64,000 nt of DNA from Alphaproteobacteria bacterium (GTDB taxonomy: Bacteria; Pseudomonadota; Alphaproteobacteria; UBA6615), in NCBI GenBank assembly GCA_021774575.1, contig JAJFIX010000023.1:68166-132165 (forward strand), given 5' to 3'. The first letter of the stretch is position 1. Every line of letters begins with the position of its first letter. Below the pieces are notes generated by a model. The model had not been told where the DNA came from. It did not search any database and worked only from the letters and a program-made list of their open reading frames with translations. This document shows, one piece after another, positions 1 to 64,000 of the stretch. Position numbers and translations under genes: made by a program.

Positions 1-66
1 GATTTCCCGGGTTTTTTGTTTTCGGGGGGACGTCTTTACAGCCTGGCGCGTATCACCGAAATTTGA
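1..66 (+). CDS. C-terminal tail of an upstream gene (partial)
   Basis: The first frame is open from the window edge to a TGA at 64-66 and reads as 21 residues ending SLARITEI. The tail looks like ordinary coding sequence and lies upstream of the rhamnose genes on the same strand, so it is probably the end of the preceding polysaccharide gene. Nothing about its function can be read from so short a piece. The other two forward frames are also open here, so the call is weak. Confidence 0.3.
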   Translation, partial: DFPGFLFSGGRLYSLARITEI

Positions 67-137
67 GTGGTTGGTGTGGTTGGCTGATTTATGTAGGCTT
101 TCACCTGGTGTTTTGTACTTGCAAGGAGGGGGCGATC

Positions 138-716
138 TTGGAAACAATTTCAACAGATATTGCCGATGTTAAAATATTACGGCCACGTATATTCGAAGAC
201 GAGCGTGGATTTTTTTGCGAAACCTATAATTCTCGTACATTGGCTGCAATCGGCATTGACCTCACTTTTGTCCAGGATAATCATTCCATGTCTGTGGCGA
301 CGGGGACGATTCGCGGTCTTCATTTTCAATCTCCGCCCCATGCCCAGCATAAAATTGTGCGCGTCGTTAGCGGTAAAATACTGGATGTTGCTGTGGATAT
401 CCGGCATGGCTCGCCCAGCTATGGTCGCTATACCAGTGCCATATTGGATCCGACAAGCGGCCAGTTTTCGGTGCCTGTCGGCTTTGCCCACGGGTTCATT
501 ACCTTGGCGCCGAATACCGAAGTCGTCTATAAAACGTCGGATTTTTATGCGCCCGAGTGCGATATGGGTATCGTTTGGAACGATCCGGATATAGCTATTG
601 ACTGGCTGAGTGGCGAGACCATTGATAGTGACAAAAGCGTTACACTTTCGGCTAAGGACCAAAAACTGCCAAAATTTAGTGACATAGAACCGGTGTTTTG
701 GTATCACACATCTTGA
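138..716 (+). CDS. rfbC: dTDP-4-dehydrorhamnose 3,5-epimerase
   Basis: Third enzyme of dTDP-L-rhamnose synthesis; it epimerises dTDP-4-keto-6-deoxyglucose at C3 and C5 in the cytoplasm. The 192-residue protein has the RmlC cupin pattern: DERGFFCETY near residues 21-30, RGLHFQ at 59-64 with the catalytic-type histidine at 62, and VPVGFAHGF further on. I place the start at TTG 138 because a strong Shine-Dalgarno sequence (aaggaggggg, 123-132) sits just upstream and the usual RmlC N terminus begins there. An in-frame TTG at 63 would add 25 residues with no family resemblance. It is the first of four rhamnose genes (C-B-D-A order). Confidence 0.95.
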   Translation: METISTDIADVKILRPRIFEDERGFFCETYNSRTLAAIGIDLTFVQDNHSMSVATGTIRGLHFQSPPHAQHKIVRVVSGKILDVAVDIRHGSPSYGRYTSAILDPTSGQFSVPVGFAHGFITLAPNTEVVYKTSDFYAPECDMGIVWNDPDIAIDWLSGETIDSDKSVTLSAKDQKLPKFSDIEPVFWYHTS

Positions 717-804
717 AGCGGTGTGGCTTTCGAGTAATTCGACTTGGCGGGGAGGGGCTCGCTGCTGTTGATTGTATTTTTAGTAATTATTGAGTTCGTA
801 AATT

Positions 805-1872
805 ATGCGCGTAATTGTAACTGGGGGAGCGGGCTTTATTGGCTCGGCGGTGGTGCGGAGATTGCTTCGTGCCGATCACGAGGTTCTGAATTTCGACCTC
901 ATGACCTATGCCGCCAGCATGGCGACGCTCCGTGACATCGGACATCATCCAAAATATCGATTTGTTCGCGGTGATGTCACCGATACGGCGGCCTTTAATT
1001 ATGTTTTGGCGTCGTTTAGGCCCGATGCGATCATGCATTTGGCCGCCGAATCTCATGTTGATCGTTCAATCGAAAATCCCGAACAGTTTGTCGATACGAA
1101 TGTAATCGGTACCGTTCGATTGCTTGCCGCATGTACGCGGTATTGGGAACGGCTGCCGGCGGCCGACCAACAGACTTTCCGTTTTCACCAGATTTCGACA
1201 GATGAAGTTTTTGGTGAGCTCGGTCCGACGGGGCAGTTCAGCGAACAGAGCCCCTACCAACCCAACTCTCCTTATGCGGCGAGCAAAGCGGCTGCGGATC
1301 ATTTTGTCCGCGCTTGGGGGCGGACCTATGGCCTGCCTGTTGTGTTGAGCAATTGTTCCAATAATTACGGACCGTACCAATTCCCCGAAAAGCTCCTGCC
1401 TTTGATGATCATCAAGGGGTTGGCTGGGGAGCCATTACCGGTTTATGGGGACGGGCAACAGGTGCGCGATTGGCTCTATGTCGATGACCATGCCGATGCC
1501 TTGAAACTCGTTCTTGAGCAGGGCGTGATTGGTGAAAGCTACAATGTCGGCGGTGATTGCGAACGAACAAATTTGTCCATCGTACATGCCATTTGCGATT
1601 TGCTAGACGAGCTTCAACCAAAATCGCGCGGGTCCCACCGTGACCTGATTACCTATGTCACCGATCGACCCGGGCACGATCGCAGATATGCCGTTGATTT
1701 CTCGAAAATTCACCGTGAACTGGGGTGGTCGCCGAGAGAGACATTTGACTCCGGGATCGAAAAAACCGTGCGTTGGTACGTCAACTTTCGTTCCTGGTGG
1801 GAGCCGATTTTGAGCGGCGACTATGCCGGTGACCGGCTGGGTGAACGGTTGATGGCTGCCGGTGATGACTGA
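805..1872 (+). CDS. rfbB: dTDP-glucose 4,6-dehydratase
   Basis: Second enzyme of dTDP-L-rhamnose synthesis, converting dTDP-glucose to dTDP-4-keto-6-deoxyglucose with bound NAD. The 355-residue protein is an extended short-chain dehydrogenase: the Rossmann glycine motif GGAGFIG is at residues 7-13, the dehydratase signature STDEVFG at 131-137, and the YxxxK pair is Y157 and K161. The length is normal for the family. Its stop overlaps the start of rfbD, which indicates translational coupling. The 88-bp gap from rfbC has no clear promoter, so one transcript is likely. Confidence 0.97.
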   Translation: MRVIVTGGAGFIGSAVVRRLLRADHEVLNFDLMTYAASMATLRDIGHHPKYRFVRGDVTDTAAFNYVLASFRPDAIMHLAAESHVDRSIENPEQFVDTNVIGTVRLLAACTRYWERLPAADQQTFRFHQISTDEVFGELGPTGQFSEQSPYQPNSPYAASKAAADHFVRAWGRTYGLPVVLSNCSNNYGPYQFPEKLLPLMIIKGLAGEPLPVYGDGQQVRDWLYVDDHADALKLVLEQGVIGESYNVGGDCERTNLSIVHAICDLLDELQPKSRGSHRDLITYVTDRPGHDRRYAVDFSKIHRELGWSPRETFDSGIEKTVRWYVNFRSWWEPILSGDYAGDRLGERLMAAGDD

Positions 1873-2803
1873 TCCGAAAACCCATGTTCTGATCGCCGGG
1901 GCAAATGGTCAATTAGGGTTAGAGTTGCAGCGGCAGTCTTGGCCCAGTTCGGTGCAGATCCATGCCTGCGACCGGCAAGCGCTGGATATTACAGATGGCG
2001 GCAGCGTCGCGCGATTTATTGAACAGGGTCGGTTTGGCTGGGTGATAAATGCCGCCGCATACACAAATGTGGATGCGGCCGAAGATGACCAGGAGGCCGC
2101 TTTTGCCGTAAATGAATTGGGCGCCCAGAATTTAGCCAGGGCGTGTCAAGTTTCTGGGGCAGCGCTGATCCATATTTCGACCGATTATGTTTTCGATGGG
2201 TCCCAGCAAACTCCGTACGCAGAAGAAGATGCCGTAAATCCCATGGGGGTTTACGGGGCAAGTAAACTGGCGGGCGAGGTGGCGATCCGCGACGCTCTGC
2301 AATCACATATCATTCTTCGCACTGCCTGGTTGGTGAGTGCTCACGGTAAGAATTTCGTTAGGACCATGATCCGTCTGGCTGGCGAGCGTGACGAGTTGCG
2401 GGTGGTTGCCGACCAAACCGGGTCCCCAACAGCGGCGGGTGATTTGGCCGCAGCGATTGTAAATATCATCACTTCACTCATGGTGGATGGAGATCCTCGG
2501 TTCGGTCCGATTTGGGGCACCTATCATTGTTCGAATAGCGGTGCCGCCAGCTGGTGCGACCTCGCCGGCCACATTGTCAAAACATTAGAATTTAATGCCA
2601 AAGCAAAACCGATCGTGACGCCGGTCACGACGAGCGAATATCCGACCCCGGCCAGGAGGCCGCAAAATTCGCGCCTAAATTGCAGTAAAATTGGTCGCAC
2701 TTTTGGAGTGAATATGAGGCCTTGGCGGGTGGCCGTTACCGAAATTATTCGGGAACAGGCGATAATCGGGCATGGCACAGGGTCTGTAGGAGCCGCGGCA
2801 TGA
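1865..2803 (+). CDS. rfbD: dTDP-4-dehydrorhamnose reductase
   Basis: Final step of dTDP-L-rhamnose synthesis, the NAD(P)H-dependent reduction of dTDP-4-keto-rhamnose. The protein shows GANGQLG at residues 12-18, STDYVFDG at 105-112, and the catalytic YxxxK as Y130 and K134. The ATG at 1865 lies inside the end of rfbB (8-bp overlap); a GTG at 1862 would add a single residue and cannot be excluded. The gene ends in an ATGA overlap with rfbA, so the three are read as a coupled series. At 312 residues it is slightly longer than many family members because of a short C-terminal extension. Confidence 0.96.
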
Positions 2804-3705
2804 AAGGTATAATTCTTGCAGGGGGCACAGGAAGCCGCCTGCATCCGATCACCTATAGTGTCTGTAAGCAATTGCTGCCGGTCTACGACAAACCGATGAT
2901 TTATTACCCGCTGTCGATTTTGATGCTGGCCGGAATTAGGGATGTCCTAGTCATTACCACCCCCGAGGACCAAACACTGTTTCGCAATCTTTTGGGCGAT
3001 GGCAGCAAGTGGGGGATTGCCATTAGCTACGCGGCCCAGCCGGAACCGGGGGGATTGGCCCAGGCCTTCACCATTGGCCGCGACTTTATAGATGGCCAAG
3101 CTTGCGCCCTTGTTCTGGGTGACAATATCTTTTTTGGCCATGGTCTTGGGGCGCAACTAAAACAAGCTGTCGCAAATACAAAAGGCGCGACCGTGTTTGC
3201 CTATGGCGTCCACGACCCGGAGAGATACGGTGTTGTGGAATTTGACGATGCGGGGCGGGCCGTTAGCCTGGAGGAAAAACCGGACAACCCACGGTCACGG
3301 TGGGCGGTAACGGGGCTCTATTTTTACGACAAAAATGTTGTCGATTATGCCGCCGCGCTCAAGCCGTCACCGCGCGGCGAACTGGAAATCACCGACCTAA
3401 ATCGGGTTTATCTGGAGCGCGGCGAATTGGATGTCGAATGTTTGGGGCGCGGCTATGCCTGGTTCGATACCGGGACCTTCGATTCCCTGGCTGAGGCGAC
3501 CGAATTTGTTCGTGTGTTGGAACACCGCCAAAGGCAAAAAATTGCATGTGTCGAAGAAATTGCCTGGCAGGAGGGATTCATTACTGCCGGGCAGCTGCTC
3601 GAACTTGCCAAGCCGCTGGAGAAAAGTGGGTTTGGCGCCTATCTCACGGATTTGGTTCGCCAAGATGAGCTTGGGAATTCTCATGACGCAGTCAGACAGG
3701 GGTAA
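2800..3705 (+). CDS. rfbA: Glucose-1-phosphate thymidylyltransferase
   Basis: First enzyme of the dTDP-rhamnose pathway; it makes dTDP-glucose from glucose-1-phosphate and dTTP. The N terminus carries the nucleotidyltransferase signature GGTGSRLHP at residues 8-16, followed by [17 protein letters not shown] at 23-39. [13 protein letters not shown] and [11 protein letters not shown] are further family landmarks. I chose ATG 2800, which overlaps the rfbD stop as ATGA and gives 301 residues, the usual length. An upstream in-frame start inside rfbD would add a nonhomologous stretch. It completes the rml set, so the organism can make L-rhamnose for the polysaccharide encoded here. Confidence 0.96.
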
Positions 3706-3710
3706 GGCCG

Positions 3711-6700
3711 ATGACCCTCATTTTACACCGCGTAGAGGGATGGGAATTCGAAGAAATTGAGGACCCATTTCTAGCCCATTCAAATAATAATGATCGCGCC
3801 GAAGGCGATGGTCGTGTTCGCCCGTCTGCGCCGGGGCGCCTCGCAACGCCGGAACTCACCACATTATTGGGGGCGCGAACGAAAACCAAACGACGGGGCG
3901 GACCGCACCCCGACGCAAAAGATAGAACGGCCTTGCTGGTTCTCGGCGGTCATCGGTCGGGCACTAGCGCCCTTACGCGGATGTTGAGCATTGCAGGCGC
4001 GCGACTGCCGGCCACGCTGATGGGGGCGGCTGACAGTAATGAGAAAGGGCACTGGGAGTCCGAATCTCTCGTGGCATGTCACGATGCTCTGCTTACACAA
4101 TTGTCAAGTTCATGGGACGATTGGCAGGAACTTGATTTGAACCGCGTGTCGCTTAAAGACCGGCAAGCGGCAAAAACCGAGATCGCAACACAGGTGGATC
4201 GAGAATATAGCGATGCCGCTCTTTTTGCAGTCAAGGATCCGCGTATCTGCAGGTTCGTGCCATTTTTTAGGGACGCTCTGTCTGAGTTGAATTGCAATAT
4301 TAGGGTTGCGTTGCCTTTCCGCAATCCACTGGAGGTCATTGCGTCCCTGAGGGCGCGAAATGGCATGGGCCGCACCGACGCAGCGCTCTTATGGTTACGC
4401 CATGTGCTGGAGGCCGAACTTGGGTCTCGCGATTTACCGCGGGTCGTTCTTTCCTATGACGCCCTACTGAATGATTGGCAAACAATATATGAGCGCTTGG
4501 AGGCGGAGGCCGGGGTAAACTGGCCTTTCGCGGCGAACGAAATATCCGACCAGATCACCAAGTTTCTTGACCCGACCAGCCGCCATCATGCGCGTACCAC
4601 GGAAGAGGTATTGCTGGATCCGAAATTATCCAACTGGGTTGCTGAGGTTTATCAGGCAATGTTGGTGCTAGAGCAAAGCCCAAACTCAAACGCAGCCTGC
4701 GCCAAACTGGATGATATTCATCGTGAATTTAACCAAGCCTCACCTGTTCTTCGTCAGATGCGTGACGACGTTTATTCTTCTTGGGCGAAAGAGAGTGAAA
4801 AGCAAAAGGCTGAACTCAAGGAACAAGGAACTAAAGCAGGACAGCTCGAGGCGAATATTGACCAAAAAGAGTCGGAACTAAGTGATCTTGCGGCCGATTT
4901 GGCGTCGTCTGAGACCAGGGCAAATGAACTTGCTAAAAAGCTACAGCAAAAACATATCGAATTAAATGATCTGTCTTCCGTCAAGACAAAGATTGAGGTT
5001 CGGGCCGAGCAGCGCGGCGCATTTCTTGCGCAAAAGAACAAGGAACTCGATGCCCTTCGCACCGCCCAATTGACGGCAAAATCGGAGATAGAACGGCTTC
5101 ATTCGAGCCTTGCAGAAAAGCAAAAACTGGTCGAGGACGGTCGTATCGCCCAATTGCAGGTTGAGGAAGGTAGCGGTCAAATTGCTGCTAGCCTCGCGGC
5201 CAAGGAAGTAGAATATGAGCGGTCGATTTCAGCCAACGGCAAAATCGGTCAGCGCATAAGTTGGCTGCGGGCTCAAGTAAAGCGTGGAAATACGGATCTT
5301 TCGGTGATCAACGAGGCGCTGAATTTATCGAAGAGAGATAGCCGGAACAACTTGGCCCGGTTTGAGCAGAAGGTGACTGAGCATTCCCAATTAAGGGCGC
5401 AGTTTCTACGATTGAAAGCGGACGGCATAAACCTCTCGGCGAGATTGGAAAAAAGTGATTCAAAACTGACGATTACGAGCCAAGAGCTTGATATTTCAAG
5501 GGGCAAAGCGCGAAAACTAGAGCGGGCAGAAATTGAACGAGGCACCGCATTATCGGCAATCAATTCGGCAAATGAGCGGATCGAACAACTAAATTCAATT
5601 TTGCATGAAAAGGACTCAACGTTAGCTGAGTTATATTTGGAAAATTCGGATGTACGCACGCGTGCGGAGGCGTTTTCTGCTGAAATTTCAGCCAAACATT
5701 TGGAATTTGAACGGCTGCAGGAATTGCATAGCCGAGCGGAAGACGACCGCCAACGTTACAAAACAGGCTTGAAGGAAAGCGCTGCGGAAATTGCTCATTT
5801 AACCGATACCGTTGTTGGGCGTAGTAATAAGTTAGCCGATGCACTCCAATCTCGCGAGATTGTCCGAAATGAGGCAGAGCAGTTGCAACGGGACCTGTCT
5901 CGGTATGAGAAGCTTCTCCAGTGGCATGAAACAGGCCGGTCCGAATTCAAGGGCTATATCTATGAGCAAATCGAAAAAGACATACATTTATCGAAAAAAA
6001 TATATATTGATAATTTACATTACATAAAATTACAGAAAATGTTTCCTTGGACTAGACGCGCATATTACTTGATTGAAGAGAAGATTATACTGGCCTCCGG
6101 GTTGTTTGATGCGCTGTACTATGAATCAACATATGGAAACAGCTACTCGGGTCAACTCTCCGCTGTCAGTCATTTCGTCCGCCATGGTTCGAAGAATAAG
6201 TGTAATCCGAATAGCATGTTTGACACGGATTTCTACGTTCAAACCAACTTGGATGGTGAAGAAACGGCTCTAAATCCACTCATACACTATATTGTGTCAG
6301 GCGCTGAAAGTGGGTTGAAGCCACATCCCTATTTTCCCGATAACTACAAGAATAATACACTCGATGTTTCGAAAATAAATCCGCTTCGACATTACCTAGC
6401 CTATAATCGTGGCGATTCTAATCCCAATACAGATCTCCCGGACGGTGACGTAAATACCAGATGGCTGGCTCGCGTAGGGGACGTAAATTATTCGGCACTT
6501 CGATCAATATTTGAACATTTTGGGCTGCGCGGCCGCATCGATTGGAAGGCTCCGGGCGATATTGAGGCGCATCGGGCACCTGAATATGTGCAATTCATCA
6601 ATACGCTGGCGGATAATTATTCGGCCCCGACAGGTAATTGCGACGTTTCAATAGTGATCGCGACTTATAAGGAGTTGCGTTATAGCCTTGCTTGCATTGC

Positions 6701-8549
6701 CTCCCTCCTAGTTTCCCCGACGCGGTATTCTTTTGAAATAATCGTGGCAGACGACGGGTCGCCAGATGGATCGGCTGATATTTTATCGCAAATCGATGGA
6801 GTCAGGCTGCTGGCCGACAAGGAAAATGTCGGATTTTTACGCAACTGCAATCGTGCGGCCGATACAGCAATTGGCAAATATATTGTCATGCTGAATAACG
6901 ACACGATGGTTTTACCGGGTTGGCTGGACGAACTAATTGGCACCCTTGAACGCGATGAGCAAGTTGGGCTTGTTGGATCGAAATTATTATTTCCAGACGG
7001 GAAACTGCAGGAGGCGGGTGGGATCATTTGGCAGGATGGAAGCGGTTGGAACTTTGGGCGGCTCGGAAATGCGGGTGCGCCTGAGTTCAATTACGCCCGC
7101 GATGTCGATTATTGCTCGGGCGCGTCAATCGCCCTTCGTCGCTTGGATTGGATTGAGTTGGGCGGATTTGACGAGCATTTCGCTCCGGCCTATTACGAGG
7201 ATACTGACCTGGCATTTCGTGTTCGGGGGGCTGGGAAAAGGGTGCTTTACCAACCTTTGTCCGAAATCATTCATTTTGAGGGAATTAGTTCCGGCACCGA
7301 TTTATCGAGCGGCGTCAAACGCTTTCAAGTTGAAAACAAAGTGAAATTCATTGAAAGCTGGTTTTCCGCCCTCGAGTCCCATGGCAGTTCAGAGGCGCCC
7401 CCCGGTTTGTTTTTCAATCGCCCGGTGAAAGGTAAGGCACTTCTGATCGACGAGCGTACGCCAGAACCGGATATGGATTCAGGGTCGGTCGACACCTTCA
7501 ATACACTAAAGATCTTTAAAAATTTGGGGTACGAAACGGTATTTATCCCTAGGAATATGGCCCATGTCGGTCGCTACACAACGGATCTACAGCGTTTGGG
7601 TGTGAAGACCGTCTATGCTCCGTCCCATAACGGATCCATTATTGATGCCGCGATTGCTGAGGCCGCGGACGCAGACGTCATCCTTATTTACCGCGTTACT
7701 ATGGCGTCTGATCTTCTTGACCTGATCAAGGAGGCAGCCCCTGAGACGGCGGTTATTGTCTTTAATACTGTTGATTTGCACTTTTTGCGCGAGAAAAGAG
7801 CCGCAAAAATTAGTAAGTCGACGGTGGGACGGCGCAAAGCGATGAAAACCCGCACGGCGGAACTTGCTGCAATGCGGAAAAGCGATGCGACGATTTTGCT
7901 GAGTGAGCACGAGGTGGAGGTGATCCAGGACATCGATCCGAAAATCAACACCTATCGTATTCCCATTATGCGCGATGTACCGGGCCGGGGTGATACAAAT
8001 TTTGAGCAACGGTCCGACGTCGTTTTTCTCGGCGGTTTCGAGCATACCCCGAATGGAGATGCCGTTGAGTATTTCGCGCGCGAAGTCTGGCCACTGGTTG
8101 CCGCAAGAAAAAGTGGCGCCAAGTTCATAATTGCCGGCAGCAAAATGCCACAAGAAATCAAGGATTTGGCGAGTGAGGATATTGTCATTCGCGGTTTTGT
8201 GGAAGACCTGCCCGAATTGTTTAATTCGTGCCGTATGACCGTCGCGCCACTGCGTTTCGGCGCTGGCCTTAAAGGAAAGGTCATTTCGAGTTTAAGCCAC
8301 GGCGTCCCCGTTGTCGCGACCCCCATCGCGGCAGAAGGTTCGGGCCTGAAACACGGAACACATTTGTTGATAGGAGATTCCGCCGAAGAGATGGCCCAAG
8401 CTATTGACCGTTGTTATTCCGACCCAGACCTCTGGAACCATTTGTCTGTGCACGGGCTGCAGTTTTGCGAGGAGAATTTTTCAATCAATACAGTGACCCG
8501 CTTACTGGGTGACCTCATAGCGGGGACCAAGAAACAGACCCGCCCGTGA
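3711..8549 (+). CDS. Multidomain sulfotransferase / coiled-coil / GT2 / GT4 glycosyltransferase
   Basis: A 1612-residue fusion, probably acting at the inner face of the membrane on a surface glycan. Residues about 75-330 form a sulfotransferase-like P-loop domain (GGHRSGTSAL, 79-88, is the expected PAPS-phosphate loop). Residues about 353-735 are a long charged coiled coil rich in Glu, Lys and Leu. Residues about 790-930 hold short FDxxFY / NPLxHY repeats of a kind seen beside glycosyltransferases. A family 2 glycosyltransferase follows (about 970-1215; VADDGSPDGS and a NND metal-site motif at 1062-1064). A GT4-type glycosyltransferase ends the protein (about 1240-1612; GGFEHTPNGDAVEYF). It starts five bases after rfbA and continues that operon. 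Substrates cannot be read from sequence; rhamnosyl transfer is an inference from the neighbours. Confidence 0.88.
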   Translation: MTLILHRVEGWEFEEIEDPFLAHSNNNDRAEGDGRVRPSAPGRLATPELTTLLGARTKTKRRGGPHPDAKDRTALLVLGGHRSGTSALTRMLSIAGARLPATLMGAADSNEKGHWESESLVACHDALLTQLSSSWDDWQELDLNRVSLKDRQAAKTEIATQVDREYSDAALFAVKDPRICRFVPFFRDALSELNCNIRVALPFRNPLEVIASLRARNGMGRTDAALLWLRHVLEAELGSRDLPRVVLSYDALLNDWQTIYERLEAEAGVNWPFAANEISDQITKFLDPTSRHHARTTEEVLLDPKLSNWVAEVYQAMLVLEQSPNSNAACAKLDDIHREFNQASPVLRQMRDDVYSSWAKESEKQKAELKEQGTKAGQLEANIDQKESELSDLAADLASSETRANELAKKLQQKHIELNDLSSVKTKIEVRAEQRGAFLAQKNKELDALRTAQLTAKSEIERLHSSLAEKQKLVEDGRIAQLQVEEGSGQIAASLAAKEVEYERSISANGKIGQRISWLRAQVKRGNTDLSVINEALNLSKRDSRNNLARFEQKVTEHSQLRAQFLRLKADGINLSARLEKSDSKLTITSQELDISRGKARKLERAEIERGTALSAINSANERIEQLNSILHEKDSTLAELYLENSDVRTRAEAFSAEISAKHLEFERLQELHSRAEDDRQRYKTGLKESAAEIAHLTDTVVGRSNKLADALQSREIVRNEAEQLQRDLSRYEKLLQWHETGRSEFKGYIYEQIEKDIHLSKKIYIDNLHYIKLQKMFPWTRRAYYLIEEKIILASGLFDALYYESTYGNSYSGQLSAVSHFVRHGSKNKCNPNSMFDTDFYVQTNLDGEETALNPLIHYIVSGAESGLKPHPYFPDNYKNNTLDVSKINPLRHYLAYNRGDSNPNTDLPDGDVNTRWLARVGDVNYSALRSIFEHFGLRGRIDWKAPGDIEAHRAPEYVQFINTLADNYSAPTGNCDVSIVIATYKELRYSLACIASLLVSPTRYSFEIIVADDGSPDGSADILSQIDGVRLLADKENVGFLRNCNRAADTAIGKYIVMLNNDTMVLPGWLDELIGTLERDEQVGLVGSKLLFPDGKLQEAGGIIWQDGSGWNFGRLGNAGAPEFNYARDVDYCSGASIALRRLDWIELGGFDEHFAPAYYEDTDLAFRVRGAGKRVLYQPLSEIIHFEGISSGTDLSSGVKRFQVENKVKFIESWFSALESHGSSEAPPGLFFNRPVKGKALLIDERTPEPDMDSGSVDTFNTLKIFKNLGYETVFIPRNMAHVGRYTTDLQRLGVKTVYAPSHNGSIIDAAIAEAADADVILIYRVTMASDLLDLIKEAAPETAVIVFNTVDLHFLREKRAAKISKSTVGRRKAMKTRTAELAAMRKSDATILLSEHEVEVIQDIDPKINTYRIPIMRDVPGRGDTNFEQRSDVVFLGGFEHTPNGDAVEYFAREVWPLVAARKSGAKFIIAGSKMPQEIKDLASEDIVIRGFVEDLPELFNSCRMTVAPLRFGAGLKGKVISSLSHGVPVVATPIAAEGSGLKHGTHLLIGDSAEEMAQAIDRCYSDPDLWNHLSVHGLQFCEENFSINTVTRLLGDLIAGTKKQTRP

Positions 8550-8692
8550 AAACATGGAAACTAACCAATATAGAGCAGTTGTATTTATTCTCCTTTTCGA
8601 TGTGCTAATGTAGCTAGCCTTACCCGAGTATCTGAGATTAAGTATACGAGTTTGCGTCAGGTGGTTTCGTAATCGATTTTGGAGTCTAAATT

Positions 8693-9685
8693 TTGATTAG
8701 TACAGACAATGATCACATTGAGGCGGAAAAAGCTCAATTTTCCAAAGAAACGAAATGGCAAGAATTACCGAAAATCCATGGGTATTGGAGTAACCGATAT
8801 CTTGCACCAAAGATGAAGGAGGTGTACGGGGGATTAGGAATGCCGTATTTTTTTTCTAAGGGCCTTGTTTATGGTCGTTCCAAGAAAGAAAAAATTCGAA
8901 TATTAAGTATTGGAAGTGGCCTCTGTAAAGTTGAACAAAAAATTGGTGTTCTATTAAACGAACTTGGTTTTACAGATGTTCATATCGAATGTTTAGAGAT
9001 GTCGCCCGAGCGTTGCGAAGCAGCGAGAAATCGTTTTTTAAGGGACGGCGTGTCGGATATTATTTCAGTTACCGAGGTAAGTATCAACGATTGGAATCCT
9101 TGTAAGCATTATACTTCGGTTATGGCGAACCACTCTCTACACCACTTCACCAACCTAGAAGATATTTTTCAAATTATAGTCGAAATCATGGATGATAACG
9201 GTCAATTTGTGGTTAATGATATGATTGGAAGGAATGGTCACCAGCGGTGGAGCGAAGTTCTTGAATATTTAACTGCTATTTGGAGGATTATTCCAAGAAA
9301 ATATAAGTTGGACCGGCATGAGGGTAAGTATTACGACGTATATGAAAACATTGATTACTCTATTCGTACGAACGAAGGAATCCGAGCTCAAGATATTTTG
9401 CCACTCTTGAATAGATCATTTAAGGCCACCCGATTTGTGGCCGAAGGTGGTCTGATTGACATTTTCGTCGACCGTAAATTTGGACATAATTTTGATATCA
9501 ATACCCAGGAAGACAAAGCTCTGATAGATCAAATTGCATTCATGAATACAACTTTGATTGAGGCAGGAATTATAAAACCCACAATGATGTTAGCATGGTT
9601 TAGAAAGTCAAATGTGTTCGTTGAATCAGCTAAAATACACGGGAACTGGTCACAAGAATTTTGTACTCGGGATCCTCGTGTGTAA
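8693..9685 (+). CDS. SAM-dependent class I methyltransferase
   Basis: A 330-residue protein with a class I methyltransferase core: ILSIGSGLCKVEQKIG is motif I near residue 70, ECLEMSPERCEAAR gives the acidic strand-2 end, and ANHSLHHFTNLEDIF is the usual post-motif II region. The start is TTG 8693, supported by GGAG at 8681-8684 and by the absence of another in-frame start for about 40 residues. Base composition is clearly more AT-rich than the rfb genes, suggesting separate origin. It probably methylates a sugar or lipid-linked glycan of the adjacent pathway, but nothing in the sequence names the acceptor. Confidence 0.82.
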   Translation: MISTDNDHIEAEKAQFSKETKWQELPKIHGYWSNRYLAPKMKEVYGGLGMPYFFSKGLVYGRSKKEKIRILSIGSGLCKVEQKIGVLLNELGFTDVHIECLEMSPERCEAARNRFLRDGVSDIISVTEVSINDWNPCKHYTSVMANHSLHHFTNLEDIFQIIVEIMDDNGQFVVNDMIGRNGHQRWSEVLEYLTAIWRIIPRKYKLDRHEGKYYDVYENIDYSIRTNEGIRAQDILPLLNRSFKATRFVAEGGLIDIFVDRKFGHNFDINTQEDKALIDQIAFMNTTLIEAGIIKPTMMLAWFRKSNVFVESAKIHGNWSQEFCTRDPRV

Positions 9686-9728
9686 CATATCCATATTGTT
9701 GTTTTGAAAAAAATATTCGGAGAATTCG

Positions 9729-9863
9729 GTGGGCGTACTCCTGGACGATGGCCTGTCCCTCGCTGCGGAAGATACGGAAAAACTGTCTGTCAGGTACGAA
9801 TTGATCAGCAAAAAATTTCTGATCAATTTTGCCAACCGATGTGGGTCAATTAGGGCATTCTAG
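9729..9863 (+). CDS. Possible small protein of 44 residues
   Basis: A short reading frame begins at GTG 9729, six bases after a GGAG sequence (9719-9722), and ends at TAG 9861-9863, overlapping the stop of the convergent sulfotransferase gene. The predicted product reads like real protein (GVLLDDGLSLAAEDTEKLSV near its start) with acidic and then basic segments. I do not recognise it. It could also be a relic of a decayed gene, and its last third lies in a 10-bp stem-loop, which argues for caution. Confidence 0.28.
   Translation: MGVLLDDGLSLAAEDTEKLSVRYELISKKFLINFANRCGSIRAF
9799..9828. terminator. Stem-loop between convergent genes
   Basis: AATTGATCAG (9799-9808) pairs perfectly with CTGATCAATT (9819-9828) around a 10-nt A/T loop, and TT follows on the plus strand. 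It lies between the rightward methyltransferase and the leftward sulfotransferase, where a bidirectional terminator would be expected. The U-run is short. Confidence 0.5.
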
Positions 9864-10918
9864 TCGATCCGTGGCGATTGCGATGTCCTACAGATTTTTT
9901 GATATGTAGATTCCATGAAGTCTTCAACACTTGGTTTTAAAAACCAATATCGGGATGCGGCAACGACTGTTTTTTCTCGCCTTTCGGTTTTAAATAGCGA
10001 TCGTCCTACTCCTTTATTAAATATTCTCCCACCGAATGTAGACACGATTTCATCTTCAAACACCATTAACTGTTTTTCATTTTCTCGAATCCTAATTATG
10101 TTAGCGTATCGTTCGAATTCGCTGACATACATTTCAAAATTTTCATGATCTTGGTAGAGCGCCTTATTCAATAAATATTCCGTGCCTAGTTTTCCACCTG
10201 GCGATTTTTCTTCTCGCTCCTTATACAGCTGGTTCAAGATACGAATTATCTCAATTGTATGGGATTCAACGGAACGATTAATAAGGGCGCCACCGCCTTC
10301 TAATCCGCCAAGTGGCAAATTTAATATATTCTGCCAAAAATATACAAATAGATCTTGGTCGTCATCGATGACGTTATCATAAATATGTGCATATATATTA
10401 TTAATGCCAAATATTCCCGATAGTTCACGCAGTTGTTTTGCTGTCTCCAAACGGATTACGTCTTCTCGCTCCATCCAGCCATGCATCCAAGCCATATATT
10501 CCAGAAACGTATAATCAGCGCCATGTTTTATATTCTCTTGCCAGTAAGATGGCCACAATCCGGCTAAGTCCCTTATAAAGAAGACAATTTCCAATTTATG
10601 CGTCGGAAAAAAGTTTGCAATTCGATTTAGCCCAATTTCATTAAGAGTAACAAAATTTTCGCTCGAAATTATAATGTTTTGGTCCAGCGGAATATTTTCT
10701 CGCAATATTTCAAGAGGAAAATTTATATCGTCATTTCCCTGGTTACTGAAGTATCTAACAATACGATGATGTCCAAACTGTGAAATGCCGAATTCTGGAT
10801 AGTGGAATCCCATTTTTTTCAATAATGGACGCGCATCGATCAAGCGTTTTTGAATATATGTGGTGCCAGTTTTATGAGGTCCGACATGAATTATTAGCCG
10901 TCGTTCGGCTTGGTTCAT
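9860..10918 (-). CDS. Sulfotransferase family protein
   Basis: A 352-residue cytoplasmic protein with an N-terminal 5'-phosphosulfate-binding loop, GPHKTGTT (residues 13-20), preceded by a hydrophobic strand (LIIHV). A second landmark is IIISSENFVTLNE, where a 3'-phosphate-binding serine would fall. This is the pattern of PAPS-dependent carbohydrate sulfotransferases. It lies in the AT-rich block of the polysaccharide region, convergent with the methyltransferase at 8693. With the sulfotransferase-like domain of the 1612-residue protein, it suggests a sulfated surface glycan. The acceptor is unknown. Confidence 0.8.
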   Translation of the reverse strand: MNQAERRLIIHVGPHKTGTTYIQKRLIDARPLLKKMGFHYPEFGISQFGHHRIVRYFSNQGNDDINFPLEILRENIPLDQNIIISSENFVTLNEIGLNRIANFFPTHKLEIVFFIRDLAGLWPSYWQENIKHGADYTFLEYMAWMHGWMEREDVIRLETAKQLRELSGIFGINNIYAHIYDNVIDDDQDLFVYFWQNILNLPLGGLEGGGALINRSVESHTIEIIRILNQLYKEREEKSPGGKLGTEYLLNKALYQDHENFEMYVSEFERYANIIRIRENEKQLMVFEDEIVSTFGGRIFNKGVGRSLFKTERREKTVVAASRYWFLKPSVEDFMESTYQKICRTSQSPRID

Positions 10919-11113
10919 TTTTCTTTACCTTTGTACGAAATTTATTGAAAGCCAGCTGTGTTGGTTCGGAAATATGCATGGTGGGTGCAGGCAGGAAATA
11001 TATTGCGATATTCTTGGTTTGACATTTCCCCAGCACCGGATCCCGAGGGGGGGGCACATAAGAGATTGGCGACCGCGTCATTGGCGTGGGTGCAGTTGGA
11101 GTATTGAATTGTG

Positions 11114-11884
11114 CTACGTTCGTTCGGTGTGCAAATAATCATCGCTGGCCATATCTGGGATGACACTTATAGCGTCATAGCCAAATCTTGCGGCTTCCTT
11201 AATTTTTGTGTTTGGAAATTCTTCGCTCAAATAATTCTTTAGGCGATCAAGATATTGAGCGTGAAACGACAGATGGCACAGAATGAGTTTGTTGCAAGTT
11301 GCGGCGAGTGGAACAAAAAGGGGGTTATCGGTGAGGTATAGCTTGCAAATTCCTTCATGAACGCCTGGCCAGTTAATATTATTGTAGTCGTCGACAAATA
11401 TTATGCCACCAGACGCTGTTAATTCCATTGCCACTTTTGTATCGCTGATTGTGTGCTGGACGGTATGACAGCCATCGATGCTAAACATAGAAAAACCACC
11501 AGTGTTGGCCCTGATGTCGGTCAAATCCTGCGTAGTCAATGATAACGAATCACGTTCCATAATTGTAATTGTGTTGAGGTCACAGCTGCTGGCCGCAACA
11601 TTTGATTTGAATTTTTCTAAATTCCCCAAGCCGGCGCCATCAAGATTGAATTGCTGCATGGAAAATACGTCGATCGCATAGTTTTTTTGGGTTTCTTTGG
11701 TATTAATTAGGCCGATTAAGAATTTACCGTGATAAACACCGATTTCAGCGACGGGGCCGACTACGTCGAGCTCTTCTTGGATTTTCTGTATGCCACCAAT
11801 CGTCTGCCACAGATGGGGTATGCACCAACCTTCAATATCGCGAAAAGAACCTCGAAGATAATTTTCGACTTTGTACAAACTCAT
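11114..11884 (-). CDS. Class I methyltransferase (Methyltransf_24 / CmcI-like)
   Basis: A 256-residue protein with VAEIGVYHGKFLIGL as motif I, MFSIDGCHTVQHTISD as the following acidic strand, and GGIIFVDDYNN as the metal-site-like motif typical of the CmcI and macrocin O-methyltransferase group. These enzymes usually methylate sugar or macrolide hydroxyls. It reads leftward, separated by 195 bp from the sulfotransferase downstream. Its role in this locus is probably O-methylation of a glycan sugar. That is inferred from location. Confidence 0.8.
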   Translation of the reverse strand: MSLYKVENYLRGSFRDIEGWCIPHLWQTIGGIQKIQEELDVVGPVAEIGVYHGKFLIGLINTKETQKNYAIDVFSMQQFNLDGAGLGNLEKFKSNVAASSCDLNTITIMERDSLSLTTQDLTDIRANTGGFSMFSIDGCHTVQHTISDTKVAMELTASGGIIFVDDYNNINWPGVHEGICKLYLTDNPLFVPLAATCNKLILCHLSFHAQYLDRLKNYLSEEFPNTKIKEAARFGYDAISVIPDMASDDYLHTERT

Positions 11885-12048
11885 TACTCAATTCCTCTGC
11901 TTAAATACCTGCATACTTCTGGGGCCAAATTTTCTCCGGCTCCTGGAAGTGGCGCCTCGAATCAACACTCAAGGTGAGCGATGTTAATGTCGACCAAGTG
12001 GTTTGAAACACATTACCACCTACACCCCCGAGTTATATAATGCAATTT

Positions 12049-14922
12049 CTACTTCGTTATCTTTTCATTCCAATCGGGAATGAATTTTGGTTCAGCGTGG
12101 CCGAAATTGTTTCCTTCAGAAGGAACTTTCACTGAAGGTGCCGGGATTGTTTTACTGAGCGAAGGCGACATTGGCTGGCTTATATGCGCGGCTGTTGTCT
12201 TCGAGATAAGATCGGCTACAGTTGTCGAAATTTGTTCTGCCCTGCGTCCGAATGTATGGTGTTCCCTTACAATAGCTACGACTGCATTGGAAATCCGGGA
12301 ACGCCCCTCCGGATCACCCAAATATTTTTCCACAACTGCCGACAGTGTCTCCGCATCCCGGTATGTCGGCACCAGGTCGCCAAAAACTTCACTCAGTCCA
12401 TCGACCTCGTCGGAAATCACAAATCCGCCGGCTGCGGCGACATCGAAAATTCGGTTCGATATGAAACCGTTTTCGGCCATCGTGTCCCAATGGTCGTTTA
12501 GGACGATCTTGGCGCTGCGATAATGAGCCCAGAGGTCTTCATTTGGAATGTAGGCGCCTCCAATAAATTCGGCATCGATAAAATCGCTCCAATCGCGCCC
12601 GAAAACGGTGAGCGGAATATTTTGGTCGACGGCCCACCGCACGGATTTGCGGTATTCCTGTCTGGTATTGCCGACAAAGAGGACTTCGCTTTTGACACCC
12701 GCTTCGGCATCCATGTCACGGCCAAACCGGGAAATGTCGGCGCACTGCAAAAGGCATTCTACTGGTGTTTGGATTTTTTTCTTCAGGGTTTGCGTATATT
12801 TACGTGAGGCGCAGAAAATATGATCGTATTTGTCATATTGTTCGAGGCGCACTTTTTCGGGGTGGCTGATCAGCCACATGATATTAATTTGGCCGTCCTG
12901 GGGCTCATATTCGCCCAGCCCCTGGAGCACGATTGCGGCGTCGTCGGCGAGGCTTTCCGGGCGATACCATTCGGCTCGGACATCGATACGGACTGAATGG
13001 CCTTGTTTCCGCAGGGCTTGCGATAGGCCTTGGGCAAAATGAAAATCGCCCCAGCCGTGTGCGCCACGTCGGGTTGGGGCTGGAACTTTGATCGAAATCC
13101 GAAATTTCGATTTGGCGAAATCGGTCAGGATGGCGCGAAAATGTTGGGCTCGATGGTCGTATGAATGCCGGTTTTGCACGATGGCTTGAAGGCGGGAGAC
13201 AAGCCCATCACGGGCTCGATCATTGTTGGAATAGAATTCAATGAGGTCTTTAAGTTTGTCTTCGGTCTCATATGTCGGCAGTAATCCGTCGAAGGCAGCC
13301 ACGTCGATATGCTTGTTGTTTGTTATGACCAGACAGCCCGAGGCTATTGCGTCAAAAACCGCTTCATTGATGCATCCCCAGGGTTTTGTTGGGTGATCTG
13401 CGTCATCAATCAGTATTTTCGACGACCGGTAAAGTGCCGGTAGATCTTCATAGGGCTTGTGCCCTTGCCAGATTTCCGGCGTTGGCTGGTGTTTTTCCCA
13501 GTTAATGCCGAAAATCGCGCCCTTTGCGTTAATTGATTGGGGGTGAAGCAAACGAACCACCTCCCGGGTCCGACCTTTATAATCTCCGACGAAAACATAG
13601 TCGAAGGGTCTGGTGTTCGCGCGAACCTTGGGGGCGAGTGACATAGGGGCGAGGCGTGTTGCATTGAGCAACAGGGAGCATGGCACGCCTACCTTGCGCA
13701 CAAATTGCGCCGCGTTTTCTGACGCGCACAGGTAAAGATCAAAATCGGAGAAACCCGCTCGTCGATGCCATTTGTCGACACGGTCACGCACCCATGCCGC
13801 GACCAACGAGCCGGGCTTGCGGCTCTCAATTTTGCGAGGGTCAAACCGATCGAGGGTTGCGACGGTTATGTCGGCGTCCGATTGATCATACCATTTATCG
13901 GCAGGTAAAAAATTAATCGTCCAACCGAATTGGGCGCTCAAGGATCGTCCCAGTTCGCGCGCCGCATTATAATCATCTGCATAATCACCTGCGAAACCAT
14001 CCGACGCCGGGTTTTCAGATATGTCGCTGACCGCAAAGTTGACGGTCATTCGCCGCCCGACCCAAATAGGATCGCAGGCGACGAGGCCGAGTTGATAATC
14101 GCGTTTGATTGCACTGCCGAACCGGCGCCATAAATGCTTCTTATTATTTTTGCGCGTGACGTCGCTATATGCCCGGGTCACCTTGCTTCGTGTCGACCCT
14201 TCCGCGTGAAGGCAAATGAGGTCGTTTCGGCAGATTACCTTTTTTTTTAACTGTTGGCGATATTTCAGGCACAGATCGACATCTTCGTACCCGTAAATAT
14301 AAGATTGGCAAAACCCACCAACTTCCATGAATTCCTTGCGGCGGACGAACATGGCCGCCGCAGTCACCGCAGGCAATTCGACGGTTGTCTCGACGATCCG
14401 ATGATCAATATCCTCATCAACAAAATTTGCCGGGCGGATCATTTTATGGGCCAAATCGAAGCTGGCAAAACGTGTGCCGATATGTTGGATGCGGTTAACA
14501 TTGCGACTTACATCGTCCAGGCGGACGCCAACAATGCCGACTTTTGGATCATCAAGCGTTGCCACGCACGGGCCGATGATATCACTCTCAATAATAATAT
14601 CGTCATTGAGAAAAAGGACGATTTCACCCTTGGAAATTTCAACGGCCCGATTGTTCGACCAGGAAAAACTGCAATTATCTTTAAGTCGAATGAGGTTGAT
14701 TGAAAATGTAGGGCTCCAACGCTGAACAACCCCTTCGACCGAAATAGCCGAATTGTGATCAATGACGATGATTTCAATCGTCTTGTAGCTATTAACCTTG
14801 GCAATGCTGGCAAATAATTGGTCCAAGTTTGTCGCGCCATCGCGAGTCAAAATGATAATGGTTACCAGCGGTGGTGATAGCGCGGACGATGCAGATGGCA
14901 GCGGCTGGTCGGTGATGGGCAT
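12049..14922 (-). CDS. Three-module glycosyltransferase (GT2 plus two CgeB-like modules)
   Basis: A 957-residue cytoplasmic protein. Residues about 15-270 are a family 2 glycosyltransferase: VTIIILTRDG opens it, FLNDDIII is the metal-site region and YGYEDVDLCLKYRQ is the acceptor-side motif. Two related glycosyltransferase-4-like halves of the CgeB/DUF3880 sort follow. Both have an HYRSAK or LYRSSK helix, a segment like GCLVITN or GGFVISD, and a closing arginine/histidine-rich helix (QNRHSYDHRAQHF, REHHTFGRRAEQI). The duplication is seen by eye; polymerising or bifunctional activity is inference. The ribosome site (AAAGG) lies in the end of a small upstream frame. Confidence 0.87.
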   Translation of the reverse strand: MPITDQPLPSASSALSPPLVTIIILTRDGATNLDQLFASIAKVNSYKTIEIIVIDHNSAISVEGVVQRWSPTFSINLIRLKDNCSFSWSNNRAVEISKGEIVLFLNDDIIIESDIIGPCVATLDDPKVGIVGVRLDDVSRNVNRIQHIGTRFASFDLAHKMIRPANFVDEDIDHRIVETTVELPAVTAAAMFVRRKEFMEVGGFCQSYIYGYEDVDLCLKYRQQLKKKVICRNDLICLHAEGSTRSKVTRAYSDVTRKNNKKHLWRRFGSAIKRDYQLGLVACDPIWVGRRMTVNFAVSDISENPASDGFAGDYADDYNAARELGRSLSAQFGWTINFLPADKWYDQSDADITVATLDRFDPRKIESRKPGSLVAAWVRDRVDKWHRRAGFSDFDLYLCASENAAQFVRKVGVPCSLLLNATRLAPMSLAPKVRANTRPFDYVFVGDYKGRTREVVRLLHPQSINAKGAIFGINWEKHQPTPEIWQGHKPYEDLPALYRSSKILIDDADHPTKPWGCINEAVFDAIASGCLVITNNKHIDVAAFDGLLPTYETEDKLKDLIEFYSNNDRARDGLVSRLQAIVQNRHSYDHRAQHFRAILTDFAKSKFRISIKVPAPTRRGAHGWGDFHFAQGLSQALRKQGHSVRIDVRAEWYRPESLADDAAIVLQGLGEYEPQDGQINIMWLISHPEKVRLEQYDKYDHIFCASRKYTQTLKKKIQTPVECLLQCADISRFGRDMDAEAGVKSEVLFVGNTRQEYRKSVRWAVDQNIPLTVFGRDWSDFIDAEFIGGAYIPNEDLWAHYRSAKIVLNDHWDTMAENGFISNRIFDVAAAGGFVISDEVDGLSEVFGDLVPTYRDAETLSAVVEKYLGDPEGRSRISNAVVAIVREHHTFGRRAEQISTTVADLISKTTAAHISQPMSPSLSKTIPAPSVKVPSEGNNFGHAEPKFIPDWNEKITK

Positions 14923-15436
14923 AAATTACTGGCCTTTGGTGTGCGCATTGGCAAGGCCGCCAACGCCAAACATCGGATTCATATATTTTTTGACAACGGC
15001 TTTAACGAGCTTTCCGTGTGTTTTCACGAAATTGTGAATATTTTGTTCGTTTAAGTTGTATGGATTCTGCACAGTTTTTGACACCCATACCACTACCTTC
15101 GGCAATTGATGTGCAATTTTGGAATAAGTATTTTTCTTGCAATTGCTTGAAATTAAAGAAAAAAAATGGAATGGAATGTCTCGGAAAGCTCTCATGGTTG
15201 CATACACGTTTTAGAAGTATGTAGGTAATAGTACACTCCTACTATTCCTGCCGGTAATTGACTCATTTTTCGCGCGCGTTAGGATGCCTGATTGTTAATA
15301 TTAGCAGTTCGACGAATGGTATTGGGACACGCCCTCGGGTTAAAGCTCACGAGTGAGCTGACGTTTTGAGAAGTTAAATGGAGTAATCTAAAATGTCGCT
15401 ATCAGGCGACGATTGTAACAGGTAGGGGTTTGTAGC
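14923..15436. other. 514-bp spacer between divergent genes
   Basis: Apart from the doubtful 93-residue frame, this AT-rich spacer holds a perfect inverted repeat AGCTCAC-GA-GTGAGCT (15344-15359) and a 5-bp hairpin GTCGC/GCGAC (15395-15410). A 10-codon frame (ATG 15393, behind GGAG at 15380-15383) ends just before the ribosome site of the secreted-protein gene. The palindrome, about 80 bp upstream of that gene, is the best candidate regulator site. No promoter boxes are convincing. Confidence 0.4.
14926..15207 (-). CDS. Possible small protein ahead of the glycosyltransferase
   Basis: A 93-residue leftward frame ends three bases before the start of the large glycosyltransferase and contains that gene's ribosome-binding site, a spacing typical of an operon. 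The C-terminal third (KLVKAVVKKYMNPMFGVGG) looks protein-like and basic. The N-terminal part is less convincing and the region is AT-rich. I do not recognise the product; it may be a leader or a decayed gene end. Confidence 0.25.
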   Translation of the reverse strand: MYATMRAFRDIPFHFFSLISSNCKKNTYSKIAHQLPKVVVWVSKTVQNPYNLNEQNIHNFVKTHGKLVKAVVKKYMNPMFGVGGLANAHTKGQ

Positions 15437-16300
15437 ATGCATAGCGTATTTAAGTATATTTTAGCTCTGGGGTCGGCGTTTATCGTCGGGTCGGGCACCG
15501 GGGCTGATAAAGCACAAGCGGCCGGGACTGGGTCGAACGGTGTCGACGATAGTGGACTTCAACAGTCACTTGTCAATCGTCTGTCGGACGAAATGACGGA
15601 ATCCAGCGAACCGCTGGTTACCCGGCTAATGGCGGCCAATCAAGGCCTGTTGCTCAACCGGGTCCCGGACCTGGCACAGCAGACTGTGGACATGATCGCG
15701 GCGCTCAATCAGGACGAAGTTGGTCTGATCAAGCAATTCGGTAAGGATTTGGCTGAACTTGGGCTGGACCTCGAGGCAGCGGTTGCCATTGAGGATGCCA
15801 TTGTTGACGCGATCGACGATCTCGAAGACCTCGGTCGGATCACCCAGGCTCAGGCCGACGGGTTGGTTGAGACTGTCTTGGTTGCAGGAATTGTTCCCCA
15901 GGGACCGGTGGACGTGTTGTTTGGCACAGAAGAAGGTGCGGAACTTGCTTTGACCTCCGCCGACAAGAAACTGCCGTTCGCTGAACTCGCCCAGAATGCG
16001 GGTAATTTGGAACAGCAAATTTTGGATGCAGCCGGGGTGAATTCACTCTCGGACGTTCCTAATTTGGCTCAATTCTTAAAATCCTTCCTCGACGGCCTTA
16101 CGTCGGTTACGACGGGACAGCTCAATGTTCTGTCAAATGCTCTTGAGGCGGAAGGTTTGGATGACGACATTTCGGAAGTTGTCGAGCAGACGTTTAATGA
16201 CGCTCTGGACGATATTGTTGACCGCGGCCTTGTCAGCCAGAACCAAGCAAATTCGGCTAAGGCGGATGTCGATGGCGACGGTCAAGTAGAAGGTTCCTGA
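15437..16300 (+). CDS. Secreted protein with internally duplicated helical module
   Basis: A 287-residue exported protein of unknown function. Residues 1-29 form a signal peptide with likely cleavage after AQA. The body holds two copies of a 68-residue, mostly helical module, residues 75-142 and 206-273, that align without gaps. Both begin VPxLAQ, both contain DA(I/L)DD, and both end with Gly, then QxQA. The tail has DVDGDGQVEG (277-286), which resembles a single EF-hand or dockerin-type calcium loop. The protein is acidic and lacks cysteine. It follows the glycan genes on the opposite strand, is preceded by GTAGGGG as ribosome site, and stands alone. A cell-surface or biofilm role is only a guess. 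Confidence 0.75.
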   Translation: MHSVFKYILALGSAFIVGSGTGADKAQAAGTGSNGVDDSGLQQSLVNRLSDEMTESSEPLVTRLMAANQGLLLNRVPDLAQQTVDMIAALNQDEVGLIKQFGKDLAELGLDLEAAVAIEDAIVDAIDDLEDLGRITQAQADGLVETVLVAGIVPQGPVDVLFGTEEGAELALTSADKKLPFAELAQNAGNLEQQILDAAGVNSLSDVPNLAQFLKSFLDGLTSVTTGQLNVLSNALEAEGLDDDISEVVEQTFNDALDDIVDRGLVSQNQANSAKADVDGDGQVEGS

Positions 16301-16615
16301 CCGAAGCTACGTCGCGTCAATTTTTTGAGCCGCGGTGTCGTCGATACTGTAAGATACCGAGTGCGCCACCTGTGAAACGGTGGCGCACTTCGGCATTTGG
16401 GACTCAGGAACTTGTCGTGGTAATTCCCGGAAAGTCTTGAGACACAACATATCTAGCGGCCATAGTGCAAAGATGTAGAGCCGAGCATATTGGCATTAGC
16501 CGCCATCGGTTCCAAATAGTTAGAGCCCATCCCTATCTGGGCACCGAATAATTTTATCGCCAGAGTATCTACCGGCGCTGTGGTGTTTTAAGGCACATTT
16601 CATTATCTATTTCTT
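16301..16615. other. 315-bp intergenic spacer
   Basis: Beyond the stem-loop at 16360-16389 I see no gene and no repeat. A promoter for the glycosyltransferase at 16616 is expected between about 16440 and 16600, but no pair of -35 and -10 boxes stands out. Confidence 0.4.
16360..16389 (+). terminator. Strong GC stem-loop after the secreted-protein gene
   Basis: AGTGCGCCACC (16360-16370) pairs with GGTGGCGCACT (16379-16389) around an 8-nt loop, 60 bp past the stop codon at 16300. No T-run follows, so this is a terminator-like or RNA-stabilising hairpin and not a textbook intrinsic terminator. Confidence 0.5.
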
Positions 16616-18133
16616 ATGCCAAAACCAGTCATCGGATTAATCGCCCTTCATGAGTTTTCGCTTGAGGATCCTGGTTTTCAGGCCCTCGAAGCGTTGCTGC
16701 TTGCGGGTGCGGTAACCGTGCGGGGGTTGGTTCTGCGACGAGGGAACAAGTCAGCTTTACGCGAGCAACCAAACATGTCGCTCTTCGAGGTCGATGAAAT
16801 TAGTGCGGAACGATTTCTTCGGCCTCTAGATGGTCTTGTCGTAACCGATAAAACGACCTTACAAGCGACGGCAAGCGCGGTTTTAAACGCCGCTCTGCGT
16901 CGGAAAACCCCGATAATTGGGCGCCAAGCAATGGCCGACGACCCGGCAGCGCTCGAGATGTTCGTGAAATCTTTGCCGACTGGGCTTGGCGGAGACGTTC
17001 CAGGACCTCCGGGGACAGTTCTTTTCATGACATCCAATGGCACCGGCCTGGGGCATTTGACGCGCCAACTCGCTATTGGAGAGGCTGGCGAACGCTATCA
17101 TGGTATTTGCCCTGTCTTTATTACGATGTCCAAGGCATATGGGCTGGTGCGCGCGCGCGGTTGGCCATGTGAGTATCTTGTCGCCCGACCACATTCGGCA
17201 AACAGTTTGGAGGAATGGAACACCCATTTAGCCGATGAGTTGAGAGGTATCTTACGATATCATCGTCCGTCGACTGTTGTTTACGATGGCAATATATTGC
17301 CCAGCGGTTTGTTTAAACTTATCAATCAACGTCACGATGTCGGGCTGGTTTGGGTGCGCCGCGGAATGTGGCCCGCTGGTGCGGGGCTCAACATTGCCAA
17401 GACCCAGCGCTATTGCGATCTGTTATTGGAACCATCGGACTTGGCCGAGGCTGCCGATACCGGGGTTACCATGCAAAGACGCGATGAAATGCCTCCGCCG
17501 CAGCGTTTTGAACAAGTGCCGCCAGTGACGATAATCGGCCCGGAAACGATGCTCGATCGGCGCGAGGCTAGGGAGGCCTTGGGCATAGACCCGGACGGGC
17601 AATCCATTTTGATTTCGCTTGGTCAAGGCAGTGAACATGATCTTATTCAGACAATAGATGTTGTCTCCAAATCATTGGATAAATTTCCGGAAGTAAAAGC
17701 ATATTTGGGGGTGCCGCCAACAGCGGCGTGGTCGCCAAACTATTGGCCGAATTTGACGGCTCTCGAGCATTTTCCTCTGGCCCAGTATTTTCGCGCCTTC
17801 GATACGGTCATTACCGCTGCTGGATACAATACCATGCACGAACTCGCGGCCGCTCGCGTGCCCGGCATCTATATTCCGCGCGACATTGCAAAGGGCGACC
17901 GCCAAGAACAACGGGCAGCGGAATTTGCGCGATTGGGGTTTGGTCGTTGTGTTCTCATGAAAGACTTAGGGGATATTAGTGAGGCAATTGGCGAGAGCCT
18001 TGCCGCCCAATCCAAGGCCGCGCCAATTCCGAATGGCCCGTCTGTCGGACCGGCGGAGACCGGCGCGGCTCGGGCGGCGCGCCTTATCGCACTGGTGGCA
18101 TCAAAATACGCCACACGGCAGGGCGCACAGTGA
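16616..18133 (+). CDS. MurG-like (GT28-type) glycosyltransferase
   Basis: A 505-residue cytoplasmic glycosyltransferase of the GT-B fold. The middle carries SNGTGLGHLTRQLAIG, the glycine-rich acceptor loop at the start of a GT28-like N domain. The C domain has ILISLGQGSEHD, then VITAAGYNTMHELAA and GIYIPRDI, equivalent to the UDP-sugar site of MurG and related enzymes. About 130 residues precede the GT domain and look like a separate alpha/beta module. It ends in a GTGA overlap with the next gene, so the two are translated together. The donor and acceptor are unknown; a glycan or glycolipid role fits the neighbourhood. Confidence 0.83.
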   Translation: MPKPVIGLIALHEFSLEDPGFQALEALLLAGAVTVRGLVLRRGNKSALREQPNMSLFEVDEISAERFLRPLDGLVVTDKTTLQATASAVLNAALRRKTPIIGRQAMADDPAALEMFVKSLPTGLGGDVPGPPGTVLFMTSNGTGLGHLTRQLAIGEAGERYHGICPVFITMSKAYGLVRARGWPCEYLVARPHSANSLEEWNTHLADELRGILRYHRPSTVVYDGNILPSGLFKLINQRHDVGLVWVRRGMWPAGAGLNIAKTQRYCDLLLEPSDLAEAADTGVTMQRRDEMPPPQRFEQVPPVTIIGPETMLDRREAREALGIDPDGQSILISLGQGSEHDLIQTIDVVSKSLDKFPEVKAYLGVPPTAAWSPNYWPNLTALEHFPLAQYFRAFDTVITAAGYNTMHELAAARVPGIYIPRDIAKGDRQEQRAAEFARLGFGRCVLMKDLGDISEAIGESLAAQSKAAPIPNGPSVGPAETGAARAARLIALVASKYATRQGAQ

Positions 18134-18792
18134 TAGATCGAGAGAAACGTCGGACCGAACAATTCAAGCGAATTGCGCAGGAAGATAAAAACACCATTGA
18201 AAAGTTGCGGCGGAGACTTCGCCAGGCGGAATTGGCCGCTGAGCAAGGTGGCTTGGCGCTGGAGCAGACGTTTCGCGAATTGAAACTATTGCAAGGCGGA
18301 TCGGGTGCCCACGCGACAATTACGAACGCAACGGCGATAACGCCGCGCCGTATCGTGCAAAACCGACTTGCCGGTGAAAAACCTGATAGCAGGCGTGAAC
18401 AGAGATATTTTTTAGATGCGAAGCCGGCGCAACCCCTAACGCCATTGCGCGGCCATTGGAATATGTCGCGTGTTTCCGAATTTTCGAAAATTGTCGCTGT
18501 TTGTTTTTTTGGCGCCGAAGAGGTGAATTTGACCGAGGTCATTCTCGCCATTGCGGTCACCCATCCGTCGGTGCGGCCGATCTTCTTTCTTCAATCGGAA
18601 AATAATCAGGATTTCGGAACATATGGCCATACATTCGAATATCTGCCGGCCTTCTATGATCCCAGAAACACCAAGGCCAGTGCACGATGGCGCCGCTACA
18701 TCACGGAAAAATATAGCTACCTGTTGGTAAAATGGGGCGTGGAAGAGATCTGGCATTTTGGCGCAAGCGACACACCAATTTTTGACCTCTAG
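18130..18792 (+). CDS. Unknown coiled-coil protein coupled to the glycosyltransferase
   Basis: A 220-residue protein starting at GTG 18130 within the stop of the upstream glycosyltransferase. Residues 1-57 are a highly charged coiled coil (REKRRTEQFKRIAQEDKN). A basic linker follows, and residues about 118-220 form an alpha/beta domain with a hydrophobic strand IVAVCFFGAEEVNLTEV and the aromatic stretch YLLVKWGVEEIWHFG. I do not recognise this domain. It has no signal peptide or membrane segment. The tight coupling suggests that it binds or positions the glycosyltransferase. Confidence 0.7.
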   Translation: MIDREKRRTEQFKRIAQEDKNTIEKLRRRLRQAELAAEQGGLALEQTFRELKLLQGGSGAHATITNATAITPRRIVQNRLAGEKPDSRREQRYFLDAKPAQPLTPLRGHWNMSRVSEFSKIVAVCFFGAEEVNLTEVILAIAVTHPSVRPIFFLQSENNQDFGTYGHTFEYLPAFYDPRNTKASARWRRYITEKYSYLLVKWGVEEIWHFGASDTPIFDL

Positions 18793-18870
18793 AACGCCAA
18801 AGCTTAAAAAGCCTTCCGCTAGCCAAAGCATTTTTTCAAACAGCATGCTGATACGAGGAGCAAAGGCTCA

Positions 18871-19674
18871 ATGAATGACGTTTTGAAGTTTGACGGGGCA
18901 GCGGCGCGGGATCTGGAGAGAATGTATTTGACCCCAGATATCGTGGCCCAACGATGTGCCGTGCTTGCCGCAATGACACCAATGTCTGGCGAGACGGTGC
19001 TCGATATTGGCGTTGGTCCTGGTTTGTTGGTTCGCGATATTGCCCTGGCGGTGGGCGAGACCGGAACGGTGGTTGGGTGCGATATAAGCGAACAGATGTG
19101 TGCCATGGCGCGGTCACGCTGCGCTGATCTTGGTTGGGTGGAAATTCAACTTGGCGAGGCGACCGCCCTTGATGCCGCCGATAACAGTTTTGATTGTGTC
19201 GTCGTAACCCAGGTGCTCGAATATGTCGATGACGTCGCCAAAGCCTTGGCTGAAATCGAGCGCGTATTGAAGCCGGGTGGGCGGGCGGTCATTATCGATA
19301 CCGATTTCGATACCTGGGCGATGCATACAGGTTATCCGGAACGCATGGCGCGTATCCGCGCTGCCTGGGATGAGCATTTCGTGCATCGTAGCTTGCCCCG
19401 GACGCTCAGTCCGATGTTGCGGGCGGCGGGGTTTACGGTCACCCGGCGCGAAACTATTCCACTTTATAACCCTGACTATCACGAAAATTGTTTTAGTCAC
19501 GGCATGATCGGACTGATCGCAAAATTCGTTGTTGGACGGCAAGGCATCAGTGAAGAAGAGGCGCAGGCCTGGGCGGCTGAATTTGAGACGTTGGGGCGAG
19601 AGGGGCGGTATTTTTATTCAATCAATCGCTATCTATTTATCGCCCATACGCATTCTAACCGCGAAAGCGAGTAA
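18871..19674 (+). CDS. UbiE/Methyltransf_11-type methyltransferase
   Basis: A 267-residue class I methyltransferase. VLDIGVGPGLLVRDIA is motif I, VVGCDISEQM the acidic motif that binds the SAM ribose, FDCVVVTQVLEYVDD motif II and RVLKPGGRAVIID motif III. AGGAG lies upstream with good spacing. It follows the unknown coiled-coil gene on the same strand after a 78-bp gap. The substrate could be a quinone, sterol-like lipid, arsenic compound or small metabolite; sequence alone does not decide. Confidence 0.85.
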   Translation: MNDVLKFDGAAARDLERMYLTPDIVAQRCAVLAAMTPMSGETVLDIGVGPGLLVRDIALAVGETGTVVGCDISEQMCAMARSRCADLGWVEIQLGEATALDAADNSFDCVVVTQVLEYVDDVAKALAEIERVLKPGGRAVIIDTDFDTWAMHTGYPERMARIRAAWDEHFVHRSLPRTLSPMLRAAGFTVTRRETIPLYNPDYHENCFSHGMIGLIAKFVVGRQGISEEEAQAWAAEFETLGREGRYFYSINRYLFIAHTHSNRESE

Positions 19675-19880
19675 GGCTATATCGCTGTTCGCTGTGCGAA
19701 TAACCGGCGAGATTGTCGGAAATGCAACCATGGCCTTGGGGCTCTCCGGTCGACTTGAGTAAGGCCGAGAAATCGGGTCGCCATCGACGTGCAGCAGGCA
19801 CATTCACTTTATGGTCGCAAAGCGGCTGAATAGATGTGAACCAAATGTTGGGTTGAGCTGATAACGCTGGAAGCGCCTAC

Positions 19881-20987
19881 TTAAGTCGGCGTCGAGGCAA
19901 GTCCATTGGTGATGGCGACGCCTTTTGCATCGAACAGATGGCTCGCATCGTTGGGAATGCCGATATCAATTTTATCGCCGATTTTAGCTTTTGAATCACC
20001 GTCGTCGAGGAGGGTGATGATGTCTTGGCTGGGCAATTTTGCATGGAGATAAGTAAAGCCGCCAAGGCGTTCGGCCACCATCACCTCGCCGCTTAAATTG
20101 CAGCTTGCTCCGCCGCCCGCTTTTAAATGCTCTGGCCTGACCCCGACGGTCACCGTATCGCCCGCATGCACCGGGTGGTCGCCGACCGGGATCGAAATCT
20201 CGGTTTCCCCGGGGAGGGCGAGGGTGACTTGCTTGTCGGTCCGCGCCTTGGCCGTGACCTCAAGGACGTTCATCGAAGGGGAGCCAATAAACTGGGCGAC
20301 AAAGAGATTTGCCGGACGCCGGTAAAGATCGAGGGGTGAGCCGACCTGTTCGACGTAGCCGTCGCGCAACACCACGATCTTGTCGGCCATTGTCATCGCT
20401 TCGACTTGGTCATGGGTCACATAGACGATGGTGGCTTCAAGCTCGCGCTGCAATTTGGTCAGCTCCATGCGCATTTGAACCCGTAACTTAGCGTCCAGGT
20501 TCGAAAGTGGCTCATCGAATAGAAAAACACGAGGGTCGCGCACAATCGCCCGGCCGATTGCCACCCGCTGGCGCTGGCCGCCGGACAGAGCCTTTGGTTT
20601 GCGTTCAAGAAGGTCTTCGATCTGCAGGATGCGCGCCGCTCGTTGGACTGCTGCATCCATCGTCGCCTTGTCGGTTTTTGCCAGACGCAGGCTGAATGCC
20701 ATATTATCATAGACCGTCATGTGGGGGTAAAGCGCGTAGGATTGGAAAACCATGGCAATGCCGCGCTTGGCTGGCGGCAGATAACCGACATCCTGATCGT
20801 CGATATATATCTCACCGCTGGTCAGATCCTCGAGGCCGGCAATGAGCCGCAACAGAGTTGACTTGCCACAACCGGACGGGCCGACAAAAACCGTGAACTC
20901 CTTATCGGAAATCGACAGGTCGACACCGTGAAGAACTTCGGTCTCACCAAACTTCTTAACGACATTCTCTAACCGAAGCTCAGCCAT
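19881..20987 (-). CDS. ABC transporter ATPase, MalK/UgpC family
   Basis: A 368-residue ATPase of the carbohydrate-importer type. Walker A is GPSGCGKST (residues 36-44), the signature is LSGGQRQRVAIGRA, Walker B is VFLFDEPLSNLDAKLR, and a C-terminal TOBE/regulatory domain follows (GVRPEHLK). I chose ATG 20987 because AGAGG lies 9-13 bases upstream and MAELRLENVVKKFG is the canonical N terminus; an earlier start would add 20 atypical residues. No permease or binding-protein gene is adjacent, so it may energise one or more distant sugar or glycerol-phosphate transporters, as some MsmK-type ATPases do. Confidence 0.93.
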   Translation of the reverse strand: MAELRLENVVKKFGETEVLHGVDLSISDKEFTVFVGPSGCGKSTLLRLIAGLEDLTSGEIYIDDQDVGYLPPAKRGIAMVFQSYALYPHMTVYDNMAFSLRLAKTDKATMDAAVQRAARILQIEDLLERKPKALSGGQRQRVAIGRAIVRDPRVFLFDEPLSNLDAKLRVQMRMELTKLQRELEATIVYVTHDQVEAMTMADKIVVLRDGYVEQVGSPLDLYRRPANLFVAQFIGSPSMNVLEVTAKARTDKQVTLALPGETEISIPVGDHPVHAGDTVTVGVRPEHLKAGGGASCNLSGEVMVAERLGGFTYLHAKLPSQDIITLLDDGDSKAKIGDKIDIGIPNDASHLFDAKGVAITNGLASTPT

Positions 20988-21099
20988 TTTTCGTGCCTCT
21001 CGTTTCCGCATCTCGCCAATTTGTATACTGGCATCAACCGTACTCAATAAAAACGAGTATGAAAACTATTTTCGGGGCTACCGACAGTTGGCTTGGAGG

Positions 21100-21864
21100 T
21101 TAGGCAGCGCCTGGGGGTGGTGATTCCGAAACTTCCGTCGGCTGGTTTTTGAAACGCCCATGTTCCTTATAATAGGCATCGGTTTTCATATGCTTGCCGA
21201 CGACATAGGGTGCGCCCTTTAAAAAATCATAGAGGGCAATGAAGCCACCGGTCCACATTGTGCGGAACATGTTGTATTTTTTGCGCGATGCGCGCAGCTC
21301 CAACATATTCGCATTTTCCGTGGTATGAAGGTTTTCCCGATCCAACAGAGCTTTTCGGACCATATCCGGTGTCGCCCAGTTGCAACGATAATGCACCGTG
21401 CCGTCAGGCCTGATGATGTAGAGAACATTTGGCATGGCGCCATAGGCCCGGTGGAAATCCCCGTCCAGCGTATCGACAAGGACCCGCCGGTGCTCGCCAT
21501 AACGCGGCGCGACAAGTTTGGCGGCGGCGATTTTATCATCCATATTTTGATGTTGATCTAGGCGCTCACCCGGATGCGCCTCGCGAACATAAACCAGCAG
21601 AAAATCGACATCTGAAAATTCGGCGGCGATATCCTTCATATCCGGGATGTTTTTTGTGTACATCGAACAGGTTGAGGACCCGGTCTCAATAACCGTCCAT
21701 TTCCCGGCGAAATCAGAAAGCTTAACCGGCGCTCCTGTCGATAAATCGGTCAGGGTGAAATCTTTGAATTGATCGCCGGCGGCGGGGCCGATGAACATAT
21801 CGAAATTATATTCGCTCGGCCTAAATCTCTTGTTATTATAGATGGGCATTTTCTGTTCGGACAT
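21100..21864 (-). CDS. Deiodinase-like thioredoxin-fold protein (Cys form)
   Basis: A 254-residue redoxin-like protein. DFTLTDLSTGAPVKLSDF is the usual redoxin start, TGSSTCSMYTKNI holds the single active-site-type cysteine (C66), and FLLVYVREAHPG (residues 88-99) matches the EAH motif of iodothyronine deiodinases. In animal enzymes the position of C66 is selenocysteine; here the codon is TGT, so cysteine is certain. The C-terminal 80 residues are basic and specific to this protein. Bacterial members have no settled function; peroxide or thiol redox chemistry is plausible. It diverges from the O-methyltransferase gene at 21987. Confidence 0.78.
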   Translation of the reverse strand: MSEQKMPIYNNKRFRPSEYNFDMFIGPAAGDQFKDFTLTDLSTGAPVKLSDFAGKWTVIETGSSTCSMYTKNIPDMKDIAAEFSDVDFLLVYVREAHPGERLDQHQNMDDKIAAAKLVAPRYGEHRRVLVDTLDGDFHRAYGAMPNVLYIIRPDGTVHYRCNWATPDMVRKALLDRENLHTTENANMLELRASRKKYNMFRTMWTGGFIALYDFLKGAPYVVGKHMKTDAYYKEHGRFKNQPTEVSESPPPGAA

Positions 21865-21986
21865 TTGAGGGTCTCCCTACCTCGAAGAAAATCGTAATAG
21901 GGCCCGAAGATAGCCATAATCGGCGGGCCTGGGAACCGTGAAGCGCTCTAGTTATTCAATAATCTAACTTATTTATGGAGTCTAAT

Positions 21987-22631
21987 ATGCCCGGGCAGGA
22001 TCTCGCGACTTATATTGATGATGTCTCGGGTGGTGAGCCTGAAATTATTGGCCAATTAAGGGCGCGCACCAGCGATCTCGCCGGGAGCGGAATGATCTTG
22101 GGCCCGGCGTCGGGGCGAGCGCTCCGCTTGTTAGGGCAGGTTATTGGCGCCAAAAAATACCTGGAAGTCGGAACGTTTACCGGGTTTTCCAGTCTGACTA
22201 TGGCACTTGCCTTGCCCGACGATGCCGAGATTGTGTGCTGCGATGTATCTAAAGACTATACGGATATTGCCCGGACCTTTTGGGAAAAAGCCGGCGTTAG
22301 CGATAGGGTCGACCTACGCCTCGGCCCGGCTGTCGAATCCTTGCAGGACATGATCGATGATGGGCAGTCGGGTCGCTTCGATATCGCCTTCATTGACGCC
22401 GATAAGCCACGCTATGGCACATATTTTGACCTTTGTATTGAGTTGGTGCGCCGCGGTGGGCTGATTATTTGCGATAATGTGCTTTGGAGCGGCAGCGTGA
22501 TCGACCCTGATGCAGCGGGCCAGTCCGTGCTTGCCATCCGAGCCTTCAATGAAAAATTGCGCGACGATGCACGGGTCGATGCCGTTTTGCTGGAAATCGG
22601 TGACGGATTATTTGCCTGCCGAAAATTGTAG
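21987..22631 (+). CDS. O-methyltransferase, caffeoyl-CoA/catechol type
   Basis: A 214-residue SAM- and metal-dependent O-methyltransferase (Methyltransf_3). YLEVGTFTGFSSLTMALALP is motif I, IVCCDVSKDY the SAM-binding acid, FDIAFIDADKPRY the metal-site aspartate region and GGLIICDNVLWSG the second metal motif. I place the start at ATG 21987, six bases after GGAG; the ATG at 21975 forms part of that ribosome site. The usual acceptor is a catechol or hydroxylated aromatic. A stem-loop follows the gene. Confidence 0.9.
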   Translation: MPGQDLATYIDDVSGGEPEIIGQLRARTSDLAGSGMILGPASGRALRLLGQVIGAKKYLEVGTFTGFSSLTMALALPDDAEIVCCDVSKDYTDIARTFWEKAGVSDRVDLRLGPAVESLQDMIDDGQSGRFDIAFIDADKPRYGTYFDLCIELVRRGGLIICDNVLWSGSVIDPDAAGQSVLAIRAFNEKLRDDARVDAVLLEIGDGLFACRKL

Positions 22632-22638
22632 CTGCGCA

Positions 22639-22669
22639 TAGGACGCTATTTTAACGCATCCGCGTCCTA
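22639..22669 (+). terminator. Stem-loop after the O-methyltransferase gene
   Basis: TAGGACGC (22639-22646) pairs perfectly with GCGTCCTA (22662-22669) around a 15-nt loop, eight bases past the stop codon. A run of six T (22679-22684) follows nine bases later. This is plausible as an intrinsic terminator of imperfect geometry. Confidence 0.5.
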
Positions 22670-22803
22670 AAATGCTCCTTTTTTCAATTTTAAGTAATGC
22701 CTTTGAGGGCCCTGAGCTTGTGCAATAGCCATATGCTGCACCAGCTAAGGGGGCATTTTTACCGAGCTTAATCGCCGGTCTAAGCGGATTCATGAACGCC
22801 GGG

Positions 22804-22835
22804 ATAGTAGTAAAGTATTAATACTTTAGAACTAT
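22804..22835. promoter_or_regulatory. Long palindrome upstream of the TadE gene
   Basis: The core TAAAGTATTAATACTTTA (22811-22828) is a perfect 18-bp palindrome. It is flanked by a further matching pair of 5-bp arms, ATAGT and ACTAT, each set off by two unmatched bases, giving 32 bp in all. It lies 62 bp upstream of the TadE start, where an operator or promoter-proximal element would be expected. No known consensus is recognised. Confidence 0.5.
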
Positions 22836-22897
22836 TGTTCATGGCCAGTATGCCAGCGTATTTCGATATTCATATTGAATTTTAAGGTAATCCTCAG

Positions 22898-23602
22898 ATG
22901 GCAAAAAGAAAACTGGAAGTCAGGCCGAGGAGAAGGGTGGGTGGACCTTCTTCGTCAAATCGCTGGATCAGCGGCGCATCAGCGTTGGAATTTGCGCTGG
23001 TGGCACCAATATTTTTCCTGCTGGTCTCAGGCATGGTGTCCTTGGGCTTCATGTTTTTTACCAAGAACAGTATGGGCAATATTGCGTGGGATACAGCCCG
23101 CCGGTTCGCTGTCGGTGAATTCAATGAAAGCGAGGCCGAGCGCTATGCCGAGGACGTTCTCCAAAGCCGCGGGATTGAGTTCAATGTTAATTTGATCCCC
23201 CCCGACCCCAATGATCCCAACGATCATGATGTGGTTGTCGAAATTACCGCGCCGCGGTCACAGGTTGCCCTGATGGATGTCGCCGGTCTATGGCGGTCAG
23301 GCAATATAGACGCGCGCGCAATTATGTACATTCCAGGTCAGATCGCCCAAGGGGCGCAGGGCGGGCAAGGGACCGGCACCACTTCATGCCAGGGTTCAGG
23401 TCAAGGTTCCGGCAATGGAACAAGCCAAGGCAGCGGTCAGGGCAGTGGTCAAGGTTCCGGCAATGGAACAAGCCAGGGCAGCGGTCAGGGCAGCGGTCAA
23501 GGTTCCGGTCAGGGAACAAGCCAGGGCAGTGGTCAAGGTTCCGGTCAGGGAACGAGCCAAGGGTCGGGTCAGGGTTCGGGTCAAGCCGCCTGTCAGAGTT
23601 GA
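22898..23602 (+). CDS. TadE-like pilus protein with Gly/Ser/Gln repeat tail
   Basis: A 234-residue membrane-anchored protein. Residues about 27-55 carry the TadE pseudopilin-like segment, ALEFALVAPIFFLLVSGMV, with the conserved glutamate before the hydrophobic helix. A short extracytoplasmic domain follows to about residue 147. Residues about 161-234 are a low-complexity repeat of GSGQ and GTSQ units bracketed by C164 and a C231 near the end. The ATG is preceded by a weak site (TAAGGTAATCC). It is followed after 73 bp by the TadG-like gene. TadE and TadG proteins act in Flp pilus assembly; no other tad gene is present here. Confidence 0.82.
   Translation: MAKRKLEVRPRRRVGGPSSSNRWISGASALEFALVAPIFFLLVSGMVSLGFMFFTKNSMGNIAWDTARRFAVGEFNESEAERYAEDVLQSRGIEFNVNLIPPDPNDPNDHDVVVEITAPRSQVALMDVAGLWRSGNIDARAIMYIPGQIAQGAQGGQGTGTTSCQGSGQGSGNGTSQGSGQGSGQGSGNGTSQGSGQGSGQGSGQGTSQGSGQGSGQGTSQGSGQGSGQAACQS
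23393..23595 (+). repeat. Coding minisatellite, 36/48-bp units
   Basis: The 3' end of the TadE-like gene consists of related units starting at 23393 (36 bp), 23429 (48 bp), 23477 (48 bp), 23525 (36 bp) and 23561 (partial). Each unit encodes GSGQ blocks ending in GTSQ. Near-identical DNA between units implies recent expansion, and copy number may vary among strains. There are no spacers, so it is not a CRISPR array. Confidence 0.9.
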
Positions 23603-23675
23603 TCAGCTATTGGGACTCGTTTGGCCAAATTATTGGCGTTGTGACCGGCGGTAGTAAAGACGTTTGGAGGTAAAC

Positions 23676-24806
23676 ATGTCTGGCGATATGGGATTATTGC
23701 GGCGGCAGGTCGCCCGGTTTGTCAAATCGCTAAAGAGCGATGAGCGGGGTGGGTTTGCAATTCAGGCCGCTGCGGGCTTGGCAGCCTTTTTGGGTATGGG
23801 CGCTTTGGCGGTAGATATGAGCGTGCTGTACGATGCACGGGGTCGGTTGCAGAATGCGGCCGATATTGCGGCTGAGGTCGCGGCTTTTAATTTGCCCAAT
23901 ACCAGTGAGGCGCGCACTGCGGCGCTGGAATATGCCGAGAAGAATCTGCCCAGTAGTGATTTTGGCCTAGTCCTGACGGGAAATGATATCGAGTTTGGTG
24001 TTTGGAACCAAACGAGGCGAACCTTTGCTGCTGGTGCGCCGACGCCAAATGCTGTGCGTTTAACGACTAGGCGATCGTCGGAGAATGGCAATAGTGCGGC
24101 GACATATCTGGCAAATATTTTCGGCATTGGCGATGCAAACGTCTCCGCAGTTTCGATGGCTGCGCTCCTGCCGGTGGGGCGGATAGGGGCATTACCGATT
24201 GGCCTACGTACGCCTAATTTTGGCCCGGTCGATCCCAGGTGGCCTCATAAGCCGGGGCCATCGGATCCGGGTAACGGCAACTATTTCGAGATCGGCGAGG
24301 CCGTTACATTGTTTTATCTCGGTAAGGGCCGAGGTGCGCCGGTACATCTCGTACTCGATATTGTGGCGGCCGGATGCGACTGCAATTACCGTAAGGTTCT
24401 TGAGGGCCTAGACCCGCCCACGCCGTTGGAAATGGGCGATCTATACAATGTCATCGGTGAGGGTTCGGGACATGATGGCGATGGGGTGGTGCTTGCCCGC
24501 CGGCTTGACCTAGATACCGATGATCCGGGGCGCACAGTTATCGTTCCGGTGGTGGCATTAACAGCCAATAGCCGAAATAGCCGTGGAGAATTGGATGGTG
24601 AAGTCGAAGTCGTCGATTTTCTCGCGGTGCATCTTGATGGGATCATTGAAGAAGATATTCCAGATCCCGAACATCCGGGAAATACCATCGGCATTAGGCG
24701 GCTAACCGGCACGATTGTGAGTATATTCACCACTTCCGGCGCACCGGCGGAGCTCAGTCAATTCCTCTTTGAGCCAAGTGTTAGCCTGGTACGCCTTGTT
24801 AATTAG
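23676..24806 (+). CDS. TadG-like protein (TadE/TadG family)
   Basis: A 376-residue protein with an N-terminal cytoplasmic basic segment and a membrane helix near residues 30-50 (GGFAIQAAAGLAAFLGMGAL). AVDMSVLYDARGRLQNAADIAA follows in the family pattern: a Flp-pilus-associated TadG-like domain in which the DARGRLQNAADIA stretch is characteristic. The rest is an extracytoplasmic beta-rich region without recognisable catalytic motifs. I chose ATG 23676, five bases after GGAGG; a TTG at 23664 would place that ribosome site inside the gene. It probably works with the preceding TadE-like protein at the cell surface. Its stop overlaps that of the convergent kinase gene by four bases. Confidence 0.82.
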   Translation: MSGDMGLLRRQVARFVKSLKSDERGGFAIQAAAGLAAFLGMGALAVDMSVLYDARGRLQNAADIAAEVAAFNLPNTSEARTAALEYAEKNLPSSDFGLVLTGNDIEFGVWNQTRRTFAAGAPTPNAVRLTTRRSSENGNSAATYLANIFGIGDANVSAVSMAALLPVGRIGALPIGLRTPNFGPVDPRWPHKPGPSDPGNGNYFEIGEAVTLFYLGKGRGAPVHLVLDIVAAGCDCNYRKVLEGLDPPTPLEMGDLYNVIGEGSGHDGDGVVLARRLDLDTDDPGRTVIVPVVALTANSRNSRGELDGEVEVVDFLAVHLDGIIEEDIPDPEHPGNTIGIRRLTGTIVSIFTTSGAPAELSQFLFEPSVSLVRLVN

Positions 24807-25669
24807 GCGGCAGCGTCTCGGATCCGGCGAAGGCGGGAGAGAGCTTGGGCCGCGTCATTCGGGCGATCATGAATATTACTGGAAATACAGGCATTTATAA
24901 AATCGACTAATTTGTGCGGTAGATTGTAGGTCGCCGCGTCTAGCTGCGCTCTTGTCCTATCAGGCAGCCACCCGGTCAGCATGCGGTGAGCGATCAACCC
25001 GGCCGAATAGATATCGGCCCGGGCGTCGACATCGCGGGCGCTTTTGAGTTGTTCGGGGCTCATATAGTCGGCGGTGCCGATCCAGACACCGCTGCGTTCG
25101 CCGTCCTTGACACCGGACATTTTTACCATCCCAAAATCACATAATTTAACCGATCCGCCACTTTTTTCCGTCAGTAGAATATTGCCGGGTTTGAGGTCGC
25201 GATAGATGATTTTTCGTCGGTGCAAAACCGAAAGTGCCGCAAGGATTTGCCCTAAAATTTCCATCGCCCGGCTGGTGTCGAGGGCGCGGGGGCGCCATTT
25301 ATAGTCAATTTCTTTCGCGTCTTCTTCGTTTGCTGCGTCCTTACCCATTTCGTAAATCAGGTTGGCGGTAATAAAAGGCATGACGAAAAAGGGCTGAGTA
25401 TCGGCCAGCCAACCGAAGTCGCGTACAGTGACAATATTGGGATGGTCTAGACGGGCCAGGAGCCGCGCCTCTTCAATAAATGCGTTGCGCCAATAATCTT
25501 CATCATATTCCGCTTTAGAGCCGATATTATCTTCTTTCAGGTGAAAGACTTTGATCGCTAAATCGATTTTCAAGTCGGGATCTCGGGCGATATATATGTC
25601 GGAAAAACCGGTGGTCATCAGCTTTTTTGTGATTAAGTATTTGCCAATTTTTTCCAGCTTGCCGGTCAT
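24803..25669 (-). CDS. Serine/threonine protein kinase (Hanks type)
   Basis: A 288-residue soluble eukaryotic-like kinase without a membrane anchor. Landmarks are the VAIK-type lysine K40 (LAIKVF), the catalytic loop YRDLKPGNILL with D158 and K160, DFG at 178-180 and the activation-end motif GTADYMSPEQ. The glycine loop is relaxed (TTGFSDIY) and the usual HRD is YRD, both tolerated in active kinases. It ends convergently with the TadG-like gene and lies 30 bp downstream of the TPR gene in the same direction, so kinase and TPR protein probably share a transcript. Confidence 0.9.
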   Translation of the reverse strand: MTGKLEKIGKYLITKKLMTTGFSDIYIARDPDLKIDLAIKVFHLKEDNIGSKAEYDEDYWRNAFIEEARLLARLDHPNIVTVRDFGWLADTQPFFVMPFITANLIYEMGKDAANEEDAKEIDYKWRPRALDTSRAMEILGQILAALSVLHRRKIIYRDLKPGNILLTEKSGGSVKLCDFGMVKMSGVKDGERSGVWIGTADYMSPEQLKSARDVDARADIYSAGLIAHRMLTGWLPDRTRAQLDAATYNLPHKLVDFINACISSNIHDRPNDAAQALSRLRRIRDAAA

Positions 25670-25699
25670 AGTTTCTCCTAATAGATTATTGGGAACCGT

Positions 25700-26845
25700 T
25701 CATTTCGATAATAGGGTCGATAATCGGGTCGATAATCGGGTCAAATACAAATCGATAATTACCGGGTCGGCATAGGCGCTTCCGCCAAGGTTTGCGGCGT
25801 TTCTAAAATCGGCCTCGCCAGACTCCGGATCATAGTAGGCCGAAATAGCTAATGTAAAATATACTTCGGCGAGCCGGTGCCGACGTATCCCCGGGTCGAC
25901 GGAAAATGCCTGAGCCAGTGTTGTTTGGCGGTTTGATCGACCAAGTAAGAAGTCTGCCAATGGCTGCGGCCACCCGGCCGATGGGGTATTCGCCGCCGCC
26001 CTTGCTAACTCTGATAGGGACAATTGTTGCCGGTCACTTTCCTGCCCATTCTTCTGCTGGGCCCCAGTGTTCTGCAGGGAAATATAGTACCAGAGTGCGG
26101 CATATAATTGCCCTGCGGGACCTGCGGTGAGGGTGGCAAAGTCCATCGCCGCCGCCGTGGATTGCCCGAGATTATACATGGCGAATGCGCGGCCCCAAAT
26201 GGCATTCGTATCTCGCTGGTTAAAGGTCAAAGCTCGGTTGTAATCGACGATAGCCAATTTGAATTGATGTTGGCGGTAACGGGCTGCGGCGCGCCCACTA
26301 TAGGCGAGGGCGGCTTCGGAATTGATGGAAATTGCTCCAGAGTAATCGCGTTCGGCAAGTTCGAAAGCGTCGAGTTTTTGTAATGCGTTGCCCCGGTTGA
26401 TATAGGCAAGGTCATAATCAGGGCGAAGGGATATGGCGCGGCTGTAATCGGTTACGGCGCGGGCATAGTGACCGAGCCAGTAATAGGTGATACCCCGATC
26501 CATATATGCGGGGGCAAGGCGCGGCTCGATCTCAATGGCGTTGCTATAATCTGCCAAAGCCTCGCCGAAACGGTTCAGCCTTTGCAAGGTGCCGCCACGA
26601 TAAAAATAGGCTTCCGCCAGGTGGCGCCCGGATAACGCACCGCTCTCAATGACCAAAGTCAGCCGGTTCTTCGCAATTGAAAATTGACCTCGGGAGATGG
26701 CGGTTTTTGCCGGGCCCAATGGGTCAGGGTTGTTGTTTTGCGCAACGGCCAGCGTAATCCAGGCCACACAGAATGCTAAGGTCGCAATACTACCGGCGAG
26801 GCGCAGTCGGTGTGGGCGGGCTGCCTCAATTTTGCGGCTGTTCAC
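25700..26845 (-). CDS. Exported tetratricopeptide-repeat protein
   Basis: A 381-residue protein with an N-terminal signal or anchor segment (residues about 16-36, ending AVAQ) and at least five consecutive TPR units (ALADYSNAIEIEPRLAPAYM and similar), typical of a protein-protein scaffold in the periplasm. The last eleven codons fall in a 12-bp tandem repeat that encodes a leucine/threonine/serine/arginine pattern (RLSTRLSTLLSK). Upstream is the haloacid dehalogenase gene, downstream the kinase. A role in sensing or presenting partners to the kinase system is inference. Confidence 0.85.
   Translation of the reverse strand: MNSRKIEAARPHRLRLAGSIATLAFCVAWITLAVAQNNNPDPLGPAKTAISRGQFSIAKNRLTLVIESGALSGRHLAEAYFYRGGTLQRLNRFGEALADYSNAIEIEPRLAPAYMDRGITYYWLGHYARAVTDYSRAISLRPDYDLAYINRGNALQKLDAFELAERDYSGAISINSEAALAYSGRAAARYRQHQFKLAIVDYNRALTFNQRDTNAIWGRAFAMYNLGQSTAAAMDFATLTAGPAGQLYAALWYYISLQNTGAQQKNGQESDRQQLSLSELARAAANTPSAGWPQPLADFLLGRSNRQTTLAQAFSVDPGIRRHRLAEVYFTLAISAYYDPESGEADFRNAANLGGSAYADPVIIDLYLTRLSTRLSTLLSK
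25705..25740 (+). repeat. Three tandem 12-bp units at the end of the TPR gene
   Basis: Units TCGATAATAGGG, TCGATAATCGGG and TCGATAATCGGG run head to tail across the C-terminal codons of the TPR gene. A fourth partial copy (TCGATAATTACCGGG) follows after a short break at 25752. The period is a multiple of three, so slippage would keep the frame. Confidence 0.85.
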
Positions 26846-26889
26846 CTTGTCCTCTCGTGGCGCTGATCTTCGATGCGGTGGATTGGGTA

Positions 26890-27582
26890 CTAGAGAGTGA
26901 TGTCGAGCAAGGAAGGTAACTCACGCAACGTTCTGATTTCCGCGGTCGGCTTGCCCGGAAGTTGTTCGCGCGATTGCTTGGATCGATTGACCCATACGAC
27001 TTTGAAACCGAAATGGGCTGCCGCCCACGCGTCCCAACCGTTTGACGACATGAAGCATATTTCCTCAGGCTTGCAGGAAAACCGCGCCGTCGCAAGTCGG
27101 TAGACCTTGGGGTCGACCTTAAAGACTTCGACCTCGTCAACGGACATAACCGCATCGAGATAGTGTTCGATCTTTGAATGCGTCACCGCCGAGCTGAGCA
27201 TCTCTCGCGACCCGTTCGATAATATGGCGGTTTTCAACCCGCTCGCTTTCAAGGATTGTAAGACTGTCGGCACTTCTTGATAGCAAGCCAAGTTCAGATA
27301 AAGGCTCATCAGCTTTTCGCGCAAATTCGGGTCGGTCAGGTTCACCTGGTCGAGGGCGAAATCCAATGCGTCACCGGTAACCTGCCAAAACGGCGCATAT
27401 TCGTTCATCAAATTGCGCAGCCACGAATATTGCACTTGTTTGGCCCGCCACAGGTCCGATAGGGCGGTGGCATCGGGGCCGATTTCCGTCCGGCAGGCCT
27501 CGACCGCCGAATGGACATCGAACAGGGTTCCATAAGCGTCAAAGACGCAGGCAACGATGCCGGTTATTTTCCTGTCTGCCAT
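26890..27582 (-). CDS. (S)-2-haloacid dehalogenase family (HAD type II)
   Basis: A 230-residue HAD hydrolase. CVFDAYGTLFD (nucleophile D15) is the type II haloacid dehalogenase motif I, ILSNGSREML motif II, KVDPKVYRLA the lysine motif III and FMSSNGWDAWAAAHFG motif IV. The SSNGWDA stretch is specific to 2-haloacid dehalogenases and distinguishes it from phosphatases. It would hydrolyse 2-haloalkanoates such as chloroacetate or chloropropionate. The gene begins 18 bp downstream of the DJ-1/PfpI gene and probably shares its transcript. Whether haloacids are the physiological substrate is unproven. Confidence 0.88.
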   Translation of the reverse strand: MADRKITGIVACVFDAYGTLFDVHSAVEACRTEIGPDATALSDLWRAKQVQYSWLRNLMNEYAPFWQVTGDALDFALDQVNLTDPNLREKLMSLYLNLACYQEVPTVLQSLKASGLKTAILSNGSREMLSSAVTHSKIEHYLDAVMSVDEVEVFKVDPKVYRLATARFSCKPEEICFMSSNGWDAWAAAHFGFKVVWVNRSKQSREQLPGKPTAEIRTLRELPSLLDITL

Positions 27583-27600
27583 AGTTTGAAATTTTAACCC

Positions 27601-28224
27601 TCAAGCGGAACGAGTCGCCATTTCGTTTGGCATATAGTCGATAACCGACGCGATGGCCCGCGCGACATAATCTTCTTTCTGTCCCACCGGAGCGACATAG
27701 TGCAATGCGGCCTCCGCATCCTCTCGCGACGCTGCGCGCAGCAATATCCAGGCTGCTAGATATTGCGCCGCGAGGCACCCACCCGCCGTTCCGATATTTC
27801 CCTCTGCATAGAAAGGCTGATCCAGAACCCGAACCCCGGCCTCGATCACCCATGGTTTTGTCGTCAGGTCGGTGCAGGCGGGTAGGTCACCAATGAGCCC
27901 CAGCTTGGCGAGCAATAGGGTGCCCGAGCATTGAGCGCCGATGATCTGGCGCGCCGGGTCGAGTTGAAGCCGGGCCAGCATGTCGCGGTCTTGGGCAATT
28001 TCACGGGTCTTGATGCCACTGCCAATGATGACGGCGTCGGCGGTAGATGCGAACTCCAACGGTTGCTCGGCCTGGATGGTAACGCCGTTCATAGAGGTCA
28101 CTGTGTCGGCCGGACAGGTGATGAATGCCTTCCAGCCTTTGGGCTTCATGCGGTTTAATATGCCGACCGCAATAAATGAGTCGAGTTCATTAAATCCGTC
28201 GAATGTGAGTATCGCGATTTGCAT
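27601..28224 (-). CDS. DJ-1/PfpI family protein
   Basis: A 207-residue protein of the DJ-1/ThiJ/PfpI superfamily. Residue E13 and the nucleophile elbow GAQCSGTLLLA (cysteine C99) are the conserved pair, and GTAGGCLAAQYLAAWIL follows as the usual active-site helix. Family members include glyoxalases, isonitrile hydratases, chaperone-like proteins and regulators; the lack of a DNA-binding domain rules out an AraC-type regulator. It heads a leftward series with the haloacid dehalogenase. Confidence 0.87.
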   Translation of the reverse strand: MQIAILTFDGFNELDSFIAVGILNRMKPKGWKAFITCPADTVTSMNGVTIQAEQPLEFASTADAVIIGSGIKTREIAQDRDMLARLQLDPARQIIGAQCSGTLLLAKLGLIGDLPACTDLTTKPWVIEAGVRVLDQPFYAEGNIGTAGGCLAAQYLAAWILLRAASREDAEAALHYVAPVGQKEDYVARAIASVIDYMPNEMATRSA

Positions 28225-28399
28225 GGCGTGGCGTCCTCTCAGATGTCATGTAGTGTCCCGACCTCACATCGAGATGACTAATTCGTGCAGCTTGCGCCAT
28301 TGCGGTGGCCAATTTGAAGGACTAAATTGCGGTCAAAATACGGATATTCGAAATGCAGGGCAATTTTCATATTGGCGCTGCGGGTGATTGGAGGAAGGC

Positions 28400-29308
28400 A
28401 TGAGAATGGGTAAGACATTTGGGCTTGTTGTCGCGGCACTGGCATTTGCTGGAATAACCGCTTGCTCCGGCAATCGGGACGCAGAGGTCACAGCCGATGC
28501 GGTCGTGATCGTCGATGACGGCGCGGCGGTTACCCGTGAAATCACCCATATTGCCGGTGATGTGTATCGGTTCCAGAATAACCGGCATTTTTCCGTATTC
28601 ATGGTGACCCCCGACGGCATTATTGTGACCGATCCAATTAATGAGTCTGCCGCGACCTGGCTTGAAGCCGAACTTGATCAGATGTTCGGTGTGCCGGTGC
28701 GCTACGTCATCTACAGCCATCATCACGGTGATCATGCATCGGGCGGCGCGGTTTTTGCCGACACGGCGGTCTTTATCGGACATGTGAATATGGCCGCAGC
28801 CTTGGCGCAAGGGGACGCGTCAACCGAGGCGGTGCGGCCTCCCGACACGGTTTATACCGACCAAATGTCGCTCAGTTTTGGCGGTAAACGAGTTGAGCTC
28901 CACTATTTGGGCCGCAGCCATAGCGACAATATGACGGTTTTGCTGTTCCCAGAAGAACGGGTTGCTTTTGCCGTGGATTTTGTCTCGGTCAAGCGACTAC
29001 CCTTCCGCGATTTGAGCGAAGGTTATTTGCCCGATTGGAGCGACGCCATTGCCGCGCTGGAGGCGCTTGATTTCGATATCCTCGCGCCGGGCCATGGACC
29101 GCTTGGCGTCAAGCAGGATGCGGTTGACCATCGGCACTATTTAGAGGCTTTGACCGATGCAGTTGGCGAGGGTATTGCAGCGGGCCGGAGCGTAGAAGAG
29201 CTGCAGGAAACAATATTGCTCAAGGCCTATGCAGATTGGGGGCAATATGAGGCTTGGCGGGGCGAGAATATTGCTGGCGCCTACAGAATTCTGACCGAAG
29301 GCGAATAG
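28400..29308 (+). CDS. Metallo-beta-lactamase-fold lipoprotein
   Basis: A 302-residue exported hydrolase. A lipoprotein signal (AGITAC, cysteine C22) leads the protein. The metal-binding motif HHHGDH is at residues 107-112, with further histidines in YLGRSHSDN and LAPGHGPLG, which complete the two-metal site of the family. The start is ATG 28400 behind an excellent ribosome site (GGAGGAAGG). The overall form resembles quinoprotein relay-system or subclass B3-like hydrolases; the substrate is unknown. It stands alone after a 175-bp gap in which I see nothing else. Confidence 0.87.
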   Translation: MRMGKTFGLVVAALAFAGITACSGNRDAEVTADAVVIVDDGAAVTREITHIAGDVYRFQNNRHFSVFMVTPDGIIVTDPINESAATWLEAELDQMFGVPVRYVIYSHHHGDHASGGAVFADTAVFIGHVNMAAALAQGDASTEAVRPPDTVYTDQMSLSFGGKRVELHYLGRSHSDNMTVLLFPEERVAFAVDFVSVKRLPFRDLSEGYLPDWSDAIAALEALDFDILAPGHGPLGVKQDAVDHRHYLEALTDAVGEGIAAGRSVEELQETILLKAYADWGQYEAWRGENIAGAYRILTEGE

Positions 29309-29495
29309 GCTCAACTTAGAATTTGTCGCGAAATATTGCCAAATCTCGCAATTGTTACTGGCGTTCCAGGGGGCGATCCAGTACTCGCATGTCTGTTAAA
29401 TTGAACGGAGCGCCACCGCTGGGGTGTCGCAATCCTGATTTCGTTGGGGGCGGGTTTAGCGCCCTCACATTCACGTGGGTATGGAGACGACGAGC

Positions 29496-30182
29496 ATGAA
29501 GTTTCACTTAGCGAATTTGACGGCTGTGACGGCCTTTGCATTGGTTCTTTCCGGTTGTGCGGGACTTGGCGAAACCGGCTATTTTTCCGGTGCGGATAAG
29601 TCATCGGACGGCGCGGCTGACGCGATGCATAAAGATGGTCACGGTGATATGGCAGAGGGCATGGGCGATGATATGGGCGACGGAATGGACATGCCGTTCA
29701 GTACGCCAGCCGACCTAGCCATGGCCGCTGAAATTTGGTCGGCTATGCAAGTGGATTCCTTTGTCGGTCCCGATGCAATCATCACCAACCCCTATCAAGG
29801 CAACCAGCCCCACGGCCAATTGCTTGAAATCATCACCTCCCATGCCGAAATTGCCGGCCATGATGGTGTCTTGATTGCCAAAAAGAACTATGTCGGCGAA
29901 GAGATTACTGCCGAAGACGTTTCCAACGACCCCGACGCTTATTTGGACTCTGTAACGATCATGTTCCAGCGTCCTGCCGGTTACGATACCGAAAATAATG
30001 ACTGGTTCTGGGTCAAATACGCACCCGACGGTTCGGTCATGACCAACCCGATGGGCATGTCGTTGGCCGGACGGGTCGCCAAGGGAATGGACACAGGCTG
30101 TATTGCTTGCCATGTTGCCGCCCCCGGTGGTGACTTTGTGTTCAGCCATGACCGGCTCGTAGAGGCGATCGCGCAGAAGTAA
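29496..30182 (+). CDS. Cytochrome P460-like lipoprotein with CxxCH haem site
   Basis: A 228-residue outer- or inner-membrane lipoprotein. The lipobox LSGC puts the acylated cysteine at C21. Residues about 36-68 are rich in Asp, Met, His and Gly, a composition that could bind copper or other metal. A P460-like domain follows with DWFWVKYAPDG and a covalent haem site CIACH (202-206) near the C terminus, as in cytochrome P460 and related proteins. I chose ATG 29496, nine bases after GGAG; starts at 29475 and 29481 would only lengthen the signal. The P460 family includes hydroxylamine- and NO-oxidising enzymes; that activity here is not shown. Confidence 0.75.
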   Translation: MKFHLANLTAVTAFALVLSGCAGLGETGYFSGADKSSDGAADAMHKDGHGDMAEGMGDDMGDGMDMPFSTPADLAMAAEIWSAMQVDSFVGPDAIITNPYQGNQPHGQLLEIITSHAEIAGHDGVLIAKKNYVGEEITAEDVSNDPDAYLDSVTIMFQRPAGYDTENNDWFWVKYAPDGSVMTNPMGMSLAGRVAKGMDTGCIACHVAAPGGDFVFSHDRLVEAIAQK

Positions 30183-30203
30183 AGAATGACATAAGCGATC
30201 TTC

Positions 30204-30223
30204 TTTGGGGGGGTAACCCCAAA
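30204..30223 (+). terminator. Hairpin after the P460-like gene
   Basis: TTTGGGG (30204-30210) pairs with CCCCAAA (30217-30223) around a 6-nt loop, 21 bases after the stop codon at 30182. There is no T-run, so it is terminator-like only. Confidence 0.4.
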
Positions 30224-30242
30224 CCGTCAACTAGTACGTTAA

Positions 30243-31196
30243 GTGGGGATACCCTGGCCGCTGCTCGACGATCGAAAATATTCTATTGCAGGCGTTGTTT
30301 TCGCCTGTGTTTCGACGTCGATCGGCGGCATGACGGTTGTCCTCACGCGGATGATCGTCGCCGAGTCTGACCCGTTTTCGCTGGCGTTCTTGCGTTATGG
30401 CATCGGAGTACTTGCTTTACTTGCCGTTCTGGTGATGGCGGGGCCTTTGCCGAGGGTTAAACGCGCCGATTTCGGCGCGTTTATCATTCTTGGCCTGCTG
30501 ATGTTCACTTGTTTTCCCTATTTCATGACCCGGGCTCTTGAGGATACAACGGCGGCCCATGGCGGCCTGTTGTTTGCAACAATGCCCTTGATGACGATGA
30601 TCATTGGCGCGGTCTTTCGGATTGAGGCAATGACCCGATTGAAGGCGCTTGGGGTGGCCTTGTCCCTGGTTGGAACCGCAATCGCCCTGGGCGAAGGCGT
30701 CGGTGACATTGCGCCAAATGCGCTGCGCGGTGATATTTATATGCTGCTCGGCTTGTTTTCGGCGACGCTGTTTAATGTCTTCTCGCGCCCCTACTTAATC
30801 AGATATGGCAGCCTTCCGGTGATGGTGGTTTCGGGCATAATCGGTGTGTTCGGGCTATTTGGGCTCGCCCTACTGTTCGGCCAGCCTTTTTCGGGATCCC
30901 TTGCCTTTGATTTGCATGGCTGGTTTATTGTGCTGATGCTTGGCCTGCCCGGTGCGGCCGTCATGCTCGGGTTTTGGGCATTGGCGTTGAAAATGACCAC
31001 GCCAACGCGGGCGACAATTACCGTTGGAATGAATCCGCTGGTGGCGATCGGCCTGGGGGCGGTGCTGCTGGCCGAACCTTTTACCAGCAGAATATTGATT
31101 GGCTTTGCGTTAGCCATCGCGGCAATTATTATAGCCAACTATAAAGTTAAGCCGACAACCGCCGCGCCATTACAGAATGGTTTAGCTGACCGGTAG
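30243..31196 (+). CDS. EamA/DMT-family transporter
   Basis: A 317-residue inner-membrane protein with about ten hydrophobic helices in two repeated halves, the pattern of the drug/metabolite transporter superfamily. The first half includes SDPFSLAFLRYGIGVLALL and the second GAAVMLGFWALALKMTTPTR, both typical EamA positions. The start is GTG 30243 without a clear ribosome site, so it could be slightly off. Substrates of the family range from amino acids to nucleotide-sugar-like compounds. Nothing here identifies one. Confidence 0.85.
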   Translation: MGIPWPLLDDRKYSIAGVVFACVSTSIGGMTVVLTRMIVAESDPFSLAFLRYGIGVLALLAVLVMAGPLPRVKRADFGAFIILGLLMFTCFPYFMTRALEDTTAAHGGLLFATMPLMTMIIGAVFRIEAMTRLKALGVALSLVGTAIALGEGVGDIAPNALRGDIYMLLGLFSATLFNVFSRPYLIRYGSLPVMVVSGIIGVFGLFGLALLFGQPFSGSLAFDLHGWFIVLMLGLPGAAVMLGFWALALKMTTPTRATITVGMNPLVAIGLGAVLLAEPFTSRILIGFALAIAAIIIANYKVKPTTAAPLQNGLADR

Positions 31197-31234
31197 CTGT
31201 TTTTTTCCGAATGTTGAAGAATGGGAATTGAGCA

Positions 31235-31990
31235 ATGACAGTATCGATAATTCGTTGGGCCGCAATCTTACTTCTTAGCGGATTGCTCGCCGGATGTGGC
31301 GACGAAGACGCGCAAACAGATAGTGATGCCGCGTCAACAGATAACCATGTCGATGCCGCCTCCCAAGAAATGTCCGATGATCCCTGCGATGCTGTCGCCA
31401 CAGTTACCGGGAATGGCGGCGGGGAAACAGATATTTTTCTCGCCTCGGGTGACGGGAATGCGCACCTTGTATGCGTGCTGCTGGCCGAGGGCGCCGACGT
31501 TAATATCCGGGGCGGCGATGGGGCGACCATTCTATATACGGCGTCTGAATATGGGCACAACAACGTGGTCAGCCTGCTGCTCGACGCTGGGGCCGACGTA
31601 AATTTTCAGGACGCCTATGGCTGGACGGCGTTGCATGTTGCGTCAATGTTCGGGCATGAAACTGTCATCGAGGCGCTGCTCGCGGCGGGTGCAGAGTTTA
31701 ATAGCCGTGACGAAAACGATCGAACGGCTTTGCACCGGGCGTCTTTAAATGGGCATTTGGATGCGGTTGAACTATTGCTGGCGGCGGGGGCGGAAATCGA
31801 TATACAGGCCGATGACGGCACAACGCCGCTGCACGATGCGGCATCAAACGGTCAGGCCGACATTGTCGCGGCGTTGCTTGCGGCTGGCGCCGATGTGGCG
31901 CTGGCATCAAATGACGGCCGGACGGCGCTGAATTTCGCCATGGGAGAGGCGGTCAAGCAATTGCTGCAGGATGCCGGGGCGGTCGAATAA
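31235..31990 (+). CDS. Ankyrin-repeat lipoprotein
   Basis: A 251-residue protein with a lipoprotein signal (LLAGC, cysteine near residue 21), an acidic linker, then five or six ankyrin repeats. Typical units read GWTALHVASMFGHETVIEAL and DRTALHRASLNGHLDAVELL. The repeat region reaches almost to the C terminus, so there is no separate enzymatic domain. It would act as an anchored periplasmic or surface protein-binding scaffold. The gene starts 38 bp after the EamA gene on the same strand; the partner is unknown. Confidence 0.88.
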   Translation: MTVSIIRWAAILLLSGLLAGCGDEDAQTDSDAASTDNHVDAASQEMSDDPCDAVATVTGNGGGETDIFLASGDGNAHLVCVLLAEGADVNIRGGDGATILYTASEYGHNNVVSLLLDAGADVNFQDAYGWTALHVASMFGHETVIEALLAAGAEFNSRDENDRTALHRASLNGHLDAVELLLAAGAEIDIQADDGTTPLHDAASNGQADIVAALLAAGADVALASNDGRTALNFAMGEAVKQLLQDAGAVE

Positions 31991-32006
31991 AGCTGGGACC
32001 GGATAA

Positions 32007-33149
32007 ATGCGGGTCGCCGTCCTTGGGGCCGGTCCGGCGGGACTTTATTTTGCCTATTTGCTGAGGCGATCGCATCTTGGGGCCGAAATTGATGTGTTTG
32101 AGCAAAATCCCGCCGATGCAACATTTGGTTTCGGCGTGGTGTTTTCCCAACGGGCCCTGGATTTTCTCAAACAAGATGATGCGCCGACCCATGACGCAAT
32201 CCTTCCACATATGGAGCAATGGCAGGACTTAACCATTGCCCATCGCGGCAAGGTCACGCCAATTGACGGGATCGGCTTTACCGCCATCGGTCGGTTGGAG
32301 CTATTGCGCCTATTCCAGGACCGTGCCCGAAGTGTGGGTATCGAGCCACACTACAATAGCCCTATCGATAGGCTCGACGCTCTCGACCAATATGATTTGG
32401 TGGTCGGGGCCGATGGCGTGAACTCCCTGGTCCGAAATAGTTTGGCCCAGGAATTTGGCGCAACGATTTCCACCCTGGGCAATAAATTCATTTGGTATGG
32501 AACCAAAAAACCCTATGACGCGCTGACCCAGACATTTCTGGAAACCGAGCATGGGGCGGTGACGGCGCATCATTATCGCTTCAAGCCCGATATGAGCACC
32601 TTCATTATCGAAATGGGTGGCGAGACATGGGAGCGGTCAGGTTTCGCCCAGATGGGAGAGACCGAAACCATCGAACGTTGCCAAGAAATCTTTGCCGAGC
32701 AGCTTGATGGCCATAAGCTGATAACCAATAATTCCCATTGGCGGAACTTTCCCAAGATCTCAACCGCCACCTGGTCGGTGGGAAAATACGTGTTGGTCGG
32801 GGACGCCCTGCGCACTGCCCATTATTCAATCGGCTCAGGCACCCGGCTGGCGATGGAAGATGGGATCGCTCTGGTGCGCGCCCTTTTCGATCACCGGGGC
32901 GAGCATCCGAACGAAATTCGCGTGGCGCTGCAAGCCTATGAAGCCGCCCGCCGCCCAGTCGTCGAAACTTTGGTCACCGCGGCCAATATGAGCGCCGACT
33001 GGTACGAGCGGATGGACGAGCTGATCAGCCTCGATCCATATGACTTCGCCTATTCCTATATTCAACGGTCGGGCCGAGTTGCGGCGGAAAGTTTGGACAA
33101 ACTGTCACCGAAATTCATGGCCGCCTATCGCGCCAATACTGCGCATTAG
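32007..33149 (+). CDS. Stand-alone FAD monooxygenase like aminobenzoyl-CoA monooxygenase N domain
   Basis: A 380-residue flavoprotein monooxygenase. The FAD motif GAGPAGLYFAYLL (residues 7-19), FGFGVVFSQRALDFL, DLVVGADGVNSLVR and GDALRTAHYSIGSGT give the complete FAD site. The GVVFSQRAL region and the closing Y-R-M-D segment resemble the N-terminal half of 2-aminobenzoyl-CoA monooxygenase/reductase and salicylyl-CoA 5-hydroxylase. The larger members are fused to an Old Yellow Enzyme-like half; here only the monooxygenase part exists and no partner gene is adjacent. It follows the ankyrin gene by 16 bp. An aromatic acyl-CoA substrate is inferred from family likeness. Confidence 0.82.
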   Translation: MRVAVLGAGPAGLYFAYLLRRSHLGAEIDVFEQNPADATFGFGVVFSQRALDFLKQDDAPTHDAILPHMEQWQDLTIAHRGKVTPIDGIGFTAIGRLELLRLFQDRARSVGIEPHYNSPIDRLDALDQYDLVVGADGVNSLVRNSLAQEFGATISTLGNKFIWYGTKKPYDALTQTFLETEHGAVTAHHYRFKPDMSTFIIEMGGETWERSGFAQMGETETIERCQEIFAEQLDGHKLITNNSHWRNFPKISTATWSVGKYVLVGDALRTAHYSIGSGTRLAMEDGIALVRALFDHRGEHPNEIRVALQAYEAARRPVVETLVTAANMSADWYERMDELISLDPYDFAYSYIQRSGRVAAESLDKLSPKFMAAYRANTAH

Positions 33150-33230
33150 AAACCCCGATTGATTTCAGTTCCGTCGGCTGCAAAGCGTCTGACATTTGCC
33201 GCCGCGCGCAGTTGTTTCTGTTGCCGGGTC

Positions 33231-34409
33231 CTAAGTCAGGTGCCCGGCAAATGCTTGTTCGTATATCGAGACCAGGTCGGCTTTTGTGACGAGGACCGGA
33301 TTGCCAACCGCCGTCGGGTCACTTTCGGCCGCTTGGGCCAGCCGGTCTAGATCGCCTTCGGGTATGCCGAGCTCTCGAAGGTCATTGGGGATTTCGAAGC
33401 GGGCGCGCAAATCCAATACCCAATTCAGAAATCCGTCGAAAGAGGCGTCGGCGAGCCCGGCATAAGCGGCGACCCGGGTCAGCTTATCTTCTATGACCGG
33501 TCTGTTGTGGACAAGCACATAGGGCATCAGGACGGCATTGGCCAAGCCATGATGGGTGCCGAAATTAGAACTGAGCGGGTGCGATAATGCGTGGATGGCC
33601 CCCAGGCCTTTTTGGAAGGCGGTGGCGCCCATAGAGGCGGCGACCAACATGTTGGCGCGCGCAGTTATGTTGGCGCCGTCGGCGACGGCGGTGGGTAGCC
33701 AATCATGCACCAGCCGAATGCCTTCTGCGGCGATCCCGTCAGCCATCGGATGAAACGCCGATACGCAATAGGCCTCCAGACAATGGGCGAGGGCGTCCAT
33801 GCCCGTTGCGGCGGTGAGTTTGGGCGGCAGCGAGACGGTGAGTTCGGGGTCGGACAAAACCGCGACGGGCATCATCTTGGGATGAAATACGACGATTTTC
33901 GTGTGGGTCTCGGCGTTCAAAATAACCGAGGAGCGCCCGACCTCGGACCCGGTGCCGGCGGCGGTTGGCACGGCAATGGTCGGCAATATCGCCGCGCTAT
34001 CGGCCCGTTGCCAGTTGTTGCCGACATCTTCGAAATCCCAAATCGGTCTTGTTTGGCCGGCCATCAACGCAATCGCCTTGCCGACATCCAGGGCGCTGCC
34101 GCCACCCAGCGCCACGACACCATCTGCATCGGCGGCGCATAGGGCGGCAATACCGGCCTGAACATGTTGCTCGGCGGGGTTTTCCTGAATTTGCGAAAAT
34201 ATGGTTACTGCCAGCCCGTCTTTTTGCAGGGCCGTTTCGATATTGGCGACCATGGGGAGCTTTGCCAGGCCGGGGTCGGTCACGATGAGCGGGTGATTAA
34301 TTCCATGGTCACGGCACAATTCGGCCAGGTCGCCGATCCTGCCCGCGCCAAAATGCATTGCCGTGGGATAATTCCAGTTTCCCGCCAATTTGATGTCGCT
34401 CGAAGTCAT
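33231..34409 (-). CDS. Iron-containing alcohol dehydrogenase
   Basis: A 392-residue group III alcohol dehydrogenase. GVVALGGGSALDVGKA binds the dinucleotide, and the four metal ligands fall at D205 and H209 (GMDALAHCLEAY), H273 (AIHALSHP) and H287 (THHGLANAVLMPY). Spacing agrees with E. coli FucO-type enzymes. It lies 13 bp downstream of the aldehyde dehydrogenase in one leftward operon, so alcohol to aldehyde to acid conversion, or the reverse, is likely. With the neighbouring ligase this fits catabolism of an amino alcohol or polyamine-derived compound. Confidence 0.93.
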   Translation of the reverse strand: MTSSDIKLAGNWNYPTAMHFGAGRIGDLAELCRDHGINHPLIVTDPGLAKLPMVANIETALQKDGLAVTIFSQIQENPAEQHVQAGIAALCAADADGVVALGGGSALDVGKAIALMAGQTRPIWDFEDVGNNWQRADSAAILPTIAVPTAAGTGSEVGRSSVILNAETHTKIVVFHPKMMPVAVLSDPELTVSLPPKLTAATGMDALAHCLEAYCVSAFHPMADGIAAEGIRLVHDWLPTAVADGANITARANMLVAASMGATAFQKGLGAIHALSHPLSSNFGTHHGLANAVLMPYVLVHNRPVIEDKLTRVAAYAGLADASFDGFLNWVLDLRARFEIPNDLRELGIPEGDLDRLAQAAESDPTAVGNPVLVTKADLVSIYEQAFAGHLT

Positions 34410-34422
34410 ATCGCAATCCGTT

Positions 34423-35811
34423 CTAAAGAGTACGCAGGTGGAAACTTTGGGGGCGGGTCAGGCTTTCATAGCCAATCTGCGACAATGTCGCGCCTCGGCC
34501 CGACTGCTTAACGCCGGTCCAAGCCAGGGCCGGGTCGAGATAGTCGCAGCGGTTCATGAACCAGGTCCCCGTTTGAACCTGGTCGCCCAGGGTTAGCGCC
34601 CGCGCTTCGTCGGTCGTCCAAATACTGGCGGTCAGGCCGAAATCGCTATCGTTCATCAATGCCACCGCCGCCGCGTCGTCATCGACTTTCATGATGCCGA
34701 CCACCGGGCCGAAACTCTCCTCGGTCATGACCGACATTGAATGATCGACATCGATGAGAACCTGGGGGGCCAAATAAGGCGAACCCGCCTGATCGGCGGA
34801 AAAATGGGCGCTGTCGATCAACCCGCGTGCGCCCGCCGAACGGGCCGCCTCTGTTTGGCCGCGAACGAAATCGGCGGCGCTGGTGCGGACCAGTGGGCCC
34901 AAATTGGTTTTGCTGTCGAGGGGGTCGCCAAGGGTGTAGTCGCGCACGGTTTGGGCAAAGGCCTCGACAAACTGGTCGTGGATTTGGGCGTCGACATAAA
35001 TGCGCTCGATACCGCAGCAGGACTGGCCGGAATTAAAAAACGCGCCGTCGACTAAACTCTCGACCGTGTGGTCGAAGGGCGCGTCGGCACAAACATAGGC
35101 CGGGTCTTTGCCGCCGAGCTCCAGCCCAATACCGGCGAAATGATTTGCCGCCGACGCTTGTATTGACCGGCCACCGCCAACGGATCCGGTAAAGGCGACG
35201 AAATCGGCGATACCGTCGGCCAGGATCGCCGCCGTTTGATCGTGGGATATGTGCAAGATCTGAAACACGCCTTCGGGAAGGCCCGCCGCAGCAAAGGCTT
35301 GGGCATATCGCTCGGCGCTCAGAGGGGTTTGCGCCGACGGTTTGAGCACCACCCCATTGCCCGCCATGAGCGCGGGAATGATCGAGTTTACCGAGGTGAG
35401 GAAAGGATAATTCCACGGTGCCACAGTAAAGACGACCCCCAGGGGCTGGCGGCGGATAAACCGGGTGAACCCATCCAGAGGCGTCACGGCAATATCGGCA
35501 AGGGCCGCTTCGGCAATATCGATCATATGGGAGGCGCGCTCGACAACACCGGCGATCTCGCCGGGTGCCTGGGTGACCGGGCGACCCATTTGCCAGGTGA
35601 TTTCCTCGGCAATCGGCTGGGCGGAGGCGGCAAAGTTTTCCACGAATGCACGGCAAATTTTTGCCCGTTCGGCCACCGACGTTTCCCGCCAGTGGCGCTG
35701 GGCAGTGCGAGCGGTTTCAAATGTCTGTTGAATTTTGGCACCGGTCGCCAGCTCCCGTTCGACGTAAACTGACCCGTCGACCGGGCTGATGGTTTTCTGA
35801 ATCTGGGTCAT
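34423..35811 (-). CDS. NAD(P)-dependent aldehyde dehydrogenase
   Basis: A 462-residue aldehyde dehydrogenase. FTVAPWNYPFLT, FTGSVGGGR, the general base region LELGGKDPAYV and the catalytic cysteine in FNSGQSCCGIERIYV are all present; a second adjacent cysteine follows the nucleophile. It is placed between the Fe-alcohol dehydrogenase and the glutamine-synthetase-like gene, with a gap of only three bases to the latter. In the gamma-glutamyl putrescine route such an enzyme oxidises gamma-glutamyl-aminobutyraldehyde (PuuC role); that reaction is an inference here. Confidence 0.93.
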   Translation of the reverse strand: MTQIQKTISPVDGSVYVERELATGAKIQQTFETARTAQRHWRETSVAERAKICRAFVENFAASAQPIAEEITWQMGRPVTQAPGEIAGVVERASHMIDIAEAALADIAVTPLDGFTRFIRRQPLGVVFTVAPWNYPFLTSVNSIIPALMAGNGVVLKPSAQTPLSAERYAQAFAAAGLPEGVFQILHISHDQTAAILADGIADFVAFTGSVGGGRSIQASAANHFAGIGLELGGKDPAYVCADAPFDHTVESLVDGAFFNSGQSCCGIERIYVDAQIHDQFVEAFAQTVRDYTLGDPLDSKTNLGPLVRTSAADFVRGQTEAARSAGARGLIDSAHFSADQAGSPYLAPQVLIDVDHSMSVMTEESFGPVVGIMKVDDDAAAVALMNDSDFGLTASIWTTDEARALTLGDQVQTGTWFMNRCDYLDPALAWTGVKQSGRGATLSQIGYESLTRPQSFHLRTL

Positions 35812-35814
35812 TTT

Positions 35815-37212
35815 TTAAATAATCTCGAAATAGCGGGCTAATTCCCAGTCGGTTGTGTGGCGGCGAAACTCGCGTTCTTCCCACTCGCGCGATTGGGCGA
35901 AGTGATCGACGAAGGCGTCGCCGAACAGGGATCGCGCGGCCTCTGATCCTCGTAAATTTTGGGCGCTCTCCCATAGAGTGGCGGGAAAGGTGGATCCTTC
36001 GGGTGCCGGGGCGTCATAGGCATTGCCGATGATGCGATCACTCGGTTCCAGCTCATGTTCGATGCCCCAAAGCCCGGCGCCCAAGGTTGCCGCAAGGGCC
36101 AGATAGGGATTGGCATCGGCAGCAGGGACGCGGCTTTCAATGCGCTGGGATTTCGGTGATCCGCCAATGACCCGTAGGGCCGTGGTCCGGTTCTCCACCC
36201 CCCAGTTGGCATTCGTCGGCGCCCAGAAACCTGGAACCAGCCGGGTATAGGAATTTAGCGTCGGCGCGATCATGGCCAAGAATTCCGGCAGCAATGCCTG
36301 CACGCCGCCAAGGAAATGGCGCATGGTCTGGCTCATGCCGTGCTCGCCATTGGGATCATAAAAAACGCTGTTGCCCTGATCGTCTTGCAAGGAGACATGC
36401 ACATGCCCCGATTGCCCCGGATAGTCCGGAGACCAACGGGCCATGAAGGTCGCCATCATGTCGCGTTTTTGCGCAATGACTTTGGTGAAGGTCTTAAAGA
36501 GTGTGCCGCGATCGGCGGCCTCTAAGGCCTTGTCGACAGTGATCGCGGCTTCGAGCACGCCGGGACCGGTTTCGGTGTGCAATCCTTCGATTGGCATGCG
36601 CATCGTTTCGCACGCGGCGAGGAGATCGTGATAGAAATCGGACCAGACCGAGCTGCGCAAAACCGAATAGCCAAAATAGCCGGGAGTGATCGGCTTTAAA
36701 TTCCGATAAAATTTTTCCCGGACGCTGTCGGGGGTCTCATCAAACAGAAAAAACTCGTATTCCAGGGCGGCATAGGGATGAAACCCTTTTGCCTCGGCCC
36801 GTTGAATGACATGTTTTAAGACACCGCGCGGGCAAACGCTGGGCGCGTCGGCCGGGTCCGGCGCAAGCTCGCACAAGAAAAACAGCGTGTTTGGTTCGTC
36901 AGGAATTTCACGCCATGTTTCAGGAACGATACGAACCTGGGCGTCGGGATATCCCGTATGCCAACCGGTATAGCCGGGCTGATCAAACAGTTGGTCGTTT
37001 GAATCCCAACCGAAAACCACGTCGCAAAATCCGAGGCCTTTTTCCAACGAAGAGAGAAACTTGGCGCGCGACATATACTTGCCGCGCAGCACGCCGTCGG
37101 TGTCGGTCAGGCCGATTTTGACATGGGTAATGGACCTGGAGTCGAGAAGTTCGATGATCTCGGCGGGGCCCCAATCGGCATTGGAACTCAAGTTATCTGG
37201 TGTCACAGTCAT
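35815..37212 (-). CDS. Glutamine synthetase family ligase (gamma-glutamylamide synthetase-like)
   Basis: A 465-residue member of the glutamine synthetase family. Conserved parts are the beta-grasp start (THVKIGLTDTDGVLRGKYM), the catalytic core ALEYEFFLF with metal-binding glutamates, GHVHVSLQD for ATP, and NRTTALRV with RIESRVPAADANPYLALAA. I see no adenylylation-loop motif of housekeeping GlnA. Its position beside polyamine-type transport genes and a PuuD-like hydrolase fits a gamma-glutamyl-polyamine or gamma-glutamyl-amine synthetase. The start ATG 37212 opens a 477-bp regulatory spacer. Confidence 0.88.
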   Translation of the reverse strand: MTVTPDNLSSNADWGPAEIIELLDSRSITHVKIGLTDTDGVLRGKYMSRAKFLSSLEKGLGFCDVVFGWDSNDQLFDQPGYTGWHTGYPDAQVRIVPETWREIPDEPNTLFFLCELAPDPADAPSVCPRGVLKHVIQRAEAKGFHPYAALEYEFFLFDETPDSVREKFYRNLKPITPGYFGYSVLRSSVWSDFYHDLLAACETMRMPIEGLHTETGPGVLEAAITVDKALEAADRGTLFKTFTKVIAQKRDMMATFMARWSPDYPGQSGHVHVSLQDDQGNSVFYDPNGEHGMSQTMRHFLGGVQALLPEFLAMIAPTLNSYTRLVPGFWAPTNANWGVENRTTALRVIGGSPKSQRIESRVPAADANPYLALAATLGAGLWGIEHELEPSDRIIGNAYDAPAPEGSTFPATLWESAQNLRGSEAARSLFGDAFVDHFAQSREWEEREFRRHTTDWELARYFEII

Positions 37213-37689
37213 TCACTTAAATCTCCCGGCCAAAAGAACGGGGTTATAAGGGGCATATGGGCGTCACGGTAGCATCGAATATAAATTTGTAGGGGTGGCG
37301 AACTGCCAATTTTCTCCGTTGATCTTCTACTGGTTTACGTCCACCGGCGGTCTAAAAGCTATAAGATTTCCCTGTTTTCTAGGATCGCTTCGGTAAAAAT
37401 AACGTGAAACTTATGAGCGATTTGTGACTTGGCAAGATCAAATGTATGCGGGACACTGCGGCTAAGTTCTAGCTGCACGAGGTCTCTATTCGCTGTCTGT
37501 AGAGTTGTGTTCTTCTATGCGTATTATTACGCATATCTGGATGTCCTTTATTCATCTGCCGAATTTCAAACTCTAATTTGTCTCAATTTTCGGCACCAAT
37601 TTTGGCTGTCGGAAGCGACGGCGCCAAGCAAGCGATGGCGGCTGTAGTCACTAGTAAAACAGATAATATTCAATCGAAAGGGAGAAACC
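37213..37689. other. 477-bp divergent regulatory spacer
   Basis: The spacer separates the leftward ligase/dehydrogenase operon from the rightward transporter operon. It is AT-rich toward the right. Besides the inverted repeat at 37516-37535, I see no gene. The transporter operon has a good ribosome site (AAAGGGAG) just before 37690. Divergent promoters are expected. Confidence 0.5.
37516..37535. promoter_or_regulatory. Inverted repeat, candidate operator
   Basis: TATGCGTA and TACGCATA (37516-37523 and 37528-37535) are perfect inverted arms around TTAT. The site lies about 155 bp upstream of the binding-protein gene and 300 bp upstream of the ligase gene, in the middle of the divergent spacer. 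Symmetry of this size is typical of a dimeric repressor site; the regulator is not identified. Confidence 0.5.
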
Positions 37690-38763
37690 ATGAATCGACG
37701 TTTTTTTGGAACAACCATGGCCGCCGTTGTGGCGCTGGCTGCAGCTGGCATGTCGCCGGTGCAGGCCGAAACTCTACGGCTTCTGACTTGGGGCGGGTAT
37801 GCACCCGATGCTGTTGTTGCGGCATTTACCGCCGAGACCGGCATTGATGTCGAAGTCACTTTGTCCAACAATGAAGAAATGATCTCCAAGCTGCGCGCGA
37901 CCCGGGGTGCCGGTTTCGACTTGGTGCAGCCGAGCCAGGACCGTATTCAAGGCCCGCAGGTTGAATTCGGGATCTACAAGCCAATTGATTTGTCGCAGAT
38001 TGATGCCGGCCAGTTCATCACGTCGATGCTCGAATCGACCAAATCCGTGACCACCGTCGAAGGCGAAATCTATGGTGTGCCTCATGTTTGGGGAACCAGC
38101 GGTTTGGTTTTGGACCGTAGCGTCGCTTCCGATGTCGCCGATTTTACAGATCTGTGCAACGGCAACCATGCCGGCGAAGTCAGCATTCGTCTGAAGCGTC
38201 CGGTGCTGATCGGATTTGCGTTTTCGCTCGGTCTTGATCCGTTTGCCGCCTATGGCGATGCGGATGCCTATACCGACCTGATGAACACCGTTGCCGATAC
38301 GCTGATCGATTGTAAAGATCAGGTCAAAGCCTTCTGGGAAGGCGGCGACCAGTTGATCGCCTCGGTCACCAGCGGTGAAGTCACTGCCGCGATGGCATGG
38401 GATACAGGCGGCTGGAAGCTCAATACCGAAAATGCCGACGTAACTTATGTTGCCCCGAGTTCGGGTGCTTTGGGTTGGATCGACACATTTGCCCTGCCGG
38501 CTCGTGGCGAAAATGACTCCGCTGCCTATCAGTGGATTAACTTTGTCATGCAGCCGGAAATTGCGGCGCAGATCACTGCCGTTGCCGGTAACTTTACCGC
38601 ATCCCAGGGGGCCGATGAGTTGGCCTCGGCTGAGCTGAAAGCCCAGTTCCAGGATAGCTTCCCGCCGGCAGCTATCGACAATATCAATTGGTACCCTGCG
38701 GTTCCGGCTGGTCTTGAAGATATCGAAGGCCGGGTCTTGGATCGCATTCGTGCATCCAACTAA
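37690..38763 (+). CDS. potD: Periplasmic polyamine-type substrate-binding protein
   Basis: A 357-residue exported binding protein. Residues 1-26 form a signal peptide (AAAGMSPVQA). LRLLTWGGYAPDAVVAAF is the characteristic start of the PotD/PotF class, and GEIYGVPHVWGTSGLVLD with FWEGGDQLIASVTSGEV are further landmarks. A long antisense frame across the gene reflects codon bias and is not a gene. It is first in a four-gene transporter operon. Putrescine or spermidine is the likely ligand because of the family and neighbours; amino acid or related organic amines are alternatives. Confidence 0.87.
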   Translation: MNRRFFGTTMAAVVALAAAGMSPVQAETLRLLTWGGYAPDAVVAAFTAETGIDVEVTLSNNEEMISKLRATRGAGFDLVQPSQDRIQGPQVEFGIYKPIDLSQIDAGQFITSMLESTKSVTTVEGEIYGVPHVWGTSGLVLDRSVASDVADFTDLCNGNHAGEVSIRLKRPVLIGFAFSLGLDPFAAYGDADAYTDLMNTVADTLIDCKDQVKAFWEGGDQLIASVTSGEVTAAMAWDTGGWKLNTENADVTYVAPSSGALGWIDTFALPARGENDSAAYQWINFVMQPEIAAQITAVAGNFTASQGADELASAELKAQFQDSFPPAAIDNINWYPAVPAGLEDIEGRVLDRIRASN

Positions 38764-38923
38764 GGGCTGACGCAAAACGACAATACGTTCGGGCCTCGAC
38801 CGCATATTCATTTTGAATGTGGCTGTTGGGGCCCGAATTTATTTTGGCAGAGATATCTCGTCTTGCCGCGGGCAATTTGGCTCGGTAATTCGCCCTTATT
38901 TGACGCAACCCTTGGTCAATAAA

Positions 38924-40039
38924 ATGAACGATACTCAAATCCCAGATTTGGAAACCACCGATGTCGTCAAGAACTTTGGCGCTACGGTTGCTGTCGACCA
39001 GGTCAATTTCGAAGTAAAAAAGGGGGCGTTTTTCTCAATTCTCGGCCCGAGCGGTTGCGGAAAAACGACGCTAATGCGGATGATCGCCGGATTTGAAGGT
39101 CCAAGCAGCGGCGATATTTTGATCCGTGGCAGTTCGGTGATCGACGTGCCGCCCAACCGGCGTCCGGTCAATATGGTCTTTCAGCATCTCGCCCTTTTCC
39201 CGATGATGAATGTGGCCAAAAACATTGGCTACGGGCTGCGTCGGCGCGGTATTTCGGGCAAAGAAATTGACCGGGCCGTCGACGCCGTGCTCGAACGGGT
39301 CGGATTGCCGGGCATGGGGCCACGGAAAATCGACCAACTATCGGGCGGGCAAAAACAGCGTATCGCGATAGCCCGTTGCCTCATCCTGGAGCCGACGTTG
39401 TTGTTGTTGGATGAGCCGTTGGGCGCCCTTGATCTAAAACTGCGCGAGCAGATGAAGATCGAATTGAAACAGTTACAAGCCGAAATAGGCACAACTTTCC
39501 TCTATATCACCCATGATCAATCCGAAGCCTTGGTCATGTCGGACCAGGTCGCGGTGATGAACCATGGCCGGTTTGAGCAGGTCGCGACGCCACAGGAGCT
39601 TTACTATCGACCCAATACGTCGTTTGTTGCCGGCTTCGTCGGCGATGCGAACCGATGGTCTGGAAAAGTAGAAACGGTGTCGGGCGACGAACTTCGATTG
39701 CATGGTCAAGGCGGGGTGGCGATTGTCGCGACGGCTGTGGGCGGCATCTCTGTTGGGATGGATGTCGAAATATTTGTCCGTCCGGAATCTGTCTTTATCT
39801 CTCGTGCCGAGGCCGAAATTGCAGAGTTCGACAATAAAATCGAAGGCGCGGTTGATAGCCTGTTGTTTGACGGTGGCCGATCATCGGCCCTGATTTCCGT
39901 TGCCGGAGACGATCGCGATATTTCTGTTGCGCTCCCCCAAACCGGGCAATTCTCAAATTTGCAAGCCGGGGAGAAAGTTTATCTGGGCTGGCAAGCCGAT
40001 CAAACCCGGTGTTTTGCTGCAAATAATGTTGGCTCCTGA
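38924..40039 (+). CDS. potA: Polyamine-type ABC transporter ATPase
   Basis: A 371-residue ATPase. Walker A is GPSGCGKTT (residues 41-49), the signature LSGGQKQRIAIARC and Walker B LLLLDEPLGALDLKL, followed by the ITHDQSEAL switch and a C-terminal TOBE domain (GVRP-like EIFVRPESVFIS). I start at ATG 38924, MNDTQIPDLETTDVV, which is the natural N terminus; the upstream extension is rich in unrelated residues. Its stop overlaps the permease start (TGATG), showing coupling. It energises the PotB- and PotC-like channel. Confidence 0.92.
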   Translation: MNDTQIPDLETTDVVKNFGATVAVDQVNFEVKKGAFFSILGPSGCGKTTLMRMIAGFEGPSSGDILIRGSSVIDVPPNRRPVNMVFQHLALFPMMNVAKNIGYGLRRRGISGKEIDRAVDAVLERVGLPGMGPRKIDQLSGGQKQRIAIARCLILEPTLLLLDEPLGALDLKLREQMKIELKQLQAEIGTTFLYITHDQSEALVMSDQVAVMNHGRFEQVATPQELYYRPNTSFVAGFVGDANRWSGKVETVSGDELRLHGQGGVAIVATAVGGISVGMDVEIFVRPESVFISRAEAEIAEFDNKIEGAVDSLLFDGGRSSALISVAGDDRDISVALPQTGQFSNLQAGEKVYLGWQADQTRCFAANNVGS

Positions 40040-40962
40040 TGACTGAGATCGGGAGCAGCGATTTGGGCGCAACCCCAGCAAAATTACCCACTAGCGTGCG
40101 GCGTCAACCCGGTGTGGCACGTTTATGGTTTTACCTTCTATTGCTGCCACCGGTTTTGTGGTTGGGCTTATTGATTATTCTGCCCCATATTCAGCTCTTT
40201 ATTTTGTCCTTAAAAGAGAAGGTGGCCCCACGGGTCTATACCTACGGTCTGGATAATTATATCGGCTTTTTTAATGAGCCTCTCTATTGGATGACCTTGT
40301 TGCGGACCGCGACAATCTCAATTTTAGCGACGGCTTTGACTTTGGTGATCGCCTTTCCCGTCGCCTATTACATTGCCAAAATGTTGCGCGGACGAACGAA
40401 AAATTTAATCTTTGTATTGGCCCTGCTGCCGTTCTGGGTGAGCGAGCTGGTGCGAACATTGGGTTGGATCATGTTGCTCCGGGAGACCGGGATTATTTCA
40501 AATACCCTGCTCTCACTGGGTCTAATCCCCGAACGGGTTGAGCTGTTGGGCAATGATGCGGCGATTATTACCGGCCTGGTTTACACATCGATGCTGTTCA
40601 TGGTCGTGCCGTTGATAAATTCCCTCGACAGTCTGGATGATTCGCTGATCGAAGCCGCCTATGACCTTGGCGGCAAAGGGGTGGCAATATTGCGGGAAAT
40701 CATTATTCCCCATGCCATGCCTGGAATAGTCGCCGGTTCGATCGTCGTCTTCATGCTGACATTGGGCAATATCGTCACCCCGGCTTTTCTCGGTGGAAAA
40801 AACAGCATCTGGTTTACCGACCAGATTTATCAAAAATTTATTGTTAGGTTTAATTGGGAACAAGGGTCGGCATTTGGGTTCTTGTTGCTCATCACCTCGT
40901 CGTTGGTGGTTTGGCTGGGGCTGAAATTGACCCGCCAATCCCTCGCCAAAACGATCACTTGA
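40039..40962 (+). CDS. potB: Polyamine-type ABC permease (PotB-like)
   Basis: A 307-residue inner-membrane permease with six predicted helices. The EAA loop is SLIEAAYDLGGKGVAILREI near residue 205, preceded by VVPLINSLDSL. The amphipathic start and LFILSLKEKV are typical of PotB. It overlaps the ATPase by one base and lies 15 bp upstream of the second permease, in an operon order ATPase, PotB, PotC common to this class. Confidence 0.9.
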   Translation: MTEIGSSDLGATPAKLPTSVRRQPGVARLWFYLLLLPPVLWLGLLIILPHIQLFILSLKEKVAPRVYTYGLDNYIGFFNEPLYWMTLLRTATISILATALTLVIAFPVAYYIAKMLRGRTKNLIFVLALLPFWVSELVRTLGWIMLLRETGIISNTLLSLGLIPERVELLGNDAAIITGLVYTSMLFMVVPLINSLDSLDDSLIEAAYDLGGKGVAILREIIIPHAMPGIVAGSIVVFMLTLGNIVTPAFLGGKNSIWFTDQIYQKFIVRFNWEQGSAFGFLLLITSSLVVWLGLKLTRQSLAKTIT

Positions 40963-40977
40963 GAGTGGGGTAGCAGA

Positions 40978-41853
40978 ATGATCCCGTCAATTCCCCGCTC
41001 TTCCGCCGCCAAATTTACCTATGCGGCCTATATTTTCGTGTTTTTTGTCTATCTCTTTGCGCCGCTCATCGCGGTGAGCGTTTTTGCCTTCAATGACAGC
41101 CAGTTTCCGTCGCTGCCCTGGCGCGGGTTCACCCTGGACTGGTTTTTGTCATCGGCGGGACGGACGGGGGTGGGACGCACTGGTTTGTTTTTTGATAATG
41201 GGCTGATGTCGAGCATTGGCACCAGTACCAAAGTGGCGATCATTGTCACTCTTATTTCGGTCACTGTCGGCACGACAAATGCCTTCTTGTTGGAACGCAT
41301 GAATTTTCGCGGCCGTGGAATTTTATATGTTGTGATGCTGTGGCCGCTGGTTATTCCAGGGGTTATTTTGGGCGTTTCGATCCTGCAATTCATGTCGACG
41401 ATTGCCAATGGCTTGGAGGATTTTTTCAATATTCGGATCGATTTTATGCGTCCGGGATTGCCGCTGGTTATTGCCGGACAGTTTTCCTTTATCGCCACCA
41501 TCGCGACGCTGATCATTTCGGCGCGATTGCGCAAGTTCGATATTGAGCTGGAAGAGGCGGCGCTTAATTTAGGGGCGTCTCACTGGATGGCGATCTGGAC
41601 CGTAACCCTACCGTTTTTGCGCCCGTCGATGATCGGTGCGGGCATAATTTCGATTTTGATGAGCTTTGAAAACTTTAACACCACGCTGATGCTGGTCGGA
41701 TCCGACGCGCCGATCACCATCCGGGTCTTTACCGCGATGCGCGATGGCGTCTCGCCGGTGATTAACGCCCTAAGTTTGGTCATGATGTTTGCAATGGCGA
41801 CGTTGGCCATCGGGCTGATGTTTACCGGCGGGTCAAAAGACCAAGGCAAATAG
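40978..41853 (+). CDS. potC: Polyamine-type ABC permease (PotC-like)
   Basis: A 291-residue inner-membrane permease with six helices. The loop ELEEAALNLGASHWMAIWTV is the EAA motif, and RMNFRGRGILYVVMLWPLVI marks the helix before it, both as in PotC. It is the last of the four transporter genes and its stop codon is five bases from the convergent PuuD-like gene. The ribosome site GAGAGTGGGG precedes ATG 40978. No terminator is visible between the convergent genes. Confidence 0.9.
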   Translation: MIPSIPRSSAAKFTYAAYIFVFFVYLFAPLIAVSVFAFNDSQFPSLPWRGFTLDWFLSSAGRTGVGRTGLFFDNGLMSSIGTSTKVAIIVTLISVTVGTTNAFLLERMNFRGRGILYVVMLWPLVIPGVILGVSILQFMSTIANGLEDFFNIRIDFMRPGLPLVIAGQFSFIATIATLIISARLRKFDIELEEAALNLGASHWMAIWTVTLPFLRPSMIGAGIISILMSFENFNTTLMLVGSDAPITIRVFTAMRDGVSPVINALSLVMMFAMATLAIGLMFTGGSKDQGK

Positions 41854-41858
41854 ACGCG

Positions 41859-42608
41859 TTACCCGGCTGCGCAAGCGGCGCCAAAGGCTTGAAACAGCGC
41901 GTGGGAAAACGGGTTCTCCGTTGACCGCCATTCTGGATGCCATTGCACGGCCAGTGTAAATTTCGCACCGGGCAGGCGGATAGCCTCGACCAAACCATCG
42001 GGAGCGTTCGCTTCAATTTCCAGCCCGTCGCCCAGGCGATCTATGGCCTGACCATGCACGGAATTCACCACTGGATTTTTTGTCTCGCAAAGCCCGGCCA
42101 GAAAGCCCCTGTCGGTCAATTCGACGCGGTGGGCAGGTCCATATTGGATTTCCAGCGGCTGCGTTTTGTCTTCGCGGTGGTCGAGCATGCCGTCGACATT
42201 ATAAACTTGCTGATGCAGCGTCCCGCCCATGGCGACATTCAATTCCTGACACCCTCGGCAGATGCCAAAAATGGGGAGGTCAATATCCAGTGCAGCTTTG
42301 ATAAGCCCAAGGCTGGCGCGATCCCGGGGCTGGTCGCGCAGAACCTCGCCCCCCACCGGCGCGGCGCCATACGCCGACGGCATTAAATTCGATGGGCTGC
42401 CCGTAATATAGAGCCCATCCAATCGCGACAGCAGGCTGGAGAAATTTATGTCGGCACCCAACGAAGGTATCATCAACGGAATGGTGTCGGCACTTTCCAC
42501 CAATGCCGAAATATATTTGTTGCCAACCACGTTGCTTGGGTGAAGGCCCAATTGGCGGGTGTCGGAGACGACACCGACCAGTGGTTTGTGAAGTTCAGAT
42601 TGCGCCAT
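41859..42608 (-). CDS. puuD: Gamma-glutamyl-GABA hydrolase family (PuuD-like)
   Basis: A 249-residue class I glutamine-amidotransferase-like hydrolase. FGICRGCQELNVAMGG holds the nucleophile C117, and AVQWHPEWRS near the C terminus supplies the histidine-glutamate partners. In the Puu pathway PuuD removes the gamma-glutamyl group from gamma-glutamyl-GABA. That fits the ligase, aldehyde dehydrogenase and transporter genes to its left. I place the start at ATG 42608, about ten bases after AAGGA; a GTG at 42614 would add two residues. Other family members are GATase-like peptidases. Confidence 0.88.
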   Translation of the reverse strand: MAQSELHKPLVGVVSDTRQLGLHPSNVVGNKYISALVESADTIPLMIPSLGADINFSSLLSRLDGLYITGSPSNLMPSAYGAAPVGGEVLRDQPRDRASLGLIKAALDIDLPIFGICRGCQELNVAMGGTLHQQVYNVDGMLDHREDKTQPLEIQYGPAHRVELTDRGFLAGLCETKNPVVNSVHGQAIDRLGDGLEIEANAPDGLVEAIRLPGAKFTLAVQWHPEWRSTENPFSHALFQAFGAACAAG

Positions 42609-42749
42609 TCGCACTTAGTCCTTTACCTGGGTATCACACCTGCTTGAACAAGGCAGTTCAACCTATCAACCGAGGCCTGGCTCGGATAAATTGGGGGCGG
42701 TTCGGGATGCTCGAACCCGCACCCCGAATACATACAGCGTAATAATTTT

Positions 42750-44285
42750 ATGACAACCTATGATCTATTAATAATTGGCGGTGGCATTAATGGGGCCGGA
42801 ATCGCGCGGGACGCGGCCGGGCGCGGGCTTTCTGTTTTGCTGTGCGAGCAGGGTGATTTGGCCGGGGCGACCTCCTCGGCCAGCTCTAAACTCATTCACG
42901 GCGGGCTTCGCTATTTGGAGCAATATGAATTTGGCTTGGTGCGCAAGGCATTGAAGGAGCGCGAAGTTTTGCTGCGTGCCGCGCCGCATATCGTCCGCCC
43001 ATTGAATTTTGTGTTGCCCCATGATGGGGATTTGCGACCCGCTTGGCTCATTCGGATCGGCCTCTTGCTCTACGACCATCTTGGCGCGCGGGAGTTACTG
43101 CCGGGATCGTCGGCGATTAAACTGGCAGCCCATCCGGCCGGGGCGGCTTTGCATGATAGATATGCAAAGGGCTTCGTCTATTCAGATTGTTTTGTCCAAG
43201 ACGGGCGCCTCACCGTCCTCGCCTGCCAGGGTGCGGCCGAACAAGGCGCGGAAATTTTGACCCGCACCCAATGTGTGCAGGCGTCTCGGGAAGGCAAAAA
43301 CTGGCGGGCAAAATTGCGCCGGGCGGACGGTGGCGTGCAAGAGGTTTCAGCGCGCAGCTTGGTCAATGCGGCGGGACCGTGGGCGGGGTCGATATTGGGC
43401 TCGACGATTGAAACCCGGACCGAGGCGCCAATTCGACTGGTCAAAGGCAGCCATATTATAACGCGCAAACTATTCGATCATGATTTTGCCTATATCCTGC
43501 AGGGCGCCGACGGGCGGGTGGTATTTGCCATTCCATTTGAAGACGAATTTACACTTATTGGCACGACCGACGAGGCCTATGAAGGAGACCCGGCGAATTG
43601 CGAAATCACGTCGGACGAAATCGACTATCTGTGTGCGGTGACAAAAAAATATTTTCGCCATCCGGCCTTGGCCGAGGATGTCGTCAAGACGTTTTCGGGA
43701 GTGCGCCCACTTTATGATGACGGCGCGAAATCAGCATCAGCGGTCACGCGTGACTATGTTTTTGATCTTGAGCATGACGGGGAAGGCGCGCCTCTCTTAT
43801 CCATATTCGGTGGAAAAATTACGACTTTTCGGGTGATGGCTGAGGCGGCCGTTTCAAAACTGGCACCGATTTTGGGCAATGAGGCCTCCGCCTGGACTGC
43901 GGGCGCGCAACTGCCCGGCGGTGATATTCCCGGCGCAGATATGGATCGGTTCTTGGCTGATTTTCGGACAAAAAATTCGTGGCTGCCGGACGCGCTGTCG
44001 GCGCGCCTTGCCGCCAATTATGGCAGTCGAGCCGATGCCGTATTAGATGGCGCGCGCTCGTTGGATGATTTGGGGGAATATTTTGGTGATAATCTATATG
44101 CTGGCGAGATACTCTATCTGATGGAAAATGAATGGGCGCAGACAGCGGAAGATATTTTGTGGCGTCGGTCGAAGCTCCTGCTGCACATATCTTCGAAAAC
44201 ACGCGAAAAATTGGATGTATGGCTGAGCGAGCACGAGCATAGCCGCCAAAGTACGAGCGGAAAAATATATGGCGTTACTAATTAA
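42750..44285 (+). CDS. glpD: Aerobic glycerol-3-phosphate dehydrogenase
   Basis: A 511-residue FAD-dependent membrane-associated dehydrogenase that passes electrons from glycerol-3-phosphate to quinone. LLIIGGGINGAGIARDAAGRG (FAD site) and TSSASSKLIHGGLRYLEQ (substrate region) are family signatures, and FAIPFEDEFTLIGTTDEAY and FGGKITTFRVMAE complete the C-terminal half. Length is normal. Its last 17 bases overlap the start of a sodium/phosphate transporter gene. Neither glpK nor glpF is here. A hairpin-like sequence lies just upstream (about 42697-42721). Confidence 0.95.
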   Translation: MTTYDLLIIGGGINGAGIARDAAGRGLSVLLCEQGDLAGATSSASSKLIHGGLRYLEQYEFGLVRKALKEREVLLRAAPHIVRPLNFVLPHDGDLRPAWLIRIGLLLYDHLGARELLPGSSAIKLAAHPAGAALHDRYAKGFVYSDCFVQDGRLTVLACQGAAEQGAEILTRTQCVQASREGKNWRAKLRRADGGVQEVSARSLVNAAGPWAGSILGSTIETRTEAPIRLVKGSHIITRKLFDHDFAYILQGADGRVVFAIPFEDEFTLIGTTDEAYEGDPANCEITSDEIDYLCAVTKKYFRHPALAEDVVKTFSGVRPLYDDGAKSASAVTRDYVFDLEHDGEGAPLLSIFGGKITTFRVMAEAAVSKLAPILGNEASAWTAGAQLPGGDIPGADMDRFLADFRTKNSWLPDALSARLAANYGSRADAVLDGARSLDDLGEYFGDNLYAGEILYLMENEWAQTAEDILWRRSKLLLHISSKTREKLDVWLSEHEHSRQSTSGKIYGVTN

Positions 44286-45927
44286 TCTACTGGGAATGGT
44301 TGCCCTTCTCTTGTGGGGGGTGCGACTGGTTCGAACGGGTATGATCCGGGCCTATGGCACGGGACTTCGCCATGCCTTGTCGGTGGCGACCAAAAACCGA
44401 TTTGCCGCCGCTGGCAGCGGCATGATGGTCACGGCGGTATTGCAATCGAGCACGGCGACCGGGTTAATCCTGTCGTCTTTTGTTTCCCAAGGACTATTGG
44501 CCGTCGCGCCGGCCTTGGCGGTGATGTTGGGAGCCGATGTCGGTAGCGCGGTTGTTGCCCAGATATTGTCATTTGACCTGGGTGCACTCATGCCCTTGGC
44601 GCTACTGGTTGGATTTGCTGTTTTCACCATGGGGCAGCGAACACGGGCACGGGACCTGGGGCGGGTTGCTGTGGGGCTTGGGTTGATGTTGCTGGCGATC
44701 CAGCAAATGGTTCAAGTGACTGCGCCGCTGCAATCTTCAGAAACGGTGATGCGCATTTTGACCGCTCTGGGCGACGAGCCGCTGTTGGCGCTCATTGTCG
44801 CTGCCGTGCTGACTTGGCTGGCCCATTCATCTCTCGCCGTGGTGCTGATGATCGCCTCGATGACAATTTCGGGAATGCTCCAGCCGAACCTGGCATTCAC
44901 CCTCGTTCTGGGGGCAAATTTAGGGGCCGCCGCGCCGCTTATTGTTGCGACCTTGGGCCAAGACCCGGTCAGCCGGCGAGTGGCCGTCGGCAATGCGGTG
45001 TTTCGTGTTGTCGGTAGTTTGGCCGCCTTGGCATTACTGCCGTTTTATCGGGATCAGATCGCTTTTTTTGGCGAAGACCCGGCGCGTCAGGTCGTTCATT
45101 TGCACATGTTATTTAATTTGGCGCTGCTGGTTTTTTTCATCGGCCTGATCGGCCCGGTCGCCGCATTATGCGCAAAAATAATGCGGGCAACGTCAGGCGA
45201 TCAAGACGATCTGAGGCCGAAATATCTCGATCACTCGGCGTTGGCGACACCGGCGGTTGCGCTGGCCCTTGCGTCCCGTGAAATACTGCGCATCGGCGAT
45301 ATCGTCGAGGAAATGCTGCTCAAAACCCGTGAGGTCTTTCGCACCGACGATCGGGAACTGGTCTTTAGGGTTGAGGCAATGGATGATCGGCTTGATCGCA
45401 TCTATGATTCGATCAAGATCTACTGCACCCAGATCAGCAGTAAGGAGATGACCGAATCCGAGGGGCGCCGATGCGGCGAAATAATTGCCTTTAACACCAA
45501 TTTGGAGCATGTCGGCGACATCATCGATAAGAATTTGATGGAGCTGGCGTCGAAAAAAATCCGCCACCAATTATCGTTCTCAAAAGATGGGTGGAAGGAA
45601 CTTGAGCTGTTTCACGAACAGGTTCTGCATAATCTAAAACTCGCAATGAGCGTTTTTATGTCCGACGATGTTGATATGGCCCGCATGTTGTTTGAGGCAA
45701 AAGAACGGTTCCGGGAGCAGGAAATGGCGTTTTCCGACAGCCACTTTGAACGGTTGCGGAGCGAGCAAAAAGACACCCAGGAAAGTAGCGCCTTGCACCT
45801 TGATATATTGCGCGACCTAAAGCGGATAAATTCTCACCTTGCTTCGGTCGCCTATCCGATCCTTGACGCCGCCGGCGCCCTGCGGTCGAGCCGGCTGCGC
45901 CGGGCGCAACAGAGCGAACCGACCTGA
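44269..45927 (+). CDS. Sodium/phosphate cotransporter with PhoU domain (NptA-like)
   Basis: A 552-residue inner-membrane protein of the Na/Pi cotransporter II family. Two repeated motifs, TAVLQSSTATGLILSSF and WLAHSSLAVVLMIAS, give the inverted-repeat QSS-type transport core (residues about 1-300). A C-terminal PhoU-like helical domain follows from about residue 340 (NLEHVGDIIDKNLMEL, LELFHEQVLHNLKLAMSVF). It overlaps glpD by 17 bp, so translation may be coupled; phosphate import linked to glycerol-3-phosphate use is a reasonable but unproven connection. Confidence 0.9.
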   Translation: MALLINLLGMVALLLWGVRLVRTGMIRAYGTGLRHALSVATKNRFAAAGSGMMVTAVLQSSTATGLILSSFVSQGLLAVAPALAVMLGADVGSAVVAQILSFDLGALMPLALLVGFAVFTMGQRTRARDLGRVAVGLGLMLLAIQQMVQVTAPLQSSETVMRILTALGDEPLLALIVAAVLTWLAHSSLAVVLMIASMTISGMLQPNLAFTLVLGANLGAAAPLIVATLGQDPVSRRVAVGNAVFRVVGSLAALALLPFYRDQIAFFGEDPARQVVHLHMLFNLALLVFFIGLIGPVAALCAKIMRATSGDQDDLRPKYLDHSALATPAVALALASREILRIGDIVEEMLLKTREVFRTDDRELVFRVEAMDDRLDRIYDSIKIYCTQISSKEMTESEGRRCGEIIAFNTNLEHVGDIIDKNLMELASKKIRHQLSFSKDGWKELELFHEQVLHNLKLAMSVFMSDDVDMARMLFEAKERFREQEMAFSDSHFERLRSEQKDTQESSALHLDILRDLKRINSHLASVAYPILDAAGALRSSRLRRAQQSEPT

Positions 45928-45932
45928 TATAT

Positions 45933-46931
45933 CTAGCGCTGATGTAAGATACCTTCGGGCACAAAATTGGAAAATGCGAAGGCGAAACTGACGTCATAGG
46001 GGATGTCGACCAACCCGTCTTCGGTCTGGCGCTGGACGATGACATTACCGACATCTCGGCCTTCGGCAATTGTCGGGGTATCGTGGAGGGAGTTTTGACC
46101 CGCCTGCCAGGTGAGGACCAAGTCCTCGGTTTCGATAGTTTTACGCTGGCGCAACAGATCCAAGGTCCAGGCCTGATTGCCGACCACAACTACCCGGGCG
46201 ATTGGATTGATCCCTTCGGGTAAATTGTGGGGGTAGCGTTCCCGGGAAAGGGCGAGGGGGGTGTCGTCGACCCCGGCATTACCCGAAATACCATAGGGGC
46301 GGGGGTCACCATCGGCGGGGATCAGAACGATACCCTCTGGGGCCCGTTCGATAAATTTTTGCAGAGATTCAACCCGTGACGGTAACGGCGTCAGCCGCTG
46401 GCCAGTACGTTCGCCAACGATCGCTTCGCCGAGAAATTGCTGCCACCAGCTTTCGGTTTCATGATCGAAGATGACCATGTCCATCAAGCGAAGGCGACCC
46501 GCATTGCCGAAGGTCAGGGTTTGACCGTCAAGGCGCCGGTCATAGACCACCCCGGAATTGCACAATGGACAATAGGTCACCAGCACCGGCACGCCGCCGA
46601 CCGTATCATTGACGATTTCGCGAAACAGCAAGACCCGCAACGGATAGGCCCGATAATCGCCATTGATGCCGATACTAAGAACCGGCTCCAGCGGCCCGAT
46701 ATAGCCGACCGCTCGTGTTTGCGTAAAAGCCGGGCGGTAAATGGGGGCAATCGTGTCGCGGCGCGGACTGCCGGTAAATATTTCCCCGAAACTGATTGAG
46801 CGTTGGGCAAAATCGGTCCTGGGAAACTCGTCGAGCCATTCGAATATGTTTTGCCCTTGTGCGGGCAAGCTGGCGCCGGTCGCGCACACGATGGCCCCGA
46901 TGAGGGAAATTACTTGGGGCATAAGTCGCAA
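45933..46931 (-). CDS. DUF3179 family exported protein
   Basis: A 332-residue protein with a signal peptide (residues 1-27, ending ASLPAQGQ). The family motif is GVPVLVTYCPLCNSGVVYDR, with a CxxC pair, and WQQFLGEAIVGERTG follows. DUF3179 proteins are exported and of unknown function; some authors link them to metal or redox partners through the CPLC motif, which I cannot test. It is convergent with the Na/Pi gene, leaving only five bases between stops. Confidence 0.85.
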   Translation of the reverse strand: MRLMPQVISLIGAIVCATGASLPAQGQNIFEWLDEFPRTDFAQRSISFGEIFTGSPRRDTIAPIYRPAFTQTRAVGYIGPLEPVLSIGINGDYRAYPLRVLLFREIVNDTVGGVPVLVTYCPLCNSGVVYDRRLDGQTLTFGNAGRLRLMDMVIFDHETESWWQQFLGEAIVGERTGQRLTPLPSRVESLQKFIERAPEGIVLIPADGDPRPYGISGNAGVDDTPLALSRERYPHNLPEGINPIARVVVVGNQAWTLDLLRQRKTIETEDLVLTWQAGQNSLHDTPTIAEGRDVGNVIVQRQTEDGLVDIPYDVSFAFAFSNFVPEGILHQR

Positions 46932-47050
46932 ATTTCATACTCCCTGCTTACTCTGCCATCATACAACCATACATTTTTTATCGTGGCGGAAGAAAGTTAT
47001 TTTCAAAATATGGCATCGCCTTATTCGTCGTAAAAAAAACAACAAAAAAC

Positions 47051-47081
47051 TTGTATTGAGATAAAAACAGCACAATATTAC
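47051..47081 (+). promoter_or_regulatory. Possible promoter for the collar-like gene
   Basis: TTGTAT (47051-47056) and TATTAC (47076-47081) could serve as -35 and -10 boxes with a 19-bp spacer in an AT-rich stretch rich in A-runs, about 90 bp upstream of the next start codon. The spacer is long, so this is only a candidate. Confidence 0.3.
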
Positions 47082-47172
47082 GAGCTTGATACCCGGCGTT
47101 TTCGATCAGGGCGCCTATCTGCCTTTACCGATATACGCGCCAGCAAATCTCCAACGCGAAAGGAATTACCTG

Positions 47173-48000
47173 ATGACTGCACTTCCACCCCCAGCGATGA
47201 AGACCAATGCCGGGTCCGGCACCGACGATCCGAGGCTGGCTCTGGCCGCGGACTTGCCGGGATTGATCGATAGATTTAATGAGATGCGCGACTATCTGGG
47301 CGGTCTGCTCGGTGTCGATGGCGTTACGGAAACCGCCAAGTTAGTGTTGGGGGTCGGTGAAATGTCACCGGTTGGCCGCGCGTTCCTGACACTGAATGCT
47401 GCGCCCAGCCCCGGCTTTGTGATGATGGATGACGGGACGATCGGCAATGGTGCATCCGGCGCGTCAAACCGGGCCCATGCCGATACCGAGGGGCTTTTTA
47501 AACTGTTGTGGAATGGTTTTACCGATACAAATTCGCCGGTCGGCGGCGGGCGCGGTGCAAACGCGCAAATTGATTGGGACGCGGGAAAGACGATCCAACT
47601 ATTGCGGGTCGTCGGTCGAGGCCTTGCGGTGCCTGGCCTCGGCGCGGGCATGAGTGTGCCGCGCGCCCAAGGTGACTGGCTTGGGGAAGAAGCAGCAATC
47701 CTCGACATTAATCAGATGCCCCTTCACGGCCATGGTAGTGGGACCCTCGCTGCTTCGAGCGGCGGGGCACATACACATACCTTTGACAGGATTTCTCAGA
47801 GTGGTGAGTTTTATTATAGCGGTATTACTGGCGGTAGCGGTGGAAACCCTCCGTCTTCATTCGCTGTCAGCATCGACGGAGCGCATTCCCATACATTCTC
47901 GGGTAGCGTCGATCCGGCAGGTGGCAGCGATCCCGTCGATCTTTTCCAGCCAACCAGCTTTGCCTTTAATGTCGAGGTGTCTCTGGGCGCGATACTTTAA
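47173..48000 (+). CDS. Phage-tail-collar-like protein
   Basis: A 275-residue protein without a signal peptide. The middle holds a tail-fibre or collar-type segment: WNGFTDTNSPVGGGRG and IQLLRVVGRGLAVPGLG are typical of short-tail-fibre collar domains. HGHGSGTL, AHTHTF and AHSHTF histidine pairs then appear in the C-terminal third, resembling the metal-binding His clusters of T4 gp12-like fibres. No other phage gene is adjacent. The ATG at 47173 follows GAAAGGA with good spacing; an upstream in-frame start lacks one. It may be a phage remnant, a phage-derived adhesin or a tail-like bacteriocin part. Confidence 0.72.
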   Translation: MTALPPPAMKTNAGSGTDDPRLALAADLPGLIDRFNEMRDYLGGLLGVDGVTETAKLVLGVGEMSPVGRAFLTLNAAPSPGFVMMDDGTIGNGASGASNRAHADTEGLFKLLWNGFTDTNSPVGGGRGANAQIDWDAGKTIQLLRVVGRGLAVPGLGAGMSVPRAQGDWLGEEAAILDINQMPLHGHGSGTLAASSGGAHTHTFDRISQSGEFYYSGITGGSGGNPPSSFAVSIDGAHSHTFSGSVDPAGGSDPVDLFQPTSFAFNVEVSLGAIL

Positions 48001-48053
48001 CTCACCTGCGCTTTCCGCGTGAATGGTGATGGGTTCGACGGTTATAATGGCCT

Positions 48054-49304
48054 ATGGAAAAAATGAAAATGACACGGGCCGACGCCCAAGACCTGGACGC
48101 ACGCGATCCACTGGCCCCTCTTCGGGACGAATTCATCCTCGAAGAGGGGCTGATTTACCTTGATGGTAACTCACTCGGGCCTTTGCAAAAGGGGGTGAGT
48201 GAGCGAGTGGCCCAGGCAATTGCCCAGGAATGGGGGCGCGATCTCATTTCCAGTTGGAGCAAAAATGGTTGGTTTGATTTGCCGCGCCGGATCGGTGAGA
48301 AGATCGCGCCGCTGGTGGGGGCGGGGCCGGGGCAGGTGGTTGTCGCCGACGGAACCTCGATCAATATTTTTAAAGTTCTGGCCGCCGCCCTGGGCATGCA
48401 GCCGGGACGCACCCGTATTTTATCCGAGCCCGGCAATTTCCCCACTGACCTCTATATGGTGCAGGGCATGACCGAGCTACTGGGGTCGGAAAACTGCGAG
48501 CTGGTGCTGGCCGAAGAAGACGGCATCGCCGAGGCAATCGACGACACCACCGCCTTGGTCATCTTGACCCAGGTTAATTTCCGCTCCGGCCGGGTGCATG
48601 ATATGGCGGCGATCACTCAAGCGGCTCACGAAAAAGGCGCATTGGTTTGCTGGGATTTGTGCCACAGCACCGGGGCATTGCCGGTTGATCTGGATGGATG
48701 TGGCGCCGATTTTGCTGTCGGTTGCGGGTATAAATATCTGAACGGCGGCCCTGGGGCGCCAGCCTATATTTATGTCGCCGAGCGACATCAAAAATCGGTC
48801 ATTCAACCGCTATCGGGGTGGCACGGCCATGCTGCGCCCTTTGATTTCGATACCGAGTATCGGCCCGCCGACACGGTTAATCGCTATCTTTGCGGTACTC
48901 AGCCGGTATTGTCGATGCTGGCGCTCGAACAATCATTGGAGATCTGGTCGCGGGTGGATATGGCCGATGTGCGGAAAAAATCCGTGGCTTTATGCGAAAT
49001 GTTCATTGCGCTGGTTGAGGCGCGGTGCGCCGATATGGGCTTTGCCCTTGTCTCGCCCCGTGCATCCGATCAACGGGGCAGCCAGGTCGCCTTTGCCCAT
49101 GAGGCGGGGTACGCCATTATGCAGGCGCTGATCGCGGCCCGGGTGGTTGGCGATTTTCGCGCCCCGGACGTGATGCGGTTTGGATTTACGCCGCTTTACA
49201 CGCGCTATGTCGATGTTTGGGACGCGGTTGACCGGCTGGTCACCGTGTTGGAGAGCAAGGCCTATGAAAACGCCGATTTTCAGCTGCGCGCGGCGATAAC
49301 ATAG
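48054..49304 (+). CDS. kynU: Kynureninase
   Basis: A 416-residue PLP enzyme of tryptophan breakdown, cleaving kynurenine to anthranilate and alanine. YLDGNSLGPLQKG near residue 35 is the family start, CWDLCHSTGALPVDL gives the aspartate (D201) that pairs with the PLP ring nitrogen, and GCGYKYLNGGPGAPA contains the Schiff-base lysine K227. Length is normal. It stands alone: no kynurenine formamidase or dioxygenase gene is near. Possible coupling to the aminobenzoyl-CoA-type monooxygenase at 32007 is an inference. Confidence 0.95.
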   Translation: MEKMKMTRADAQDLDARDPLAPLRDEFILEEGLIYLDGNSLGPLQKGVSERVAQAIAQEWGRDLISSWSKNGWFDLPRRIGEKIAPLVGAGPGQVVVADGTSINIFKVLAAALGMQPGRTRILSEPGNFPTDLYMVQGMTELLGSENCELVLAEEDGIAEAIDDTTALVILTQVNFRSGRVHDMAAITQAAHEKGALVCWDLCHSTGALPVDLDGCGADFAVGCGYKYLNGGPGAPAYIYVAERHQKSVIQPLSGWHGHAAPFDFDTEYRPADTVNRYLCGTQPVLSMLALEQSLEIWSRVDMADVRKKSVALCEMFIALVEARCADMGFALVSPRASDQRGSQVAFAHEAGYAIMQALIAARVVGDFRAPDVMRFGFTPLYTRYVDVWDAVDRLVTVLESKAYENADFQLRAAIT

Positions 49305-49390
49305 CCCTCAATTCTATTAGAGCCTTGATGTTTGGCGACTGTTCGTAGACAAGATGCCCCCAATATTGGACGGCCAGCACGGGAGCCAGC

Positions 49391-52300
49391 GTGAAAATCA
49401 AGAAACTTCTTGTTGCCAATCGCGGCGAAATCGCCATCCGTGTCTTGCGGGCGGCAAATGAGCTTTCCATTAAAACCGTTGCGATCTACGCGGCGGAAGA
49501 TAAGCTCTCCTTGCATCGCTATAAGTCCGATGAAGCCTATCGGGTCGGCGAGGAGCTGGGCCCGGTCGGTGCCTATTTGTCGATTGAAGAGATTATCCGC
49601 GTCGCCCAAGAAGCAAATGTCGACGCGATCCATCCGGGCTACGGGTTTTTGTCGGAAAAACCGGAATTTGCCGAGGCGGTTGCGGCCGCCGGGATGATTT
49701 GGATCGGACCGCCCCCCGACATTATGCGGGCGCTCGGCAACAAAATATCAGCGCGCGAAATGGCCGTGCGCGCCGGAACACCGGTAATGCCGGCGACCGG
49801 GCCGCTGCCCGATGATATTTCGGAGGTCAAGAAATTGGCTGCCGAGGTTGGTTATCCGCTGATGCTGAAAGCCAGCTGGGGCGGCGGCGGCCGTGGCATG
49901 CGAGTGATCGAGAGCGAAAGCGAACTGGCCGATAATGTGCTGGCGGGACGGCGCGAGGCGGAGAACGCCTTCGGTAATGGGGAGGTCTATCTCGAAAAAC
50001 TCATTCGCCGGGCGCGTCATATCGAAGTTCAGTTGATCGGCGACAGCCATGGCACCGTCGTTCATTTGTTCGAGCGCGACTGCACTGTGCAACGGCGCAA
50101 TCAAAAAGTGGTGGAACGGGCCCCGGCCCCCCATTTGGCGGCGGGTCAGCAGGCGGATCTATGCGAGGCAGCGCTAAAACTCGCGCGCACCGCCGGGTAT
50201 GTGAATGCGGGCACAGCGGAATTTCTGCTCGATGCGGACACTGGGTTATTTTATTTCATCGAGGTTAATCCGCGCATCCAAGTTGAGCATACGGTGACCG
50301 AACAAGTGACCGGCATCGATATCGTCAAGGCGCAAATCCGCATCGCCCAGGGGGCAAGAATTGGCGCCAAAGCCGGTGAGCCCGACGATTGCGGTGTGCC
50401 CGATCAGGAGGATATCAAGCTCAACGGCCATGCTTTGCAGTGCCGGGTGACGACCGAAGATCCGGAAAATGATTTTGTGCCCGATTATGGGCGGATCACG
50501 GCCTATCGCGGCGCGACCGGGTTCGGAATTCGCCTTGACGGCGGCACCGCCTATTCCGGGGCGGTGATAACCCGCTATTATGACAGCCTATTGGAGAAAG
50601 TCACCGCCTGGGCGCCGACCCCCGATGAAGCCATTGCCCGCATGGACCGGGCCTTGCGCGAGTTTCGCATTCGCGGTGTTGGCACAAATATCGTGTTTGT
50701 CGAAAACCTGATCAATCACCCGGAATTCAAGACGGGCAACTACACGACGACCTTTATCGATCAAACCCCCGCGCTTTTCAGTATGCCCAAAAGGCGCGAC
50801 CGGGCGACCCGGTTATTGCGCTATATCGCTGATACCAGTGTGAATGGGCACAAAGACGTGACTGGGCGTCCGCTGCCGTCGCCCCATGCTTTGGCTCCGG
50901 TGGTGCCGAAATATGACGCCGTCGACCCCTTGCCCGGCGCCCATAATATTTTGGAAGAAGATGGCCCCCAGGCCGTCGCCGATTGGATGCTCGAGCAAAA
51001 ATCTCTGCTGATCACCGATACGACGATGCGCGACGCCCACCAATCTTTGCTCGCCACCAGGATGCGCAGCTACGACATGACGCAAATCGCGTCGGCCTAT
51101 GCCCATAAAATGCCTGGCCTGTTCAGCCTCGAATGTTGGGGTGGGGCAACTTTTGACGTGGCTATGCGGTTTCTCGATGAAAGTCCTTGGGAGCGCCTGG
51201 CGCAAATCCGCGAGGCCGTCCCCAATATACTCTTACAGATGTTGTTTCGCGGGTCGAACGGAGTTGGTTACACATCCTATCCCGATAATGTGGTGCGCCA
51301 ATTTGTTGGCCGTGCGGCGGAAGGGGGGATCGATCTTTTCCGGGTTTTCGACAGCTTAAACTGGGTTGAGAATATGCGCGTCGGGATCGACGCCATTCTC
51401 GAGACCGGAAAAATTTGCGAAGCGGTGATTTGTTATACCGGCGATATTTACGATCCCGACCGGGCAAGTTACGACCTGGATTATTATGTTTCGATGGCCC
51501 ATGAGTTGAAGGCGACCGGAACTCATATTTTGGGCATCAAGGATATGGCTGGGCTGATCAAGCCGGGGGCGGCCGATCTGCTTGTGCGAACGTTGAAGGC
51601 CGAAACCGGACTGCCGATCCATTTCCATACCCACGATACCTCCGGGGTGGCGGCGGCGTCTGTTGTCGCGGCGGCAAATGCCGGTGCCGATGCGGTCGAT
51701 TTGGCAATGGACAGTCTTTCGGGTTTAACCTCTCAGCCTAATTTGGGAGCGATTGTCGAGGTCATGCGCCATACGGACCGCGAGACCGGTTTCGACCCGG
51801 CGACGGTACGCGGTTTTTCAGATTATTGGGAAGCGGTGCGGGCGCAATACGCAGCGTTTGAATCCGACATGAAAGCAGGGGCGTCGGAAGTCTATTTGCA
51901 TGAAATGCCCGGTGGACAATTTACTAATTTAAAAGAGCAGGCGAGAGGGCTGGGGCTTGCCGAGCGCTGGCACGAGGTGGCCAAGGCCTATGCCGAGGTT
52001 AATCGCATGTTCGGCGATATCGTCAAAGTAACGCCATCGTCAAAGGTCGTCGGTGACATGGCGCTGGCGATGGTTTCGGCCGGGCTGACCCGGGCCGATG
52101 TCGAAGATCCGGACCGGGAAATCGCCTTTCCCGAATCCGTCGTGAGTTTCTTCAGGGGCGAGCTTGGCCAGCCAACCAACGGATTCCCTAAAGAACTTCA
52201 GGCTAAGGTTTTAAAGGGCCAGGCGCCGATCACCGTGCGGCCGGGGGCGCTGCTCGACGATGTCGATCTTGGCGCGGCGAAGGCCGAAGTGGAAAAGACG

Positions 52301-52846
52301 ATTGGTCGGCACGTCACCGAAGACGAACTCAATTCCTATCTCATGTATCCAAAAGTCTTTGTTGACTATGCGGCGCGGCGCCGGTCCTTCGGCCCGGTCT
52401 CGGCGTTGCCGACGCCGATTTATTTTTACGGCATGGAGCCCGGCGATGAGGTCGGCGTTGATATCGAGCGGGGCAAACGTCTGCATATTTCCTGCCAAGC
52501 TATTGGCGGGGCCGACGATCATGGTTTTCGAAAAGTATTTTTTGAGCTGAACGGCCAGCCGCGCACGGTCCGCATTGCCGACCGGTCAATCGCCGATCAT
52601 GTCGAGCAGCGCCCGGTCGCCGATCCGGGTAACGCCTGTCATGTCGCCGCGCCGATGCCCGGCATGATTTCGACGGTGGCCGTTAGCGTGGGGCAAGAGG
52701 TGAAAGCCGGTGACGTGCTTTTGTCCCTTGAAGCGATGAAAATGGAGACGGTGATCCATGCCGAACGTGACGGCAAAATAAAACAGATTGTTGCAACCGC
52801 AGGCACCCAGGTTGAGGCAAAGGAACTGGTTCTCGAGTACGAATAA
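49391..52846 (+). CDS. pyc: Pyruvate carboxylase
   Basis: A 1151-residue anaplerotic enzyme forming oxaloacetate from pyruvate and bicarbonate. The biotin carboxylase part occupies about residues 1-460 (KLLVANRGEIAIRVLRAANE, then KASWGGGGRGMRV for ATP). The carboxyltransferase part spans about 530-820 (TDTTMRDAHQSLLATRMRS). The biotin carrier domain ends the protein with EAMKME, biotinylated lysine K1117. Single-chain organisation is typical of alphaproteobacteria. GAGCCAGC precedes GTG 49391. A 10-bp stem-loop sits just beyond the stop codon. Confidence 0.96.
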   Translation: MKIKKLLVANRGEIAIRVLRAANELSIKTVAIYAAEDKLSLHRYKSDEAYRVGEELGPVGAYLSIEEIIRVAQEANVDAIHPGYGFLSEKPEFAEAVAAAGMIWIGPPPDIMRALGNKISAREMAVRAGTPVMPATGPLPDDISEVKKLAAEVGYPLMLKASWGGGGRGMRVIESESELADNVLAGRREAENAFGNGEVYLEKLIRRARHIEVQLIGDSHGTVVHLFERDCTVQRRNQKVVERAPAPHLAAGQQADLCEAALKLARTAGYVNAGTAEFLLDADTGLFYFIEVNPRIQVEHTVTEQVTGIDIVKAQIRIAQGARIGAKAGEPDDCGVPDQEDIKLNGHALQCRVTTEDPENDFVPDYGRITAYRGATGFGIRLDGGTAYSGAVITRYYDSLLEKVTAWAPTPDEAIARMDRALREFRIRGVGTNIVFVENLINHPEFKTGNYTTTFIDQTPALFSMPKRRDRATRLLRYIADTSVNGHKDVTGRPLPSPHALAPVVPKYDAVDPLPGAHNILEEDGPQAVADWMLEQKSLLITDTTMRDAHQSLLATRMRSYDMTQIASAYAHKMPGLFSLECWGGATFDVAMRFLDESPWERLAQIREAVPNILLQMLFRGSNGVGYTSYPDNVVRQFVGRAAEGGIDLFRVFDSLNWVENMRVGIDAILETGKICEAVICYTGDIYDPDRASYDLDYYVSMAHELKATGTHILGIKDMAGLIKPGAADLLVRTLKAETGLPIHFHTHDTSGVAAASVVAAANAGADAVDLAMDSLSGLTSQPNLGAIVEVMRHTDRETGFDPATVRGFSDYWEAVRAQYAAFESDMKAGASEVYLHEMPGGQFTNLKEQARGLGLAERWHEVAKAYAEVNRMFGDIVKVTPSSKVVGDMALAMVSAGLTRADVEDPDREIAFPESVVSFFRGELGQPTNGFPKELQAKVLKGQAPITVRPGALLDDVDLGAAKAEVEKTIGRHVTEDELNSYLMYPKVFVDYAARRRSFGPVSALPTPIYFYGMEPGDEVGVDIERGKRLHISCQAIGGADDHGFRKVFFELNGQPRTVRIADRSIADHVEQRPVADPGNACHVAAPMPGMISTVAVSVGQEVKAGDVLLSLEAMKMETVIHAERDGKIKQIVATAGTQVEAKELVLEYE

Positions 52847-52856
52847 CTGCGTATTA

Positions 52857-52884
52857 GGTAACGTTTCATCGCAAAAACGTTACC
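52857..52884. terminator. Inverted repeat after pyc
   Basis: GGTAACGTTT (52857-52866) and AAACGTTACC (52875-52884) are perfect arms around an 8-nt loop, ten bases beyond the pyc stop. There is no T-run, so it is either a terminator-like element or an operator for the next gene. Confidence 0.45.
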
Positions 52885-52976
52885 GCCATGTTACCGTCGT
52901 ACCCGCGGGGCACTTACATATCGAGAGGTTGACCATAAACCACTGCCGGTTAATCCCGGCGGCAAGGAGATATGTC

Positions 52977-54479
52977 ATGCGAAAAATGCCCTTAGTGATG
53001 GCTCTTTCTCTGTTCGTGTTTTCAAATTCCGTCAGTTTTTTCTCGCCTAACGCCCAAGCGCAAATTCGAATTCAGCCGCCCCAGCGGGTTTTACCGGTGC
53101 CGACTTCACCGGACCCCAACACCCTCGCTCAATTTGTGATACCCAATACAATTCGTGGGATCAGCGTGAACCGGGCGCGGGTGACAAGCCACGTTATGCG
53201 GCCAACCAATCTGTCCGGCGTAACCAGCGATGACGGTTTGGATAGCCGTGATATACGGGCGTTGCCAAGGGTCGCGACCGTCGTTCCCGGCATTTCTATT
53301 TCGCCAGGGATAACCAGAGTTCGACCCGGCACGATCACGGTTCAGCCCCCGGTTATAACGCGCCGACCGGGCAGGTTAACGATAACCCCCGGACGGGCGA
53401 CGGTACCTCCTGTCGGGACTGCGCCGAACTTGACTGCGCCGATATTGCCCAGCTTGAACGTCAACGGGTTTGGCGACGATTTGCATGCGGCGCTAAAAGA
53501 CGTGGTTGGTGGGTATTTCATGCGAATGCTGGAAAACGGCCAGCCGATCTATACCTTGCAATGGAATTGGTCGATTGCCCCGGGAGACGGTGGGCAAGGC
53601 TGGGGCCCGGACCGCAATATGCATATCGCCAGCGTGTCCAAGCTGATGACGGCCATTGGTATGACCCGATTGCTCGAAGAGAAAAACATATCGCCCGATA
53701 CACCGATCATCGGGTTTCTGCCGACCTATTGGCAATTTGGCCCGAACATCAACCAAATTACTTTCCGTGACCTGTTGACCCATCGGTCTGGATTTTCGAC
53801 CGGCGGCTCGAGCTCCGACTATCAGTTCATGAAGGCGCGGGTTGCCAGTGGCGTCACCGGTCTCGGTGGTTACGACTACGAAAATATGAATTTCGGTCTG
53901 TGTCGTATCTTGATGGCGGTGATTAACGGCAATGTTGCAAAAAACATGACCTTGGCGCCGATCTTTGCCAGTCTTACTGATCAGCTCTGGGACGCGGTGA
54001 CGATCGATGCATACGATCAATATATGCAAAATAATGTTTTTGCGGTTTCGGGCGTGGCAAACGCCGATTTGACCCATCCGGGAAATGGCGCTTTGGCCTA
54101 TGATTTTCCCGGCGGCTCGGGTTGGAATTCGGGAGATCTCTCAACGGTTTCGGGGGGCGCCGGGTGGCACATGTCGCCCAACGAAGTCTTGAGCGTCATG
54201 GCCAATTTCCGTCATGCGGGCAATATCGTGTCGCGGGCTGACGCCCAACGGATGCTCGATAACGGCTTTGGTATCGACCGGACCATTAGTTCACCGGCAG
54301 GCACTCTTTACGAAAAGAACGGCCTGTGGCGTGACGGGAACGGGCGCACGGAACAGAATGTCGCCTATTTCCTGCCCGGCGGACAGGAGCTCGTTGTCTA
54401 TGTAAACTCGCCAATCGGCCAGTCGGGTGCGTCGTTGCGCGAACTGGTGAAGAACACCTATCTCGCTAATGTTGAATAG
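52977..54479 (+). CDS. Exported serine hydrolase (beta-lactamase/penicillin-binding fold)
   Basis: A 500-residue exported protein. The signal peptide ends near NAQAQ (residue 29). A proline- and arginine-rich linker with PGxxxxxPG repeats covers about residues 90-160. The serine hydrolase domain then carries the SxxK nucleophile motif SVSK (S219, K222), YENMNFG as the equivalent of YxN, and a final GGAGWHMSPNEVL. This is a class C beta-lactamase-like family that includes esterases and D-amino-acid peptidases. I chose ATG 52977, six bases after AAGGAGA. Whether it has beta-lactamase activity cannot be read from motifs alone. Confidence 0.85.
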   Translation: MRKMPLVMALSLFVFSNSVSFFSPNAQAQIRIQPPQRVLPVPTSPDPNTLAQFVIPNTIRGISVNRARVTSHVMRPTNLSGVTSDDGLDSRDIRALPRVATVVPGISISPGITRVRPGTITVQPPVITRRPGRLTITPGRATVPPVGTAPNLTAPILPSLNVNGFGDDLHAALKDVVGGYFMRMLENGQPIYTLQWNWSIAPGDGGQGWGPDRNMHIASVSKLMTAIGMTRLLEEKNISPDTPIIGFLPTYWQFGPNINQITFRDLLTHRSGFSTGGSSSDYQFMKARVASGVTGLGGYDYENMNFGLCRILMAVINGNVAKNMTLAPIFASLTDQLWDAVTIDAYDQYMQNNVFAVSGVANADLTHPGNGALAYDFPGGSGWNSGDLSTVSGGAGWHMSPNEVLSVMANFRHAGNIVSRADAQRMLDNGFGIDRTISSPAGTLYEKNGLWRDGNGRTEQNVAYFLPGGQELVVYVNSPIGQSGASLRELVKNTYLANVE

Positions 54480-54495
54480 CTGAGGCGCTAAATAG

Positions 54496-54524
54496 GGGCC
54501 CGCGTCAAAATAAGGCGTGGGCCC
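54496..54524 (+). terminator. Stem-loop after the serine hydrolase gene
   Basis: GGGCCCGCGTC (54496-54506) pairs with GGCGTGGGCCC (54514-54524), eleven pairs with two G-U wobbles, around AAAATAA. It begins 17 bases past the stop codon. The following AAATTT is not a real T-run. Confidence 0.5.
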
Positions 54525-54658
54525 AAATTTGGGCAATTTCGGAAAGACCTTGGGTGCGGTGTAACCCCCTAAAAACATGTTCAAAATCACCGGTCGTGGG
54601 TGTGTGCAACTGTGAAAACTGCTTGCAATTCCGGTTTATTGATGCAAAATTAACCTTA

Positions 54659-54721
54659 CGTGACAAAATGTCGCGCACCAGCGACACTTTGTCGCTCACC
54701 AGCGACACTTTGTCGCTCACC
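54659..54721. repeat. Three tandem 21-bp palindromic units
   Basis: Two identical units (54680-54700 and 54701-54721) contain the inverted repeat AGCGACA-CTT-TGTCGCT followed by CACC. A diverged unit (54659-54679) precedes them. They lie about 57 bp upstream of the next gene's likely start. Tandem palindromes at this position suit cooperative repressor binding or a repetitive extragenic element; no spacers are present. Confidence 0.85.
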
Positions 54722-54777
54722 CGGGTTGCCAATTGTCGGCGTGGGGCCGAGGAATGGCAGAGAAAGGAATGCATCAG

Positions 54778-55344
54778 ATGTTGATGAGTACCCATAGCCA
54801 AAGCGAGGCGATCGGGGTTTTTGATGATCCCGGTAGGTTACAAAATTCGGTAGATGAGCTGCAAAGCGCCGGCTTTGATCGCGCGAGTTTCTCAGTGATG
54901 CCCTCGGTGGATACGGTTGAGAAGGAACTTGGCCACCGGCTGGGCAAGGTCGCAGATGTGTTGGATGATCCCGATATTTCCCGAGCGCTGCCGGTGAGCA
55001 CCCGCGCGGTTGGAATGGCCCAGGGGGTCATGGTTCTGTTTCCGCTCTATATCGGCGCGCTGCTTGCTCTCAGCGTTACCGCGTCAAACAGCGCCGGACT
55101 TGGCATGGTGAGCCTTGCGGCGGTGCTCGGGGGCGTGCTCGGCGGGGCGATTGGAATTTTACCGGCGATCAGGCTTCGGCGGCGCTACGCGAAAAGGATT
55201 GATGATAAAATTGAACGCGGTGGGCTGGTTCTCTGGGTCGCGGTTCACAATCAGGAATATGCGGACCGGGCGAAGACAGTGATGAAAAACAATCAGGCCT
55301 CCGACGTCCAAGTCCATGGCAGATTGGCCGCATCGGCGGCGTAG
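54778..55344 (+). CDS. Stress-type membrane protein with YflT-like N domain
   Basis: A 188-residue protein. Residues about 8-40 (AIGVFDDPGRLQNSVDELQS) resemble the general stress protein 17M / YflT type domain. Two hydrophobic helices follow (VMVLFPLYIGALLALSV, and GMVSLAAVLGGVLGGAIGILP), then a basic tail. It is probably an inner-membrane protein. I chose ATG 54778, nine bases after AAAGGA; several earlier in-frame starts exist. The upstream palindromic repeats suggest regulated expression, and a clear terminator follows. No enzymatic motif is seen. Confidence 0.65.
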   Translation: MLMSTHSQSEAIGVFDDPGRLQNSVDELQSAGFDRASFSVMPSVDTVEKELGHRLGKVADVLDDPDISRALPVSTRAVGMAQGVMVLFPLYIGALLALSVTASNSAGLGMVSLAAVLGGVLGGAIGILPAIRLRRRYAKRIDDKIERGGLVLWVAVHNQEYADRAKTVMKNNQASDVQVHGRLAASAA

Positions 55345-55373
55345 CCCGGTAATCCAACCTCCCAAGAAGAGCA

Positions 55374-55401
55374 GGGGACGCCTTTAGCGTCCCCTTTTTT
55401 T
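55374..55401 (+). terminator. Intrinsic terminator
   Basis: GGGGACGC (55374-55381), a CTTTA loop and GCGTCCCC (55387-55394) form a perfect 8-bp stem followed by seven T (55395-55401). It is the clearest Rho-independent terminator in the window and ends the stress-protein gene just before the convergent oxidase operon. Confidence 0.92.
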
Positions 55402-55410
55402 GTGAGCCTT

Positions 55411-55803
55411 TTATGGGTGGTGGACGACGAATTCCGGGGCTTCGCCGAAGAATATCAACCGGGTGATTTCGGTGTAATCGCCTTCAAACATCATCAAACT
55501 GGTAAAAACCAGAATGGCGAGCGGCGGCAGCATGACGGCGTAAACCAAGGCGAACCGTTCCCACGCCATATGCATGAAAACCGAAACGATCAGCCCCGCC
55601 TTCATGACCATGAAGGTCAAAATGAGCGTCCAACGAAGATAGCTCTGGAAATCGAAATAATCGACAAGATAGGAAAGTGTTGAGAGGACAAACAGCATCG
55701 CCCAGATCTTGAAATAAATTCCAAGTGGATGTTGCTGGCCCTCAAAATCCCCGTCGTCGCCGATGGGGGCTGAAGAGTGTTGCGTCGTTTCAGCATGTGC
55801 CAT
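55411..55803 (-). CDS. Cytochrome c oxidase subunit IV-type protein
   Basis: A 130-residue membrane protein with three hydrophobic helices (IWAMLFVLSTLSYLV, LILTFMVMKAGLIVSVFMHM, VMLPPLAILVFTSLMMF), the form of prokaryotic cytochrome oxidase subunit IV. The MKAGLIVSVFMHM helix is typical. It is the last gene of the leftward oxidase operon, nine bases after subunit III. It is accessory and probably stabilises the complex. Confidence 0.85.
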   Translation of the reverse strand: MAHAETTQHSSAPIGDDGDFEGQQHPLGIYFKIWAMLFVLSTLSYLVDYFDFQSYLRWTLILTFMVMKAGLIVSVFMHMAWERFALVYAVMLPPLAILVFTSLMMFEGDYTEITRLIFFGEAPEFVVHHP

Positions 55804-55812
55804 GTCGGACCC

Positions 55813-56520
55813 TCACCACAGATAGAAAAAGGCGAAAATAAATACCCAGACCAAATCGACGAAATGCCAATAGAGGCCCATTATTTCAACGGACTCGTAA
55901 TTGCCCTTTCGACTGGTGAAAAAGCCACGTCGCCCGGTATCGTAATCGCCGCGCAAAACTTTCCGAGCAACGATAAAGAGAAAGATGACACCGATCGAAA
56001 CATGAAACCCGTGAAATCCGGTTATCATGAAAAAGATCGAACCAAATTGGGCAGCGCCGAAGGGGTTGCTCCAGGGACGAACCCCTTCCTCCACGATCAG
56101 CTTGGTCCACTCAAAAGCCTGCATGCCGACAAAGCTCGCCCCGAGAATGGCGGTGATAACCAGAAATATCGCGGTCATAAAGCGGTTGCGCCGATAGCCG
56201 TAATTGACCGCCAATACCATCGTGCCGCTCGATGTAATGAGAATGAAGGTCATGATGGCGATGAGGATCAGCGGAATAGGCGTACCGAAAATGCTTAGGG
56301 CAAATATTTCGCTGGGATAGGGCCATGGGTCTGTCGTCGAAAGGCGCACGGTCATATAGGCAATCAGGAAACAGCTGAAGACGAACGTGTCGCTGACCAG
56401 GAAGATCCACATCATGGCCTTGCCCCAGGGGACATTTTTAAATGTCCGCTGGTCCGAACGCCAATCGTCGGCCATGCCTTCCCAGCGGTCGGGCTGCTTG
56501 GTTTCGGTCGTCTGCGCCAT
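55813..56520 (-). CDS. ctaE: Cytochrome c oxidase subunit III
   Basis: A 235-residue inner-membrane protein with five or six helices. IFLVSDTFVFSCFLIAYM, the acidic lipid-binding-type region FEWTKLIVEEGVRP, FFMITGFHGFHVSIGVIFL and YWHFVDLVWVFIFAFFYLW at the C terminus are COX3 signatures. Subunit III supports stability and proton uptake of subunit I. It is preceded by a second subunit III-like gene with a 15-bp gap, an arrangement like Bradyrhizobium coxMNOP as I recall it. Confidence 0.9.
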   Translation of the reverse strand: MAQTTETKQPDRWEGMADDWRSDQRTFKNVPWGKAMMWIFLVSDTFVFSCFLIAYMTVRLSTTDPWPYPSEIFALSIFGTPIPLILIAIMTFILITSSGTMVLAVNYGYRRNRFMTAIFLVITAILGASFVGMQAFEWTKLIVEEGVRPWSNPFGAAQFGSIFFMITGFHGFHVSIGVIFLFIVARKVLRGDYDTGRRGFFTSRKGNYESVEIMGLYWHFVDLVWVFIFAFFYLW

Positions 56521-56535
56521 GTCCCGTTCCTTCGT

Positions 56536-57195
56536 TCAGGTGGCCAAAAGTAGGCTGAATAATGCGACCCAGACCAACAGCAGAAAATGCCAATAGACGG
56601 TGCACATATCCAAGCTCGCGCGAATTTTGCTTGTATCGTTGCCGCGCAGCAGCTTGCCGCCGGTTCGGGCCCAGGCAAACAGCCCGCCGATCAGATGCAG
56701 CCCATGCAGCGCCGTGATCAAATAGAAAAAAGCATTGGCCGGGTTCGACGCGGCGAAATAACCCAGCTCCGTCATTTGGCGCCAAGCCAATAGCTGTCCG
56801 GCGAGAAACAGAACGGCAAATAGTCCGGCAAGGCTCAGGCCGATCCGGGCACGCCGCATATTTAACTGCCGGGCGCTGATTTGGGCCCACTGGAAGGCGG
56901 CGCTGCTCAGAATAATGATTGCGGTATTCAGCCATAAAATCGGTGGGTCGGGCAGGGCGGCCCAATCGCCAAATCCCATCCGCATGTAATAGGCGCTGAT
57001 CAACAGCGAAAACAAACCAGTAATGACGGTGATAAAAACGAACAATCCGAGCTTTGACTTTGGCAGCTTGATTTCCGCCCGGGGCATATTCTCGATGCCC
57101 TCGACGGCCCAGCTCTTGGTGGTTAAATCGTTTAGATACAACCAACGACCGATGGTGATCATGACGGCGAGCATGAATATGAGCGTAATAATCAC
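56536..57195 (-). CDS. Second subunit III-like oxidase protein
   Basis: A 219-residue membrane protein with about six helices, including one at the extreme N terminus (TLIFMLAVMITIGRWLYL). LFVFITVITGLFSLLISAYYM, AFFYLITALHGLHLIGGLFA and YWHFLLLVWVALFSLLLAT correspond to COX3 helices; the HGLH histidine motif is kept while the acidic residue of helix III is not evident. It starts at GTG 57195, spaced from AGGGG, 12 bp after subunit I. It is probably a diverged second subunit III. Whether both join the same complex is unknown. Confidence 0.8.
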   Translation of the reverse strand: MIITLIFMLAVMITIGRWLYLNDLTTKSWAVEGIENMPRAEIKLPKSKLGLFVFITVITGLFSLLISAYYMRMGFGDWAALPDPPILWLNTAIIILSSAAFQWAQISARQLNMRRARIGLSLAGLFAVLFLAGQLLAWRQMTELGYFAASNPANAFFYLITALHGLHLIGGLFAWARTGGKLLRGNDTSKIRASLDMCTVYWHFLLLVWVALFSLLLAT

Positions 57196-57207
57196 GAGCG
57201 TGATCCC

Positions 57208-59004
57208 CTATCCATCTTCGATATTTTCTAGGCCGGGCATGGTCGAGGGCGCCACATTTTGCGGAATGAAATCCGTTGCGAAACCCGGCACCGAATAGGC
57301 ATAGGCCCAGCGATAAACCGGTGGCAGTTCTGGTCCCCAATTGCCGTGACCCGGCGGCATGTCGGGGGTTTGCCATTCCAGCGATGTTGCATTCCAAGGG
57401 TTCTTCTCGGATTTTTTGCCGTAGCGCAGGCTCCAAAACAGATTGATGAAAAATATGATTTGGGCAACGCCGACCAGCAGCGTGATGACGGTGACAAACG
57501 CATTTAGCTGGCCCACTGAGGCGGGGATAAAGTCGGCCGGGGTGCCGCCGACATTGAGTTCGAAGTAGCGGCGGGGGACACCGAGCAATCCAATATAATG
57601 GAGCGGCAAGAAGATCGAATAGGCACCCAGGAAGGTAATCCAGAAATGGACTTTACCCAGCCCGACATGCAGCATTCGACCCGACATCAACGGGAACCAA
57701 TGATAAATCGCCCCGAAAACGACCATCAGCGGGGCCACCCCCATCACCATGTGAAAATGGGCGACGACAAACATGGTGTCGGACAGGGGGACGTCGACAA
57801 CCACATTGCCGAGAAATAATCCGGTGATGCCACCATTGAGAAAAGTGACGATAAAGCCGAGGGAAAAGAGCATTGGTATGGTGAAATGGATGTTTCCCCG
57901 CCATATGGTGAGCACCCAATTATAAACTTTCAGGGCTGTCGGAATGGCAATGATCAGGGTGGTCGTTGCAAAGAAAAACCCGAAGGCGGGATGCATGCCG
58001 CTGACATACATATGATGGGCCCAGACGACAAAGCTGATCGCGCCGATGGCGACAATCGCCCAAACCATCATTCTATACCCAAAAATATTTCGCCGCGAAT
58101 GGGCGCTGATCAAATCCGAGACGATGCCAAAGGCGGGCAAGGCGACGATGTAAACTTCCGGGTGACCGAAGAACCAGAATAAATGCTGGAATAAAATTGG
58201 ACTGCCGCCCCCATACTCCAAATGCTCACCAAAGGAGACAATGGCCGGCATGAAAAAACTGGTGCCGAGCACCTGATCGAGCAGCATCATGATTGCGCCG
58301 ACAAACAATGCCGGGAAGGCAAACAGCGCGAGTACGGTCGCGGTGAAAATGCCCCAAATTGTTAGGGGCAAACGCATCATGGTCATGCCCCGGGTCCGGC
58401 CCTGCAAAACGGTAACGACATAATTCAAGCCGCCCATGGTAAAGCCGACAATGAAGAGGGCCAGGGAGACGAGCATTAAGATAATGCCGAGGTCACTGCC
58501 CGGCGTGCCTTCAAGAATCGCTTGGGGCGGGTAAAGGGTCCATCCGGCCCCGGTTGGTCCGCCGGGAATAAAAAAGGTCGAGACCAAAATCAGCACAGCG
58601 AGCAAATAAATCCAATAGCTCAGCATATTGATATAAGGAAACACCATGTCGCGCGCGCCAACCATCAGGGGAATAAGATAGTTGCCAAATCCTCCGAGAA
58701 AAAGGGCGGTGAGCAGATAAATCACCATGATCATGCCGTGCATGGTGATGAATTGATAATAGGCTTCCGGTGAGATGAACGAAAAGACTTCGGGGAACCC
58801 CAACTGTATCCGCATCATCCACGATAGAACGAGGCCAACCAGACCAATGGCGATTGCTGTGCCTGAATACTGAATGGCAATGACTTTCGCATCTTGGGAG
58901 AAGACGTATTTCGTTATCCAGCTCTTTGCATGATAGAGATCGGCTTCCTCGACTTCGGCGACTGGGAGGGCATCGATATCTGTGTTGCCTATGTCGACCA
59001 TCAA
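57208..59004 (-). CDS. ctaD: Cytochrome c oxidase subunit I
   Basis: The catalytic subunit, 598 residues with about twelve helices. Haem ligand H89 is in ITMHGMIM. The CuB site is HPEVY (281-285, with the cross-linked tyrosine Y285 and the glutamate E283 of the A1 type) plus H330-H331, and HFH at 416-418 binds the haems. The K-channel lysine K359 is in AIPTALKVYNW. It reads leftward with 21 bp after subunit II. A1-type features predict a proton-pumping enzyme. Confidence 0.96.
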   Translation of the reverse strand: MMVDIGNTDIDALPVAEVEEADLYHAKSWITKYVFSQDAKVIAIQYSGTAIAIGLVGLVLSWMMRIQLGFPEVFSFISPEAYYQFITMHGMIMVIYLLTALFLGGFGNYLIPLMVGARDMVFPYINMLSYWIYLLAVLILVSTFFIPGGPTGAGWTLYPPQAILEGTPGSDLGIILMLVSLALFIVGFTMGGLNYVVTVLQGRTRGMTMMRLPLTIWGIFTATVLALFAFPALFVGAIMMLLDQVLGTSFFMPAIVSFGEHLEYGGGSPILFQHLFWFFGHPEVYIVALPAFGIVSDLISAHSRRNIFGYRMMVWAIVAIGAISFVVWAHHMYVSGMHPAFGFFFATTTLIIAIPTALKVYNWVLTIWRGNIHFTIPMLFSLGFIVTFLNGGITGLFLGNVVVDVPLSDTMFVVAHFHMVMGVAPLMVVFGAIYHWFPLMSGRMLHVGLGKVHFWITFLGAYSIFLPLHYIGLLGVPRRYFELNVGGTPADFIPASVGQLNAFVTVITLLVGVAQIIFFINLFWSLRYGKKSEKNPWNATSLEWQTPDMPPGHGNWGPELPPVYRWAYAYSVPGFATDFIPQNVAPSTMPGLENIEDG

Positions 59005-59025
59005 TCTATCCTTGTTCCGCTGTGC

Positions 59026-60123
59026 TCATGAGAGCGACCTGATATACGCGACCAACGCATCAAGCTCTTCTTCGGTTAAGTCGTATGGCGGCATCGACGG
59101 CGCGTATCCATCGACAATGGCCGCATTCGGATCGGTAATGGAGGTTTTCAAAAATTCCGCGTCGACCAGCACCGTGTCACCGCCGTCAAGGGTTTCGGTT
59201 TTGCCATAGAGCGCTAGCCAGCTTGGCCCCACGCCAGCACTGCCGTCTATCGAATGGCAGCCCATACAGCCTCGCGACTGTGCGATATCCCGGCCTTGAT
59301 CGGCCAGATCGTTCCCGGTGCTGATCCCGGCCGCGGCGAGGGTCTCGACAAAAGTCGATTGTTCGGCCAGCCAAATGCGGAAATCCTCGGGCTCATCGAC
59401 GACGACATGACCGCGCATATTATAGTGGCCGGTGCCGCAGAGCTCGGCGCACAGAACCTCAAACTTGCCGGTGCGGGTTGGGGTCATCCAAAAAAACGTG
59501 ACCATTCCCGGGACCATGTCCATCTTGGCCCGAAAATGCGGCACGTAAAAATTATGCAAAACGTCTTTTGACCGGAACAACAGCTTAATCGGCTGATCGA
59601 GTTCCATGTGCAATTCGTTGTTGGCAATCAGAATATCGTCGGCCCCAAAAGGGTCATCAAGATCAATGCCGAAGGGATTGTCACCGGTGATATTGGTGAT
59701 TTTCGTTGTGCCTAAGACACCGTCTGCGCCGGGATAGCGGTAATTCCAGGTCCATTGCTGGCCCACCACCTCAACTTGCGCGGCATCCTCGGGAACGGTC
59801 ACATAACTTGCCCAGGCAAAAAGCCCCGGCGTCAGCAGGGCGATAACCCCAACAGCCGTCCCCAGGCTCAGCCAGAGTTCAAGTTTCTTGCTTTCGGGTT
59901 CGTAGACGGCTGTGTGGCCTTCGCGGTTCCGATAGGTGTAAACCGAGTAGGCGAGAAACAGCATGATGACGGTAAAAACGACCCCGGTAATTACGAAAGT
60001 GATCAGGATCGTTTGATCGAATACCCCCCAATTGGAGGCGATTGGAGTCCACCACCAAGGGCTGAGAAAATGAAACAGCAGGGTGCCGACCCCTACCAGC
60101 AATAGTGCTATCGCGATACGCAT
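59026..60123 (-). CDS. ctaC: Cytochrome c oxidase subunit II fused to cytochrome c (caa3 type)
   Basis: A 365-residue protein with two N-terminal membrane helices, then a periplasmic CuA domain whose ligands are H190, C225, E227, C229, H233 and M236 (CAELCGTGHYNM). A C-terminal cytochrome c domain follows with haem site CMGCH (286-290) and probable axial methionine M344 in APSMP. The fusion makes the enzyme caa3-like. No cleaved signal peptide is obvious; the first helix serves as anchor. It is the first gene of the oxidase operon, about 263 bp from the acetyltransferase gene. Confidence 0.95.
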   Translation of the reverse strand: MRIAIALLLVGVGTLLFHFLSPWWWTPIASNWGVFDQTILITFVITGVVFTVIMLFLAYSVYTYRNREGHTAVYEPESKKLELWLSLGTAVGVIALLTPGLFAWASYVTVPEDAAQVEVVGQQWTWNYRYPGADGVLGTTKITNITGDNPFGIDLDDPFGADDILIANNELHMELDQPIKLLFRSKDVLHNFYVPHFRAKMDMVPGMVTFFWMTPTRTGKFEVLCAELCGTGHYNMRGHVVVDEPEDFRIWLAEQSTFVETLAAAGISTGNDLADQGRDIAQSRGCMGCHSIDGSAGVGPSWLALYGKTETLDGGDTVLVDAEFLKTSITDPNAAIVDGYAPSMPPYDLTEEELDALVAYIRSLS

Positions 60124-60386
60124 AACCGTCCCACCTCACACAAGATCTCCGTACGAAACGCGCTCGCAGCAGTCTTACGTAGGCTTGGTTCATGCCTTCG
60201 GTTATCGTCGGTCAATATTATTCAGGCAGAACACGTCGTAAGAATTTACTCGAGAACGCCCAGATACAAAGCTTCGCTTGCCCCCAATTGGTTCCAAGTT
60301 GGTCAATGGTACCGATTAGGTTAGCGAAAAAAAGGTGATCGGGCAAATCATAGCGACGCGATACAAAATATTACGTTATCGAGCGT

Positions 60387-61460
60387 CTAAATACTTACCT
60401 GTTGTACCGCTTCTTCCGCGATGGAATTTTCTGTAAATTTCGTTGCTAATCCTGTGGTTGAACGGGTCAGGTATAAGCGCTGGGCTGGTTTAAACCCGCT
60501 GCGTCCAAGAAATTGCAACAGCGGGAAATTATTCCAAGTGACATTGGTGCGTACAGCTTCGACATGCAGCGCATTCAGGTTGACCAGCAACTGAGAGATC
60601 AGAGCCGAGCCGACTCCATGGTGACCAAATCCGGGATGAACTCCGATTGTGTCGATCACTGCCACTGGTTCGGTGCGGCCATATTCACCGTAATCGACCC
60701 TGGCCATAATATAGCCGACGGGCAAATTATCGACTTCGGCAATCAGTGAAATTCTTATGCCCGTCTCACTCATGACTTCGCGGAATTTCGCCGCATAATA
60801 ATTGCGCCGGTCGCGACCAGTGAATTTGGTGTCAATGCGAATGACGGTTTCCAAATCACTTTCGTCCATTGAACGAACCGGGACCTTGTCCCGGGAGAGG
60901 GCTTCGAAATCGTCACCGCCGGGATCGGAAAAATCAGACATGTCGGCGTCGATCTGCGCTTCGGAAATATCGGCGTCAGGGGGATGCGCCAAGTGCATAT
61001 CACTGGCTTTGCATTCCAAAATATATCTGTCGGCGATTTCAAATCCGGCGCCGGAGAAAAAATGGATCAGGTTTCGGTTTTGCCAATCGATCTGGGTTCG
61101 CAATTCCCTGGCGCCCACCTCTTCTGCTTTTTCCGCCAGCCAATCCAAAATAAGGCCGCCATTGCCGGCATGACGCGCGTCAGGATCAACGCCGATGACG
61201 TCGATGACGGCAATGCGATGGTCGACACCAAACTCGCCGTCCTGTAGGCGGGCGATCGCATAGCCGGAAACCACATCATCGGGGCCGGTGACGGCGGCGG
61301 CGATAAAATCGCTCGCGTCGGCAAGGGCGGCGGCCAGCCGCTTTTCAAAAAACCGGCGTCGCGAGCGCCCGACAATTCTTGTGTCGACCTCTACCACCCG
61401 TTCAAGATCCGTCGCCCTTAACGGCCGAATGCCGGAGCTGATTGTTTCGCTCATATCCAT
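60387..61460 (-). CDS. Tandem GNAT N-acetyltransferase (two domains)
   Basis: A 357-residue protein with two GNAT modules. The first (about 10-150) has VIDVIGVDPDARHAGNGGLI as the acetyl-CoA-binding region. The second (about 195-340) has VIDTIGVHPGFGHHGVGSAL. Both keep a YAIAR or YIMAR strand and an aromatic turn. The gene follows bcrD by seven bases in the same direction, so it probably belongs to the benzoyl-CoA reductase operon. In Rhodopseudomonas, Pat-type acetylation controls aromatic acyl-CoA ligases; such a role here is inference. Confidence 0.85.
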   Translation of the reverse strand: MDMSETISSGIRPLRATDLERVVEVDTRIVGRSRRRFFEKRLAAALADASDFIAAAVTGPDDVVSGYAIARLQDGEFGVDHRIAVIDVIGVDPDARHAGNGGLILDWLAEKAEEVGARELRTQIDWQNRNLIHFFSGAGFEIADRYILECKASDMHLAHPPDADISEAQIDADMSDFSDPGGDDFEALSRDKVPVRSMDESDLETVIRIDTKFTGRDRRNYYAAKFREVMSETGIRISLIAEVDNLPVGYIMARVDYGEYGRTEPVAVIDTIGVHPGFGHHGVGSALISQLLVNLNALHVEAVRTNVTWNNFPLLQFLGRSGFKPAQRLYLTRSTTGLATKFTENSIAEEAVQQVSI

Positions 61461-61467
61461 TATCCTT

Positions 61468-62310
61468 CTAGGAGGCCAGCGCCAGCTCGTCCAAGCGCGT
61501 CAGCTTATCGTGGCGATAGGCGCCCCAAATGGCCGCACCGATGGCTCCGGCGTAAATCGAGTCCGGATGACTTTTCGAATTTACGTCGACCTTCTGGCCC
61601 GCCATCGCTTCGTTGAGTGCAGCCACCAGTCCGATATCCGACGCCATGCCCCCGGTCAGCAATACGGTCGCATCGGTAACTTTTACCGCGCGTAAAAGCT
61701 TGACCAGCCTGGCCGCCATCGACATGTGAATGCCTTTCAAAATATTGGGGGTCGAGATTTGGCGCGACACCATATTGATGACATCGGTTTCGGCCAGCAC
61801 GGCGCAAATCGATGAAACCTTTTCCGGATCGTCGGCCTGCAGCGATAGAGGGCCGATCTCTTCCCAGGTAATGCCGAGATAGCGGGCGATGTTTTCAACA
61901 AACTGGCCCGATCCCGATGCGCATTGAGAGGTCATTCGATAGCCAAGCACCTTGCCCCGCTCATCGACTAAAATCGCCCGCCCGTGCAGGGCGCCGATAT
62001 CGAGGACGGCGCGGGCCTCGGGCTCAAGATAAATCCCGCCGCGGGCATGGGTGGTCATTGAATAGAAATGCCCGGTCGAAAAATCGAGGCTCTCGGCCTC
62101 TCCCGTTGTCGCGATATACCCGACGTCGCCGATTTCGGCGCCAGCGTCCTTGATCGCCAAGTCGAGGGCCTCGCGGGCCAGCTTATGGGGATCGCGCTGG
62201 CGGATTTTTTCGATATGGCGGGAGACCCAGTTTATTTTTCCGTCGGTAACGTCGAAAATCACCGCCTTGACCGCGCCTGTTCCCAGGTCTATTCCTGCTG
62301 CAAGGGTCAT
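61468..62310 (-). CDS. bcrD: Benzoyl-CoA reductase, ATPase subunit BcrD/BadG
   Basis: A 280-residue member of the BadF/BadG/BcrA/BcrD ATPase family. The N-terminal phosphate-binding motif is GIDLGTGAVKAVIFD, LDIGALHGRAILV the second nucleotide motif, and C130 (TSQCASGSG) with C169 (SSICAV) are the cysteines that share a 4Fe-4S cluster with BcrA. I chose ATG 62310, nine bases after GGAGA; an upstream start would add 19 unrelated residues. It pairs with BcrA as the electron-activating ATPase of class I benzoyl-CoA reductase. Confidence 0.92.
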   Translation of the reverse strand: MTLAAGIDLGTGAVKAVIFDVTDGKINWVSRHIEKIRQRDPHKLAREALDLAIKDAGAEIGDVGYIATTGEAESLDFSTGHFYSMTTHARGGIYLEPEARAVLDIGALHGRAILVDERGKVLGYRMTSQCASGSGQFVENIARYLGITWEEIGPLSLQADDPEKVSSICAVLAETDVINMVSRQISTPNILKGIHMSMAARLVKLLRAVKVTDATVLLTGGMASDIGLVAALNEAMAGQKVDVNSKSHPDSIYAGAIGAAIWGAYRHDKLTRLDELALAS

Positions 62311-62326
62311 GGTTTTATGTCTCCTC

Positions 62327-63622
62327 TTAACTATCGAGGGCGCGGCGGGCAAAGGCTGCGGCCCCAAGCGCTCCGGTATAGATTGATGCGGGGTCGATAT
62401 TGATCGTGACGTCGCCGTAATTTTCCTTGACCAGCGCCTTTAATTCTTTGACCGCCGCCTGATTATTGGCGACCCCGCCGGTGAAAGTGAACTCGTCGGT
62501 AATGCCGCCGGACCGGGAGACGATGGACATGGCGCGCAGGATGATCGCCCGATGCAGGCCACCGAGAATGTCCTCTCGTTTTTCACCCAAGGCCAGCCGG
62601 TCGCGAAGTTCGGCGCCGGCAAAAACCGTGCAGGTTGAATTAATGCGCACAGCCTTGCTGGCCTTTAGGGCCAGGGGCCCAAGCTCGTGCAAGCCCATAT
62701 TCATCTCGTCGGCGATATAGCCGAGATACCGGCCGCACCCGGCGGCGCACCGGTCGTTCATCTGGAAGTTTTCGACAATGCCCTCGCCATCGACTTGGAT
62801 CGATTTTGTGTCTTGCCCGCCAATGTCGAGCACCGTCCGCGTGCCCGCATACATCATATGGGCGCCGAGACCGTGGCAGAGAATTTCAGACCGGATATTG
62901 TCTTTGGGAAAGGGCAGGGTGACCCGCCCGTAACCTGTGCCAACTTGCGAGGCTTCTTCCAATTCGATATCGAGGGCGGCCTGCATGACCGTTCGCGCCG
63001 TCGATTGGTCGAGGCCCAGTTCAGACCCGGCTGTCGTTAGACGGTCAATGGCGCGCAGGAACATTTGCGCCATGTCGCTGGTGGGGGGGCGGTTTTCAAC
63101 TTCAATAATGGATTTATCATAGAGATTGATCAGCGTGTCGTAGGCGATCCCTGCTTGTTTGGCGACAGCCTCGCCGATCTGCATGACCCGGCTGCCGGCA
63201 ATGTCGCGAAAGAAATCGGATTTTCGGCGCGCATCCCGGGTAAACATGTCCGGCGCTTCGGTTTTAATTTGGCGAAAAATTTCATCCAATGCCTCAAGCA
63301 CGCCATCTTGCCCTGGCGCGATTTGCGTCGCACAGGTTTTGCGCAGATCTTCCAGCTGGTCGAGAAATTGTTCAAGGCGGATGGCCAGCTCGAGATCGGT
63401 CATCAATGTTTCCGCAGCGCTGCTGGATAATTCTCCACCCAGTCCGCGGCGAAACAGTTCCAGCCTGGCACCGGTCAGCGCTTCTTCTTTGGCCACCGCC
63501 GCAGCGGTGGCATAGTTGGAGCGCGAATTGGTGATGCCCTTGCCTAGCATTTCTAAATCCTCGTCGAGGATTAACGCTTTGGTTGTGGTTGAGCCGAGAT
63601 CGATGCCGATAAAGGTTTTCAT
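62327..63622 (-). CDS. bcrA: Benzoyl-CoA reductase, ATPase subunit BcrA/BadF
   Basis: A 431-residue BcrA-type subunit. [15 protein letters not shown] (residues 6-20) and DIGGQDTK (266-273) bind ATP, and cysteines C292 and C296 ([11 protein letters not shown]) and C331 (STCTVFAG) fall where the bridging 4Fe-4S cluster ligands are expected. It is longer than BcrD because of an inserted helical region (about 60-220), which is typical. The gene lies 16 bp from bcrD and 15 bp from bcrB in the order B-A-D. The enzyme dearomatises benzoyl-CoA using two ATP per two electrons from ferredoxin. Confidence 0.93.
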
Positions 63623-63637
63623 GTCCGTGTCCTTCGG

Positions 63638-64000
63638 TTATGCGGCCCGGGCCGACCCGCCAGCGCGGCGTTTTTGCTCGATCATTTGGAAATAACTCTC
63701 CAGCCGGTTTTTCACATTGGCGGGGGAGAAATAGCGGGGATCGACGAGATCGGTCTCGATGAAGGCGGCGGGTTTGCCCGTCCGTTCCTCGATCGTGCGC
63801 ATGATCATCAATTGTCCGGCCGAAAAGCTATTGCAGCTCTTAATCGAATTCACCAGCAGCCCGTCGGCTTGATAATCTTCGAGATATTGCTCGATCATAT
63901 CGACGCGGGTTGGCAGGTTACGATTGGTGTAACAACCGAGGCAATATTCGGCGAGGCTTTCGAGCGGGTTATCGGGATCGTGGCGGAACCCGTCATAATC
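63638..64000 (-). CDS. bcrB: Benzoyl-CoA reductase subunit BcrB (partial)
   Basis: The C-terminal 120 residues of a 2-hydroxyglutaryl-CoA dehydratase-type subunit run to the window edge. Landmarks are YCLGCYTNRNLPTRVDMIEQ, then DGLLVNSIKSCNSFSAGQL, with conserved cysteines for the 4Fe-4S active-site clusters, and a closing KPAAFIETDLVDPR. In Thauera the order is bcrCBAD, so bcrC should lie just to the right. BcrB and BcrC form the benzoyl-CoA-binding catalytic part. The paralog BcrC is an alternative reading of this fragment. Confidence 0.88.
   Translation of the reverse strand, partial: DYDGFRHDPDNPLESLAEYCLGCYTNRNLPTRVDMIEQYLEDYQADGLLVNSIKSCNSFSAGQLMIMRTIEERTGKPAAFIETDLVDPRYFSPANVKNRLESYFQMIEQKRRAGGSARAA

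Follow-up and report, generated by a model that had tools for sequence, protein, structure and literature searches.

What does a single polypeptide do that joins a putative sulfotransferase to a long coil and two glycosyltransferases, and whose gene directly follows a set of rhamnose genes? The question is raised by a gene in the window, i.e., the 64,000-nucleotide stretch of an alphaproteobacterial contig (JAJFIX010000023.1, positions 68,166 to 132,165) analysed here. The source genome (GCA_021774575.1) is a draft of 46 contigs and is 97% complete. The gene consists of a single open frame of 1612 codons with no internal stop, and maps once in its own genome with 100% identity (C16:71876-76714). 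Its ATG, preceded at short distance by an AAGG, lies 5 bp past the end of the rmlA frame, and rmlC, rmlB, rmlD and rmlA, each above the cut-off of its NCBIfam model, are found upstream on the same strand (Table 1). The initial annotation had described one 1612-residue chain right after rhamnose genes, which this arrangement confirms. Given the rml operon upstream, rhamnose is likely a building block of the glycan that the protein would make. Further downstream, a 352-aa neighbour (9860-10918) has no Pfam or NCBIfam match, and its PDB match is at chance level only.

Table 1. Features of the fusion gene and of its neighbourhood, in positions of the window.
Feature	Position	Strand	Basis
Whole gene, sulfotransferase-coil-FDYY-GT2-GT4, 1612 aa	3711..8549	+	Frame, genome mapping
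N-terminal stretch without match, residues 1-71	3711..3923	+	Pfam and relatives' profiles
Predicted sulfotransferase domain, residues 72-336	3924..4718	+	Alignment, predicted model, fold comparison
Probable coiled coil, residues ~337-760	4719..5990	+	Periodicity, composition
Three FD..YY helical repeats, residues ~798-906	6102..6428	+	Repeat spacing, relatives, predicted model
GT2 domain, residues 979-1190	6645..7280	+	Pfam/NCBIfam, motifs
GT4-type domain, residues 1283-1599	7557..8507	+	Pfam/NCBIfam
rmlC, dTDP-4-dehydrorhamnose 3,5-epimerase; frame open at window edge	3..716	+	Family match
rmlB, dTDP-glucose 4,6-dehydratase	805..1872	+	Family match
rmlD, dTDP-4-dehydrorhamnose reductase	1862..2803	+	Family match
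rmlA, glucose-1-phosphate thymidylyltransferase; family match from frame residue 28	2722..3705	+	Family match
SAM methyltransferase-like	8693..9685	+	Weak matches under cut-off
GT2 + Glyco_trans_1_2 protein of 957 aa; another glycosyltransferase with several domains in the vicinity	12049..14922	-	Pfam/NCBIfam

The N-terminal domain falls under the cut-off of Pfam Sulfotransfer_3, with 18.5 bits in the whole protein and 21.9 bits against a gathering score of 27 for the domain alone (E 2.3e-4). Because a match of this kind is only suggestive, the domain was aligned with 71 relatives; 58 of the 72 aligned rows match Sulfotransfer_3 at E <= 0.01. The PAPS loop GGHRSGTS occupies residues 79-86 and Glu 116 lies within GHWES. 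We assign the roles of these residues from the sulfotransferase family, taking the loop to be the 5'-phosphosulfate contact and Arg 204 and Ser 212 to be the 3'-phosphate contact. None of the 72 rows departs from the window domain at six loop positions (G, H, R, G, T and S), at Arg 204, at Ser 212 or at Glu 116. The AlphaFold2 model of the domain (pLDDT 95, pTM 0.92) has a tyrosylprotein sulfotransferase as its top Foldseek match (1.6e-4), with 6-phosphofructo-2-kinases (PFKFB) from rank 9. The best VIA-align match is likewise a tyrosylprotein sulfotransferase (Z 15.8 over 215 residues, rmsd 4.0), and rows 1-37 of the best 50 are sulfotransferases with Z from 15.8 to 9.6, Teg12, Teg14 and StaL being counted by us as such, while row 38 is an adenylate kinase (9.6). 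Identity to the nearest solved structures is about 14%, and a profile search of solved sequences returned five weak matches, four of them named sulfotransferase (best E 0.094). Judging from the predicted model, residues 72-336 are a PAPS-sulfotransferase fold with an intact PAPS loop, in agreement with the fold proposed earlier for residues ~75-330.

The fold and the PAPS loop are common to the window domain and to the Sulfotransfer_3 / tyrosylprotein sulfotransferase fold, of which we know of no solved member that is a coil-glycosyltransferase fusion. The shared fold does not reveal the acceptor of the sulfotransferase. With tyrosylprotein sulfotransferases as nearest structures and a Pfam score under the cut-off, the domain might be non-catalytic, serving in binding or regulation, or might act on a protein or a lipid; we hold this to be very unlikely, as the loop residues, the Arg, the Ser and the Glu are kept without exception in the alignment. 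An APS kinase family match of 235.6 bits on contig C31 indicates that PAPS can be made in this organism.

The stretch of residues ~337-760 resembles a coiled coil in composition and periodicity. Residues 346-760 contain no proline, and the hydrophobic 3.5-residue periodicity of residues 345-745 peaks at 19.3, whereas none of 300 shuffles went beyond 9.8. The coil announced by the initial annotation is thus present, but with a length of ~420 residues rather than 380, which is calculated to span ~63 nm as one continuous helix, roughly threefold the 20 nm stated for WbdD in the accessible part of PMC5082667. All four domains that it names are present, but a fifth module between the coil and GT2 had been missed. 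This module comprises three FD..YY repeats starting at residues 799, 837 and 875, i.e., with a 38-residue spacing, the third of which has diverged and reads FP..Y. No Pfam match was found for the repeats (798-906). The model of this region is helical (pLDDT 74 overall, most of model residues 31-140 above 80); its comparison with PDB chains gave no fold match, which says little given that the model is weak in places. Both glycosyltransferases, GT2 and GT4, are well supported by Pfam, with a Glycos_transf_2 match at residues 980-1097 (7.8e-23; motifs NND at 1062 and ED at 1163) and a Glyco_trans_1_4 match at residues 1436-1571 (2.1e-23), and together these modules would polymerise the glycan.

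At least 565 relatives of the sulfotransferase domain were found in named genome contigs, and none of the 414 plasmid records with a match has a place spanning 80% of the protein. The loci examined are the best-scoring 80 of these relatives rather than a random sample, and 9 of the 80 frames run off their contig. Within this set, a coil-like stretch of at least 100 residues, called by a composition rule, follows the sulfotransferase in 61 relatives, 55 of which beat all 100 shuffles in periodicity, and it starts no more than 60 residues past the sulfotransferase in 56, 50 of which beat all shuffles. FDYY repeats are found in 28 of the 80 and GT2 or GT4 in at least 22, the latter count being a lower bound since Pfam detects GT4 domains in L105 and L116 where the profile that we built did not. 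The combination is therefore not singular.

The full order sulfotransferase-coil-FDYY-GT2-GT4 recurs in a 1576-aa protein of a Hyphomonadaceae MAG (L110) and, with an additional WbsX domain, in a Thiocapsa MAG (L075). A close variant, L101, lacks the FDYY repeats and carries WbsX, and the Paracoccus albus protein (L037) reads sulfotransferase-coil-GT2-GT2. A misassembled join of two genes had been put forward as what could overturn the initial annotation, and the 46-contig state of the draft leaves room for one, with no positive evidence found. Because L110 and L075 show the same order and other assemblies carry the close variants L101, L105 and L116, a misjoin is unlikely, indeed so improbable that we give it hardly any weight.

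Other relatives hold subsets of the same parts. Proteins from Sphingobium (L039, L040), Rhodobacteraceae M382 (L038), Desulfolutivibrio (L041) and Allorhizobium (L044) read sulfotransferase-coil-FDYY and have no glycosyltransferases, while Pfam resolves a second Allorhizobium protein (L043) into methyltransferase-coil-FDYY-GT2-GT4. As judged from such domain orders, the predicted distal enzyme is exchangeable, a methyltransferase taking its place in Allorhizobium L043. In Azospirillum argentinense, ABAZ39_RS32250 (L042) encodes FDYY-GT2-GT4 directly after rfbC-rfbB-rfbD-rfbA, with 35% identity over residues 798-1591 of the window protein; unlike the latter it has neither a sulfotransferase match nor a coil ahead of the repeats. 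Since the parts recur in other orders and the full order is seen in L110 and L075, the gene comes from a shuffling set and is not a chance join. The tree of the 72 domains is weakly resolved, with 15 of 69 inner branches starred. Glycosyltransferase fusion takes 16 label changes on it, compared with an average of 18.4 in shuffles (60 of 500 being as low), and the starred branches force only 3. On account of this weak resolution and of label changes close to those of shuffles, we claim no number of fusions. Rml-type genes also occur near L105 (rmlB- and rmlA-like), upstream of L110 (by eye) and, as said, ahead of the Azospirillum gene; a further Sulfotransfer_3 gene lies downstream of L110.

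Proteins of a similar layout have been studied in O-antigen systems. According to the available portions of PMC11231755 and PMC9587256, WbbB of Raoultella terrigena / Klebsiella O12 holds in one chain an N-terminal terminator, a coiled coil and, near its C-terminus, two polymerising glycosyltransferase modules, as the window protein does in outline. WbbB differs by its Kdo-adding terminator, its GT99, GT102 and GT103 modules and its ABC exporter partner. The window protein has instead a predicted sulfotransferase, GT2 and GT4, and FDYY repeats, in a genome where no Wzt_C was found. Rhamnose is present in the O12 chain. ORF6 of Klebsiella pneumoniae O7 likewise combines an N-terminal group-transfer terminator, here a methyltransferase-kinase, with a coil and two C-terminal dTDP-rhamnose transferases, the second GT2 of which has an NXD motif resembling the NND of the window protein (PMC11231755, available portions). 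Unlike the window protein, ORF6 adds a methyltransferase-kinase cap, has two GT2 modules and depends on ABC-transporter export. WbdD of Escherichia coli O9a follows the same plan of a distal cap enzyme on a chain-length-measuring coil, and altering its coil alters the chain length (PMC11231755, PMC5082667, both as far as accessible). Its kinase-methyltransferase cap and its separate polymerase, WbdA, set it apart from the window protein; it is better compared with the relatives L039, L040 and L044, which have no glycosyltransferases. The accessible sections of PMC11231755 put the terminator in every case at the distal end of the coil, say that the cap is read by the binding domain of Wzt, and name methyl, methylphosphate and Kdo as caps, with pyruvate in a different role; the main text of that paper contains no word beginning with "sulfotransferase" or "sulfat".

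Since the studied proteins of this layout build a surface chain and add a cap once a set length is attained, sulfate may be the cap that the window protein puts on its chain. In this proposal, a rhamnose-containing glycan would be assembled at the cytoplasmic face of the membrane by the GT2 and GT4 modules of the C-terminal part, and the coil would hold the N-terminal sulfotransferase up to ~60 nm off. Chains too short to get to the sulfotransferase would escape it, whereas longer ones would be sulfated at their growing end, whereupon growth would stop. For relatives encoded beside wzm-wzt, the sulfated end would then be the tag read by the carbohydrate-binding domain of Wzt for export. We give even chances to the proposal, drawn by analogy, that the window protein is polymerase and terminator in one chain and functions as WbbB does, sulfate being its cap. 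The initial annotation had suggested a single scaffolded machine that builds and sulfates one rhamnose glycan; this fits, but the coil is better read as a ruler or spacer, set between the polymerase and an enzyme that modifies the chain end, than as a neutral scaffold because WbbB, ORF6 of O7 and WbdD work in this way. For the window copy, we infer the polymerising activity, which sugars are used, that sulfate goes on the chain end, that the coil acts as a ruler and by which route the product is exported, and likewise the acceptor, the linkage and the order of sulfation.

A family that makes caps for Wzt is expected to co-occur with Wzt_C. In a set of 385 genomes from the class, the sulfotransferase family was found in 30, of which 22 are clear carriers at 130 bits or more, a cut chosen after seeing the list, and Wzt_C was found in 41. 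Wzt_C is present in 17 of the 22 clear carriers versus 24 of the 363 other genomes (Fisher p 1.6e-14, which ignores kinship and genome size). Taking all 30 family matches, the proportions are 17/30 versus 24/355 (p 4.5e-11), and with each taxonomic family counted once they are 12/17 versus 16/157 (p 1.1e-7, assuming 174 families, a total derived from genome labels). As a control, the flippase family PF01943 shows no link, being found in 14 of the 22 carriers versus 26 of 36 other genomes (p 0.56), the latter hand-picked and some of them carrying Wzt_C. The sulfotransferase and Wzt_C matches lie within 4.1 kb of each other in 7 of the 17 genomes, and within 100 bp on one strand in three genomes (G074, G119 and G382); in the remaining 10 they are at least 20 kb apart or on separate contigs.

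The neighbourhoods of the relatives point in the same direction. A Wzt-like ABC protein (E <= 1e-20) is encoded in the flank of 23 of the 80 best-scoring loci, and a Pfam scan of 10 of these 23 proteins (the eight that scored highest plus two with lower scores) found Wzt_C in 8. The Wzt-like gene is directly upstream, on the same strand, in L098, L105, L116 and L060. The best Wzt-linked examples come from Rhodanobacter sp. C06 (L105) and from Oleiagrimonas soli (L116), where an ABC2 permease gene and a Wzt gene with Wzt_C are followed by sulfotransferase-coil-GT4-GT2, the genes of L105 overlapping by 4 bp; the coils of L105 and L116 passed the composition rule and failed the periodicity test (1.8 and 4.0). 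As for the two loci with the full order, no Wzt-like ABC protein is encoded in the examined flank of L110, and the ABC protein adjoining L075 is devoid of Wzt_C. Wza-like genes were found near 5 of the 80 best-scoring loci, a Wzc-like gene near one and a Bac_transf-like gene near one.

The window genome, 97% complete, is among the 5 clear carriers (of 22) from which Wzt_C is absent. No Wzm is evident among its four ABC2_membrane proteins, none of which, as judged by eye, lies beside sugar genes in the short stretches viewed. A polysaccharide ABC exporter was thus searched for in this genome and not found. As in the WbbB group, a terminator-type domain is distal to the coil and the glycosyltransferase modules are at the other end; the Wzm/Wzt_C export of that group is found in relatives and not in the window genome. 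As Wzt_C and an evident Wzm are absent, we liken the protein to WbbB and do not call it a member of that group.

How would the product then leave the cell? Genes for Bac_transf, Wzy_C, GNVR/AAA_31 (Wzc-like), Poly_export (Wza-like) and BBP2 proteins lie ~6-18 kb upstream on the same contig. They allow for a Wzy-type route, in which Bac_transf would start a unit, GT2 and GT4 would add sugars including rhamnose, every short unit would be sulfated by the tethered sulfotransferase, and polymerisation and export would fall to Wzy, Wzc and Wza, the coil being a scaffold or an oligomer stalk. This main rival draws further strength from the failure to find the ABC exporter that the WbbB-like proposal needs. 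It suffers from the apparent lack of a Wzx, as neither PF01943 nor PF13440 was found in the window genome, where the one MurJ match, considered as a candidate, was taken as MurJ. Moreover, a coil of ~60 nm would make little sense for a unit of few sugars unless it is bent, and the family follows Wzt_C and not PF01943. Weighing these points, we find the Wzy-type route rather unlikely.

The gene might also be a relic, or part of a cluster in flux, transferred from a Wzt-type locus with subsequent loss of the exporter, its product remaining in the cell or its acceptor having changed. The patchy distribution of the sulfotransferase family, seen in 30 of 385 genomes of the class and in 4 of 95 genomes of another sample that includes the window genome, would suit such a history, as would an apparent transposase fragment seen by eye in the stretch upstream. 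The 1612 codons are open, the signature residues are kept and the coupling to rmlA is tight, all of which speaks against decay, and we consider this explanation improbable, clearly more so than the Wzy-type route.

Returning to the sulfate cap, we propose, with slightly less than even confidence, that sulfation is a widespread and undescribed way of terminating and proofreading bacterial surface glycans, in which sulfotransferases would sit on coiled-coil rulers and the carbohydrate-binding domains of Wzt would read the sulfate, the window gene being a fully fused form that includes the polymerase and has moved to an export free of Wzt_C. The full-text literature matches listed, among which the subscription literature is largely unrepresented, gave no account of a coil-borne sulfotransferase terminator, nor did the accessible parts of PMC4483657, PMC12445080, PMC13390465, PMC13171606 and PMC9723792. 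Some of these sources describe related arrangements. PMC4483657, in the part available, lists for Aeromonas salmonicida a 216-aa protein that has a sulfotransferase domain and stands between wzt and wbbB, which may be a further hint in favour of a sulfate cap. LpsS of Sinorhizobium meliloti is a bacterial sulfotransferase that modifies lipopolysaccharide; unlike the window domain it is named as Stf0 family, and a coil or glycosyltransferase modules go unmentioned in the accessible sections of PMC12445080. KfiB of E. coli K5, which we liken to the window protein by description only, belongs to a transporter-dependent capsule and is described as a putative sulfotransferase in the part of PMC13171606 available. 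The same part reports that putative methyltransferases of E. coli group 3 capsules have coiled-coil regions that differ in length, perhaps a sign that coil-borne terminators extend beyond O-antigens.

If true, capping by sulfate would give the cell surface an additional charged group, and would explain why many sulfotransferases of this family, with its 565 or more loci, carry coils and glycosyltransferases. Wzt binding domains adjoining such genes should then bind sulfated sugar ends, and the compact wzm-wzt-[sulfotransferase-coil-GT4-GT2] sets of the Rhodanobacter and Oleiagrimonas isolates make the idea testable. Genes of sulfate activation were also noticed around some relatives. In Allorhizobium, cysN and cysD are located 2-5 kb from the methyltransferase-type gene L043, whose plasmid also carries the sulfotransferase gene L044, and the Desulfolutivibrio gene L041 lies ~1.4 kb from an adenylyl-sulfate kinase gene; going by gene content, the surroundings of L043 and L041 might fit sulfation loci.

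The repeat between the coil and the GT2 domain of the 1612-aa protein, predicted to be helical, is also present at many other loci (e.g., L054, L082 and L109), with up to about 12 copies in one protein. Matches to it were also detected in frames of 2148-2152 codons in three genomes from the same family as the window genome (G001, G009 and G014). The repeat region of the window protein returned no match in a Pfam search, and a fold search of the PDB with the repeat likewise gave none.

Features of the window and of the same contig upstream of it
Feature	Location	Strand	Description
FD..YY helical repeat (predicted)	window 6102-6428		FD..YY...PDV..G..PL.HY...G..EGR.P
352-aa protein	window 9860-10918	-	P-loop GPHKTGTTYIQ near N-terminal start
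Wzy_C, Wzc-like, BBP2, Bac_transf and Poly_export genes	G000 C16:53807-65561		upstream of window

Based on its P-loop motif, the 352-aa neighbour is a putative sulfotransferase-like protein; Pfam and NCBIfam searches gave no match and a PDB sequence search nothing convincing. Upstream of the window, the contig encodes assembly proteins, while neither flippase family PF01943 nor PF13440 was found in the genome. Farther from the window in this direction, at a distance of about 33 kb, the contig holds an open frame of 3443 aa (C16:24625-34956).

A WbsX domain (PF14307) is added to the sulfotransferase, coil, GT2 and GT4 in the relatives L075, from a Thiocapsa MAG (432-5645), and L101 (7977-12650). 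A sulfotransferase match around position 140824 of contig C31 in genome G119 was reported inside a 25156-codon open frame, which may be a run of N. At L135 (genome G247), what seems by eye to be a second sulfotransferase-like stretch lies between Wzt and the sulfotransferase-coil-GT gene, comparable to the Hyphomonadaceae locus L110, where a second Sulfotransfer_3 gene comes after.
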